64,000 nucleotides of DNA from Trileptium ribeirensis (taxonomy: Eukaryota > Nematoda > Enoplea > Enoplida > Thoracostomopsidae): NCBI GenBank assembly GCA_030248225.1, contig JASANE010024883.1, positions 1 to 64,000 of the forward strand, given 5' to 3'. The notes beneath the pieces are model-generated. The model saw only the letters and a list, made by a program, of their open reading frames with translations. It had not been told where the DNA came from and did no database searches. A program made the translations under genes and the position numbers. Shown piece by piece: positions 1-64,000 of this stretch (its first letter is position 1; each line of letters starts with the position of its first letter).

Positions 1-1264
1 CCTGAATCGGAATCACTGAATTACAAAAGTCTATTAAATTTGAACGATATTTTCAACGTTATTGATTGATTTTACGTTTCATTTTTGCCGAAACCACATA
101 TAAAACTTCGTTTGATTTGGGGTGTCAAATCAGTTTGGCTTTCAGCTTGCCAGATTTGAAACAAGTATATTTGAATAATATATTTCTTGGTCCGCTAGCG
201 TACACACATCTGCTTAGAAAGAAGTGAAAAAGCTTAAAACAGAGTTGAACGTGTCCGGCAATTCAAGCAAGGAGCTAACCGCTTTTCAGCTATGCTCCCC
301 TAATCTCTCTGGAACCACAATAACCCCCACCCCCACCAATCGGATCTCTTCGTGATCAGGGTCGTTGGTGTACTCATAAATGCGCATCCGAACAACTGCT
401 AACGTTGCGCTTCACGACAAAACAATTTTTGAAGTTGAGTTACCGAAATTATTAGTGCGCCACGGCATTCATCTGGTATATACTTCAAATCTCAAATTTA
501 AAGGCCACATATTAAGCGGACCAAAATACATTTTTTGTAACTGTCCTACAGTCAGCCAAGCACAAGTCGTTAGATCTTTGAACGAAATGAAGCATTGTAG
601 ATAGTATTTGATCGGTCTTCGTTATATATAGATATTTGAATCTCAGTCCAACATTGGATGGAAATAATAAACTCACATATTTTTCGGGACACAATAACAC
701 GCGTTACTTTCAAGTAATATAGAAACCTGCTCAAAACATTACCGAAATCGCTGTTACAGTACACAACAAAATCGTATATTCTCCGATAATCAGCTCACAA
801 TTTGGAAGCAGGGATGGCCATTCGCCGTCACCGCTCCGCGAGTTGTGCGCACTGCCCAAGGAATGTTTGCCGCAAAGAGTAATACGTAGGAGAGTGCATT
901 AACGATGACAAAAAAGAAAAACAGATGAAGCCCAAAACCTACTAAAGCCGTGGTAATGGTTTATGGAGCTTGGCGTTGCAATACTTTTATTTGATTTGAG
1001 GTATACACACCATGTATAGCTTCTTTCTTCACTGTGATTTTATAACGACGATGTAACGAACAGTGAATATCAGCCAGTGTATATAAACGAAAGATTAGCT
1101 TAGCATACTCAGCCGGCCTTAAGACATTTCTATGCGTTATCTATGAAATTAACTGAGTTTGGCATCGAAAGATTATTCAGTGAGACCAGTACAAAATAAT
1201 ATTCTGATATCGGCAATATGTAAATGAGGCCGGATAATGTACTTCTTGAAGTATCGTGATAAAC
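1..1264. other. No gene seen
   Basis: AT-rich sequence with only short frames on either strand. A somewhat GC-richer patch near 800-880 shows no coding pattern. Confidence 0.6.
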
Positions 1265-1560
1265 TGTGACGACGTTAGTCTTACAAATTTGACCATATTA
1301 GCGGATGCACTTTGTGCTAAGGCGTATGACCCTACTCTTTGCACTGCCTGTGAGACCCACAGACGTAAATACAGAATACTTCGCTGAGACCGTTGCGTTG
1401 CCACTATTTAAGAAACTCTTGGCGCTATTCAATGGCGCACTCGAAAACAATTTGGGGGCGTGAGAGGTTGGTCGCATTACGGCCGAAAACTTTGTGGCTG
1501 TACGGGACATCGTACAACTTGCGACCGCTGTACGGTTGTGTGCATGCTGGTTACTATGAG
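1265..1560 (+). pseudogene. Degenerate coding-like segment, frame broken
   Basis: One plus frame reads CDDVSLTNLTILADALCAKA and continues to THRRKY; an overlapping second frame carries on as NTEYFAETVALPLFKKLLAL, FNGALENNLGA-stop, then EVGRITAENFVAV. Base composition is balanced (GC-richer than flanks), and the two frames look like one coding sequence split by a frameshift and an internal stop. No family is recognised. Minus-strand frames are also open, so this is tentative. Confidence 0.3.
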
Positions 1561-4500
1561 CTTAAATACACATGAACGACCAACTTGCTAGGTTTCTAAG
1601 GGTTCGACCTATATACCGCCCAACCAGGCATATATCTCTATATACATGCATGCATATATCTGTATATACTTGCATACATATTTTATCAGGAATGCTAATT
1701 TTTGGGGTGGGACACCAGACAATATATGATGGGCTTACTTGCTATATTCCTTGGGGGGGGGCACAACCCCCAAGTGCTCTCAGGTGTTTGTGCTTATGGC
1801 GCTATTGTCCGACACTACCTTAAAACAATAAGTCAAGGTATTTACAACCTTTAATGTAAACAATGCACAAAATCTATGTTCATTCGCAGCGTTACGCAGC
1901 GTCATCGACATTATTGAGCATCTTGAGTTCTTCACTTCAGTCATCGTCATCTTCAGTTGAGCAGTTTTAAAAACATTGGATATTCCATAAGCTCAAAACA
2001 ACAATTTATTGCTGATGATTCCAAACGGGAGAAATGGAGTGCGACATGTTTTACTTTTCATTTCCCAAAAGTACTGAACGAATCCTACCTAGTTTCTGCA
2101 CCCTCGAGATACTTTTAGCAGCCCTGGTGCTGCTGATGGTGCTTATCACTGTTATAAACCCCTCAGTTTATAAAAATTGACAATATGCCTTTCTAAACTC
2201 CACAGTCCAACGAAAAATTTGATAACCTGAAATTTACATTCCCCGTTTGCAAAGTTTGTTTCATCTGACAATAATGTTCCATATTCCTTGTTTAATGGAA
2301 TCGATTACCTGGCCCCTGGGTTCACGGACTCCTGGATTTTTAGCCAAAGCTGCAGCTTATAACAGAGGAATTGGAAACAGGACTTTTTTGATGTAAAAAG
2401 TTACAAGTGTCGCGATAGTTTACGCTTTTCGAGCGTAGCACTTTGGAGTCACATGTTGAAAATGAAGATGTTTTGGCTTACTCAGCTAATCAGTTTGAAA
2501 CAAATTACATTGATATTTGGTTATTAGTTAGCATTTCACTAGGGAAATACCTGAATTCCGTTGCGCTAGTCGTATTATTTATTCCATTTTGCGAGTCAAA
2601 TTTGAAATCAAATAGCTGAGTATTACAGTAACGGTTGTGCAGTTTCAATTTTACCAATTGTACCTATCTGCAGCTCCCTATATGTTTATTTTAAAGTGAC
2701 AGATTCAAATCAGTTTGCCATAATATAGTAGAGGACGTTGAACAAGGGATATTATTCGCAGTTCCAGCGAATAAAACACCGGACTAGAAAACATGAACAA
2801 AACAATTATTTAAATATGTGCCATTTCCAATAAATTGCAGCAAATCATAAGCTTATTTAATTGCCTTGCAAAAATATTTTGTTCACAAACTGCAGACAAC
2901 TTTCTCCAATTTTGATGGCGACTAATGGAAACACAATGTCTGTATATGTAATAATTTTGCTCAAAATAGAAATATGGACTTGGGAAATTCAAGGAAAGCA
3001 CGCGAAATTTATCACAGTCCAAAAGTTCGGTAATACGAGTATAGCCTAAGTGCGAATTCGGTGAGATGACAGAATCTATTACAGTTAGTAATAATCTAAT
3101 GTTAATCTCTATTCAAATGACACAAATGAAAAAGTAATGAGTCAAGCCTGAGTTAAAATCAAAGCAGCGCTACCAAAAAATAGATAATACGTCGAACATA
3201 AAGCCCGAGTAACACCTAAAGCTAAACAATGTTATGAAAGATTAACTGATAAAAAATTAATTGCAAATAATTAGACCAACCAATTGATAGGTCCTGATTT
3301 CTTAGTTATTTAATTGATCGGTTGGCTTCCAAACCCATGGATGTTTGGTTGGATTTATGTACTGTGTGCTTCGACGCAAAACTAAGATCGGAGAAGCAAA
3401 TATAGGGCAAAACAAGTCTAAGTTCTGATGGATTCTTGGATTTTTTAACATTCTGCAAAATAATTGTTTCTGTTTTTTGGTGTACTATACATGTAACATC
3501 TGTGATATATATATATATATAAAGATGTATGCTCAAGTAGGAAATTAAATGTATACGGCAAATAAGAACGCATTATATAATCTATTATATTATACACAAA
3601 ACCATAATCTAACTGGAGCCATGGTCATCCTTAAATAGGCTTCTAGATGGGAAATTAAATTCGTAAAGTCACTTAGTCTATGATATATAAGCACTAGACA
3701 TCACATCAGATAAGTTTAGCAGGAAATACTTCGAATCAAGCCTTTATGCAGCAGAGCGCTGATATTAGGGCTCACATTTTATATATCCCATTTTTGTTCC
3801 ACTATTACCTGCGATTATGATGGAACAACATTGCGGAAAAACACCATTGTTGTATGCTTTATGGTTGCTTTTTGTTGGTATATATTTTGTTTTAAAAATT
3901 CTGTTTTTACTGGCTTTTTGAATTTTACATATACATATTGTGTGCAAATAATTGCGATAATGGATTTCTAAATTGAACAATTAAAATTGATAGATTGGTT
4001 AACAAATAACCGACTGATGATCTGTCCAATTAATTGTCTACACCACCAATGATGATAATCGCAGTATGGTCATTTGATTTAATTAATTGTTTCAATCATA
4101 CAGTTGTAAGGAGCACAAAGGCCGCATGCAAGATCTATCGTCTCGGACAGACCGCCTCACTTATGGCATCTCAGTACTGTAACTTCGTCCAGATAAGATA
4201 GCGGAAAGTTTTTAACAATATCATCAATCATTATGAACCAATATTGCAAGTCTATCTGGGTTTTTTCAAGGTGTTTGCGTACTGTGGTCAGAAACCAAAA
4301 GACCACTGAAATTTAAATAAATTTCCGTGCTTCGAGCTTTGGACCATAAAATCTAAATTTGATGGTCTCGAACACCGTGTAGATCAAACATATTTCATGT
4401 TGGCAGAAAAACACTTGGACGAGACAGTCCAAGGTACCGCCAACACAGTAAAAACTGCACTGTGTGCTGTAGAAATTGCACTTAATCCATAGACTATACA

Positions 4501-7500
4501 ATTTGAGCTCAAAAGTACCTAGCACCCCTTGAAAACGTAAAAAAATATATAACAGTCTTCGAATACCCGTAAGTTAAAACACACATAATGCCAAGGTTAG
4601 TTACGAAGCAAAAGCCTAACTTGAAGCGCTATCATAGACAAACACTATCAGGCGTATTCCTTAGCTGATCGCGGAACCAGAATGCACATAACGAAAAATA
4701 GCAGTGGTGTATATGTTCTACTGCGTACCGTAAATAATAATAAATCAGTAATCTTAATCCTGGTTCCGCATGTTGGACACACCAGATGCTGCCCGCCCGG
4801 AGCCGGGATAATGAGTCAAGGATGCTTCATAAACGAACAACAAATTTGAATTAAAATCCTGTGTGTTTCAAAAGGCCATTCGGCATAAATACAAAGACAT
4901 GCTGCCCTGAATAGCTCAAAACAAGTAATAGATAACAACAATGCCCTAGTGTAAAATTTCCATGTACTAAATCATCTAAAAGCAGCAGGTATGCTTAAAT
5001 GCAATCTGATCAAGTTGCCGTTATTGTACTCAACCCTAAGTGAGCGGATCAGTGAAACGAGTCTGGGAATTAACTATATATACGACTTGTGTGGCCATTA
5101 CCAGTGTCGGAACGCTCTCGTATTACGTAAGACAGACATCTAACGACGCGCCCATGGTTGCACATCACCAATTACTCAACGTTTGCCACTTAACACCACT
5201 GCGAAACATGAAAGAGCAGATTGAACACACAGACCATCCATATTGCAAATGCAATGAGCGTGAGCATTTACGCAGCTTTACGAAACATCTGGCAACTACA
5301 AGGCGAAGAACTATGTGACCCAAAAAAACTATCATCAGTAAGCTGAGTTTACATTTCTTTTCACAGATGCTGCCTAAACGACAGCAGAAGTATATAAAAA
5401 GGACGTGCTGCGTAGAAAACAACCATGTGCTTGAAATGATTAAAAATATGCAATTTTCAGCATTTTTCGTTGTCTTTCAGAGGACATAAATTTCCCGAAA
5501 ATCAGAAAGCAGCGCTGGCTCCATTTCTGAAAATAGCGCCAAATTTTCTATAATAGTAGAAATTCAGCCCAAATTGACCAGTATTTTGCTCCCAAATATT
5601 TTGTTAATGGTGGATTTTAATTTATCAATTCATAATATTAAATAGTATAGACTTTTTCGATATAACGATAACGTTTAAGTTAATTTTAATATTGAATTTT
5701 GAAATGAATCTATTTGAAATTGGAGAAAAGACATCTTAGAAACGTCCAAGAAAATAACGGTTAGATAAAATCCACATTAGAAACTGCAATTTGAAACACA
5801 TTTAGCGATTACTATATTGTGAGGACATTTTATCCCGGAAACTTGTTTCTCCTTTATAACGACGTTTAGCGAATTTGAAATAGAGTACTTAATTCAATTA
5901 AAAACAGAGCAATGTTATTCATTCGAACCACCAAAAATTCGTACTGAAAGTCCTTCTTTATTTTGTAACTTGCACATAGCTATTAATCATCACAATTTCT
6001 ACATTATTTATTCAAATGAAGACGATATAACGGCGTTGGGAGACAGTCAGGCTTGTAGTCTGCGACGTAGGGCGAAATATTTTACAAGGGTTTAGCTTCG
6101 CTACAGACACTCGTTACTTAAACAACATTGCAATAATTTCAAAGTCGTCAGTTTCACACCTACTTTTTTAATTCTAGTGACCAAACACATAGCCGCAAAT
6201 CAAAACCATCTCGATGTGAAGCAATGAATTTCAAGCAATAATTTCAATTTTTTAAATAACAAAATTTGTTCCAAACCACCTATTATTTGGTACTATTTGG
6301 TATTATTATTGGTTTTATATAATATGAAACTCCGGCAGTGAAAATATGAACAACCTCTTCGCATATCACAAACCATTTCATAATCTACAACTCGTGGTAC
6401 ATCATATATAATCATGCGTGAATGCATGCATAGAACCGTTATATATTCCATCACCAACAGCGTTGTTGTTAGTTACAAATTATCTACAAGTTAACAAGTT
6501 CTTTGCGTGCATCATGCAACCAGTTTGACTGCATTTTGCTTGCGGTTACACCCAAACAATAACAGATAGTGACCTCAGATGTTAAACGTTCTAGTCGTTG
6601 ATTGAAAACAGGATTAAATTATATTGCATACCCAGCTCAAATTAGCGACAAAGATATGTACTTAAAAACCGACTTGATATATAATTTTTTTAAAATAATT
6701 TCATAACAGCAATGTTGTTTTACATCACGATACGGCTTTTATACCGACGGAACTTTTAAAACTCCCACAAATATCAATTATATACCACCTAACAAATTCA
6801 CACTTAATTTACTAAAAATACCAAATGGGATTACGTGACAATTCGTTAATACAATGCAATTAATAAACTTTAAATAACTGCGTGCCGGGGCACCTGTAAA
6901 AAATGAAATCGAGATAAAGACATTAGTTTATGTACGTCAAACTTATGCACTTTATTAAAAACTTGATTAAAACATTTTCTTTTGTGTAATTTTGCGAACA
7001 TTCAACAGTCTAGAGCCGAACAACATCAAGATCGGCTAAGTGGTTGGGGAAGTGCCAAAATCGTTCAAAATAGATCTTCGAAGTGCTCGCAAAATTCAAA
7101 AAACAAAACTCGTTCTCCTAGAGATTATTTGTCAAAGAAATAGCAATCAAACGGTATAGATATTTTTTAAAATACCTTAAGGTGTACGTAAAATGTTAAA
7201 ATTATCAACCACTGTTTTAACCTTAAATGCATTACTTTGACCATCTAGCTCCTCTTAAGCATATTATTGCTATATGATCTCATGAAAATAGTCCACACGT
7301 TCGGCCATTAAATGGCTATACATATGCGATAAAAATAATTTTGTTTCGATCCGGATTTTCAACTACTTAGCAGATGATATATGTTCCAGAGGCAATATAG
7401 ATTTATCACTAATATGCAAAGCTGTACCCACTGTACCAATTACTTATGTACTATTATAATTTCTGTTTATTTTACCCAGAAACATAGCGACTAACGCCAA

Positions 7501-8042
7501 GCAACCCCTGCTGTTAACGTAATTCAAAACAGACCCGTTGCTAAAAAATTCAGCTGCATCCGCGAATCATTTTGTCATTCATAGATGTTCAAAATAAAAA
7601 CTCATAAATACCATTTTATTTACATATTTTTGATAATACAAATACGTATAATTAGCAAGAGTCGATAATGACGGACTCTTGGCATTAACATCCAAATTTT
7701 TACCTATGCAATTAATCTAAAGCAAATACTGCTTCACTATAAAAATCTAACACTTAAACAAGAGCTACTACATGACTAATTACTGTACAAATGCAACATA
7801 GAGCAAAAATATTACCATGCGCCAAAACCAAAAACATGCAAAGCTAAACGAAAACAATTTCCTCATGTTGCGACTAAAACAAGTCGTTATATATCGCTAA
7901 AAGATTAAAGAAATTTGATCTTACAAGGCCAATTACTGCTCATTCTGTTCCATGACAAAAGCATCACCTCCAAATAAAATACATAAACATCTCCCATCGT
8001 GTTCTTGTGTCCGGCTAATGCCACATATGTGATGAAGGATAG
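1561..8042. other. No gene seen
   Basis: About 6.5 kb of AT-rich sequence. The longest frames (for example 5040-5318 plus, 92 codons) lack domains and splice support. A short AT run lies near 3507-3522. Confidence 0.6.
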
Positions 8043-9245
8043 ATACATATCACGGAGTAACCGGAATTCCGGTTCCGGTTCCGGCGAAAATCGTGTTCCG
8101 GTTCCGGTTCCGGCAAAGGGCAAAAACCATACCGGAATTCCGGTTTAAAAATTTTGTTTGAAATTTTCCACGTTTTTTCTTTATCCTGTAATCTAAACAT
8201 ATGTAATATATATTATACAATGATCAAGCTCCAATACAACCAAGCAAAAGAAAAGATTAACTAACCAATTTGCCGTGTAAAACGTAAGTAGGGCACATAA
8301 TTTGAGCAGGAATTTTTCATAATAACCTGCAGGAGTTTGTTAAATCAAAGCCAGGTCGATGCGTGTAGCAGCTATTTTACACATCCAGAAGTCTGTGGGA
8401 TACGTTTGAATTAAACCGGTCCAAATCGGTAACAGAGTATGGCTTACACAGAAGTACTTAGGGTATGCTTGGCTAACATAAATTGCGTCAAGCACCCGCC
8501 AGCGCGCTTGTAAACTTGGTAAATCAGTCTAAATTGAAGTAAACTAACGTTATCTGCAACGCAGCTAGAAACTGCTTTCTTGGCAATGAACTGTATTTAT
8601 TGAAACTGTGCGCGCAGCATCACAGTGTGTCTTATTTATAGCATTCTGATTAGAAAGTTATCATCATTATGATGTAACTGACGGGCACTGTTTGTCCAAC
8701 GCTAGCCTAAACAGTGTCTCTGACCACTGATCAGAAAATTACCTTCTATCTATTATTTTCTCTTAGAATCATATAAACCAATAATTTTAAGTTTCCTACA
8801 GAAGAACATACAACAAACGTATGTGTAGTAAAGGGAGGCGACTGGAGACAGAGCGAAAGTGTGTATTCTACGCTCCAAGCTTTGTAAGCATATTCGATTT
8901 GACGCAGTATATGCAATGGTGTATAGTGGAAGGCATTTTTGCTCTGGGTGTCCAAAAATCGACATATTTGATCGATAAATAAACATTATTAGCTTCATCA
9001 GTCTCTTTAAAGTTTCAGAAAGGCAATAATACCATCGCAAAACCTTAAGTTTAATGTAAAAGTTATTTTTAAAGCATTTTAAATCCACTATACCTTCATT
9101 TCTTCCATCATCTGTTTTACTATAAATACTATAAATTTCGAAGACCAGGTTCCGGTTCCGGTTCCGGATCCGGTTTAAATGGACGGTTCCGGTTGCTGGT
9201 TCCGGTTCCGGTAAATTTTGGTTCCGGTTATTCCCTGATACATAT
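8043..9245. mobile_element. Non-autonomous hAT-like element with 8-bp target duplications
   Basis: The element proper is 8051-9237 (1187 bp). Its ends are inverted repeats: CACGGAGTAACCGGAATTCC on the left and, read inward from the right, CAGGGAATAACCGGAACC. Both are followed by runs of CCGGTT. Perfect 8-bp direct repeats ATACATAT flank it (8043-8050 and 9238-9245). An 8-bp duplication with CAGGG-type ends fits the hAT superfamily. No transposase motif is seen inside, and the open frames rich in PEPEP are by-products of the CCGGTT runs. Subterminal hexamer arrays are likely transposase-binding sites by analogy. Confidence 0.85.
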
Positions 9246-10265
9246 ATGCTGATTAGTATTTCCAAACGTTTCCAGGTTTATAAGATTTAGAGGGCACCAA
9301 TACCTAATCGGTTTCACCTGCACAAAATTTACAAAACCGAAGACGTTTGAACGTGAACATTAGAGATGGAACTTTGGAACTTTGATTCTTTGAATCATGC
9401 TCCAAAGTAAACTTGGCGTGTATTATTTGTACAAAGGTGCCATTGTAACGAAAACTGAACGGCACTCAAATATGACAAAACAAGTTATATTCACACTCAG
9501 TGTGTGCATAAATACTAAACTAACCCACCTATATCCCAATTTTCCGATGTCCTGAACGAATCATATTGGTTTCAGGGTTATATAAAAACAACAAGTCGAC
9601 AAACACCAAAATTGCATAAAAACAGTGGTGAAAGTTCATTAATCAATTTTATAGTGGTGAAAGATCATTAATCATCAACGAAGTGCCTAAAGCATACCAG
9701 AACGATTACAGACGTAATGTTAGTTTGATACAAAAATATCGTTTAATTCAATCCGAGAGTTTCTTGCATAACACGTACATATACATTACTGAGTGCACTT
9801 GTTGAAACAAAATGGTCCTTAGTGCCCTCTCATCGAAAGCCATGAACGATCGGCCCAATTTAGGACAGCTTGTGATGTTAAATGATCTAATTCTTCATAA
9901 CTAAAAACCCACCCGCAGCAATAATACAGTTGAGAATGACAATGGTCGCTGTTTTGACCGTAGTATGCTTGAAATGCAAAATACAGCAGCAGGCTTAGTA
10001 GAACAGTTCACTTCTTGTATTCAAGACGGCGCAGAGCACTGTATACCGATTTTCGTGCCTTATGATAAATTGACCGACATCTTTCGACTATGATATTATT
10101 CTACCTGAAGTAACGAGATTGCGAGGCAAGGAACAAGCATTTCAATGTGTTAAGGAATATAGTGACTTTTGTCAACAGAAATGGAAACACAATTATTACA
10201 TATATACATGCATAAAATAAAAAATAAATTTTAGCAGCAGTTGTAACATAAGGCAACCGATAAGC

Positions 10266-10271
10266 TTTATT
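10266..10271 (-). promoter_or_regulatory. Polyadenylation signal AATAAA after exon H
   Basis: The minus strand reads CTAATAAAGC just downstream of the exon H stop codon. Its position supports exon H as a 3'-terminal exon with a very short 3' UTR. AATAAA is common by chance in AT-rich DNA, so it is supporting rather than decisive evidence. Confidence 0.5.
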
Positions 10272-10289
10272 AGTTATCTAAATATAGCG

Positions 10290-10561
10290 TTAGTCATTAT
10301 CAATGTTAGTCGCCTCCTCAACGACGTTAGCGATAAACGAAAGCATTGTATGAGCGAGGTTAGACACTTTGACAGCTTCAACGCATGCGTCGGCAATTTC
10401 CGCAGTGCCTGAACCCGATCCTGACCCATCGAGCTTGCCTTGTTGTTCAGCAGTTGCAGTCGCGTTCGGTGATGAAGTGCTATCGCTGCAGTCCGGTCCG
10501 GAACACTCAGCTTCGCTACTAGTATCACCGTCACCGTTGGGAATTACCACCGAAGGCTCGC
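10290..10561 (-). CDS. Exon H: candidate last coding exon, Ser/Gly/acidic tail
   Basis: An acceptor (TCGTTTTAAG|GCGAGCC) opens a frame of 89 codons plus stop, in phase 1, exactly what exon G's donor needs (G|GC gives Gly). The region is much more GC-rich than its surroundings. The peptide starts EPSVVIPNGDGDTSSEAECS, has a GKLDGSGSGSG low-complexity segment, and ends in a helix-prone stretch (LAHTMLSFIANVVEEATNID). An AATAAA follows the stop within about 20 nt. No membrane helix or FIGQY-like ankyrin motif is present, so a G-H splice would give a product without a visible anchor unless further phase 1-1 exons lie between. It could also belong to a different minus-strand gene. Confidence 0.55.
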
Positions 10562-11775
10562 CTTAAAACGACAAATATTGTACAGCCATGACACCATCTA
10601 ATACATTTCGACATTCACACACGCACTACAATAACGCAAAAACATGGCTCACAAATACACAATGTGGAAAAAAACTAAATAATAATATATACATTAAATA
10701 CTGTCCAATAATTTCCAAGTTTCCTTTCCTACCTGAAATGGGTAATGTCAAACCATGATTTTATGCTCCTGTGGAGTGGTGTTACGCAGATATACTAACG
10801 AACCAAAAGCATACAATCATGACACGTGTTGTGCTTGATCAATCAACATCTGAAAATCATATAATCCTTGTTTGAGTAATGCACCAGGAAGGGTCGCGTT
10901 GGTCCGCTGAAAAGTTTTTGCAAACTGAACTTGCGGGAAATAATTTCAGCAAAATGTGATGAAATATCAGTGTAACCATGCCTCGGCCTTACCCTGTTAA
11001 TGCAGTTCGCTATAGAAAGAGCTATGCAACAACATAAAGGTCAGTGACTAGAAGACTACTATATTTCACGCATTCTGACTCAAGCATCAAGTGAACACGC
11101 CCAATATCGAACACGCCTCTATACATTTGACTTCAAGGATGCATGTGTGATGCAATAATTTTGCAAACAATAAATTGACTGCACACAAATATAATACGCG
11201 TGTATCCTGCAGTACGGAACCTCATCGTCTTAGCGTCGACATCATTACACGGGTATGCAGCAAACGAGAAAAAACGAGATCGTGTATTATATTTGTTCTA
11301 AAGAAAACGGGATCTGAGCACCTTAGAGTAAATATGATACACATGTATGCGACAGTACGGGACATGATCACCTTATATTAAATCGTACCCGATGGGTAAT
11401 TTATGCAAATAAATACAAATATTATTACGACTACGCATAAATGTGAAAACGAACATGTGGAAGTCCGGTTTAGGTGAGTACATCTGGGTTGTTCTTTTGG
11501 CAGATCAGTTCACAATCATAAAAATCGAGATCGAGCACAAATGATTTTCATATTTATGTACGAGATCGCGACTTACGATACAATATCACGTAACCGCTGT
11601 TCACGGTCATTATTTCACAAAATTATCTCAAATGGAAAGCAATTTTCTGACCCCTTTCACTAGAAACGGTTGTACAATTCTTGATAGAGAACATTATACT
11701 GAACCACGTAGGCCGCAACGTGCGAAATATACATTGAGGTTAAAACAATTAGTACCAGGAAAATGAGTTTCCGTC

Positions 11776-12182
11776 CAGTGGCGGATCTAGGATTTTCAAA
11801 AGGTGAGGGTTGCGACCCCGTAGTAGTGCGACATTGATCTGCTAGTTACGTAAGACAGTAAAACCCACGCTCCGCACCCATCTCACCTCCCACAGCCAGC
11901 GCACCAACACTAGGCGGCAAATTTTTAGACAATAGGTGCAAGTGCAGACAAATTGGGGTAAAATTTATAAAAAATAGGCGAAAGTAGAAAAAAACAATAT
12001 CGAAAATTAAGGAAAATGTTTTTGTCCCTAAAAATTTCAATAAATTTACCAAAGTTCCTAAAAATTCCATAAATTTACCATATATGGGCACGAATTTTTT
12101 TATTTTTTTATGCCAACATCGAAACAATTAACGTCATCTGCCGAATAGGGAAGGGTTGCAACACCCTGTGGATCCGACCATG
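11776..12182. mobile_element. Possible MITE with CAGTGGCGGATC end
   Basis: The left end is CAGTGGCGGATCTAGG, a terminus common among animal MITEs. Read inward from the right the end is CATGGTCGGATCC. GGGTTGCGACC and GGGTTGCAAC follow both ends internally, supporting imperfect inverted repeats. Flanking octamers (TTTCCGTC and ACTGCGTC) match at 5 of 8 positions, so the target duplication is weak. The interior is AT-rich with AAATTT-type filler and no ORF of interest. Confidence 0.5.
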
Positions 12183-14812
12183 ACTGCGTCTATAAATCAT
12201 GCAATTCAAAATGTGGCTTGATGAACACCACACAAACGTGCGATATGGGCAAATATACACACACGCCAAGTATATTTGCACACCATAAAAGTCATGTTCC
12301 CGCGACCTAAACTGCAATAAGAATTCAGTTAGTGATTTTAGCAAAAAAACCCGCTTTGTAGCCTATAGTGGACTCACGCAATGTTTCTGATATTCAACCG
12401 ATGCCGTCACTGACGGGCACCAGTCAACAATTTAGAAAACCAAAATAAAAAGGGTCACACCGATTATATTATAGCAGTGAATAGAATAATATATTTTAAA
12501 CTGTGCAGTAGTGCAAGGAGAAACGCTACAGTGTGCTTCAAGTGTCAAAAACAATTGGAGCCAATAATTACAACTAATACTGAAAGATGGTCGAAGCATG
12601 CGTGTAGTGAACTTAAATTAATGTGCGATAAAAACACACCTTCATGCATAAAATAAAATCGAGCATAGTAAACGAAAAATATTTGTCAATTGTTGCACAA
12701 TCATCACCATTCTGTCTCTACGATCACGGTTGTTTCAAAACTAACAAATTTACGGTATATTGTCCGAAGTGTGACCGTAGTACTATGTAGTCGTACGGTT
12801 TTTGCGTAACTGACCATAATTGTGTAACGATGTCATAAACACTGCACACGGGTCATAATTTGGTGCACGAACTCATATTTTTTGGTTAAGTTTTCTTGTA
12901 GGTACCAATTCATGAATAAATTTAGAATGAAATTAATGGAGTGCGCGTATAGCGAAATACCTGGAAACATCCGCTAAAGAAAGACGTTTTTATCATAATT
13001 AACTTCATTTTAGTTTGCACAATTTGGCTTTGATCATACACAGATTTCATTGTAATAATACAATCACTATTGAGCGCATATATTCAACGTAGCAACACTC
13101 CTCTTTAATTCAAATATATAAATGGTTCCGTTCTTCTAATTATAAAAAGTCGGCTATGTAACAATTAATTATACGTTATCTGCTTTAGAATGATTGTATT
13201 TTTGAGGATAGCTTTTGGATAGTAGAAACTTTGTATTTTGTGGCGAAATTATCAGCGCAGTGTTATTTTAAACTAAATACAAATAAGTATGTACTTATGG
13301 GATATTTTCGGTTGCCCCCTTGCACCAGTCTGCAATCGTCAACTTTGAAGATGTAGGAACTAATCGAAATGTCCTTAAGGACAATATTTTTGATGAAAAA
13401 AACTTTTTACAGTGACTCTTCGAACAGAAAATATAAAAAAAAACTTTTTGATCAAACGTTGATTTTATGGATCATTCGTGATGCATTCAAGCTGAACCTA
13501 AGTGTAAAAAGCCGGATCAATATTTTCATGGGTTAACGGTGTTGAGTGAGACGGCTCCGCATATATATGTGCAGGTTGAATTAAGCCGAAATGGCGCAAA
13601 AATAAAACGCGTTGTTGTAAAATATTACACCTTAACAGTATTAATTCAGCTGTATTAGGAATAGGCCACCACATGCCACTTAAACACGCTGACACCAGTG
13701 AAGCAACTTAAATTCACAAGGGTCGGTCCGGACTTTCATTACAAAGTATTTATCGGGCTTCCGGAATAGCCTCGTTAAAGGAAGCACGCTATTTAACCAG
13801 TATTACCGATGTTCCGCTTTTAACGCGTGTCCTCCAATGGTCCGACTCCGATTTCGAGATTTTTTAACTTAAAACATTATAGTTGTCCAATGCTGACTGC
13901 GAAGTTTGCTAACAACGACATTGAATGTAACTACTAGCACAATACGTACTCTCACTGCGGTCGAAATCGACTCTCAGAGGGTGGCAAATTTTATGATCTC
14001 TTAGTCCGTTATATGTGACTAAATACGACCCAAGTCAAGCAGAGGGAAGTCGTAGCATTACATCCTTAAAAAAGAACAGCTTAGTACGGGGTTTGGGGCG
14101 GCAGACTGAAGGTTTATTTTTAGGTTTGGGATATATTTCATAAAAAGGCCTTCGTTTAGTCTAAGGGTGAGGCATAAGGTTAGTATATGGAGCCCGACAT
14201 AGCCCACATCTAGTTTACGCCCTCGCCTTGATTTGGGCTCGAAATACTGTTAACCGAATACCTCCTGAGCTGCGATCCTCCCGGAAAATTAAATGCGATC
14301 CACTGTAACTACATGGATAATAATTAACGTAACAGTTATTGTAGCCCGTCGTGGAGTTTAAATATTCTTATAAACGCAAATAGATAATGTTATTTAAAAC
14401 GTAATTGTAGTAAGTGATTCCATATTACTGTTAAAAACGGCAGTGAGAAGTTATCGGCCTCGATTAGTGTGTTGCGAAAAAACGTTTGCAATTAAAGTTA
14501 AAAGCAAGAAACCTTTAATTTATTGAGCTTCTTCTAAATAATTTAATTATTAAAAGCGGAGAGGTCTGGAGCGGTGGAAGCAATAAACAGTGGGCCGGAC
14601 CAGTCCGATACGGTTGCATCAATAAACTCACACACAGCTAAAGAACTAAGCATTTTCCTAGTTTGCAAAATAATATGAAACACGATTTTAGCATTAGAAT
14701 TATGAACCAAGTCAGCGTATCCCTCTGTATCGAAGAATACGTTGAAAGTATGAGTAAGTATATATGTAAGTCAAGAAAAGCTTAAGGGTTCTCTTATTTA
14801 TGCATCACACGT
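12183..14812. other. No gene seen (between exons H and G)
   Basis: No FN3, membrane-helix or ankyrin-tail coding motif was recognised in either strand here, although a membrane exon of the adhesion gene would be expected between 10.6 and 17.2 kb. Confidence 0.5.
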
Positions 14813-15000
14813 GCACGCAGAAGTTCACGCGGAATTTCTTGTTTTACTGGAATTACTGCCACGCTTGAACGTAGCGTTTTAGAGATTGCCCGTTCGCTTC
14901 TAAACCAGAAATTTCTTTTGAAAACGGGAAATAGTGGTCTGCTGTCATCGTTGGTAGACTGTAAGCATTCGATCTACAAATCAGCTTCCCCAGCAGAAGT
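14813..15000 (-). CDS. Weak exon candidate with stop
   Basis: A pyrimidine-rich tract ending GATTTGTAG precedes an open frame (IECLQSTNDDSRPLFPVFKR ... SSVAVIPVKQEIPRELLRAR) that ends at a TAA. A second frame is also open over most of it. The segment is GC-richer than its surroundings and lies between exons G and H in the same orientation, but its best frame starts in phase 0, which does not fit exon G. I recognise no domain. Confidence 0.22.
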
Positions 15001-16456
15001 AAAAGAAACTGTTTCGCAAACTCCAAAATTTCAGCGGTTGCGCTGATCTTAATAATCATCGAGCACTATGAGTTTGTTAACAGTACTTTACTAAAGTCCG
15101 ATAATTATGTAAGCGCCAAAACTAGGTAATTGTAATATAAAAGTTCGGTAAGCCTTTGCTTAAGATTCTGGTTCTTTAAGACGGCGCCACCACCAATTGA
15201 CCAACTCCCATTACACTGGGTGTTTTTGTTATCAGTGCCTGTAGTTAACATTTTTGTTGCTTTTGTAAATCTAGCACTACCATCTACGCCAAACTAAAAT
15301 TAGACACAAGACAATCTGTTTTGGAAGGCATTAAAAACCTACCTTGTAAAATAATAAAGTACATTCCACCCTTAAGCTTAAGTTTGCTAAGATAATATAA
15401 ATCCAATATTATGGTGTAATATTACAAAATAAAAAACAGCTAACGCCGAGTCACCATCAGCAACTACGGACAGCTACGTTATACAGTGTTACCGAAATAT
15501 ACCAAGTTTCTCCCCTATAATAGTAGAAGGGAAGGCGCTGGAGGACTTAACATGATGAGCTAGGAAAAAACGACACAATCATTGTACTTAATGTACTAAC
15601 ATAACTGTTCATAATTTTTATATTTTTTCTTAACTATCAATAAATATCAATACTAGACCTAAGTATTAGGCAACAAAGTTTAAAAAAGGAGAGGGTTCGT
15701 TTCTTGCCATAGCAACAAGTTAAGATTACAGCTACAACGGCAGATTTGAGTTTGAACATAGCAATGTTTAGTTGTGCGTAACTTAAAGCTGTTTTGATTA
15801 AGAAATTCACTATTATGTTTCAGATCAAGCCGCGGACCAGTACAACGTAAAGTAAAATAAAAAAGCTGTATAGTTACGTTTTTCTACCAACATCAATAAA
15901 CTAAATAAAGGCATACAATAAGAGACTAAATTGCTCCAAAGCATTAAATAAATCAACTACTAATGGATACCGATGCATGGGCGCAAAGACAGGAGGGAGG
16001 GCGAATGTGGACGTTCCATCCCCTCAGAGATATTTTATGATATTTTCGTATAGATATGTATGTACATAAGTAGAAATTTAATATTGGTGTACACTATATA
16101 AATAATAATTATAATTGTATAAGCTAATATTGTATGAATTTTCTCATAAATTTATGTTAATATAAGTTATATTGCTAACCACTAGTAAGCCTTCGTCTAA
16201 ATTTTTCTATATCGTCATGTATACTAATCACTCGTCTGGTATCACCAGAATTCAAGTCGGCTACCAAAGGCGAATTCGACGCTTCTGCCATAATAATTCG
16301 TCAACCGTATAATTATAAATGTCGATGCAAACAGCAAGACGTAAAAACCGTAACAAAAACCTTGTATTATAATTAGATCAATTCGAAATTATCTTAATTA
16401 AAGAAAGAAAAGTGTTAGCCACGTGGCCAACTAAATAGTTCCATCCCCTCAGAGAT

Positions 16457-16720
16457 ATGCCTGGGGACGGCCATAAAGGTCGTCCCCTTAAATATATCGA
16501 AAGTTGGTCAGTCATGAATGTATATTTAGAAATATGTCCCAAAATTAGCCATCTTCATCAATTATGTATATATGTTTAAAGAAATGTATGCCTGGAGGAC
16601 GGATATATAAGTCGATTCCCCAGAAATCTAGAACGTTGGTCATGCATGCATGAATATATAAACTCAAAGCAACCATCATGCACATAACCGTACAACGGTT
16701 GCAAGACGTACTATGTCTCG
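16457..16720. repeat. Diverged duplication of about 130 bp
   Basis: ATGCCTGGGGACGGCCATAA at 16457 and ATGCCTGGAGGACGGATATA at about 16587 begin two related segments, each continuing with TTGGTCA and CATGAATATAT-like sequence. A further short match, GTTCCATCCCCTCAGAGATA, occurs near 16013 and 16438, suggesting this interval is part of a degenerate repeat. Confidence 0.6.
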
Positions 16721-17066
16721 TTCCAAGAATTTTTCAGTTGTACTGCGCCCCGTCCCAGCCCCTCCCCCAGAATTTTTTCGTGTTTAAGCCCTTGTATCGC
16801 TGAACTTATATATATCAATAAGATATATCATAGCAATCTGAGTACGGTATACTTGAAAAAGCGAACACGCATTACTAAAAAAGAATAAGTACGTAATGTG
16901 AAGCCACACATATAATATTACCATAATATAAAAGGTCAAAAGGAGCAAAGCTATCAATTTTCATTGAAAGCGTAGTTACTCTAAATATGGTGGTAGTATA
17001 GCACAGCGACACGTTAACAGTGCCAACTAAGACTTACAATCATATATCGACACATACATAGATATT

Positions 17067-17146
17067 GCAAATATCACGAAGACAATTCATGTAAATAGTG
17101 AAACTAGCAAATATCACGAAGACAATTCATGTAAATAGTGAAACTA
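17067..17146. repeat. Tandem duplication, 2 x 40 bp
   Basis: The segment starting GCAAATATCACGAAGACAAT and ending AGTGAAACTA occurs twice back to back without differences, just downstream (in gene direction) of exon G. It is probably a recent slippage or unequal-exchange event. Confidence 0.9.
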
Positions 17147-17206
17147 TATGTACAATATGTTATCCTAAACACAGAGCCTAATGCACAACAAGAACTAGCC
17201 GCTTAC

Positions 17207-17392
17207 CCTGGCCTTTGGTTTTATGCAGTTGAATCGGTGAGTAGCCGTAACGGACGTCGTCCGGATCATCAGAGTTGGTAAAAACGCTGACTGACTGAAT
17301 TTCGTATTCGGTATCAGGTTGGAGGCCAGTGATAACGACGGTAAAGTTGTCGCCAACTGGCTCCGTTTTGCTCCAAGATTCGTTGCCGGTAC
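17207..17392 (-). CDS. Exon G: main part of the last FN3 domain (probably FN3-5)
   Basis: The acceptor is CAACCCAG|GTACCGG, and the donor GGCCAGG|GTAAGC. The exon is 186 nt, phase 1 in and out. It encodes GNESWSKTEPVGDNFTVVIT, GLQPDTEYEIQSVSVFTNSD and a DDPDDVRYGYSPIQLH tail: the first Trp is the C' strand marker, and GLQPDTEYEIQSVSV is a near-perfect FN3 E/F-strand motif. Together with F it gives about 95 residues, one FN3 domain. In neuroglian/L1 proteins the domain after this would be followed by a membrane segment. None was seen next, but exon H is in phase. Confidence 0.85.
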
Positions 17393-17887
17393 CTGGGTTG
17401 CACCATAATAATGTATAAAAATAATTATTATATGGTTTGGAAACGAATATTTCAATCTGAAGGTTCGGGGAAGCGTTAGGAGTCTAAATGAAATGTGAAG
17501 TTTCCTTTGGCTGAGTGTGAGGCTGAGACCTAGTCGAGATCGGTGTAGTGCTCATTTAATTCAAATCCTTAAACTTTGTACTGGAACTTATCGTTTGTCA
17601 TACTAAACAAGAGGTCAGGCAAGGGAGGATGTAACATATATCCCCTTAACAAACACAGCTACTCGGCGTTAAGCTAATATAAATGATGTAGCAAAAGATT
17701 AACGATTTCGAAGCAAAACTTTCGTTGAATCCTACGGCTTGCAGGCTGATCCCAAATGCACGGTATAAATAATAGGTCGATGTTCGCTCGCTCCAAAAGT
17801 CAAATTTACTTCTAGTAAGCACTGTTTCGTTTCGAAAGCGATGTTTCGTTATAAATAGTTTTAAACGTATTTAAAACCTTAATCATT

Positions 17888-19028
17888 CGAAGCGACTATT
17901 GCATACATTGTACTTCGGAGCTTATAAACTTTAGAAATTGCATACACTGTACTTCGGAGCTTATAAAGTTTAGCAATTACATACATCGTACTTCGGAGCT
18001 GCTTATAAACTTTAGCAATTGCATACATTGTACTTCGGAGCTTATAAACTTCAGCAATTGCATACACTGTACTTCGGAGCTTATAAACTTTAGCAATTGC
18101 ATGCATTGCACTTCGGAGCTTATAAACTTTAGCAATTGCATACACTGTACTTCGGAGCTTATAAACTTTAGCAGTTGCATACACTGTACTTCGGAGCTTA
18201 TAAACTTTAGCAGTTGCATACACTGTACTTCGGAGCTTATAAACTTTAGCAATTGCATACACTGTACTTCGGAGCTTATAAACATTAGCAATTGCATGCA
18301 TTGTACTTCGGAGCTTATAAACTTTAGCAATTGCATATATTGTACTTCGGAGCTTATAAACTTTAGCAGTTGCATACACTCTACTTCGGAGCTTATAAAC
18401 TTTAGCAATTGCATACACTGTACTTCGGAGCTTATAAACTTTAGCAATCGCATACATGGTACTTCGGAGCTTATAAACTTTAGCAATTGCATACATTGTA
18501 CTTCGGAGCTTATAAACTTTAGCAATTGCATACACTGTACTTCGAAGCTTATAAACTTTAGCAGTTGCATACATGGTACTTCGGAGCTTATAAACTTTAG
18601 CAATTGCATACACTGTACTTCGGAGCTTATAACCTTTAGCAATTGCATACACTGTACTTTGGAGCTTATAAGCTTTAGCAGCTGCATACACTATACTTCG
18701 GAGCTTATAAACTTTAGCAACTGCATACACTGTACATCGGAGCTTATAAACTTTAGCAATTGCATACACTGTACTTCGGAGCTTATAAACTTTAGCAATT
18801 GCATACACTGTACTTCGGAGCTTATAAACTTTAGCAATTGCATACACTATACTTCGGAGCTTATAAACTTTAGCAGTTTCATACACTGTACTTCGGAGCT
18901 TATAAACTTTAGCAATTGCATACACTGTACTTCGGAGCTTATAAACTTAAGCAATTGCATACATTGTACTTCGGAGCTTATAAACTTTAGCAACTGCATA
19001 CATTGTAGGAGCTTATAAACTTTAGCAA
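17888..19028. repeat. 39-bp minisatellite, about 29 copies
   Basis: A 39-bp unit containing TTCGGAGCTTATAAACTTT and AGCAATTGCATACACTGTAC repeats almost perfectly from about 17.9 to 19.0 kb. The copies between 18078 and 18975 are spaced at exactly 39 bp. One early copy carries a 3-bp insertion and the last lacks 4 bp. As 39 is divisible by 3, two minus frames and one plus frame stay open for 200-350 codons of 13-residue repeats (for example AIAKVYKLRSTVY). It lies wholly within the F-G intron. Each unit carries a TATAAA and the palindrome GCAATTGC. There are no unique spacers, so it is not a CRISPR array. Confidence 0.97.
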
Positions 19029-19357
19029 TATAATGCTCGGTTGGAGGGCAGCTTGAGTAATTCCAATTCGGCGATTCAAAATAAATGTCATTTAACAAAT
19101 AATTTAAGGTCATAGGTGACAACTTCAGCTGATGATACATCCAATGCATATTATAAGCTTGTTTTGAAGCTAAATCAGTAGTTCAGTATATAAAAGAATG
19201 GTCGACAGAGATGAGATTCAAAACCATAACCGTAGACTTTACGCCGTTGCGCTCTAACCATGAAAGTACTCTGGGCGTTGGTTCCAATCGTAAAGCTGTT
19301 GCTGACGTGCTGTGCTTCTGTGTCCGTCTTTAACTCGACTTTATAAAAATCAGGTAC

Positions 19358-19458
19358 CAACGGAGGCCTTCTTAGCGTGGTTAGTGCCGCGGGGAAGTGC
19401 CGCGCTAACGCTGATGATTTCACCAATTTGGTTGCACGAAGGCCCAGGCTTGACAAAT
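19358..19458 (-). CDS. Exon F: first part of the last FN3 domain (probably FN3-5)
   Basis: The acceptor is TTATGTTTTAG|ATTTGTC, and the donor GTTG|GTACCT. The exon is 101 nt, with phase 2 in and phase 1 out in the frame reading FVKPGPSCNQIGEIISVSAA. This frame ends KKASVG and joins exon G as VG-TGNESW, reproducing the strand C-to-C' region of an FN3 domain. Third positions are GC-rich relative to flanks, supporting coding. The usual B-strand Trp is replaced (IISVSA). Another open frame runs on into the downstream intron, but it does not join G. Exon E's phase does not match, so the immediate upstream partner is unknown. Confidence 0.65.
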
Positions 19459-20255
19459 CTAAAACATAAAGTACAAAAGACAATTAATGCACCGTTTATG
19501 GTATAGACACTCAAAATAAAACACACAGAGAAAAGAAGAATTGTAAGTGAATTTAGATTTTGACATGTCCAAGCTGTTGTAATTAAGCTATGGATGTTAC
19601 TTTTGTGAAATGTCATTTAAGACATTAGACCAGGTAAGCGGTTAGAGAATTTTTATGATGGTTCACGATATATTGACACTATCGTGCCTGCTGTGGGAAA
19701 AACTTTTCTGTTTAGCCATTGGGTATTAACTAAAATAACAATTGTCGGTGTTTGAAGATTAATTTCCAACATTTGGACGAACGCTGGTGCTAAACTGAAA
19801 ACCAGAGACTCCACCATTTAATAAATCAACAAAATAAAATAAAAAAGGGGCACAATTAAGAAAGAAAAATCGGACACATTTCCGCAGTTCTGGTTATAAA
19901 TGTATTTAGACTAAAATTTCATAAAATACTTAAAATTGTAACCAACTGATGAGTGGCACATTTTGATTTGTATAAAACAAAGCCACCAATAAGTTGGCAA
20001 TTTGAAAAAAAATGAAACAATAAATACCTTTCGAAATGGGTGTATTTTATTTTTCTAAGTAACTGGAGGAAATCGAATAAGGTACCACTGCGTAACGCAC
20101 CTACTTAACGTAATGCAAATTCATATGAAACCAGGACTTCCGAAATTATAATCAATACTGCTGCTAAGATTATTGGAAAGCGATGCGGAGACTGCCCGAA
20201 ATGTTATAATGCTTAATTATTCAAATTTATATTAATTCCCCAATCAATCAATCAA

Positions 20256-20374
20256 TCAACAATTACATGTGGACGATCGAGATTTTTCGTCGTTCGCACT
20301 CGTAGCGGAAGCAAACGCTTGGGTTTCAGCCACGGCTGAATTTGAGTCGCTTTCGCTCGAATTACTATACGAAG
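20256..20374 (-). CDS. Ser-rich, acidic terminal-exon candidate
   Basis: This is an open segment of 38 codons plus stop after the acceptor-like AACTATGTAG|CTTCG. It is clearly more GC-rich than its surroundings. The peptide is dominated by Ser, Ala, Asn and acidic residues (SYSNSSESDSNSAVAETQAF) and ends CNC-stop. It starts in phase 1, which is compatible with exon E (phase 1 out), so an E-to-this splice would end the protein after FN3-4 with a Ser-rich tail, similar in composition to exon H. No AATAAA lies close to the stop; it is followed by a TGATT repeat. The opposite strand is also open here, so coding status and strand are uncertain. Confidence 0.35.
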
Positions 20375-22469
20375 CTACATAGTTGCAGTAGCATGCTAAT
20401 AAAGTTAAGTAAAGTATGCATAATGGTCGTTCGAACGCAGCAGCAAAGAACCACCGGCGGCAGTTATTGTTTGTGGAAAGAATCATTTTCTTCATACGAA
20501 CCTCTACTTCATATGAAACTTATAGCTGACAACGTACGTAATTATAATCATTGCCATTTAAAAAAATATACACTACGTAAGTTTATTATATTTATTTCTA
20601 TAGTTGTTTTATAGCATTTAAGACTCGTTTCATTGGGCTATGCTCTGCATATTATAAGTATTAGCCAACCTAGACACAGGAACAAATCTCTTTGCCACGT
20701 CTCACCCATTTGACTTTTGACTAAATGACTTATAGATAACCGATTGGTCACTTTATAACCGAAGAGATATATATAATAATTGTCTCCGAAAAAATAAAAT
20801 TTCTGGCTCTTGATTAAACCTAAAAATTACCGGGTGCTTGCAATTTATTAGCAAATAGCAATTTCCCAGGTTTTGAAATAATTACAGTGGTATACAACCA
20901 GCATCCAGAAAATTATTGGGTGCATCAAATTTTGCAACATCCACCTTCAAACTTGTTGGTTTTATGCAACACCCGGAAAATTTGCCTGTAAATTTTATAT
21001 TCACACCTTCAATTTTAAAGTGGACGATGTAGTTTGAAATGAGCTAAAAGTTAGGCCGCTGTCTCAACTTAGATTATGTTCGTTTTATACCACATTTTTA
21101 AACGTCTCCCTGATAAACAGTTCCCGACCAGAATTAAAATCAACTGGTCGAATTTTGAGTTAATTACTGCTGATCGAAGCGTTTAAGTTTGTAAGTAAAC
21201 GAATTCTGAATCCATCTGATTCAGTGCAGGATAAAAATTTCTTACACGAAGCGCTCTCTATTTCCAACGTGTTACACTAATACTAGCAACTCGTGCAAAG
21301 CGAGGATCGGATTGATTGCGATTAGTCTGAATTCAGTTACTGTTAAGTGATTCCAAATCGTATCTCCTGAGCCCGCTTCGAACACTCAGCAATACATAAC
21401 GGCCGGTTTCAAAACATATGAAAATCAGGAAAACCCTTAATTTCTCCCCGAAATGTAAAAAACAGAAATCTTCAATATTTATTCACAACTTTCAAGAATA
21501 TTTATAATTTCGAGAGTTGTTTTAGACGTTGCTATTCCTTTTTTGCCGCGTTGGGTACCTACCACGCAAATACGACCTCAATCATTGTGTTCAGCAAACC
21601 AGTAACATTTATAGAACCATTCCAACATTTACGCGAATTAAAAAAATGCAAAAACTAGAACTTTTGTCGCTAAAATTTTATATTATCCATACAGCGTAAG
21701 CAAAAGTAACGAGACACAATTTTTCAAATTTGCGAAATCAATGTGTTTAAAGTTTTTAAATAACCTTATAAGCTAATTATTTACATCAAAAATTAGGAAA
21801 TTCACTTAACTTTGTCATATTTTTTAATGTGGTTTTAAGCTGAGACGCGCTTCTAAGTGGCGGTGCTCTTAGAAGAGTTATAACTTGGTAGATAGACGCC
21901 AATAGCCAACTTTAGGACAGGTACACACTCTGTCGAAATTTAAGCAGGATCCCGCGAGTCGATCGCATGTTCATAGTAACAACAGCAATACCTACGTGAT
22001 TTTGTCATTATTGAAGTTTTTGCTCTGTTATTAAGTTGCTAAATGAGTTTTTGATTCAGCCAGTATCTGCATTTTATCCTAGCCAGTAAAATCTGAGGTC
22101 ATTTGTGCTGTGAAAATATTTTGATCCCATCACTTCAGCGGTTACCACATTATCCACGAAAACATCAAAATTCTACTTCATTTTTGGCCCAAAAGCGGGT
22201 GTTATTTAACCCTGATTTTGGAAAAGGAGGCGCACAGGTAAATAATTTTACATATTATGTGCCGACGGTTAAAAGCAATCAACGTACAACAAATTACGAA
22301 ATCTAAAAATTCGGTTCTATGTTATAGTTGTAATAAATCCTTGCATTTGTGCAGTAATCAAGTAACCAAAGAACAGGATAATCTATCTTAAAATAAAATA
22401 ATTTTATTCGGCAATGAAAATTAAATATAGATATTTTCCCGCGGTTTGGAAGTTTTCAAAAACGGCAGT
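20375..22469. other. No gene seen (E-F intron)
   Basis: AT-rich, with short frames only. ACACCCGG and TGCAACA words recur near 20835-21000 without a clear repeat structure. Confidence 0.5.
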
Positions 22470-22797
22470 AGTCTCTGGGCTCTTCATTCGCTGAAAATTT
22501 TGCTAGGGGCATGAACCAGGGGGCGTCCGATTTTGTCAGGGGGCGTTTTGCCAAGACAAAAACGTTTAAAAATCATGTCAGAACCACTGCCAAAACGCTT
22601 TTAATTTAGTACAAATTTTGATCAAAATTTTTTGCACTTTGGAATGATGGGAAACTAAAAAATTTTCCCAGAGGCGGTGAACCGGGGGGAGCCCAAAATT
22701 TTGCCACAATCATGCCCCGCGAGGCACCTGTTCTGAACCAGGGGGAACCGAAAAATGCCAGGCCCCCAACCCCCCCAATCTGGAGAGCCCAGAGTCT
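22470..22797. mobile_element. Possible short TIR element, G-rich
   Basis: AGTCTCTGGGCTCTTCA at the left matches AGACTCTGGGCTCTCCA read inward from the right (15 of 17). Between them lie G-runs (GGGGGCG, CCAGGGGGAACC) and AT-rich filler. No clear target duplication was seen. Related G-run plus AAAATTGG filler occurs at 41880-42160 and 45390-45930, suggesting a dispersed family. Confidence 0.4.
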
Positions 22798-24039
22798 CAC
22801 ACAATAAACATTGTTGCAGATGTACCTAGAACACCGAATAAAAATTGTAAGCACCCGGAGGTTATGTAGTAATAATTAATGGTTTTTGGTTAAACCCAAA
22901 TGTGGTTAAATCTCTTTTCTGTTAAACATAAAACTTTTTATGGGTTTTAACTACTCGCTGATATTTGGTTTCAAAAACAATTCTAACAATTTAAAATCGT
23001 GAAGATCCGATAGAAATGTATGCAATTATGAATGTATGTAGACGTTAAACAAGCATGTACGACTACATACATAAGACAGATAGTTAAGTACAATATTATT
23101 CCAACTGTAGTAATAGTTAAAACTCAGAAATGCAATAGATCCGGACTATTTAAACCAGAGCTATAACTAAAAATAAGTGTTTTCCTAGTTTTGTCGCTGA
23201 GTGGTAAGGTCCAAAACTGCTTTCGATTAAAAAACTTAACCAACACCAAGCCACGCACTAACTAGTCGCTTTTGCCTTGAAAGAAAGTTTACACGCCACT
23301 TTTCGCGCGATTATTATTTAGAAATTCAAGTATGTATATATATTTAGTTCAGCTGGCAAAGGCGCCTATAGAAACAATAAGGACTACAAGACAAATCACC
23401 GCTCTATTGGGCAAAATTGTGATGTACAGCGCCATAGTGGATAATCCTTGGAATAATGTAGGATCTTTTTTGCTCCATTTTTCTGCGAGCGAGAATGTCT
23501 GGTGTTAAAAAAGCTGCTATATGTCATAAACAAGCGCATATAAACATGACCGCACTTGAACACGACTTTGAGAACAAAAACTCGTGGAAAATCACCTTCG
23601 CTGAACATATATCTGAACACCGAAAACCAAATATGCCAAATTTTCAATAAATATTTTTACCGAAAACAGCATAATAAACATAATTTTTAACACCATTTCA
23701 AAATGCAGGAAAACTTTTTACTGAAAAATCTGACATTTTCAGTATATAAATTTAAGCAAAAACGTATATAATATATGTGAATAATTTCAGCCCAGTATGT
23801 TTCGTTACAAATTGTGTATCGAACAGATTATCGAGATTCCTTAAATGCTTATGATAAGTAAAAACTAATAGAAAGTCGCAATGATTTTATCTATAATTCA
23901 TATGTCTTAGTGATACATGATACATTGACATGAGCAAAACTTAGTCCATCTCGCGTATTTCGCCCCCGTCCGCCCGAAACAATAAGAACTTGCTCTATCA
24001 ACTAGTAACTCTATCGAGATTGCAGAGCGTAGTGAAGTA

Positions 24040-25000
24040 TTCAAAACTAACACCAACAATAAGTTTAACATACCTGAAAACCCCTAACAGCAAGCTAACA
24101 GCCTCCAACTACGTCACAATAAATTTAGGAATTTTGTTCGAGGAACCTTGGAAGTATGGGTCACAGAGCAAAACCAACACCGGCAATGAGTTCACCATGT
24201 CCAAAAACCTCTAAGCGAAACTTTCCAGCCGCCCAAAACGCCAGAACAAATTTTCGAATTTTGGGTGAGGAACCATGATTGTGCCATACCTCAAACCCTA
24301 AACTGCAGAACCGCAGCCTAAATCGAAAAACAAAAAATGGAGGCATCTGCATTGATTTTACTATGAAATAAAACCAACCAGAGAAAAAATTCGAAGGTTA
24401 AGCTAAAAATATCCTTGCTTCAGTGAAGGGTACTAAAACAGGGTAAAACCCTCATATTGACCTCTCACCCCGACCATTGGAGGGACCATACCCCCGTACC
24501 CACGAAACCATGGGCCGCAGAGCAAATCCAACACCGGCAATGAATTTCCCATGCGCGAAAACTCCCAAGTGAAACTTTTCAGTCGTTCAGGATGTCAGAA
24601 CAAATTTTCGAATTTTGTGTCGACGAGCCACGATGGTGCAATACCTCAGACCCTATGACTCAAGAACCGGAGCGGAATAGAAAAACAAAAAAGAGGCATC
24701 GCCATTTATCATTTTCCTATGAAATAAAACCAACAGAGAAAAAATTCGAAATGTTGAAAATAACCTTGCTTCCGCTGAAGGGTACTAAAATAAGGTAAAA
24801 AATCCCACATTTTGACCTGTGACCCAGGAACGAGACCTCAAATCAAAAACGCTCGGAGATATGAACGGTAAATTATCTATGCCGGTTTGAATAAGCCCAA
24901 GATCCGGAAAATCGGTTAAGTCGTTCCCGACTTATGGCAGACGGAATTTAAAATTTCACCCCTGCAACACACAATCTCCACTACGTTACACTACGCTCTG
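24040..25000. repeat. Tandem units of a dispersed repeat (period about 354 bp)
   Basis: CAACACCGGCAATGAGTT and its variant occur at 24175 and 24529, each followed by the same order of landmarks: CAAATTTTCGAATTTTG, CTATGAAATAAAACCAAC and CTTGCTTC.GTGAAGGGTAC. A degraded partial copy precedes them. The segment ends with AATCGGTTAAGTCGTTCCCG and CTACGTTACACTACGCTCTG, the style of a retroelement 3' tail. A third copy is at 54060-54590. Confidence 0.85.
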
Positions 25001-27719
25001 ATTACTAGATTCACATCTACATTTCGTTAAACTTTTAACCCTGAACATAATGAAGCGGTTAGAGTCCCTATCTCAAATGTATGGTGCAAAAGGAAACCAG
25101 AATAAAATACAAGATCTAGTAATTTCAGAATCTATATTTGTATAAAGCTGCTAATTGCTTTGCGCACATCGCGCAATATTGCTATAAAAATGACAAACCA
25201 TTACATGGTTAGCTAAACGATAAAATCAATCGAAGAAGCCGATAAAATGAAAGCTATTCGAGTTCAGGTCATATATAAATAAAAATATAATAACCTCTAA
25301 CACCACACATACCCAAACCAATTATATGTGCGTTTTCAGCTTAGAAAATTAGCAAAGTTTAAACTAATAGACGATTAGCAGGAAGAAAATAAGGTATTGA
25401 GCCGTAGAAGCACTTTGGAAAACCCAGTTTTTTGAAAGTTATAAATTTATAAACTCAATATATATCTGTGTGAAACTATTACCTAGTGAACGCAAAAATC
25501 CAGTTTTATAAAAAATACTAAGCCGAACTGAAGCTGTAGTTACTCACTTGTGAAACAATATGAATAGTTTGCCACGCGAAATACAACAAGCGGACCTAAC
25601 GTTTAAAACTGCAGGGATTTCAAATTGTTGAGAAAACTCGTTGATCCAAAAATTATGTAAGTGCAGTGATAATTTCACCATTTCAAGATGAACAAGTAAA
25701 TGTAAATTATACAGATATTTTCCTCTGGTAAAGTGGTTGCTAATTCCAGCCGGTTGCATGGACTAAAATAAGACGGGTATAGATCGACATTTATAAATCC
25801 AACGTGAACCAAAATATAATTTCAGTTATTCGACCAGCGGAACGTTCGCCATACCCCAGCTAGAAATCAACACCATCCGGTTGCAAAAGAAAATTAGCAG
25901 TTCGCCATAACCGAAGTTAGGGGTTGCGGAGCATAGACATTCAGATATATAATTTCTTCGCAATATGTAATGGCAGTGAACTATTACATTCCAACCGTAT
26001 TTGCACCAAATCCTGTTCCGGGCTGACACAGCAGCCCCAGGTAAAAGCCACGGAGTGAACAAAATCGTTTTCTACTCGGCTCGTTAACTCAGCAACAAAG
26101 AAAACCGCATGCTCACACAATAAGATTAATTACGCGGTTGAACCAGCGTTGACAGCGGCCACAAAATTTATTGAAAACGTATTATATCAGCTCAACAATC
26201 AAAGAGCACGCTGCGCGTCTTCATGGTTGAACGCTGATACCGGTTTCTGTTTCAGTGCTGTATGTTCATGCATGTGTAAACAAGGCCGAAATTTATCCTT
26301 ATCATATACTCCAATCTTATCCATATATTTTAAGTCAGCTACGCGTTAATCAAGTGTCTGTCTGTGTGTGCGTGCGTGGTGTCAAGTTTTGCTGTTTGCT
26401 TTTACTGAACCGATTAGTGAACCGCAGCAACTATGTACATCAAAAAGGGTTACGCAGACTGATCTTTGGAAGATGTACAAAATAGTAGAACCCGCTTGAG
26501 AGACAGACATAATGCAAAGTTAAAAAAAACATCCATATCAATTAGATTTATCAAGTTCAAATTCTTTGAACTAATGTGAATTGTTTTAGATTTTTCAAAA
26601 TAGTGAGATTAAATATATAGCTAAACTGGAAGACGTCACCTTCCTATGTCTGTCACTTATAGTGTCATAGTCTGCTTCTATCTTTACAGTTGAAGAATAA
26701 TTTTTTATAACATATCGGGAGTATAGGTCTTAGTAACGAAGATTTGGCTCTGCCAGCTGGCATTCCACAAAAATCAACAAGTAATAATTGTGACAGGTTA
26801 GTAACCTTAGGATACTTTCAAGCTTTTTGGTGAACTGTTAAGCTCAAAATTTGATTAAATTTTGACGCTGATTTTTAAAGGAAAATTGCTGTTTCCAAAT
26901 TTGAGATTTGGGCTCAAACTTTTTCAGTTAATACATCTCGCCGATGATTTGCACAAGGAATGACCTTGAAAAGGTTTAACAGTGTTTACACATTCAAACT
27001 TATTAAACACACAGAGATGCTTTCAAATTTTGATCAAACTTTGAATAAAAAGTTTGAGCATGCGAACATGCCTTTAGCAGTCCAGTTATGACCAGCTTCA
27101 CAATAAGTCAATGGCAAATCTTTGAGAACTGCAAACTGATGCAGGCCCACACAGACAACCGTCGAAACTAGTCAGAAACGTGGTTAGGGCCAAATAAAAC
27201 GTGTAGCTTTAATCATGGCCTAACTAATCACTTGTTTCTAAACAACATTCGGTCCTAAGGGATGTGTAGCTTGAAAAAATGTTGTCTTATCGTGTTACAC
27301 TCTTATGAGTGTGATAATTGGCATGGTGCGAAAAATGAAAATAAACTGAAGTCGTATCCGCGTCTTTTTTAAACTGTACTACTCATAAATTGCCTTAATA
27401 TAAATATTTAACCTTATTATAAAACAAAAACAATAATGTGATCTGTTTAACGTAATTTTTAACAACCATATGGCAAAAAGCACAGAAAGAAAATAAAAGT
27501 CGGCTATTATACTATCAAAAAAGACATTACATACCTTCTTGGGTTTCTATGGAAAGCAATTTTAAAGCCGAATTTGACAAGCGACACAGCTGCTGTGCCA
27601 CTTTTGGGTAAAAAATATAAACAGTAATAACATACATACTAGATTTATCGTACACTATTTTTAGTTTTATAAATGTTTTAAAAAAGGCTTTTTAATAAGC
27701 TGTTTTCAAATAAGCTCAC
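25001..27719. other. No gene seen (E-F intron)
   Basis: Frames at 25826-26062 (minus) and 26149-26485 (plus) lie in slightly GC-richer DNA but carry no recognisable motif or convincing splice borders. Confidence 0.5.
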
Positions 27720-28575
27720 ATGCATTATCCTAAATTTCATTACGACAAAATAAAAGTAGATACCATGAATGCGATGAAGTCCCAAAATTCAGTCCCACAA
27801 TGGGCTATTCCAAATTATATCTATGCAAGTGAGCCAGCAACCGTAGCAAAAGTTAAATCAAATACGGTTTTGAAAACGCCAAAAACAACACTGTACGACA
27901 CGACTATCTCGCTCGTTGGTCAATTACAACTCAACGAACCGTTAATCGAAATAAGAAAATCCTAAAAATAACTCTACTTTATTCGAAACCAATCGCCGCC
28001 AGATGATGATAAAAGTTCCGTCCGGGCACGTTCGGTTAGTGCTCGTTTAATAAAGCATGAAAATTGGATTTAAACCACAACTCTACATATATACATGTAT
28101 GCTGTATGCTATACAAATATGGTCGGTAGACTGTTCTATGAATTACGGCACAAGAAAGAATATCATAACAACGGCTCAGCGCGATTATCATACTTTGTTT
28201 CGCAATTATTTACAGCAATATATACTTTACATCAGCAACCGCATCGATGACGCAGTGCCATGCTTTGGAAGGCTGTGTAAAGTAGGGAGTAAACGTGAAG
28301 TTAACACTTCCATCAAAGCAAAAATCTACTGTACACATCGGAAACAAGGTTCGCAAAATTCTTTGACATTTCCAGGCTTCATCTATTGGAGAAAGCAAAA
28401 CACCACGAGGCAGGGTCGTCGAGGCGTTAGCTTACTTAAAGATGCCCAACCGTTGTTCATAGGTGTTCCTAGGCTCACATGCAATGAGCTCCCGATAGCA
28501 GTATTGCTCGATTGTCTGCCATGGAGACAAGTTGTGGAGGAAGCAACGGCACTAAACTACTGCTGGCACAGGTGA
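27720..28575 (+). other. Unidentified open frames, 81 and 172 codons
   Basis: Two consecutive plus-strand frames (27720-27965 and 28057-28575) are unusually long for this AT-rich DNA. The second ends near a donor-like GGCACAG|GTGATA. They are in different frames and separated by about 90 bp with stops. The second contains Cys-, Lys- and Arg-rich stretches (FGRLCKVGSKREVN; KQNTTRQGRRGVSLLKDAQP) but no motif I recognise. They lie inside the E-F intron on the opposite strand. They could be a decayed retroelement, an antisense gene, or chance. Confidence 0.2.
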
Positions 28576-29073
28576 TATATATTAATAAAAGGTATTACAA
28601 GTCTCTAAGTTTACTCGCACGGGTGAATGGAATACGCCAACTCAAGCTTACGAGACGTGTGCCACAGACCAGTAAGACACACGGCCACATATATATGCAG
28701 GTATATTATATACCAGAGGTGATATGTATACATCAGGGAGTAACCGTAATTACGCTTCCGGTTCCGGTAAAGTTCAGGTTCCGGTTCCATCGAATTATTG
28801 CCTAAATGGAAGTGCCGGTTTCAGGCCCCGCGGATAGCTGCTTAGCGTATTTTGTGATAACAGTTTATTATTATACCAGACAAAATTAGCTAACAAGCAA
28901 AACCATAACTGTTCTTGATGCTATTTTATAACACAAAAAAGAAATATATTGTCTTCGTGTTCGCCCAGGCTCCTATGGTTGCATCTTTTATTTCTCAACT
29001 TACATATATCGACCTCTACTAAAGTTTATATGACACGAGAAATAACGCTAATGGATCAAACATTAGCATATGT

Positions 29074-30014
29074 ACTAGTCGTTAGTGGCATTACATTTGT
29101 GAGCGGAGCTTGGGCTGTGGCATACGAATGTACTCAATTTTATGTTCTTGTAATTACATTGCATAGGGCATAGGGCTTTATCATTGGTAAAAATATTATA
29201 TTTGAATTCTTCGACCCAAAAACCCTATAATGTTTGATCGAAACGATTCTATTTCAATAAATAACACAAATATTGCAAAATTCTCTATTTTAGCTGCATA
29301 AAATTAACTAATTAGTTAATTACTAATTAACCACTCAAAATTTTTTAATCCCAAATATCAGGTGCACACTCTGACATGATAGGCTTTCAAACAAAAAAAA
29401 GTTTTTTAAAATCCGTTCAGTGGTTCTTGAGATCCGTCGGACCGAACGAACGAACGGACGGACATCGACCTTTTTAGTCCCAGACGGAAAATAACTAGTC
29501 GGTAGTGGAACTACATTTGTGAGCGGAGCTTGGGCTGTGGCATTACGAATGTACTCAATTTTATGTTCTTGTAACTACATTGCATAGGGCATAGGACTTT
29601 ATCATTGGTAAAAATATTATATTTGAATTCTTCGACCCAAAAACCCTATAATGGTTGGATCGAAACGATTCTATTTCAATAAATAACACAAATATTGCAA
29701 AATTCTCTATTTTAGCTGCACAAAATTAACTAATTAGCTAATTACTAATTAACTACTCAAAATTTTGTAATCCCAAATATCAGGTGCACACTTTGACATG
29801 ATAGGCTTTCAAACAAAAAAAAGTTTTTTAAAATCCGTTCAGTGGTTCTTGAGATCCGTCGGACCGAACGAACGAACGGACGGACATCGACCTTTTTACT
29901 CCCAGACAGAAAATAACTAGTCGGTAGTGGAACTACATTTGTGAGCGGAGCTTGGGGTCGGACCGAACGAACGAACGGACGGACATCGACCTTTTTACTC
30001 ACAGACAGAAAATA
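29074..30014. repeat. 421-bp tandem repeat, two full copies plus a partial third
   Basis: ACTAGTCGTTAGTGG / ACTAGTCGGTAGTGG starts recur at 29074, 29494 and 29916 (periods 420 and 422). Each full unit contains GTGAGCGGAGCTTGGGCTGT, a spacer, TTGAGATCCGTCGGACC, a (GAAC)n(GGAC)n run and GACATCGACCTTTTTA. The third copy jumps early from the first motif to the GAACGAACGG run, so it has an internal deletion. The array is nested in the 28734-30610 element. Confidence 0.9.
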
Positions 30015-30090
30015 GAAACGCTTCGCTCAGCTACGCCGAGCTCCACTCAAAAACGATTCGCTCGGCTTCGCCGAGCTCCGCTCAATAAAT
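30015..30090. repeat. Inverted-repeat hairpin motif GAGCTCGGCGAAGCCGAG
   Basis: Two related copies (CGCTCAGCTACGCCGAGCTC and CGCTCGGCTTCGCCGAGCTC) lie in tandem. The second can fold into a perfect GC-rich stem. A copy on the opposite strand occurs at about 38105-38132 (GAGCGGAGCTCGGCGAAGCC). GAGCGGAGCT also opens the 421-bp units. This looks like the end of a dispersed repeat family. Confidence 0.65.
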
Positions 30091-30618
30091 TTTTGAAGTA
30101 CTCTGTAGTCCGGGATTTGTCAACTATGCCGTTATTTGAGCTAGAGCCCCACGGTTCCTGCTTGTATCTTGCGATAACTATACTGCGAAATATGTCTTTA
30201 TCAGTTAAATTTAATGCTCGTGAACCCACAAAATAAGACAATGTCGAGTATTTCACATCGCTGAAGACTGTCTATCAACAGTAACGGTAACTGTCGCTTG
30301 GGCAGGCATGGTTAGTGTTTCTTGCTTTTTGAGACTTGAAACTGAGCTTCCTAAGCCCATTTTAAAGGCACAGCAAGACACACCCGCAGCGCAGTAGTAG
30401 AATCAGCACCTCAGAGGTTTAGCAAAACACCTAACGTGTTATTAAAACAACGAAATCACCGTGATAGTAAAATAACTATATTTGCCTATTATTCAGCACC
30501 AAAAATTTTTGTGAATATTTGTTTTAATTTTACCTTATTGATAAGAGCAGACTCCGGTAAAAAAAATCGCCGTTCCAGTTCCGCCTAATTTCGGTTACGG
30601 TTACTCGCTGGTATACAG

Positions 30619-33600
30619 GTGATACATATGTACAGAGGATATATCATAAGTGTATATGAGGGTAGGGTTACCCGCAATCTGTATTTACTACAGATTAGAC
30701 CATCGCACCGCACCTCTTCCCTGAAACTTTTAGCAGTTATGAGCAAAACTACAAAAATACGAGGAACCATCGAGGAAAATTATGCATTACCGATGTGGCC
30801 CCCACAGGTCGGCGGAACTTGGACACCCAAGTTCGTGATACATATTATAGTTATTGGATATTTTTATAACAAAAAATTTCACCGTGTAGCTTAAACTACA
30901 GCATATGAAACCTCGTCAAAGCAGGCTGCACTATAATACTTCGCAGCAGTTGCTTTCACAAGTATACATGCCGCCAATACATGTTGGATCACGCGTCGTG
31001 ATTAGGCAGTACAAATCGTAAACTGATCCAGAATATCGCAAATTATTGCGCCCTGAAGCGTTTACTTTTCTATTTTTCAATTTCATTTTTTTTCTCAATT
31101 AGTCGCTATTGCGGTTCAAAATAAAGTGTTCACGTTTTCCACTTTTGGTTCCAACAAAACATATCTTATAGGCTTCATTTTACTAAGACCTAAGAAACTT
31201 GGAATTGTAGCCTTATGATGATTTCAGCAGAAATTGTTACATAAAAGCCAAGACAAGTAAGGTTTCCCACCCACGCATTATCGTACTAAAATAACCAAAA
31301 ATATATAATATTTTAGACGATCCTTCCATATCAACAATTTCGATCGATCTTGAGTGAAAAACCACAGAAAATTCCCGCTGTGATATATGTTGACTGTATC
31401 GGCGGATGAATCAAAGCCACATTGTTTGAGCTGAGCAAGGACATAGTTTGACTGTCCCAAATAAAATGAAACACATGCTGGCTACGCGACAATCAGCGTA
31501 ATGATGTGCTGTGTGTGGCGCTTACGTAATGAAAGTCGCAAAAAGTTCGAACAACTAATCTTTCTATGAGTTATATGTTACATGCTATTCAAACAACAAA
31601 AGTATCGACAACCTTGAAAAAGATACTTTAACCAGTGCTATTTACGACAAAGGCTTTTAACCACTGCAAGCAATTCTTTAAGCGAATAAAACTTTTTGAA
31701 GCAAAAATGTGTATAACCATAACCACACAATTGTAAACCACAAAGTTTGGTTTTATAACAAATACACGTAAGCAAAATTTGACAGTTCAGCATTACGTCG
31801 CTCACGTCGTTACTTGATAGCCCCTAGGCGGCACGCACACAAGGCTTCTTGCTTGCTTCACTGCTGTCCAGGAGGTGGAGAAAATAGGGCGAATCTGACG
31901 GTGGAAAATGTTACGTAAAAGCAGGAAAATATGCGCGACAAAACGTAAATTGTAACCATTGCTTACATACCTCTATCTTGATGTCAGTTTGACGACATAT
32001 AATGCCAGTTATTGCGGCTAAAGCCGCAATCGAACAACAACCTGAATGTGTCAGCTTATTGCGTAATATTAACTGTGAAGGCAGCATGTCGACTGCGACC
32101 ATTTTCGGCAATAGCGCAGCAGATACAAACACATATAACAATATACCTCACACGTTCAGATACAGATCTATGTATATTGGATTGGGTATGTATCCACAAA
32201 AATTATTGAGCGATGAACTTTGATTGTTAAAAATTTTTGTTTTTCATTTCGAACGTTACCAGACGTGAGAAGGAGTCGTATTTTCACGCTGTGGTCGACT
32301 CGCTTACGAAATCTCGACAGAAGGCTCGCCAGGCTGGCAAAAACTCGAAGGTCGAGGGGAAAATGCCATCGTGAAAATTTGAATGAAAAATCAGATAATG
32401 TATTTAGAAAACAAAGCATTACCTGATAAATCGAGCCTAAGGAACCTTCGTGCCGAGGCTGTTCGAAAACTTAGTTCCACTTGCACAAAAACGTAGACTC
32501 TTAGGCTCAAAGCTCGCTTAGATCGGTCAAACTAAGCCTAAAGTGCTCGGTTTTCATAAAATATTTTTCGGTTACGCCAATTTTAACAAAGAATTAAATT
32601 CTTAGACACCTCGTGAATGAAAAATGCTACATATTGTATTCATTACAGCTCACACTGAAGTGCAATTGTGTAGACATGAATAATTTTAGGTTAAAACGAT
32701 AAAGTAAACACACATTATCGCAGTCCTGATCAGACTCACTACGGGTAATTCACGATATATACTATACAAAGTGTTCCTGACAGATTTTTGAAGAAGAGTA
32801 TATACAAAACTTATACCGCAACACGCGACTTATGAAATGACACGATCGGTGTTTGCGACAGTTGGCACTTTTCGGAGGGGCATGCCGAGTTCCCATTTTT
32901 GGTTTGCCCCCATGTTTGTCCTGATGTTCCAAATTTGAACAGTAAACGAGGAAAGTTTGCTCACTATGAATGTTTGGAAAAGAATCGGAAGGGGGGGTGT
33001 TAGGGCGAAAATTACGGTGGGACATAACCAAAATAGTGAATTTGTACCCATTCCCCCGTATAAATATGAGGCAAATGAGGAAAAAGTCGACCGCGCCATT
33101 TCACAATTCATAAAAATGTGTCGTGACATAAGAGGTGTCAGACTCTTTTTCAACGCTCTATCATAAACACTTGAATATATTTTTTTAATTTGTTAACCAA
33201 CAAATAAAGAAATAGTTGCTAGATTTTATCATATGAACAAAAGGCGTTGTTGAACTTTTTTATCGATTATCACCATACCTCGTACACACAACGGGAAACT
33301 CTGCCCTTGCTGACGAGTTTATGGTTCCAAATTCAGGCCCCCTAACCGCTTAAAGTAGCCATGATAGCAACTATGCACTAAGTCCCCTAAGACTTGCCTT
33401 ATTTGGTGCATGCCACACAAATACAATTACTTTTATTGCATTTAGCAAACCCGAAAACCTATGGAAACGTTCAAGTTACCCGCATGCATCTATACTGAAA
33501 GTGGCGAAATTTGACTATTTTTCGTGCCAAAATTTAGCAGATTTTGCTCCGGCACCGTCCAACGGCTTTAATAACACAGTTAATATGTTCTTAAAATGAA

Positions 33601-34252
33601 TCTAACTTTATAAAACGGATTAAAAACACTATAACCCCATACTTCACCCACAACAAGCAAAAAACTTCCTTCGTAAAAATTTTGAAATTTTTATTTTTTG
33701 GGGTATTTTTTAAAGATTGGCTCATAGCTCAAAAACGGCAGTTCTGATGAAAGATTCGTAACAGTTGTAGCTCACGACGAAGAGGATTCTGCATGGTGGT
33801 CACCGTTCTTCGCTGCGGATCCTCTAGTGCAAAATATAGATAACGGGATGGCCAAATTTCAAAAAATGTGACTTTTCTCCTTTTTGGGATCCATTTTGAC
33901 CCGGAAGACGTCGTCGCGTGGTTTAGCAAGTTGTCGTGCATATATATACCTATAATACATGTCTGTACAGGCATTAACTAAAATGCCGTATTCCAATGAT
34001 GTTAATCGATTCACAGTAGAGGTGAAAACGGACCGTTGGAAACCGATGTCGGCCCAGCCCGACATGGCAGCCGGTAGAAATTCAATAACTAATGTCCAAG
34101 TGATATTCTATATCCAGTTTGTTTTATCGACTTTTTTATATTTAGCTTAATTTTGAAATGAAAAAACTGTATTCATTTGCTATAGTATATTGTGATAGCA
34201 CAAACCACAAGCATAGCATTACATACACGCATACATTGCTTAGTTTGGGTCC
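30619..34252. other. No gene seen (E-F intron)
   Basis: Patches around 31990-32400 and 33730-34100 are GC-richer and open in several frames on both strands, which argues for old repeats rather than exons. No motif is recognised. Confidence 0.45.
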
Positions 34253-34350
34253 CGGACAACTCGCAGCCGGACACTTCGTAGCCGGACAATTCGTAGCGCG
34301 GACAACTCGTAGCGGGGACAATTCGTAGCGGGGACAATTCGTAGCGCGAT
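34253..34350. repeat. Short GC-rich minisatellite, about 17-18-bp unit
   Basis: Variants of GGACAATTCGTAGCGG repeat about six times (CCGGACAACTCGCAG, CCGGACACTTCGTAG, GGGGACAATTCGTAGC). The array lies in the E-F intron. The short cysteine/proline-rich frames across it are artefacts. Confidence 0.85.
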
Positions 34351-36244
34351 GTTTCAATCTTGAAACTAGTTCACGGCCGTCATTTCATATTTCCACTGGT
34401 TTTACAGAACACTTAAACAACCCAACGGTAGGGGTTTATTTAGTAAAGGGTTCTTCAAGGTCTATAATGGGCTTGGAATGCCACTAAAAGGACCTTTTGT
34501 AATACATTCCGACACTGGCAACAACAAGATTGTTCCGTAAAATTTCACCTTGCGAAAAACCAATCCTTGTACAGCGAGCGAACGTGTTAAGCGATAAAAA
34601 AATCCATTAGGCGTACCGCTGGAGGTACTAAGTTACTAGCAACACTTTCTTTTCGAATACAACTTGAAGAAACAAATAGTTGCCGCCAATACAATTGAAC
34701 GGACTTATTCGAAAACCAGCTTAAACGCTAGTCATTAGAAGCACTTGAATGATAATAATTATTATTTAGAGAAATCGTTGGTCAGTAATTCCTTGCGTGC
34801 CGCATAACAATAAAGAGATAAAGCAATCAAAAGGTAGTCAGATTCGTACTAAGTATGAACTGCAGACCCGTGGAAAGCCACAATCATCAATAACAGCACA
34901 AGAAATAATTAATACTCGACATCTTTTAGCCCAAATCCATTCACGAGCCAATTTTTACTATAGAATCATGCTTAATATATTATTTGTGTAACGCTGCAAA
35001 CATAATTGAAAAATGTTTACGTATTCTTATCATTTCCGCTTACGTGTTCATGTGCTGTATTAGATAAACTCCAAGCGATATTTTAAACATTTTAAGGCTT
35101 CAAAATGTAATTATGTACAATTCAGCTTTCGAGATACCGTGTGCTTTATCATAAACATAAATATATCAAAAAACATATACAAACACCACGCTACAAATAT
35201 AAATTTATAATCTGAAATGTATCGCAGTAGACCACGAAACAGGCCTTTGCCACTGCGACCACCCGAATTTGCCCGTATAAAAACACTTCTACCATATAGT
35301 AGACACCGGTAACGTTTTTTACAGATTTTCCAAGTAAACCTATTTTACCAATAATTACACCTGCTAAGACTTAATGAGTATTTCCACAATGAGTATGTAA
35401 TATTGGATATACAAGTTGATCATACACAAAAGGTAAAAGCAATCATGGAAGTTAACCAGTTTAGCGATGCAGATTTCAAAAAATACATAAAACACATGTT
35501 TTATGTTGACTAAAAGGTCACGGTATAATATTTCTTTGGTTTATGTTTGATTTTGGCTATGGTAACATAGCTGATGCCATGCTTAATAAATCACAAAATT
35601 GTTTAGTGCAAATACATATAGCAACGGTAAGAACGTATATGTCAAATTAAAACGGTCTACGCACAAACTGTCAGTATAATCATATACACACGTTCACCAA
35701 GTCAATGGAAATGAAGGATATAACGATATGTTGAAATTTACAAAGCGTTCACGACATAGTTGTCTTAATAAAGACGAGGTACAGTAGTATTTAGTGTCCA
35801 CGGTTTACAAAGATAAAAACCATTCAAAAAATCTTGATTAAAGGGCGGTTCGACATGGAACATGTATGTGAAAAACAAAAAGCTGTTATAGCAGCTGTAC
35901 TAGGCGCATTATTTCCGTGGGTAACAGAACGCGATATTTCCGGATGTTCCTGGCCTTGACCGACACTTTTGCCGAGATTCAATATTCGTGGCGTAAATTT
36001 TGAAATTGCAAAATGAGATTTTAATTTAATTTACTTTGCATTTCATTTATATATACAGTATAAAAAAACTCTGCGTATTCTATACAGTTTTTGTAACAGC
36101 AGCCGTTGTACCATAGTATGCAATAACACTGATAGAGCTAGCAAATTTTTGTGCTTCAAAGCTTTAGTCTATAACGACGGCGTTTGGTAGCGACATTTCT
36201 GAAGTAAAGATTCTCGAAAACCGTGACAAAGATCAATACGGAAT

Positions 36245-36367
36245 GCAATACTAAAACTAGAAGCTGAAGAATAACCATAGATACTGCAATACTAAAACTA
36301 GAAGCTGAAGAATAACCATAGATACTGCAATACTAAAACTAGAAGCTGAAGAATAACCATAGATACT
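36245..36367. repeat. Tandem triplication, 3 x 41 bp
   Basis: GCAATACTAAAACTAGAAGC followed by TGAAGAATAACCATAGATAC and T repeats three times with no differences that I can see, implying a recent expansion within the E-F intron. Confidence 0.92.
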
Positions 36368-38099
36368 ATTTCGCAACAGTTAATTCACTATCTGACAAAG
36401 TACAAAAAGTCCGATTCTTTTAGATAGGCCTGCCTTGTGATCGTTATTTTATCATTTGTATAACCATTAAGAACAAAACAATTGCTAAAAACACCGCAGA
36501 AGCACCAAATATTGAAAACGTTTGATTTTTAATATTTTCGGAATATCAAAGGGTTTCTTTTTTAATATACAAGTATCATGCAATGTCGAACAAAAACGGA
36601 AAACAATACCACAGCCTGAAACCCTAGAAAAACTCATTATTCAAATATTAAATAGTAGATAAACGGATGACGTGTATATAATGTATTGCTGGTACACACA
36701 ATGGTGCAGATTCCTTTTGATTTCTAAAGTGAGTTGGGTGAGGAATAGGGACTAAATTTTCATATATACATGGTATAAAAATTACTGAGTTTGTGTTCGT
36801 AGTAATGTTAATTACATTAGCGAGAAACATATAATTTATAAAACAACGTAGAATATATTTTTGGAACGATTTCAGACAAAAATTGATATTTAACTTGGCA
36901 TTTTAAAACAGGATACGAAAGGATCTCGACGCTAGCCTACCAATTTTGGGACCATGCATGCCTCTCAAGCTCAAGCAACTGTGCGTAGCGCTCCAGTAAT
37001 ACACGAATATATTTTTCTAAGAAAAAAACATGCCAGCATTTCTATAAATTATGTACATAAAAGCTGCTGAAAACTCTACACACATGCTTTGCAAACCAGT
37101 TATTTGTTATTTTATTAAACGCATTTTCGAATATAATTATGATGATAAATTATTTATGGTAAATGTAAAATATTAATAAATTCATTTCAAAAACAACAGG
37201 CAAACCTACGTGGAGATTTACGAGAAAAAAATTCAACACCATGTTTAACTTGAAGATCGATACCAATCCGTAAGATCGTTTAAAAACCTGGTGCTAACAC
37301 GTTTGATATAAAATAATACAGTAGTCACTCTTCTAACTAGCGCTGAGGAATGAAACCGAACTGTCCAATGTAGCATATCAATAGAATTCCTCGCACACCT
37401 AAATCAGGGCGGCATATATTCAAATTGGTCTTTCTACATCAAAGATAAGAACGCCGTAGCATTCAACGTTTGCAAAAACAACTACAAGTACTGAAAAATT
37501 ATGTTTAAGCAATCCCGGTTATGCGCTAAATCTTTGAGTTTTTTCAACATGCAAAACCACTTTACTCCGCTTCTGCACAGTTTTAGCACAAATCCTGTTT
37601 GAAACAAAACACTAACATTGCCTGACAATGCCAAACTAAAGGTAAACAAACCACAGTATTTATATACCATTCACTTTTCGGCAAACACGATGGCGATGAA
37701 AATATTTTGGCCTAACACACTGACAAAACGGTAATTTAATATTATACAAGGTAAGTACTAGGTACGAGAAAATTACTTAACATAAGGCAAATAAATAAGC
37801 GTACTAACCAACTTCTAAGCCGATAGCAAAACTTAATTTTGAACCCATTACAAGGTCTACATACTTGATGTATTTGCATGCAACTGTATCATTTTTATCA
37901 TGTATCGTAAAATTTAGTTAAGCTCGAGATATAATGCCGGCTTTTCCGAATCGGTGTGAGGGGACCCGGTATACATCATGGTTTTTTCTCGGCTGCCTCT
38001 GTTAAAAACGAGTGCGGTCCCCCCGAAGAAACTCACAGTTAACGATACAAAACTTGACAATATCACGAAAATGACCCCATTTTTTTTATTTAAAGAATT
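36368..38099. other. No gene seen (E-F intron)
   Basis: AT-rich. The segment 37930-38095 (TGAGGGGACCCGG, GTCCCCCCGAAGAAACTC) looks like a repeat leading into the hairpin at 38100. Confidence 0.45.
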
Positions 38100-38135
38100 A
38101 TTATTGAGCGGAGCTCGGCGAAGCCGAGGGAAGCG
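38100..38135. repeat. Dispersed copy of the GAGCTCGGCGAAGCCGAG hairpin
   Basis: TTGAGCGGAGCTCGGCGAAG followed by CCGAGGGAAGCG is the reverse complement of the motif at 30060-30086. The stem GCTCGGC/GCCGAG(C) is GC-rich in AT-rich surroundings. The flanking sequence is not otherwise shared, which suggests a short mobile hairpin end. Confidence 0.6.
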
Positions 38136-38951
38136 TTTGTTATTTATTTCACCTGAAGCTAAAAATTTGATTAAAGAAAATGAAAATTAGCGAACAAAAT
38201 TAGTACTTTTAACTAATAATAAGTATGTCAAAACTATTTGACATTCGTTATTAACCATTACATACGTGCCATATTTCAGAATAATTTCGGTACAAAATAT
38301 AATTCTAACCAAATAGCAAATTTGCTTTGTCAAATACAGATATTCTGTCATTGTTCCATTTTACACAAATTCAGAAATAGTTCCAAAATAAAATAACTGT
38401 GGTATTAATCCAACCAAAATTATTACGTCACGCCCCACCATGGCTTCACTTTAGCGGCGGTACCATACCAGTGCACCCATGGGAGCCTAATGACAAAAGT
38501 AAAAAACGGAAATTTATACCATTAAACCAAGAGTACATAACGGAAGACTGTGACACTTCACACTGCTATAATTTAAGCCCATGTTATATGGGAGGGCGTT
38601 TACGGTCATATCCATCTTATTTTTTGGGATTTAAACACATCGACATCCCATAAAACTGGGTGAATATGTTTCCTCAGAAATAAGGAAGGTACGACTAAAT
38701 ACGCACGTGACATCTAAAACAGGTTTCCATTACGTGTGAGGAAATGGGGAACACACTTTTACTTTATGCACTTTTGATAAACTTTGGCACCTATTACATA
38801 CACAGCCAGCAATACCATTTGGTTACGTAAATGCGATGTAAGTATAACGCCCAGTAAGTAATTGAGAATTGAGGACCTGAACTATTCAAAACAATGTGAC
38901 TGGCCAACAATACCAAACCTATCAGCATTCTAAAAATATGTAACTTCTTAC

Positions 38952-39185
38952 AGCTAGTATCGGAGGTAAGTCCATCGGGGGTCGGCAGTGTTTTGACTAC
39001 GGCTCCACTTGGCGGACCTGAACCTTGCTCGGTATAACCACGGAGCTCGATTTTGTAAAGCGAGTCTGGTTTTAGCTTATGGTCGTCTACTGGCTGGAGA
39101 CGAAATTCGCGCATTTTCGGGTCTTCGAGTAGCTGCTGTACCGGTGCACCGCGATCAGCAACTTCGTCGTCCGTTTTCTTTTCGA
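38952..39185 (-). CDS. Exon E: canonical second half of the FN3-4 domain
   Basis: The acceptor is AATTTTAG|TCGAAAAG, and the donor AGCT|GTAAGA. The exon is 234 nt, phase 1 in and out. Joined to C it reads NLTYTL-V-EKKTDDEV and completes an FN3 domain. LLEDPKMREFRLQPV matches the 'DP..T.....L' segment of neuroglian-type FN3-4, and KPDSLYKIELRGYTEQGSG followed by PPS is the E-F-G strand signature. The end (TLPTPDG) is the linker to the next domain. E ends in phase 1 whereas the recognised frame of exon F needs phase 2, so a connecting exon or another splice site must exist. Confidence 0.85.
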
Positions 39186-39612
39186 CTAAAATTAGTAATA
39201 AGTATTCAATCACAATCATTAAGCTATACACATGTTCAATGCGAAAACATCAAACAGTGGAATGCATAGTTCAAATCGAAAGAAACCACTACGCGCTTAA
39301 ATGAAGCTTTGACGTTTGGAATAACGTACAAAAGTTTGGTGGCGCTTAAATTATTTGGCCGCAGAACAATCAATTGAAACTATAATGAAAGCCAATAAAT
39401 AGTATAACTATGTGTGACACTGATTATATCCGTGTGCCTGAATTTTGTAAATATGGTTTTTCTCAACTTATTTCAGTTCGCATTTCACGTGGCTAGCCAA
39501 TGCTAGGAAATGCCGCAAATCTAAACGAAATGATTTATGTATTTATGCAAAACGAATACTGGATTCGGCAAACACCAGATTATTCTGGAATTTTGTTTCA
39601 AAGGTTTCTAAC

Positions 39613-39801
39613 CTAGATCATCTATTTCAGTAACTCGGCAAGCAGATGAATCTTTTTTATGTGATTCTGATAAAGCCGAAACTTTCACAGCGCTTTTTCT
39701 GTTTTTGTACTTGACGACGGGCGAGACATCGAACATGTTGTACATACTGCTAATGTCCTCGATAAATGTGTTTTTGACCGTAAGACAACTTACACACAAG
39801 C
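39613..39801 (-). CDS. Exon D: alternative second half of the FN3-4 domain (candidate)
   Basis: The acceptor is GATTGTAG|GC, only 95 nt from exon C's donor, and the donor is CTAG|GTTAGA. The exon is 189 nt, phase 1 in and out, and fully open. Its core (IEDISSMYNMFDVSPVVKYK then SAVKVSALSES) lines up with exon E's core (LEDPKMREFRLQPVDDHKLK then LYKIELRGYTEQ), that is, FN3 strands C'-G. Because D and E have identical phases and cover the same part of the fold, using both would place two second halves in one domain, so exclusive use is more likely. D is more divergent than E and lacks the GPPS turn. It could also be a decaying duplicate. Confidence 0.55.
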
Positions 39802-39896
39802 CTACAATCAATACCCACTTAACTAATGGTAGTAATTATTCAAAAATCGATAATTACATTCATTTTTGTATACTACATAACGTACCAAAAACTCAC

Positions 39897-40019
39897 CAAG
39901 AGTGTAAGTGAGATTATATCCTTTGAGTTCGCCGTTGTGTTCTATCGGATCTTCCCACATAAGGGCTATTTCCTCATCAGATAGAGGATACACGTCAAGT
40001 GAGCGCAGATTTCCGGGTC
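39897..40019 (-). CDS. Exon C: first half of the next FN3 domain (probably FN3-4)
   Basis: The acceptor TATTATAG is followed by GACCCGG, and the donor is CTTG|GTGAGT. The exon is 123 nt, phase 1 in and phase 1 out. With the A from exon B the join reads MPPG-R-PGNLRSLDV. It encodes IALMWEDPIEHNGELKGYN, the B-strand Trp and the N-G-x-L-x-G-Y turn typical of neuroglian/L1 FN3-4. The exon ends in strand C (LTYTL). Two downstream exons (D and E) could complete the fold in the same phase. Confidence 0.88.
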
Positions 40020-40079
40020 CTATAATATTGATCATAAGATAACAATAATATCGAATTGGGTGAAATTTTCTGCTCCAGG

Positions 40080-40660
40080 AGTACTACACAAATGAACTAA
40101 AATATTATACTGCCGATGCTTATATTGAAGCTCAACAGTTGCGGACCGAAATAATATCTATTTGTCAGCAATAAATCTACGAACAGCAGGTGACCAGCAG
40201 ATAATTCGCAATAGCTTCGCGAGGAGTACTCCACACATGAACTAAAATATTATACCACCGATGCTTATATTGAAGCTCAACAGTTGCGGACCGAAATAAT
40301 ATCTATTTGTCAGCAATAAATCTACGAACAGCAGGTGACCAGCAGATAATTCGCAATAGCTTCGCGAGGAGTACTCCACACATGAACTAAAATATTATAC
40401 CACCGATGCTTATGTTGAAGCTCAACAGTCACGGACCGAAATAATGTCAAGTTGTTAGCGATAAATCTACGAACAGCAGGTGACCAGCAGATAATTCGCA
40501 ATAGCTTCGCGAGGAGTACTCCACACATGAACTAAAATATTATACCACTGATGCTTATATTGAAGCTCAACAGTTACGAACCGAAATAATATCAAGTTGT
40601 TAGCGATAAATCTACGAACAGCAGGTGACCAGCAGATGATTCGCGAAAGCTTCGTGAGAG
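40080..40660. repeat. Tandem repeat, about 4 copies of a 145-bp unit
   Basis: The start of the unit (GTACTNCACA) recurs at about 40080, 40226, 40371 and 40516, giving periods of 146, 145 and 145 bp. The copies are nearly identical, including the GAACAGCAGGTGACCAGCAG segment. The last copy diverges at its right end. The array lies in the B-C intron and begins only about 60 bp upstream of the exon C acceptor, so its right-to-left transcript runs straight into that splice site. Confidence 0.9.
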
Positions 40661-41879
40661 TAAAAAATATATTTCTATTGCTGGAGCATTTAAGATACAC
40701 ACGCACTTGCGTGGTAACAATAAACGTATCAATAAAAGCCGTGCAATATAGCAAATGCATTGTCTATTAAATAGGCACATTTTTCTAAATATAGGCATTT
40801 AGCTAATTTATTGTAGAAGAAGTCAGCTAGATTGGTAAACTTTTATTAAAGTTTATTCATTTTCGACTTGCTGGCCGATGCCAGTTTTCATTGTCTCGAC
40901 GATTCAAATGTCCCAAATGTCCAAGAGTGTTGAGTGTCATTGTACCGCACAATAAGCTCACTATCGGCTTGACACCTAAACGAATCGCCCCTTTAGTGAA
41001 TTGAAATATATGTAAAACCGACACTCATATTTATTTTGTTGTTGAGCGGTGCGAAGTGAAACGGTTTTGTTTTCATCAGAGGGGGTAAAGTCGGCGCCGG
41101 CTGTCCGTACGTCCCGCAAACTCCTCAATAACTATTGAGTCGGGTTTGGAATTTTTTCTTGAAACGCATATCCTTCAGGTGGAAGACATAGTTTTTGTAA
41201 AAATTTTCGTTAATTAGTAAATTAACAAATAGTTAAGCGTGTTAACAATAATTGCTTATCTTTCGATGTATGATTATTGTAAAGCTATTATTTTGGTGCA
41301 TATTCTAGTGTCTAGTGTTTATTATTATACGAATCTAGTGTTTATTATTATTCGAATTACAAAGATGCTAATAAGTTAATTAGCTAATTTTTTGAAAATT
41401 TTCAAAGTGCTCACAAATGAAAAAAAATTTCACACGGGAGTTTTCGATGTCGCTGATCACGAATATGACATTTCATAAGCTCTAAAACTTGGCCATACAT
41501 ACTCGCAAAACTATCGAAAAAATACATAATATTTGAAATCAAGACATGTGCGTCAATATTAAATATTTATGTAACTTTGTAGATGTCCAAGTTTTTATCA
41601 ATTCTTTCTGAGCGTAATGCAATTTTGTTTCGAACAGTTTTTTGTTACTATGTAAGAATTAGGTGCTCAATTCGCTATATATACATAACTATTGTTTGGC
41701 TGGTTGTGATGATACTGCCATGTTAGTGCATTTCGGTCTCATTGACACATATTAAACGCTATGAAAATAAAACATTTTCAGTGTCCCATTTAAAAACCCA
41801 TTTTACCTAATCCTAGAACAAGAAATCAAATTTACTGTGCTACATTAAAGCTTCACCGGTGTAAAAACTTCATCACCAC

Positions 41880-42160
41880 ACATGCTAAAGGCGGAAATTT
41901 CCCAGGGGGTGCTTGGCGGGTCGTCAGGGGGAGAAATTTTCGTTTTTTCGGATTCAAAATTTTTCTTAGTTTTCGCTAATTTTCCTTCAATTTTTACCAA
42001 CGTGCCCCAAATTTGACCAATTTTCTCCTGAGTTGTGCCTATTTATGCCAAAATTTTCCGCCCCCCTTTGTCGCGGGGAGGGTGGAACAGGCTACCTTTC
42101 CGGGGTAGGTACGGCGGGGCCCTTAGGGGAGGGGGTCCGAACCTCAAGGGATAATCCCCT
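41880..42160. repeat. G-run/AAAATT filler repeat
   Basis: CCCAGGGGGTGCTTGGCGGG begins a segment with TTTTCG-, TTTTACC- and AATTTGACC-type filler, and it ends in G-rich sequence (GGGGCCCTTAGGGGAGGGGG). Composition and word content resemble 22470-22797 and 45390-45930. Ends could not be fixed. Confidence 0.35.
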
Positions 42161-42759
42161 ATGAGCATATATGAGTATCGTCCTACTTCTTCATTGGCTA
42201 TGGAAATATATACGCAGTTTTCATATTTCGGATATCATAGACCCTTTTGGAAACCCTTTCAATCCTTATACTGCATCCAACTCTGTGGCACCGCTTAATA
42301 TACGATCCCATAGAACCTTAATGTATTATTCCACAAAATGAACCCGCTATAATATCCACACCAGTTGTTGAAATACTGTCCTGAATTTGTCGAACTGTTT
42401 TTGCCGACCTATCCCCTTCGACCCACGTTTACGGGTAGGGAGAAGTTGGGATCGGTTTCAGGTTTAACTTAACTGACAACCCCAAATTTGATCGCATTAA
42501 AACTAAGAATTGCTCGTTAACGCTCAGGCTTCAACAAAATAAGAAATACTGTAATGGCACTATTAGTGATTCAGTGAGGATGCGTGTTGTTTTTAGAATT
42601 TTTCACTCCGACATAGCTATGTAGAAATTGTAAGGGATCAAATTTTTTTTCGAGATCAGGGTTCGGGATCCCAATCGGATTTGGGCTGGCTGCCTGCACC
42701 AGAATAATACGACGGTGATATTTCTTGTTTCACCTCGCCATGTACCTAAATACCAAGTA

Positions 42760-43266
42760 CAATTGAATAGTGTTGTGCACCGGCCGGTTTTGAGTTCGGC
42801 CGGCCGGCCGTGGAAAGTGTTCGGCCGGCCGGCGAGCGGCCGGCGCTGAAAATATATTTCACCTTTTCATTAACGCAAATTTACGCAAACGAAAACTTGT
42901 GTCGCAACACAACATCAAAAAGCACCCCTATACGCTCATAATGGTAAGTGAACAAACGATCCCAAACAAAATTTTACCAGAATACACGGACAGGATGAAT
43001 AGAAAATCAACAAAACGAAACAGTAAAGTAAACATATCAGGATCTTGTTTGTTAGCGACCGTATTTCCTGTTCGGTTTCAACAAAAACTTGATTATGTAT
43101 GATCGATTATGTATGTATGTTCGATTTGTGAAATACGGCCGGCCGCGGCCACACGGCCGGCCGCAGCCGCGGCCCAGCTCACGCTCGGCCGGCCGGCCGC
43201 GCGGGCGTTCGGCAGTACTTCGGCCGGCCGCGGCCCAAGCGGTCGGCGCACAACACTACAATTGAA
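42760..43266. mobile_element. 491-bp MITE, hAT-like, with CGGCCG-rich ends
   Basis: The element 42768-43258 has TAGTGTTGTGC at its left end and the reverse complement, GCACAACACTA, at its right end. It is flanked by perfect 8-bp duplications CAATTGAA (42760-42767 and 43259-43266). Inside each end lie dense CGGCCGGCCG arrays (about 42780-42845 and 43136-43245), and the AT-rich core has no transposase. The 8-bp duplication and TAG...CTA ends suit hAT-type MITEs. It lies in the B-C intron of the adhesion gene. Confidence 0.88.
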
Positions 43267-43589
43267 TAAAATTCGTAAACATAATTACATCTGCAAATAT
43301 TAACTTTCGAACAATGCATATACAAGAGTACGAATGCATAACTTTCACTGTAATCGAGTGGCCCTGTCAGAAACGTCTTATAACTGCCAGAAGTTGTGCT
43401 TCAGTATAACTTGTAAGCGGTGGAATTGTAGTCGTAATGCAACAAAGTTAAGCTAATCTTAGTTTTTATGTAATAATGCTTAACACCGACGTTAAAAGCG
43501 TAGTAAGAGGATGTTTGGCATAGTCTTAAAGTGTTATGAAAAAGGCACAAGAGTATCCTATGTTAGTGTAACTCTATTCAATTTTCTCG

Positions 43590-43900
43590 AAATTTAAAAT
43601 GTGTCGGTCCAGATCTGCGGACCGTTCATGCCATTTCAAATTAGTGTTTGTCCGTATCGTTGGGATCCAGCGGCCAGGTTGTATTATTAGTTATATCATG
43701 GAGATTTTTCAGGATTGCGACCTTGGTATCGAAAAATAGCTTCGTGAAGTGGTCCTGCGTGGTGATCAAAACGTAACGATATATCGACATTTCGAATTTC
43801 CGGGATAGAAAAAGTTGCATCGGGACCGTGATCGGGATCAAAATACCGGGATCCCGCGAGATCGGTATCAGCAATCCCGTGCGGTCTCTAGACATATCAC
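43590..43900. repeat. GGGATCCCG-rich repeat end
   Basis: The right part has CCGGGATAG, GATCGGGATC, TACCGGGATCCCGCGAGAT and GCAATCCCGTGCGGTCTCTA in close succession; CGGTCCAGATCTGCGGACCG at 43604 is a short inverted repeat. Short GGGATC motifs near 42665 are similar. It resembles a subterminal repeat end of a DNA transposon, but no partner end was found. Confidence 0.35.
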
Positions 43901-44106
43901 ACGATCAAACATTGTTTTTGAATTTGGCAGTCTACCCAGCTATGCACTAAAAATGACCGTCGCCTTTCGAGCCACCTAAGATCAACGAGTAGTCGGTGCT
44001 ATAACATTTTTTCGAGTACCAAGCGAGCACTGAGCGTTCAGTGAACATTTCTGGCGGCTTCTGTATATTGCCAGACATAAAGGAAACAAAACTTGTAAAA
44101 TCTTAC

Positions 44107-44305
44107 TTCCGGGTGGCATATCAAAGGCAAGTGGTGGTTGCGGTGATGGCGGACCGTTTCCGGCTTTGTTGAATATCATAATTTGAGCGTAATTTTTGAC
44201 ATTCGGTCGAAGTTTATACAATGTCCCCTCTGAAGCACCGGTTCCGAAATTAGCTTCTTTCTTAGGACCATCGGAGCGCCGTGGGGAATCAAACCAATAT
44301 ATGAT
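44107..44305 (-). CDS. Exon B: second half of the same FN3 domain
   Basis: A TTTTTGCAG acceptor precedes ATCATATATTGG, and the donor is CCCGGAA|GTAAGA. The exon is 199 nt, phase 0 in and phase 1 out. It continues exon A as GYK-IIYWFD and runs through strands C' to G: the LYKLRPNVKNYAQIMIFNKA stretch is the 'L..L.P.T.Y....V.....' signature of FN3 strands E and F, followed by GNGPPS. The last residues, MPPG, lead into a PG linker completed by exon C. The length of A plus B (about 105 residues) is right for one FN3 domain. Confidence 0.85.
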
Positions 44306-44931
44306 CTGCAAAAATTAGGAAAAGTTTACAAAAGAAATAACATAATAACAATGTACGTACAAATTCAACAATCTTTTTTTTAGTAAAATTTTTTGGAAAA
44401 TTTACTGTGTTAAGTGGCTTTTCGTTATAAAAAACTACATTTTGACCAGATTACTTGCAGTGACAAAAATCCTATCAATGACTTGCTACCAAATATTTAG
44501 TGAACGACTACTGGAAGAATTATTACAAACATTGGAAAATAACTATGAAACTTCAGGTGGAAAACCACAACTACTGAATCCAATGAATCAAATTTGTTTG
44601 TGAGTATAACACACAGCAATATGTTCACACAATAATTTGTCTGGGATTGGCCATATTTCGGCCTGCCTTACATCCATCCTTGGGCTTAATAGCAGCAACC
44701 GTTGGAATTAATAGAAAATATAGTCCATCCGTTGCTCCTACATGTAGATATAGTTGTTTTAATCCATATCATCGTGTCGGTTGCCGTTGCGGTAGCCGCC
44801 TCACCCAAATAATACTGAGACATCACTGTTCAACGAAATCACGAATATTATCTGTTGTACCGTCTTCTGCTGCTACTTACAGCATACCATAACGAATCAA
44901 AGAAATATTTGCAAACAATGTGTGTACACAC

Positions 44932-45050
44932 CTTGTATCCTTCAAAATCGCCATTCGCATCTTCAGCGTCAATTCGAGTCCATTTAAATTTCACCGAACT
45001 TGGACTGATAACTTCGTCAACGCGAAAGTCTCCTACTTTTATCGTTGGTT
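44932..45050 (-). CDS. Exon A: first half of an FN3 domain (probably FN3-3), neuroglian/L1 family
   Basis: The exon follows a TATTATAG acceptor and ends at AAG|GTGTGT. It starts in phase 1 and ends in phase 0 (119 nt). It encodes the A to C strands of an FN3 domain: GDFRVDEVISPSSVKFKWTR carries the B-strand motif with its conserved Trp, and the exon ends NGDFEGYK, matching the usual N-G-x-F-x-G-Y-K turn leading into strand C. The spliced reading continues without a stop into exon B. The preceding exon, which must end in phase 1, was not located in the 19 kb to the right. Confidence 0.85.
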
Positions 45051-45389
45051 CTATAATATGCAAAACGAATAACCAACATTATAGTTAGTAGACAGAATAA
45101 TTGTTGGTCATATATATTATTTCCGCATACTTACTATGTCATCTTATATGAAATTTTAGTAACTTCCTCGGCACTCTAGTAACTTACTCAGCACTCTTAG
45201 ACTTACAAAGGTAATGTTAATATTTAGTTTGTAAGGCACTTTAATTCATGGTATAAGAAAATTAATAAACTGCAATGTACCACATCAGATCCCCTGACAT
45301 TGAGCCTTCGATACTCTGAGCATCCGAATGGTGTCTGTTTGTCCTTAAATGTAGGGGACCAACCCTACTATCATATACCATAGATGCAC

Positions 45390-45930
45390 ATGGGTGGATG
45401 GGGATCCCCTCGGGGTGCCGGACCTTCCTTTCTTGGGGCGAAGCGAAGATTCCCCTGACAGGTTGTCCCCTGTGAAGCTCCGATCCCCTCCCCGCCCTTA
45501 CGACTCAAGTCGCGCGGAATTTTTTTTGGCAAAAATTGGAGAGAAAATTGACAAAAATTGGGGGAAAATTGTCAAAAACTAGGAGGAAATTAAAATCTCA
45601 ATAATTTCGACATCCTCTCACCCCGGAGGAGGTCGAAACCACCGAAGCACCACCTGGATAATCTTGAATTTCATTGGTGCCCATCGGGACACGGGGCTGT
45701 GCCTTGTCATCGTCGCAGCTTCTCCCGCGACGGCTGAGTCCTACGCGGAAAAGACCAAAGCGCGCATAAAATTTTGCTAATTTTGGCATTGCGACTAAAT
45801 TCGTAATAATTAGCTCAATAGGCAAAAATTAGGAAAATTTCCTAGGTCAACTCAACAGAAAGTGGAAGAAGCGGGGGAATGGTCCCCCTAATCCCCTCCC
45901 GATCGACGCCCGTGATCCAATATAACTTTA
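45390..45930. repeat. G-run/AAAATT filler repeat
   Basis: The left part has GGATGGGGATCCCCTCGGGG, the middle part GGGGGAAAATTGTCAAAAA, and the right part GGGGGAATGGTCCCCCTAAT and CCCCTCCCGATCG. The two outer parts are roughly inverted relative to each other (GGGGATCCCCTC versus AGGGGATTAGGGG). The short frames inside are composition artefacts. Confidence 0.35.
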
Positions 45931-46771
45931 CCCGTACAAAAATATCACAATCGTTGGTCGTAACCGCAACATACAACTTAGACAGTTTTGCATCAATTCT
46001 TCTACCACACTACAAGTAAGACTGGAACACATGTAAAGTTTTCTGCTATTTCCAAATTCAAACATTTTGCGACAAAACTGGGTAAACTTCATTAGTTTAT
46101 GGAACATGACGAAACCCATAAGCATTTAAAACGAACGTGTAACTGCAAAGTGCTTACGAAAAAAGTGGGTATGGACAAAATAAGTTTCTAAAATGTTATA
46201 TGCATACACGAATACTCTTCTCACACTAGCAATACAAACATAAAAAATGAGTAAAATTATTGATAAACATAACGGAGATATCAAATCGTTGACAGTAAAC
46301 GATATATTTATGACGAACATACACCACTTATCAATTCGCAGAGAAAATATGATCATCCGCAAAAAACGTCCTTGGATATGCTACAGAAATAAGGGGCAGC
46401 TTACATTGCTGTGACAGCATCGAACCAAGATGCTATTTTCGATATGACGTACAAAAAAGTATCAACAGTGAGGCAACCCAAGACAGACAAAACTAGCACA
46501 AGGCAGCGTCATTACGAAAGGTTAAAAGCTTTTCATGTACAGCATACTCACTACTTACCACTAGTAACTCGCAAGCGACGGTGACACGGAGCGAGCGTGG
46601 TTTCATCACATGGTCATTTGTGTAAATACTTGTAACAGGGTATGTGTTTGATATATACACTAAAACCGATGTAACCTGATCCCGTTGAAAATCCTAAAAC
46701 CTCGCCGTCGTCCATAAAAACAATTCGTGCTAGTCTCTAGATCGAACAATCGTATCCAGCGTTCCGAAAAA

Positions 46772-48010
46772 CCTATTCATAGAACATTCTTCATGCCCTG
46801 TACAAAATACATAATCAACGTACGGAAGATAGACTGCATAGCGATCGGGTTCACTGACCAAGACCTATTGAAAGCGTATAAAGATGCATAAAATATTCGT
46901 GTTTCTGTCCAAATAACCAATCCAGCGTACAGATATAACCTATATAGACCATTATTGGTGCCCTGCACGCAGTATATAACCATAAATTTCGCTTCTTTTC
47001 CGTTATCCCCCAGCCTGAATTTGGTCAATTTTGAAGATAGAGAGCTTATTTTGGTACCAATCGGTTCAACTCGAAACTACACATTTTACCCACATCCCAG
47101 AAATTTTTTTCGATTTTTTGAGGTCCCAATGGTTCCCTTGGGAACCAAAAATTGTTTTCTTGGAAATATGGTCATGTTGGGCACCGTTCCACTGGGCTTG
47201 ATGAGAGACATCTATTGGAGTGTAGCTTATTGAAATCTACGTCACCTTTACAAAGTAATACGGGCCCAAGCCATCCTGAGGGACGAAAATAAAATGCAGG
47301 CTATGCCGTTCTTGATGCCTAAGCCAAGGTCATTATATTAGACATATATACTAAGCCTAAGGCGAGGGCTGCAGCCCCCGAACCGCCCGCTCTAAGCTGT
47401 TATTTTTTCTAACGTCATAGCGTCCCTCCCCTCAGGGTGACTTGGGTCCTCATAACTTTCTAACTGCGGCGTAGATTTCAATAAACTACGCACCAATACA
47501 TTTCTCTCATCAAGCCGTGTCGAACGGTGTACAACATGACCATATTGCGAAGGTAAAAAATTTCATTTCCCTAGGCGGAACATTGAGACCTCAAAAAATC
47601 GAAAAAAATTTAGGGATATATATGGGTAAAATGAGTATTTTATGAACCGCCCCATCGAGCTGAATCGATTGATACCCAAATCAGGTCTGTATCTTCAAAA
47701 TTGACCAAATTCGAGCTCGGGAGATAACAGAAAAGAACGGCAAAATCATCGTATCGAGTGTGCTTGGTAACCTAATAGACACTCGTTGTACGGTGAAAAC
47801 ACGCAACAACATATATATCGAAAATTTCAAAATCGCTATTTCCGGCAAAGTATCGACACACTATATTAGGCCCCACAACGGCCCAGGGGGTGGTCCCACA
47901 AGAAAGTTGCGGTCAGCAAAGTTATAGATCTCGCTGAGCTGATGGTCTCGGATTTTCGATGCAAAGCCTGTGTCGATGCAAACGGTTTTTATCATTTTGA
48001 CCCCTGAATA
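46772..48010. repeat. Dispersed repeat copy 1, interrupted by the fold-back
   Basis: The two ends (46772-46880 with AGAACATTCTTCATGCCCTG, and 47760-48010 with GGGGGTGGTCCCACAAGAAA and CTGAGCTGATGG) match, in the same order, parts of 60966-61340 that lie much closer together there. The extra sequence here is mostly the inverted repeat at 46985-47725. Confidence 0.65.
46985..47725. repeat. Large imperfect inverted repeat (fold-back), arms about 260 bp
   Basis: The left arm (about 46985-47250: CTGAATTTGGTCAATTTTGA ... CGATTTTTTGAGGTCC ... ATGGTCATGTTG ... GATGAGAGACAT) recurs in reverse complement at about 47465-47725 (GATTTCAATAAACTACGC ... CTCTCATCAAGCC ... CAACATGACCATATT ... GACCTCAAAAAATCGAAAAA ... 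TCAAAATTGACCAAATTC). The spacer is about 215 bp and contains CCCTCAGGGTGACTTGGG. This can form a long hairpin in RNA or DNA. Confidence 0.85.
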
Positions 48011-49595
48011 TGAGGTCGGAACAGTTCGCATTCACCGAAAGGACACATCCTAGTCACATTTGCATCGACTAAAAAAATTTTCGAAATCCATCCACCCGAA
48101 GATGAGTTATAAATGGCAGAAACTGACAACAAAAAGAAATTTTCACGATTTTCACCCCTAGCGCCTTCAGTCGAAACTCAGCCTTCAGTCTGAAACACGT
48201 ATGACTTTGGCTTACCTTGAAATGGTGTAGAGTTGAATGAAAGCCCAATGTAGGCAACGGAAACGTCACCGGTACAACTACTATATATAATAACTACTTT
48301 CAAAAAACATACGGATACCAGTAACATGATTTTAATAATGGAATACCGTTCTTTAAAGGTGAGAAATCGAGCACATATAAAGCATATATGCTCGACGAAG
48401 TCCCGCGGCTACCGGGTCCTTGGGGGCGACCTTCAGTAGTGGTATTAAACACACTACCCGTATGAGCATGTATGATACGAAGCAAAATCGCCAACTGAAC
48501 TTACTCGAAATATTCTGCCACAGCAATAACAAGCTGCTACTTGCGCCTTCGACCGGACTAATAACAGAGTTTTGTTGTTGATCCAAAGCAAAATTGTGAA
48601 ACTGATTAAAATAGTACAGTATTTTCAATATACTCGCTTTCGGCGTTTGGTTTTCCATCAAAACGATGACAGTGCTAAATAAGCGTCAATATTAATTTAT
48701 TATTAAAAATATTTAATATCCGGTAGGTCTATCAGTACGTAGCCATTGTCAGTCAACAACGATTGGAGCTTACCATGGAGGCAGCAATAATTACTGTGAA
48801 TTTAATGCCAGTTTACGCCAGTTGTAATGACTTCGTTTTCATACACATCTGTTATACGTTTATATTATAGTAATATTATATATGATACAAATATATATTA
48901 TACGTACTGATGCAACCTGAGGAAATTTTTTTCGGTCCGGTTAGGTCCGACTAAGTCAAAAATATATTTTCAGGTAGCAAACATAAAACGCTTTGTCCAA
49001 GAATGTACCAAATTTGCTGAACCTTATATTTAGATGCAGTTTTGTCGCAGATCCTGATGAAATAAGTGTTATCGCAACATATTTTAATGATTTTACAGAA
49101 AATTTAAATAGAAAATTTAATTTGGGCAAATTATGCGAATTGCCAGGTCCAGTAAAGAAATTTCAACGGCCTGGACAATCCGGACCAAGAAATTTTAAAG
49201 TCGGGACCCCGTACATGTTCGCGAACATCAATAATTATATGCGTATATAATTTATAAGAAAAATGTAAATACAAGTAAATAAAGTGCGAATAAACATAAC
49301 GTGACCACAGCAACTATCCTATTTTATAAAACTGATATTGAATACCAAAGACGAGTCACCGAAAAATGCTAAATTTTGTTCGATAAGCCGCTAATCGGAA
49401 GTTGATAAAGTGAAATCCAAGTACCAGGAATTTTTCCTCGTGCACGAACAGATTTTGGCGATCTGAGGATGCACGCGGCCTAAGGTAGTGGAGAGCCCTA
49501 CCGTTGGAGGCAATAGCCCTTCTATGGGCACCCATGACAATAATATATAGATATATATTACACACGTGTGTATATGTATAAAGATAAGTTACACA
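48011..49595. other. No gene seen
   Basis: Possible repeat fragments (GGTCCGGTTAGGTCCGACTA near 48935; GGCCTGGACAATCCGGACCA near 49170). No supported exon of the adhesion gene was found. Confidence 0.45.
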
Positions 49596-49597
49596 AA

Positions 49598-49655
<58 letters not shown>

Positions 49656-49720
49656 GTACATATATATATACATATATATATACATATATACATATATATA
49701 TATACATATATATATATATG

Positions 49721-49787
<67 letters not shown>

Positions 49788-49865
49788 GTGTATATATATA
49801 CATATATACATATGATATGATATATATATATATATATCATATATATATATATATATATACATACA
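49596..49865. repeat. TA/TATATAC microsatellite
   Basis: This is about 270 bp of almost pure TA dinucleotides interspersed with TACA and TATG interruptions. Several frames made of Tyr/Ile/His repeats are open through it and have no coding meaning. It can form cruciforms. Confidence 0.98.
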
Positions 49866-50622
49866 TAATATATAATACAATGAATATGTCTCTGTATTCT
49901 GCATTACGTGGACATATTCGCAAAAAATATCCACCAACTTTTACATTTCGCAGGATATTTTGCTTTCGCTCATTTACTATCCCTCAAATAGCGTTTAACT
50001 GATGAAAAAACTTCTGACCATGCTATACATACGGACCATGGTGTTGGACTTTTGGAATTTCTATATTTGACGCGTAATTGCATCGAACTGCGCACTTAGC
50101 ATCGTGTTTGCAGTGCACCAATGAATTTTTGTCCAAAACTTCATTCAACCCACACTAAGTGAAAACAGTAATTTTTATCAATAATGTCCACATGATATTT
50201 TACCCAATAGGCGGATCGACGACGGATAAAATACATATCCCCAAGACAATTTCAGAAAAATAATTCAATTAAAAATATCCCAATACCATGAAATTTTGAC
50301 GAGTAACAGTGAGCCATGGAATTTTATAATTATATTTTAGGTTGTTTTTGTCAAAATCACTGGTTGAATCGTGCAAAAATTCTAGTTCACATTTCCGCCA
50401 TCGGTATTGGTAGTTTAGCAAACGCGATCAAGTATATGCTCCGCGACATACGCGGTTTATAACAGTGTAGGATTAAATCGCAATCATAGATCCGTTTTCA
50501 AACGAATGCGGTGAGTCAATTCCGTAAAATAGTGGTCGCCAGCACCGAATAATTCTTGCTGTACTGCAAATCGTGATCGTGTACATAAAGGGAAATCGTG
50601 ATTTGTGTGCGGTCATCAGTTT

Positions 50623-50728
50623 AAAGATCGCGAATTGACCTGACAAAGGAGCAGCCCAGGTGTATACAACAGTATAAAGATCGCGAATTGACTTAACAAA
50701 GGAGCAGCCCAGGTGTGTACAACTGAAG
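50623..50728. repeat. Tandem duplication, 2 x 53 bp
   Basis: AAAGATCGCGAATTGAC followed by AAAGGAGCAGCCCAGGTGT and ACAAC repeats at 50623 and 50676 with a few substitutions. Confidence 0.85.
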
Positions 50729-53481
50729 TGGACTCGCGCGTTTATGTAAACTGGTAAATACGTTGGTTTCACTGATTGATTTAAAATACTGGGATGACGC
50801 TGACACAATGTTTTTTCTGATACCAGTTATGGTTTTTGGTATTGCTAATACTATAAAAGCAACGTTGTTTGCTTTGTACTCGTCCATGAGCCACGCTACA
50901 CGCATGGCTTTACAGCATGCAGAACAGCCGCTGAGATTTTAAATTTCTGAAAGTTTATCATTTGTAACTTTTGAATATTTCCTACTTTTTGATCATTGCG
51001 GAAACCAATTTGTTGGATACTACTGTATTTCCGAAATCCTGAATCACCGCGCAGGCGGCTTAAAACCATCTTGGCGTATGCTTGATTTATCGATAATGTT
51101 CCTGCGTGATCCTAAAGTTCGCCGTAAAAATACCTGCTGCCACTGTATATGTCTACGTAAACTACGTCAAACTGAATATAACTTCCGCTCAACGATCGTA
51201 CACTAACCATGTTCGCTCCGTTTAGCCTCACTGCGTGCATTTGCTACAGCTACTATATATGTATGTGTGTTTTGTATCCGTACAGAATTTGAATTGGTGC
51301 AATCATGGGAAACGTTTTTACCTTTAGTAGAATTGATTAAAATTGGCCAGTTTTCTTCAGGTGTTTGCAGTTCCATAATTAAAAAAGTCTGGAAAACAAG
51401 ATTCAAAAAACAAAAAGGACAGCTAATCAGTTTACTCAGCAACAATAAAACTTTAGGACAGTACATATAATATAAATTGGAGAAACTATAATAAATATTT
51501 TTCAAAACATTGTTATCACTACCTAGCCTATAACAATTAACAAGCATTGATATGTCCTCAGAAGAATTTGGAACCGACACAATCTTGAGCTTAAAACTGC
51601 TTAATATATTAGATAATCCGAAATATTTACTGAAAAACCTCTACACATGCTTTAAATCAGAATCAGTTAAAATTCCGTGGACAAGTTTAAAATATATTTT
51701 AGTGTGATAGCCTTTTTATTTTCTCAACAATTCCAGTTATATATTTAGAGAAATATAATTCTCATCTATTTAGAGAAACCATTTTGGGGTAAAAATCGCC
51801 ATATATTCGACGATCAACACACCTTTACAGCTTGTATCGCAGAATTACAAAACGACGAAACTCAATGTTTCCAGGTCCAAAATATAATATAAATCCTTGA
51901 AAGCAACTGTTCAGAAAAACATGTCGTTGTCTGACATCCCAAAATTGATATACATTAGAGACCGCATCGGGTCCAAAACTCGACTGCAGTCTTTCAAGAT
52001 ACATACTCTACATGTGCTGGCATAAAATGCCATCATCGATGAATGAAAACAGTAGGAGTTGTTAAAATATATGTTCGTGTTCAGCAATTTTGTGCTGTAC
52101 TTATACCTAATAGTCATTGTATTACACAAATATTGACTATAGCCAGGTACATCAAACCTTACGTTGGAATTATGCAAAACTGTGTACTGTGTACTACACA
52201 TAGATAGAACATGATATGCGATGGCACTGTTGACTGATACCTGGACTCGATCCGACTGCGGTCTCTAATACATATTAGCTCTACTCGATGAATTAAAACA
52301 TAATTGCCCCGAGCGCACTGCTAAAATATGGCCAAGTTACACGCGTGTAAATACAAACTTTAGCGAACCAAGGAGATAATCCCATCCGGAATCGCAGACA
52401 TTTTATTTCCGGCCAAACTTACGTGCGCGTTTCGTTTTAATCAAAAGGTTATAACCGGACCAGTATTACTCTTAACAGTATTATTACCAGTAAAGCAATT
52501 GATGAGCGCAGACAAACTGTATGCAAGTATGGACACATTCGCAAAATCTTTTTGCACAAATCTATTCTCATTGTATATAAATATTAAGTTATATCAAACC
52601 TACAAACAGTACCCTGTTCGTCAGGAAATTCATTTGTGTGTCTGCAAATTCGTATAGATAGTATAGTATAGATTCGTATAGGTATTATCTATCTTACCAT
52701 TCGAACCAGCTCATTGAAGATCGACACAATTCGAAAAACAGCAGGTGATTTTTATTTATTTTTTCGTGACTGATTTTGTCTTATTTCTTCTTAAATATTT
52801 TTGCTCTTAATTTTTAACGGATTAACATATACGAAATTTTGAAAAATCTAGTTTAGCATGAAAATACTAAATGAGACAAATCATATTAGTAAATCTAAGG
52901 CTAGCCTTATTATGATAAAAGGCACCTGCGAAGGTTAACAATAAATATCTGTACCTTATATTACTTTTGTATTTCGATATCTAGCATTGTCCTTCTAAAC
53001 AGAAGGATTATTCATAAGTTCAGTCTAATCAGATCCCGGATATCTCGTTAAAGACATTATATATTTTAATAAGATCATACAGCAGATCAAACGATTGTGT
53101 TCACGCTTAATTTTACATTTACCCAAAGAGTTACTTGATGCCGTTTCCCACACTGCAAATATTAAATTAGCAAAAATTTACTATGTCTTAATAATGTATA
53201 AAGCAAAAAGATAAGTAAAAAAACTCTTCTTAAACTGAAAATAAAAAATGCCAGGAATACGAATACAACAAGTATTTTCTGAAGTGTGTGAATAAGCTAT
53301 ATATAATTGATGGAACGATACCAAAATATGTACTGTTTTTATAAACTTGGCACTGTGAGTTACAAGAAGAAGCAAACATTACTTGTTTCAAAGATTTCGT
53401 CACAGTGAGAAGCATCTGCGCTCAATTTTTATCTGCATATATATGTTTAGTAACAAAAAACAGCGTTTACGTGTATTACGC
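50729..53481. other. No gene seen
   Basis: AT-rich. Segments at about 51955-52060 and 52240-52330 share GACCGCATCGGGTCC/ATCCGACTGCGGTCTC-like words and GATGAAT, suggesting diverged repeats. No coding support. Confidence 0.45.
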
Positions 53482-53606
53482 AGAAGCGGCTTAAGATAAA
53501 TATACTTGACCAAAAATAGTGGATTTTTTAGCAATTGGGTTTTAGAAGCGGCTTAAGCTAAATATCCGGGACCCAAAATAGTTAATTTTTTAGAAATTCA
53601 GAATGG
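53482..53606. repeat. Tandem duplication, 2 x about 62 bp
   Basis: AGAAGCGGCTTAAG starts at 53482 and 53544, each followed by a TAAATAT, CCAAAATAGT and TTTTTTAG order, diverged by several substitutions. Confidence 0.8.
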
Positions 53607-54059
53607 TTTCATATAGTAGCTTTTGAGACGGCTGTTAGAATGGTAATTTTGCCATACAGTTTTTAGCATGGACTGTTCACAAGTATATAAGCAATATGAT
53701 CTTTTTAGGTGGTAATCGACATGTGCTTAAGTGACCATTGATCATAAAAGAGCTATTGGCGAGCTTCCGAGGAAAGCGCAATTTGTACCAGCAAACGGAT
53801 AAGTCATAAATACGACACGTCTCTTTGACACATTTGGCAATTATTTCTCTGTAAATGGCTCCACGATCTTGCAGAAACAGCATATGTTGCTCGTTCCATC
53901 GCCTATGCTTCGACAGAATATAACCCTAGTAACGCTATCGAGATCGAAGAATGTAATTAGTGAAGCATAGGTACACCTACACCTTTTGCGTGCACAGCTA
54001 ATCAGCTCTCGATAGCATACGTCCATATGCTATATGTGGATATATAAATTTCGAATTAT

Positions 54060-54590
54060 GCGTCGAGAAACCACGAGGGCGCCATACTCCCATACCCACA
54101 AAACCACGGGTCGCAGAATAAAATCAACACCGGCAATGAGTTTCCTATGCCCGAAAACCGGTCCGAACAAATTTTAGAATTTTGGGTCGAGGAACCACGT
54201 GAGTGCCATATCTCATACCCCATAACTCAAGAACCGAAGCCTTGATCGAAAAACAAAAAATGCGCATCGGAATTTATCATTTTACTATGAAATAAAACCA
54301 ACCAGAGAAAAAATCTAAAGTTAAGATAAAAATAACCTTGCTTCCGTGAAGGGCGCCAAATGGGGTAAACACCATCATTTTCACCTCTGACCTGAAACCA
54401 GACTCCAAATTCAAACAAAGCTATGGGATGTACGCGGTAAAAAGACTATGCCGGTTTGAATGAGCCCAAGATTACGCAAATCGGTTAAGTCGTTCCCGAG
54501 TTATGGCCGATCAAACCCATAGACAGAATTTAAACACACAGCATCCGCTACGTTACACTACGCTCTGAATATCTATATCAAACATCCAAT
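54060..54590. repeat. Dispersed copy of the 24-kb repeat
   Basis: This has the same landmark order as the units at 24040-25000: CAACACCGGCAATGAGTTTC, AATTTTGGGTCGAGGAACCA, CTATGAAATAAAACCAACCA, CGGTTAAGTCGTTCCCGAG and CTACGTTACACTACGCTCTG. The orientation is the same. It contains one unit plus the tail. Confidence 0.85.
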
Positions 54591-55277
54591 CGTTTCGTAA
54601 GTATTAGTTCCGTAATGAAAACAAAAATAAACTAGTTGTGGCAATTAATAAAGCAGTTATGGTTATATCCCTACGAATCTTAATAGCACTTTCGTTGGCT
54701 AACATTGTGTGTCTTGTTCTTATTCGTGAATACTGATTGGCTATTTTGGCCAAAGGTGATTCTGACTGGCTAAAATGACCATGAAGCATTGCTTTATTAA
54801 GCAATTCCTAGGGCCTAGGACAGAGCTAGGTGCCAATCTTACAACGAAAATGCAAAAACTGTGTCCGGCATCCAAAAACCCATCTACAATTATTTCCCAG
54901 GAAATCCAAAATAAAAAAAATTGGCGATTTTGTGTCTCGGATATTTAACTTAAGCCTAGAGTATGAGTGATTTGGTTACTTTTAAGTTAGCTGTTACTTT
55001 ACTAAAGCTCTTGTGAGTTCATACAACTGACCTCCTAATTACCTTAACCTGAGCTTTAGAATTACGCTATTAAATGACGGTTATATTATGTTTGTAGTCG
55101 CCCCCGAATGGCTGGCTGGCAGCAATCGACTACTATTTAGTTGAAGTTTTGCGCAATCCTTAGGCCCCTTAATGGCTGACCAATTGGATGGTTGTTAGGT
55201 GTAGAGTTCTCGAGATGTTGGTTATCGAATCTACTCACCTTACTCTCCCGGTATTTTCAAGACTAACACTACTTGTT

Positions 55278-55523
55278 GAACCGACTCCGAATGGCCGGCT
55301 CACCCAGCAAGCAATGCACGGATCCACCTGTTCTACTCGCTCTGGCTTTCTCACTTGACACTTGGGGCCGAAATTTGTAAGCTATTATTAACTACTATAG
55401 TTAATACTGTTGGGGCAGGTGCCTTTTTCACCACAAAATTTTTCTTTTTCTTTTCACTAAAGGCCGCCCTGGTATTCCCTGTCGCCCTCGGCATGGCATT
55501 TGAGCGTAATGTGTACGTATAGA
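55278..55523 (+). other. Hydrophobic open frame without ATG start
   Basis: A plus frame runs from a TGA at about 55275 to a TAG at about 55521. A possible acceptor (GCTCACCCAG) lies near its start. Its second half is strikingly hydrophobic (TIVNTVGAGAFFTTKFFFFF then SLKAALVFPVALGMAFERNV), like one or two membrane helices. The minus strand is also open. No family is recognised. The Phe run comes from a TTTTTC tract, so chance is quite possible. Confidence 0.2.
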
Positions 55524-55564
55524 TGTATGTATAGCCTGTTATATATGATATAGAACTAGCTATG

Positions 55565-56363
55565 TATTTATCTATAAATATATAAAATATAATAAAATAT
55601 ATATACTTATCAAAATTCCCCATCCCCATAAATTCCCCAAAACCTAAATTTCTTTAAATAAAATTTATACAAAACACACTTTTTCTTTTTCCCCACCCTT
55701 TTTCCTACAATATATTCCTTACTCACCCTTTTCTTTTACACCCAACCAAAATTTTACCCAAAATCCATTTTTCTCCTTTTTCCCATTTTTCTACTAAAAT
55801 TCAAACTACCCTCCCACCCCCAATACCTAACCAAACCCCTCCAAAATTTAATATTTTCTTCCCCTTTCCTCCTCTATCAAAATATCTAAACCTTCCGTTT
55901 CCCCTCTTATCTTTTCCCATAAAATTTTATTTTTCTAAATTTTCACTTTTTCCTCATTTTTCTCCATTTTTCAAACATTCCCCATTCCCTCAAAACTCAA
56001 CCCCCATCCCCTAAATTTTAATATCCTTTTTCCCTTACCACCCCTATTCATATATCTACCCCACCCCTTTCCCACCACTCTATTTTCCATAAATTTATAT
56101 TTTCCAAAATTCCCATTTTTCCCCCAACTTTTCACATTTTACAAACATCTCCTATTTTATCAAATCTTAACCCCCACTCCTCAAAATTAAAATACAAACT
56201 CCCCTACCTACCCCCTTCACCATATTAAAATTTCACAATCCCCCTCTTTATACTTTTCTCAAACCACACCCCAACTTTCCACCCCTTTTCTCATTTCAAA
56301 TTTCTCATTTAAATTCCTTTTTAAATTATACTAAATAAATATATAATATATATTATTATATTC
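55565..56363. repeat. G-depleted satellite-like tract (one G in 799 bases on the plus strand)
   Basis: Only one G (55897) occurs on the plus strand over 799 bases, although C is frequent (many CCCC and CCACCC runs). The tract is built of diverged tandem units of about 170 bp: TAATATTTTCTTCCCC, TAATATCCTTTTTCCC and AAAATACAAACTCCC landmarks fall at about 55850, 56018 and 56188. Pyrimidine-rich runs alternate with AAAATTT. Both edges are AT-rich. It contains no gene. Confidence 0.95.
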
Positions 56364-57158
56364 GCGGCAAGCGCGTGTTATGTAAATATGATATAGGGTA
56401 TTGTTATTTTCGCCGGTTGGGCGTCTTCCATTGGTATACATGGTTACTCATTGTTGTATAGTGAATTTAATAATGATAATGTTAGTAGTTATGTGATTAT
56501 GATGGTTGCAGTTTTTAGTTTTCAATTAATTACTTAGCTAATTTAAGGGAGTTTATCATAGGGTAATACTACGTGTCAATTTTAAGGTAGACGGTGTTAA
56601 TGTTTTCTTTCGATAGCGGTGGTGCGTATGGAGACCGATAAGGCCATTCTGATTAATATTAGCGATGTTTTAAATCTAATCCGAATTTACTGATTGAGTT
56701 GCAGAAAGGGTTATGTCATGGTTTTCACCTATGTTTTTCTTTATTTCTGTTTCTCATGATTCTCTTCGGAAATAGTCCTCGGATATTGATAAGTGAATTG
56801 CGAGTCAACATAGAAGCCCATGTAAATTTGGATATTCAGGACAGAATCGTTTTGAGAAATTGGTAGCTAGCGTGTTTTAACGTACATGGTGGTGCGTTGT
56901 CTAGCGTATAATAGTACGGTATTTGTTTTATCATATTGCTATGCACAAGTTGATGGATGCCTAGTCGAATAGATGATGGCTAAAGGTACTAGAAGCTTCG
57001 TTAATTGGTTTCGTGTGGATTGTGCGTAATATTTTAAAGCGTGGCGAAAATGTTTCGTCCCGTTGCAAAGCCTTGGTAGAACCGCGAGGTATTATCAATG
57101 TATCGTCATCCATAGCGTTGCTATTACGTTGGTTACGAATACATTCATATGAATAGCT
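56364..57158. other. G/T-rich, C-poor interval, no gene seen
   Basis: Immediately right of the G-depleted tract the plus strand becomes G- and T-rich with few C (GGGTATTGTTATTTTCGCCG, GATAATGTTAGTAGTTATGT). It starts with a CGCGGCAAGCGCG near-palindrome. It lies where the 3' part of the minus-strand reverse transcriptase would be expected, but no further RT motif is readable. Confidence 0.4.
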
Positions 57159-57161
57159 TTA

Positions 57162-57950
57162 TGCGAGTTTCGCTTGATGCGGGATGAATCCAAATTGAGA
57201 TAGATTAAAAAGATTATTATTTGCGACGTAACGAATTAGCTGCTTTTGTACAAGCTTTTCAAGTATTTTACTAATACAAGATGTTAAGCTAATAGCTCTA
57301 TAATTACCAACATCCTCACGATCACCTTTTTACACAGCGGAATGACATTTGCTTCCAACCAATGGGCCGGGAAAGCATCTGTTCGTAAAATTTTTTTAAA
57401 CAATTTAAACAGTGGTATTGCCAACACCACCGCAGAATTTCTTATAACACAATTGGGGATATTGTCCGGACCGGGTGACGAATCAAGCTTCACAGCCTGG
57501 CACAACCTAAGCACATCAATACTTTCAAACTCCACTGTTTCAATCCGTAAAGTTGTTTGCTGCATTACCGGAGGACCTGTTTCATTATTATTTGAAAATA
57601 CACTGGAGAAATAACTGTTGAAAAGATTAGCACATACTTGAGGATCCGAGATGTAGCTTCCATTGTATAGCAGTGGGCCGCAGACTGATTCCGGTTTCAG
57701 CCGGGAACGAGTGTAGGACCAGAAGTTTTTGTGATGACTGCCTAGCTTATTAGCTAAATTTGTTTGATACCTTGACTTTGCGCGAGATATTTCGGCGTTA
57801 GTTAAATTAGTAATTTGACGATAATGCAGGTACGATGCATGAGTTTTGGAACGCTGGTATGCACGTTGGGCGTTTCTTTGCCGTATCGCTACGGATTGGT
57901 AGTCTTTAGCTAAAGTTGTAGCTACAGATTGGTCTCCCGGAGCAAACGAA
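57162..57950 (-). mobile_element. Jockey/CR1-like non-LTR retrotransposon, N-terminal part of reverse transcriptase (broken)
   Basis: Read on the minus strand, the fragment starts in the linker before the RT (RNAQRAYQRSKTH ... SRAKSRYQ ... HHKNFWSY ... GPLLYNGSYISDPQVCANLF ... YFSSVF), then shows the RT entry motif SSPGPDNIPNCVIRNSA, FPAHWLEANVIPLCKK, and after a frameshift GDREDVGNYRAISLTSCISK, ILEKLV and LSQFGFIPHQ. These are motifs of jockey/CR1-clade RTs in the right order. The frame is broken at least once and the match ends abruptly after FGFIPHQ. The element is inactive here. Confidence 0.88.
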
Positions 57951-58984
57951 AACTTACGAAACCTATTACCACTTTACTAGCACTCTAGACCACGAACTCG
58001 TGCCCCAGCTAGAGAAGAGTATAATTGGTGGTCACGATTGTGACTCAATTGTAAACGTTGTGTATTATAGTGACTGCTGGGGGTCGGAGCACCGCGCGAG
58101 CACGAAGTTATACTGCCGTACGAAAAGTTTAAGCTCCGACAGTCGGGTACTGAATTATTACGTTGGATTAGCTTTAATATTGTTCTTAGTAAAAGTTGTG
58201 ATCGGTTACATAGCTAATGGGTTACGCCAGCACCAGTGTGTTATTGCCACGGCGCTTAGTTTTGGTTCTCGGAGGTGATAGCTGGAAGTAGACGGAGTGT
58301 TACAAAAGGTTTCTAAAGTGGTGGCTTGTATTTTTTGGAGTTTCTGATTTTACTAACCGCTAATTTAACGTAAAATATTACACTGCACCTGAATCTTCTG
58401 TTATGTATTGATTTTGGCTTTGGAACTGTTTACCCGTATTAAAGAACGGCGCTGTAACGGTGCTAAACTTCATAAATAAGTATTTTACGAAATAGTTAAG
58501 TTATTAATACTAATCTTCCTTATAAAAACCCTTAGTGGCTATAAGTTTAATAGGAGCGGCGTCATATTAACAAATAATAGTTAGTTAAAGCTTACAATTT
58601 CGGCCATTACGTGCGTGTCACGTGAGTAATATCAGGGTGAGTAGCACAGGTGGGCTTTTGGTTAGTAGTGCGACTGGTCAGCAGCTGTACGGGGCGGCTC
58701 AGCAAGAAGCGCTATTCTTGAGGAGACTGGGCGAGTAAGGGTAGTGGAATCGAATTACACCATCGAGCACCAATTTATCCCAAATTGTCTGATAAGTCAG
58801 CTGTACGGGGGCTTGCCTTTTGAGAAAAGCTCGACTGAATAGTAGTCGACCGCTACTACACAGTTGTATTTAACGTAGTTCGTCAGCCAGTCGGGTGCGA
58901 CTTGTGTAATATAACCGGCAAGTATTAGCATAAACCTAAGGTCTAGGCTGAGGTAATCAATTAACCCTGTAATCGCTAGCCGGT
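57951..58984. other. Interval between the two RT halves
   Basis: This holds two unrecognised open frames: a plus-strand one at 58000-58278 with a hydrophobic C-terminal half (VGLALILFLVKVVIGYIANG), and a minus-strand one at 58797-59000 containing CVVAVDYYS, faintly like a retroelement integrase strand. Neither is strong enough to name. If the RT halves arose by one inverted insertion, this could be the upstream part of the element. Confidence 0.3.
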
Positions 58985-59410
58985 CGGCAGTCGGCTGCAA
59001 AGCGTTCTACTTGTACACAGCTTTTGGAATGTTTCGATGACTGGTCCATTTCACTGGATATGGGAAATTTAGTTGATATTGTTTATATCGATTCTGCCAA
59101 AGCCTTTGATACAGTATCGCACAAGAAATTGTTGCACAAACTTTCATCGTTCGGTATCTGTCTTAAAGAACAGGCGGTTTCGTGGAAGAGTAAATGAAAC
59201 TTGCTCTATATATTATCCAGTAACTTCAGGTGTGCCGCAAGGCTGTGTACTTGGTCCTTCGCTGTTTCTGTTGTATATAAATGATATCAATAATTATGTT
59301 ATGCCTAATGTTAATTGCAAAATTTTTGCTGATGATATTAAACTTTATGTTCATGCTCAGGTCCTCGGAAATCTCGGGAAATTGTTGAAAAGTGGCGCGA
59401 TAAATACCTG
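58985..59410 (+). mobile_element. Jockey/CR1-like retrotransposon, central RT part including the FADD catalytic box (broken)
   Basis: On the plus strand the frame reads [46 protein letters not shown], then after a deletion and frameshift [40 protein letters not shown] and [12 protein letters not shown]. These are RT motifs A ([10 protein letters not shown], with its catalytic Asp), B ([11 protein letters not shown]) and C (FADD). The fragment begins exactly where the minus-strand half stops in the RT order. It is interrupted and inactive. Confidence 0.9.
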
Positions 59411-60965
59411 AGAAAATATTGGCCAAAAATTAATCCTGAGTCGTTGATATTCTATTTTTATTTCAGATATGTATTTCAAATGCGCGTCTGAAATAGTACG
59501 CATTGCTAGATACTAAGCTTAAATAATTGTGGAGATATAGATTGCTAACCTCTTCACACGATCAAAATTTTACCTTGGAGGTTTTAAGTTGGGAGTTGGT
59601 TTTAAGGCTAGCTCCGCCCTAGGGGAATATCCACCCAAGTTCGCTGTGGGTCAATCGTGCCTCCCAAGTCATCCAGGCTTTTTGTAATTGAATTTTATCA
59701 CTTTTTTGCATTTACATCATGTTATTTATTTTAGCTAGTTAATTTTACCGCATATTTATTATTTAGCAACTGAAAATCTGATTTTACTTTAGATTTTGCC
59801 ATGAATAGTCGAAACATAAGAAGTTGTAGTGTCTTTTGATATTGCTGTTTTTTAAGACGATCATTTTTGGTCTCACTTCAAAATACTTGGGGAGCTGCCG
59901 AAATCGTATCATTTTCTAAGGGGAGCCAGGATTTTTATGGCTGCACAATTTCAGTAAAATTGATTTTCTTGATTAAAACTTCGGGGATGGGGGATGTGGT
60001 ATCGAAACAGAAGAAATTTTCGGGTCCTTTTAAATCGGCGACCGCCCCACCCCAAGTATACATACGTATCCAAAAAGCACAGACTAGTCCCGATACACGC
60101 CGGCCTCCTACCTTCACTGCAATATTCATCATTTAGCCACTGTTTGCAGGTTACATGCTATAGTGTTTATTTTTTCAATTTATTGCGACCAATTGACGGT
60201 GTCGAAAATGAAGAATTGTATCATTTTAGGTAATTTTTAAGTATAGGTGTACACATTATTGCTTAAGTACTTATATTAACGAGTTGCACGGTTACTATAA
60301 AGCAACTCGGACATTTTTGAGCCAAAGATTGTCGAAATGGTGTGATATATGACGTCTTATATCGAACTATTATATTTTACGTAGGATGCATTACAGGGAT
60401 GCATTAACGTCTGAGCTTATGGCATATAGTTTGTGTCCCTAAGGTAACATAGTGTTATAGCATATTTTGCTATATAGATGTGTAGTATTTTTGCGCAGTT
60501 TTCGTAAAATGTTTGAAGAGTGCTTCTTGGTCCTTTAGGCACAACTTGATGAACTTGTGCTCCAAAGTTTAGATGAATGAAATCATTCTCAATGAATAAA
60601 GGTAGGAAATCTCGACAGACAATCAAGTCCATGGTGCCACCTTACTAAAAGAAATATGCGTTTCACTGCGTAAATGATCGAAACATTTTTGGAACGGAAC
60701 GTTCGAATTTCGGGAAACAGTTGTGTTCTGTATTCCATGTACGTTGACCGTGGACGGTTTTCATTGTCTTTAGCTTTAAACAACTTTGGCACCCTTCATT
60801 TCTACGAAGACTAGACCCGAACTCGGGGTGTCGTCAACTGTTTCGGGGATATGTTTTTCCAACTGCATCAGAGGGGAAAACGTGAAATGACTACAATAGG
60901 ACAAAAATTTAAGGTTTATTTGTGAGGCCCTTAGGCTCAGTCTATAGAGCCAAGACGAGACGAGC

Positions 60966-61340
60966 ATTATAGAACATTCTTGATGTCCAGTACGCAATAA
61001 CCAAATATTAGAAGAGGACTGCATTTTGGAAACGGGGTTCGTCCTCAGTAAAACTATTGAAACCCCTGAAGAGGTAGAATACAGACGAGTTGGTATTTAG
61101 ATTATAAAAAAATCCAATGTGCTTTATAATTTTCTAGACAATTGCTGTAAGGTAAGAAACATGCAATAACATGCGAATTTTGGAAATCCGATGTTCCTGG
61201 TAGTGGATCGACTAACTATATTCGGACCCGCAGCGGCTTAGGGAGTGGTCCCACAGAGAAAAGATGTTCGTTCAAGTTATAAAATTCGATGAGCTGATAT
61301 CGCTTGAAAAGCCTGAGTCGCGAGATATGGTCTGTGAAAC
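60966..61340. repeat. Dispersed repeat copy 2, uninterrupted
   Basis: AGAACATTCTTGATGTCCAG, then GCAATAACATGCGAATTTTG and AGGGAGTGGTCCCACAGAGA, then GATGAGCTGATAT line up with the flanks of the fold-back at 46.8-48.0 kb. No coding content was recognised. Confidence 0.6.
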
Positions 61341-63179
61341 ACTCGTACCCTCATGAACAGACTTGGTTAAAAACCTGTAAAAGTCAGTTTATTTTGGCCA
61401 TTATGACCAGAAAGATGGGATCGTAGCTCTTTACTGAATTAAAGGGGACATCGTTATCACTTTTGCTATGGAAACAAAAAAATGCCTAAAATTTATTCAA
61501 AAGAAGATGAGTAATGAGTTACGCCATGCGTTAAGAGTAAGTAGTTACGTAATAGTGTAATTTTCACTATTTTCTGTCTCGCTTTCCCGGTGGTCAACTA
61601 CATTTGTTCAAGAAACAATTTTAATTTTTTTAAGTGTAAAAAGCAACATATGACAGCTTAAATTGTCGCATGTGCTATTAACATAATTTGTAAGAAATAG
61701 AAACACATAACTCTATTATAACCTTCAAGATGTAAAGAAAAATGTGCAATAAATTTTCGTGTGAACGTTTTCAAGACTTCAAATTAGAAACGTGAAAGTT
61801 AAGGCCGACAACTTCAGCTACGGTGTATACTGTCGTTTTGATTTGAGTGTTAAACCATTTGGCTTTGTGTATTTCCAATTTTAAATGAGTAAGATGAGTT
61901 TGCTCCGGGGTATTAAATAGGTTGTTCCGAATCGGTTTTGAACACAGTTAATTTGGTAACAAAAGTTCTTCAAATCGATTTTGTAGTTACTAATTCTCAT
62001 CACTAGCGGAATGGAGGAAATTGTAATACGTAGTCGTACAGCTCGACTCGACACGGCATTAAAATGCTTGCCATAAAATTAATTTGTGCCATATTCGTAC
62101 GCAAAAGGCCAATTTAAAACAGGCTTTTAATGTTTAAATTAGAAAATTCAAAGCCGATTGTCTTTGATACCACAAATTGAAACGGTGACTAAATTTGGCC
62201 GTCTATGGGCACATCGTGTTACTAGTTCCAGCAATACCATAAGGCAAGTACCATACTCTTCCTTATCCATAGCTGGTTTGGGATATTACTTGAGGTGGCG
62301 AAAAGAACATTGTGGAGAAGCCCGATCAGATATTTATGTACTGGCTAATCAAATCCATTATATTCGCTATTCGCTGAAAATTGCGCCATAAAGAATGAAA
62401 ATAGTGGCCACCGCATTGCTAACAACTGCGTTTATAAATCTAAATACTGATCGTAAAGTTAAAATAATAAATCGTTTCAGAAGTGTAGCTAAGACTTCTA
62501 ATTGCGGTTAAAATTAAATTAAAATTAAAAGGATAGTTTGTTACTCGATTTAACCCTATTTCTCGAAATACAACTATTAAAATTATTGTAAATTGCTGCG
62601 TCGATTCTTAAGGTTTTTACCGTGGGAAGCAAAAAATGTCATGGGTTATTGATACATTTGCCTGTTCACAGTGGTCTTGGGACCTCCATGTTCGTGAGAT
62701 TTTTCCTCATGTATTGTCCCCAACCACTCGGCCGAACCCACCGTGATCAACTAAATACATAATTTTTTATGTCTGAACATAAATCATCCCTATGCTTTTT
62801 TATGCAAAACGTTTCTTAAATTTCTAATGCTAAAATGTCGCTTTATAGCTTGAAAATCTATGCACGTTAGTAAAACTACACCAAAATAAGGAAATAGTAT
62901 TTTTATCTTTATTCCGTCGCCCACTTTGAAATTTCGTCCTAGAATGAAAATGAGGACTCAAAGTCCCGCCTACATGTCGTAGGGCTGTGGACAGGCCTGC
63001 TAGACAGGGCTATATACAATAAAATTTAGCAAAGGGGAACGAACGAGCTTGCATCCGTTTTTACTCGGGCAACCAAAAAGGCCAGGGAACCCTAATCTCT
63101 GACTTTAGAGAAGCTAGTATATATAAGTAGTATACATTGTAGGGTCTATGTGCCGTCACAGCTTACTTTGGCCATGTCA
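61341..63179. other. No gene seen
   Basis: AT-rich. One 77-codon plus frame (62158-62391) lacks recognisable features. Confidence 0.45.
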
Positions 63180-63375
63180 GTTAGCATCTGCACAACCGCC
63201 ATGCCGTTATAAGGCGATTGTTATCAGCCGACCACAGCCGCGACACTATGAGCGGCGTCTTTTCGATGCCGCTCTTGCGCCCACATTCGAGACTGACAAA
63301 CATCCACTTGGACCACTGAAACGGTGTCGATTTGATCGCGAAGGACGTGAGACGTGGAGACAGATGCGGGCACAG
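63180..63375 (+). CDS. Exon candidate, unknown gene
   Basis: A GC-rich open segment of about 65 codons lies between an acceptor-like GGCCATGTCAG and a donor GGGCACAG|GTAAAC. It reads LASAQPPCRYKAIVISRPQP, RHYERRLFDAALAPTFETDK, HPLGPLKRCRFDREGRETWR and QMRAQ, a basic, Arg-rich peptide. An upstream ATG at 63148 is in frame. Composition stands out from the AT-rich surroundings. No domain is recognised. The opposite strand is also open, so strand is not certain. Confidence 0.4.
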
Positions 63376-64000
63376 GTAAACAGAAACTGTTTGTAATAGC
63401 AGTTCTTTTGTGTTTCCTGTATCATTTATTTGCAAGTGGTGTTGCGTTGCGGGTGAATGAGTTGTAATATTGCCATTGGGACTTTTAGGGAAATTCGATG
63501 CAATACACTAAGCTACGGTAAATTATGATTTATTATAAGTTTCTGCTACTGTTGATTTAGCGTTGAAAAATTGCTGTTTGGTCGATGGAGTTACATCAGA
63601 TGGTCAAATTGTGATGTCCTAGTTTAAAGTATTCCTGTCGTGCAGTATCACGTAGAAACAGTAGTAGCTTGTATCGATGTTTTTATTTATGCTTATATAG
63701 ACCGTCAAACTTACAATATTAAAATCGATTAGTTTTAAGGACCGAAATGACAATACTGAAAATTATAATTAATGGAGGTATCTATTGCATGCCTATAAGG
63801 GTTTAAAATGTTTTGAGTCATTTTAGTATAGTATGTGGGCAAATTTTTACATAATATGCTCTGTCACGAAATTATTCAGATGCATGAAACATTGCCTAGC
63901 GTTGATGCTGCAATCAGATATTATCTTCCCAAGTTCACAGTCTCTAACTGTAAAAAGTCAGCGCTCCTCTTTTGTTTCCCTTGCTAACAGAGAAGCAAAC

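Follow-up and report, generated by a model that had tools for sequence, protein, structure and literature searches.

The question raised by this locus is what could keep one base out of one strand of DNA over some 800 nucleotides in which the complementary base is abundant. In the window, by which we mean the whole 64-kb stretch analyzed (64,000 nucleotides of contig JASANE010024883.1 of Trileptium ribeirensis), the tract from 55565 to 56363 counts 799 nt, with A 245, C 247, G 1, and T 306; the initial annotation, which had reported a 799-bp tract with one G on the plus strand, was thus right on this point. The sole G lies at 55897 and is a singleton among the 40 aligned copies described below. 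The second-longest G-free run in the window is only 76 nt, and by simple arithmetic the probability of drawing no more than a single G across 799 independent bases, at the window's 18% G, is less than 1e-60. The A+T content is 69% in the tract and 66% in its C-rich core, whose G+C content (34%) is near that of the window (37%). It follows that the region is not especially AT-rich and that nearly all of its G:C pairs put the C on the plus strand. The features to which we refer are as follows.

55408 to 58141, plus strand: long terminal repeat (LTR) of the window, TGTTGGGGC...GCTCCGACA, solo or rearranged
55565 to 56363, plus strand: G-free segment (sense strand, one G)
55565 to 55611, plus strand: AT-rich left end of the G-free segment, with CTAGCTATG directly before it
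55612 to 56330, plus strand: C-rich core, about four diverged units of about 170 nt, some of them partial
55612 to 55748, 55749 to 55918, 55919 to 56086, 56087 to 56255, and 56256 to 56330, plus strand: core units as cut
56331 to 56363, plus strand: AT-rich right end of the G-free segment, with the GC-rich border GCGGC after it
57080 to 57963, no strand assigned: part of the window LTR mostly without counterpart, matched by none of the 39 other copies save for 58 bases in copy L023
57964 to 58141, plus strand: right end of the LTR, with more than 80 nt matched in 30 of the 39 other copies

The tract is internally repetitive. Its self-identity at a lag of 170 nt is 50.5% versus the 33.7% expected (z 8.4), the best-lag identity among 300 Markov-resampled sequences reaching at most 43.7%, and a blastn self-comparison matches 55715 to 56050 with 55893 to 56219 at 67% identity. 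The three longest units (2 to 4) are 56 to 62% identical pairwise in a MAFFT multiple alignment. In this alignment, units 3 and 4 differed at 63 of 167 positions (C/T 32, A/T 19, A/C 12), and none of these mismatches involved G. The period of about 170 bp, the divergence, and the tandem order described in the initial annotation stand, but the repeats are no satellite: about four partly incomplete units lie within one LTR, and a stand-alone array was rejected since no long series of similar monomers is present. A 10-bp periodicity of A/T tracts was not prominent in the tract, the peaks being harmonics of 170; minus-strand G4 motifs with runs of at least 3 numbered none with loops of up to 7 and one with loops of up to 12. 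Pairing between the two AT-rich ends as a closing stem was no higher than in shuffled sequences (mean z -0.8, 40 copies). Scans of the whole window with Rfam, at the gathering threshold, and for tRNAs gave no match. Elsewhere the window holds a 39-bp tandem repeat in 29 copies (17898 to 19029), open in several frames on both strands, and further tandem repeats at 40077 to 40662 (145 bp, 4 copies) and 29074 to 29956 (422 bp, 2 copies). Weak fibronectin type III matches, below the Pfam cut-off, occur on the minus strand at 17178 to 17483, 38794 to 39249, and 39823 to 40083; they may be exons of a gene of the cell-adhesion type.

The tract occupies a fixed place within the LTR of a multicopy Ty3/gypsy-type retrotransposon. 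The longest alignment of each other copy to the window begins exactly at 55408 in 29 of 39 cases and between 55403 and 55410 in 37 of 39, and the LTR has TG...CA ends, with the start TGTTGGGG in 34 and the end CTCCGACA in 29 of 40 copies. Its length is 2734 nt in the window and 2151 nt in copy L009. A purine tract (PPT), TACTAAGGGG, precedes 14 of the 40 LTRs, and TGGTGGCCATGACG, a candidate primer binding site (PBS) to which no tRNA has been assigned, follows 7 of them. Both are missing alongside the window LTR, whose 5-bp flanks differ (AATAC and GTCGG), so that this copy is a solo or rearranged LTR. Seven LTRs that lack PPT and PBS could be read at both ends; identical 5-bp flanks were found in five of them (L020, L024, L027, L029, and L033), the window and L012 being the two without. 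A 14-nt direct repeat around the tract, once considered as a target duplication, was dropped after the LTR ends had been located. The LTR of L016 has the PPT on its left and the PBS-like sequence on its right, i.e., a tandem LTR-internal-LTR-internal arrangement.

In the internal region of L048, Pfam identified RVT_1 (4.8e-14) followed by H2C2 (9.4e-14) and rve (1.8e-13), and the order of reverse transcriptase before integrase is the basis on which we assign the element to the Ty3/gypsy type. The integrase has at least 110 matches at 77 to 100% identity in the genome (from 109 candidates scored out of 6030). Such an anatomy, in which the tract sits inside an LTR with PPT, PBS, 5-bp duplications, and a pol region, speaks against the nuclear copy of an organelle control region that had been offered as one explanation of the skew. 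Downstream of the integrase of L048 lies a PHD finger (2229 to 2621; Pfam 1.1e-6). The element also has a second open frame, a long one, ahead of the 3' LTR (3214 to 5001 in L048, 3 to 911 in L009). For this second frame, searches of Pfam, NCBIfam, PDB, and the protein collection turned up nothing convincing. By eye we took it to resemble an EXD1/Egalitarian-type exonuclease, an identity that we abandoned, as none of these searches supported it and a single-sequence structure model had a mean pLDDT of 35.5. In the window itself, the LTR stretch from 57080 to 57963 overlaps a minus-strand open frame (57284 to 57973) that resembles a reverse transcriptase and for which a Pfam search returned no match; a reverse transcriptase fragment (Pfam RVT_1, 9e-9) lies on the plus strand at 59073 to 59411.

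In L011 the frame that follows the 5' LTR, and in L009 the final frame ahead of the 3' LTR, read on the G-free strand, and hence the sense RNA of the element is the G-free one. Furthermore, AATAAA occurs 240 to 310 nt ahead of the LTR end in 26 of 29 copies, and anywhere in the scanned stretch in 27 of 29; a TATAAA-like site is found in just 9 of 29 LTR right ends. The position of AATAAA near the right end suggests that the tract is located in U3, and thus in the 3' part of the RNA, although a long R containing the tract is a possible alternative. A role of the tract as a 5' leader was dropped once this AATAAA had been found. Since the last frame ends at position 914 of L009 and AATAAA lies near 3693, a 3' untranslated region (UTR) of more than 2 kb is expected.

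The family was retrieved from the whole assembly (687,459,628 bases, 687 Mb, in 20,229 contigs). The tract search yielded 1153 first-look candidates, and scoring of 40 gave 42 matches, namely, the window, 39 others that are 85 to 93% identical and almost always of full length, and a further two that are short second matches; the main set of 40 copies consists of the window and the 39 best-scoring others, without these last two. All 39 lie on contigs different from that of the window and share its property, which makes an assembly accident at the window locus unlikely. In the tract core (window 55575 to 56350), the 40 copies carry 0 to 5 Gs each, with none in 9 of the 40, while their mean divergence is 13%. 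In the 23 of 40 copies with both borders found, the length between borders is 781 to 800 nt.

In order to see how G behaves among these copies, variants were split by their frequency, counting only changes from a non-G majority and leaving aside columns in which fewer than 30 of the 40 copies had a letter (the thresholds in the other sets were 40 of 56 and 12 of 16). Of the variants shared by at least two copies, 2 of the 406 in the tract were changes to G, versus 85 of the 248 in the LTR flanks on either side (Fisher p 7e-38), whereas singletons were changes to G in 58 of 266 cases in the tract versus 44 of 174 in the flanks (Fisher p 0.42); these p values overstate the significance, as related copies are not independent. 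For variants in at least three copies, the figures were 0 of 292 and 65 of 192. The two shared tract Gs are found in L014 and L046 and in L010 and L027, copies on different contigs, and may be recurrent mutations. We infer that singletons are mostly changes that occurred after insertion and that shared variants were inherited by spreading lineages. Thus, in statistical terms, lineages that spread hardly ever carry a G in the tract, though G mutations arise at about the ordinary rate in inserted copies.

Counts against the column majority gave a similar picture. A-to-G changes affect 0.3% of the A cells of the tract (29 of 9081, 39 copies) and 4.2% and 4.9% of those in two left-flank controls (16 copies each). 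All changes to G amount to 59 of 2459 in the tract; the two left-flank stretches give 215 of 925 and 272 of 1067, and the right flank (17 copies) gives 99 of 319, these flank totals also counting changes away from G, which are impossible in the tract. Among pairs of similar copies the result was mixed, with 0 of 16 tract differences involving G in L019/L016, 1 of 15 in L009/L011, 5 of 25 in L013/L015, and 6 of 31 in L032/L046. The number of G singletons per copy correlates with the other tract singletons (rho 0.43, p 0.005) and shows no clear correlation with flank singletons (rho 0.24, p 0.14).

A near-normal rate of singleton G together with a near absence of shared G points to purifying selection against G, which appears to be what keeps the tract G-free, rather than mutation bias, youth, or artifact. 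That selection keeps G out had been among the possibilities raised at the outset, and the contrast between shared and singleton variants speaks in its favor. By the usual fixation formula, the deficit of about 70-fold corresponds to a scaled selection of only about 5 to 6, so a single G need be only slightly harmful. The other three bases interchange freely, the shared changes in the tract being C>T 138, T>C 88, A>C 51, A>T 46, T>A 44, and C>A 37, and for this reason the constraint is probably "no G" itself. At A, the tract shows 51 A>C and 46 A>T versus 16 A>C and 33 A>T in the flanks; the higher share of A>C in the tract is unexplained.

The same spectrum bears on the idea that G is removed by mutation, namely, that minus-strand cytosines of the tract are deaminated or cut during reverse transcription. 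Such a purge would account for a loss of G confined to spreading lineages; however, it would have to be limited to the tract, as the flanks retain G, and it should raise the shared changes to A. The tract shows no such rise, T>A making up 44 of 132 T>A plus T>C changes versus 43 of 94 in the flanks, and C>A 37 of 175 C>A plus C>T changes versus 5 of 20, nor is A enriched in the tract. A mutational purge is therefore quite improbable in our estimation, and the G-to-A editing suggested by the initial annotation is disfavored both by these shares and by the singleton rate given above. It could also be that only one G-containing signal is avoided, such as an AG acceptor after pyrimidine runs, a GT donor, AUG, or CpG. 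A pyrimidine-rich sense RNA would be prone to cryptic splice acceptors. Nevertheless, singleton Gs occur after and before each of the other three bases (preceded by T 21, C 24, A 13; followed by T 24, C 21, A 13). If AG, GT, or CG alone were barred, many shared Gs should be left, yet there are 2 among the 40 copies and none in three or more, so that the avoidance of a single signal, already disfavored, is left with a very small probability.

Since the first 40 copies had been chosen by their likeness to a G-free query, a second sample was drawn by searching with only the right end of the LTR (371 nt from L009); this search gave 921 candidates, of which 40 were scored and 20 of these fetched. 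Rows omitted among the first 25 were three already in the first set, one too near a contig start, and C13999, which was left out without good reason. The tract was present in 16 of the 20 LTRs thus picked without its use, with 1 to 10 Gs in the matched stretch, a count in which full-length matches include up to four border Gs. It was lacking in L058 (deletion), in L070 (LTR parts only), and in L064 and L072 (where nothing at the fetched place matched the LTR). In L058, whose right end is 96% like that of L009, the deletion at 1361 to 1367 has removed the tract together with some 170 nt on its right side (L009 2004 to 2967).

In the 16 copies of the second sample, shared variants to G were 2 of 298 in the tract versus 28 of 66 in the flanks, and variants in at least three copies 2 of 245 versus 19 of 42. 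Singletons to G were 32 of 245 (13%) versus 16 of 69 (23%), a tract share below that of the first set; with so few copies, some of these singletons may have been inherited. With all 56 copies together, the tract and flank figures were 6 of 505 and 57 of 180 for shared variants, 3 of 394 and 46 of 145 for variants in at least three copies, and 86 of 338 and 31 of 99 for singletons. Moreover, six relatives fetched from more distant integrases yielded three tracts (L049 ran off the contig end, and L052 and L053 had none there). Identity to L009 is 75.8% in L050, 70.5% in L054 (cut short), and 66.3% in L051, with 12 Gs in 790 nt, 7 in 596 nt, and 6 in 836 nt, respectively, and to-G substitutions relative to L009 number 6 of 185, 3 of 165, and 4 of 262. 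In L054, the gap between LTR start and tract (about 475 to 1887) is about 1.4 kb longer than in L009, by insertion or rearrangement.

That no selection is at work, the tract being a young satellite, an organelle copy, or an assembly error, is an explanation for which we found no support; many dispersed and diverged copies of the tract lie within the LTR, the flanks of these very copies serve as an internal control and keep their G, and we regard this reading as extremely improbable. In particular, a very young array born from a G-less seed, as formerly entertained, clashes with the mean divergence among the 40 copies and with the three subfamily copies that are 24 to 34% diverged and still nearly G-free.

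Which property, then, would require the absence of G and be indifferent to the identity of the remaining bases? G alone supplies a partner for C and a second partner for U. Because C without G has no partner, the simplest candidate would be an unpaired sense strand, and the predicted folding is consistent with it: the minimum free energy of 715 nt of the sense tract (L016) is -2.4 kcal/mol, versus -198 and -192 kcal/mol for stretches of equal length elsewhere in the element (L009) and -47 kcal/mol for the antisense of the tract. One random G shifts the predicted energy by -0.59 kcal/mol on average, and another base by +0.09 (60 trials each). It is possible to hypothesize that the element keeps a structure-free segment of about 0.8 kb in the 3' part (U3) of its RNA, and in the plus strand copied from it, because pairing in this segment would slow one step of the life cycle. 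The step might be the survival or export of an RNA whose 3' UTR is long, or else the reverse transcription that follows the first strand transfer. We put this proposal forward tentatively, as one with somewhat less than an even chance of being correct. Several observations weigh against it. A-U pairing is not avoided as well; a single G would alter the predicted folding only slightly, so that selection on each site would need to be weak and yet effective; and the LTR of L058 is without the tract, while TATAAA-like sites are as scarce as stated above. Avoidance of structure beyond the lack of G was not found, the tract being at least as structured as sequences obtained by shuffling its dinucleotides (mean z -1.9, i.e., slightly more structured, with energies of -0.5 to -12.5 kcal/mol in 10 copies).

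The sense RNA could instead act through pyrimidine-binding proteins, as a PTB/PCBP stability element. It is indeed pyrimidine rich, with 33 runs of CCC or longer and many U runs, and PTBP1 is reported to protect RNAs with long 3' UTRs (PMC4764554), to which the expected 3' UTR would correspond. Motifs for these proteins would constrain C and changes from pyrimidine to A. However, C is the least conserved base of the tract (88.7% versus 94.2% for A and 92.6% for T, 40 copies) and the shared C>A and T>A changes (37 and 44) are common, so that no conserved pyrimidine motifs emerge from base-level conservation and spectrum. We therefore hold such motif binding to be improbable.

The main rival of the unpaired sense strand is a role at the DNA level. 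The tract might be a giant base-unpairing region ("ATC" sequence), as in matrix attachment regions, through which a SATB-like or other nuclear protein would insulate or anchor the copy. Base-unpairing regions, as described in PMC12490858, have only A, T, and C on one strand and at least 65% AT, and extend over 200 to 300 bp, with ATC segments of 25 to 50 bp that lack either G or C on one strand. The tract agrees with that description in composition, both as a whole (799 nt, A+T 69%) and in its core (66%), and a rule that leaves A, T, and C free and bars G is what its variants follow. On the other hand, those segments may lack either base, whereas in the copies examined it is throughout the sense strand of the tract that is without G. 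This uniformity of the sense strand over 800 nt favors, with modest confidence, a reader of RNA or of single-stranded cDNA, and we consider the DNA-level role unlikely on balance, while giving it appreciable weight.

Whatever reads the tract, it may represent a "base-exclusion element," by which we mean a cis-acting stretch of a retroelement conserved mainly in lacking one base on the sense strand, a lack maintained by purifying selection at some 780 sites while identity drops to 66%; we rate this generalization as evenly poised between right and wrong. Noncoding constraint is mostly read from conserved letters; here, the letters drift and the absence of G alone is kept, so that ordinary conservation scores would miss the constraint. 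A test of the substitution spectrum that compares shared with singleton variants by target base does detect it. Should an unpaired strand of RNA or cDNA be the cause, the copies would offer a natural series of structure-free segments, diverse in sequence, with which to gauge the cost of RNA structure for a retroelement.

Among known systems, the element is closest to Ty3/gypsy LTR retrotransposons with long LTRs containing tandem repeats, with which it shares the TG...CA ends, 5-bp duplications, PPT, PBS-like sequence, and reverse transcriptase before integrase. To our knowledge, no Ty3/gypsy-type element has an LTR segment of about 800 nt from which one base is excluded by selection, and a literature search on G-free repeats or LTRs gave no such report among the matches listed. 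The omega leader of tobacco mosaic virus is a G-free translational leader and the "G-less cassette" is a synthetic laboratory DNA, both with little RNA structure; the RNA is likewise G-free here, but those are a short 5' leader and a synthetic sequence, whereas the tract is an 800-nt segment upstream of a likely poly(A) signal. The telomeric HeT-A, TART, and TAHRE elements of Drosophila are also retroelements with a strand composition bias, with G-rich motifs on the noncoding strand; in PMC10088271 this bias is called subtle, and different from those elements, the tract shows no G4 pattern. Base-unpairing sequences, the targets of SATB1, resemble the tract in having A, T, and C on one strand and at least 65% AT, a likeness of sequence alone; the tract is about three times longer, is G-free on one strand only, and is part of a mobile element. 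A known 400-nt pyrimidine-rich RNA element of a retroelement shares the pyrimidine richness and the long 3' UTR, but it directly follows the gag stop codon, whereas in our tract it is the absence of G, and not the identity of the pyrimidines, that is conserved.
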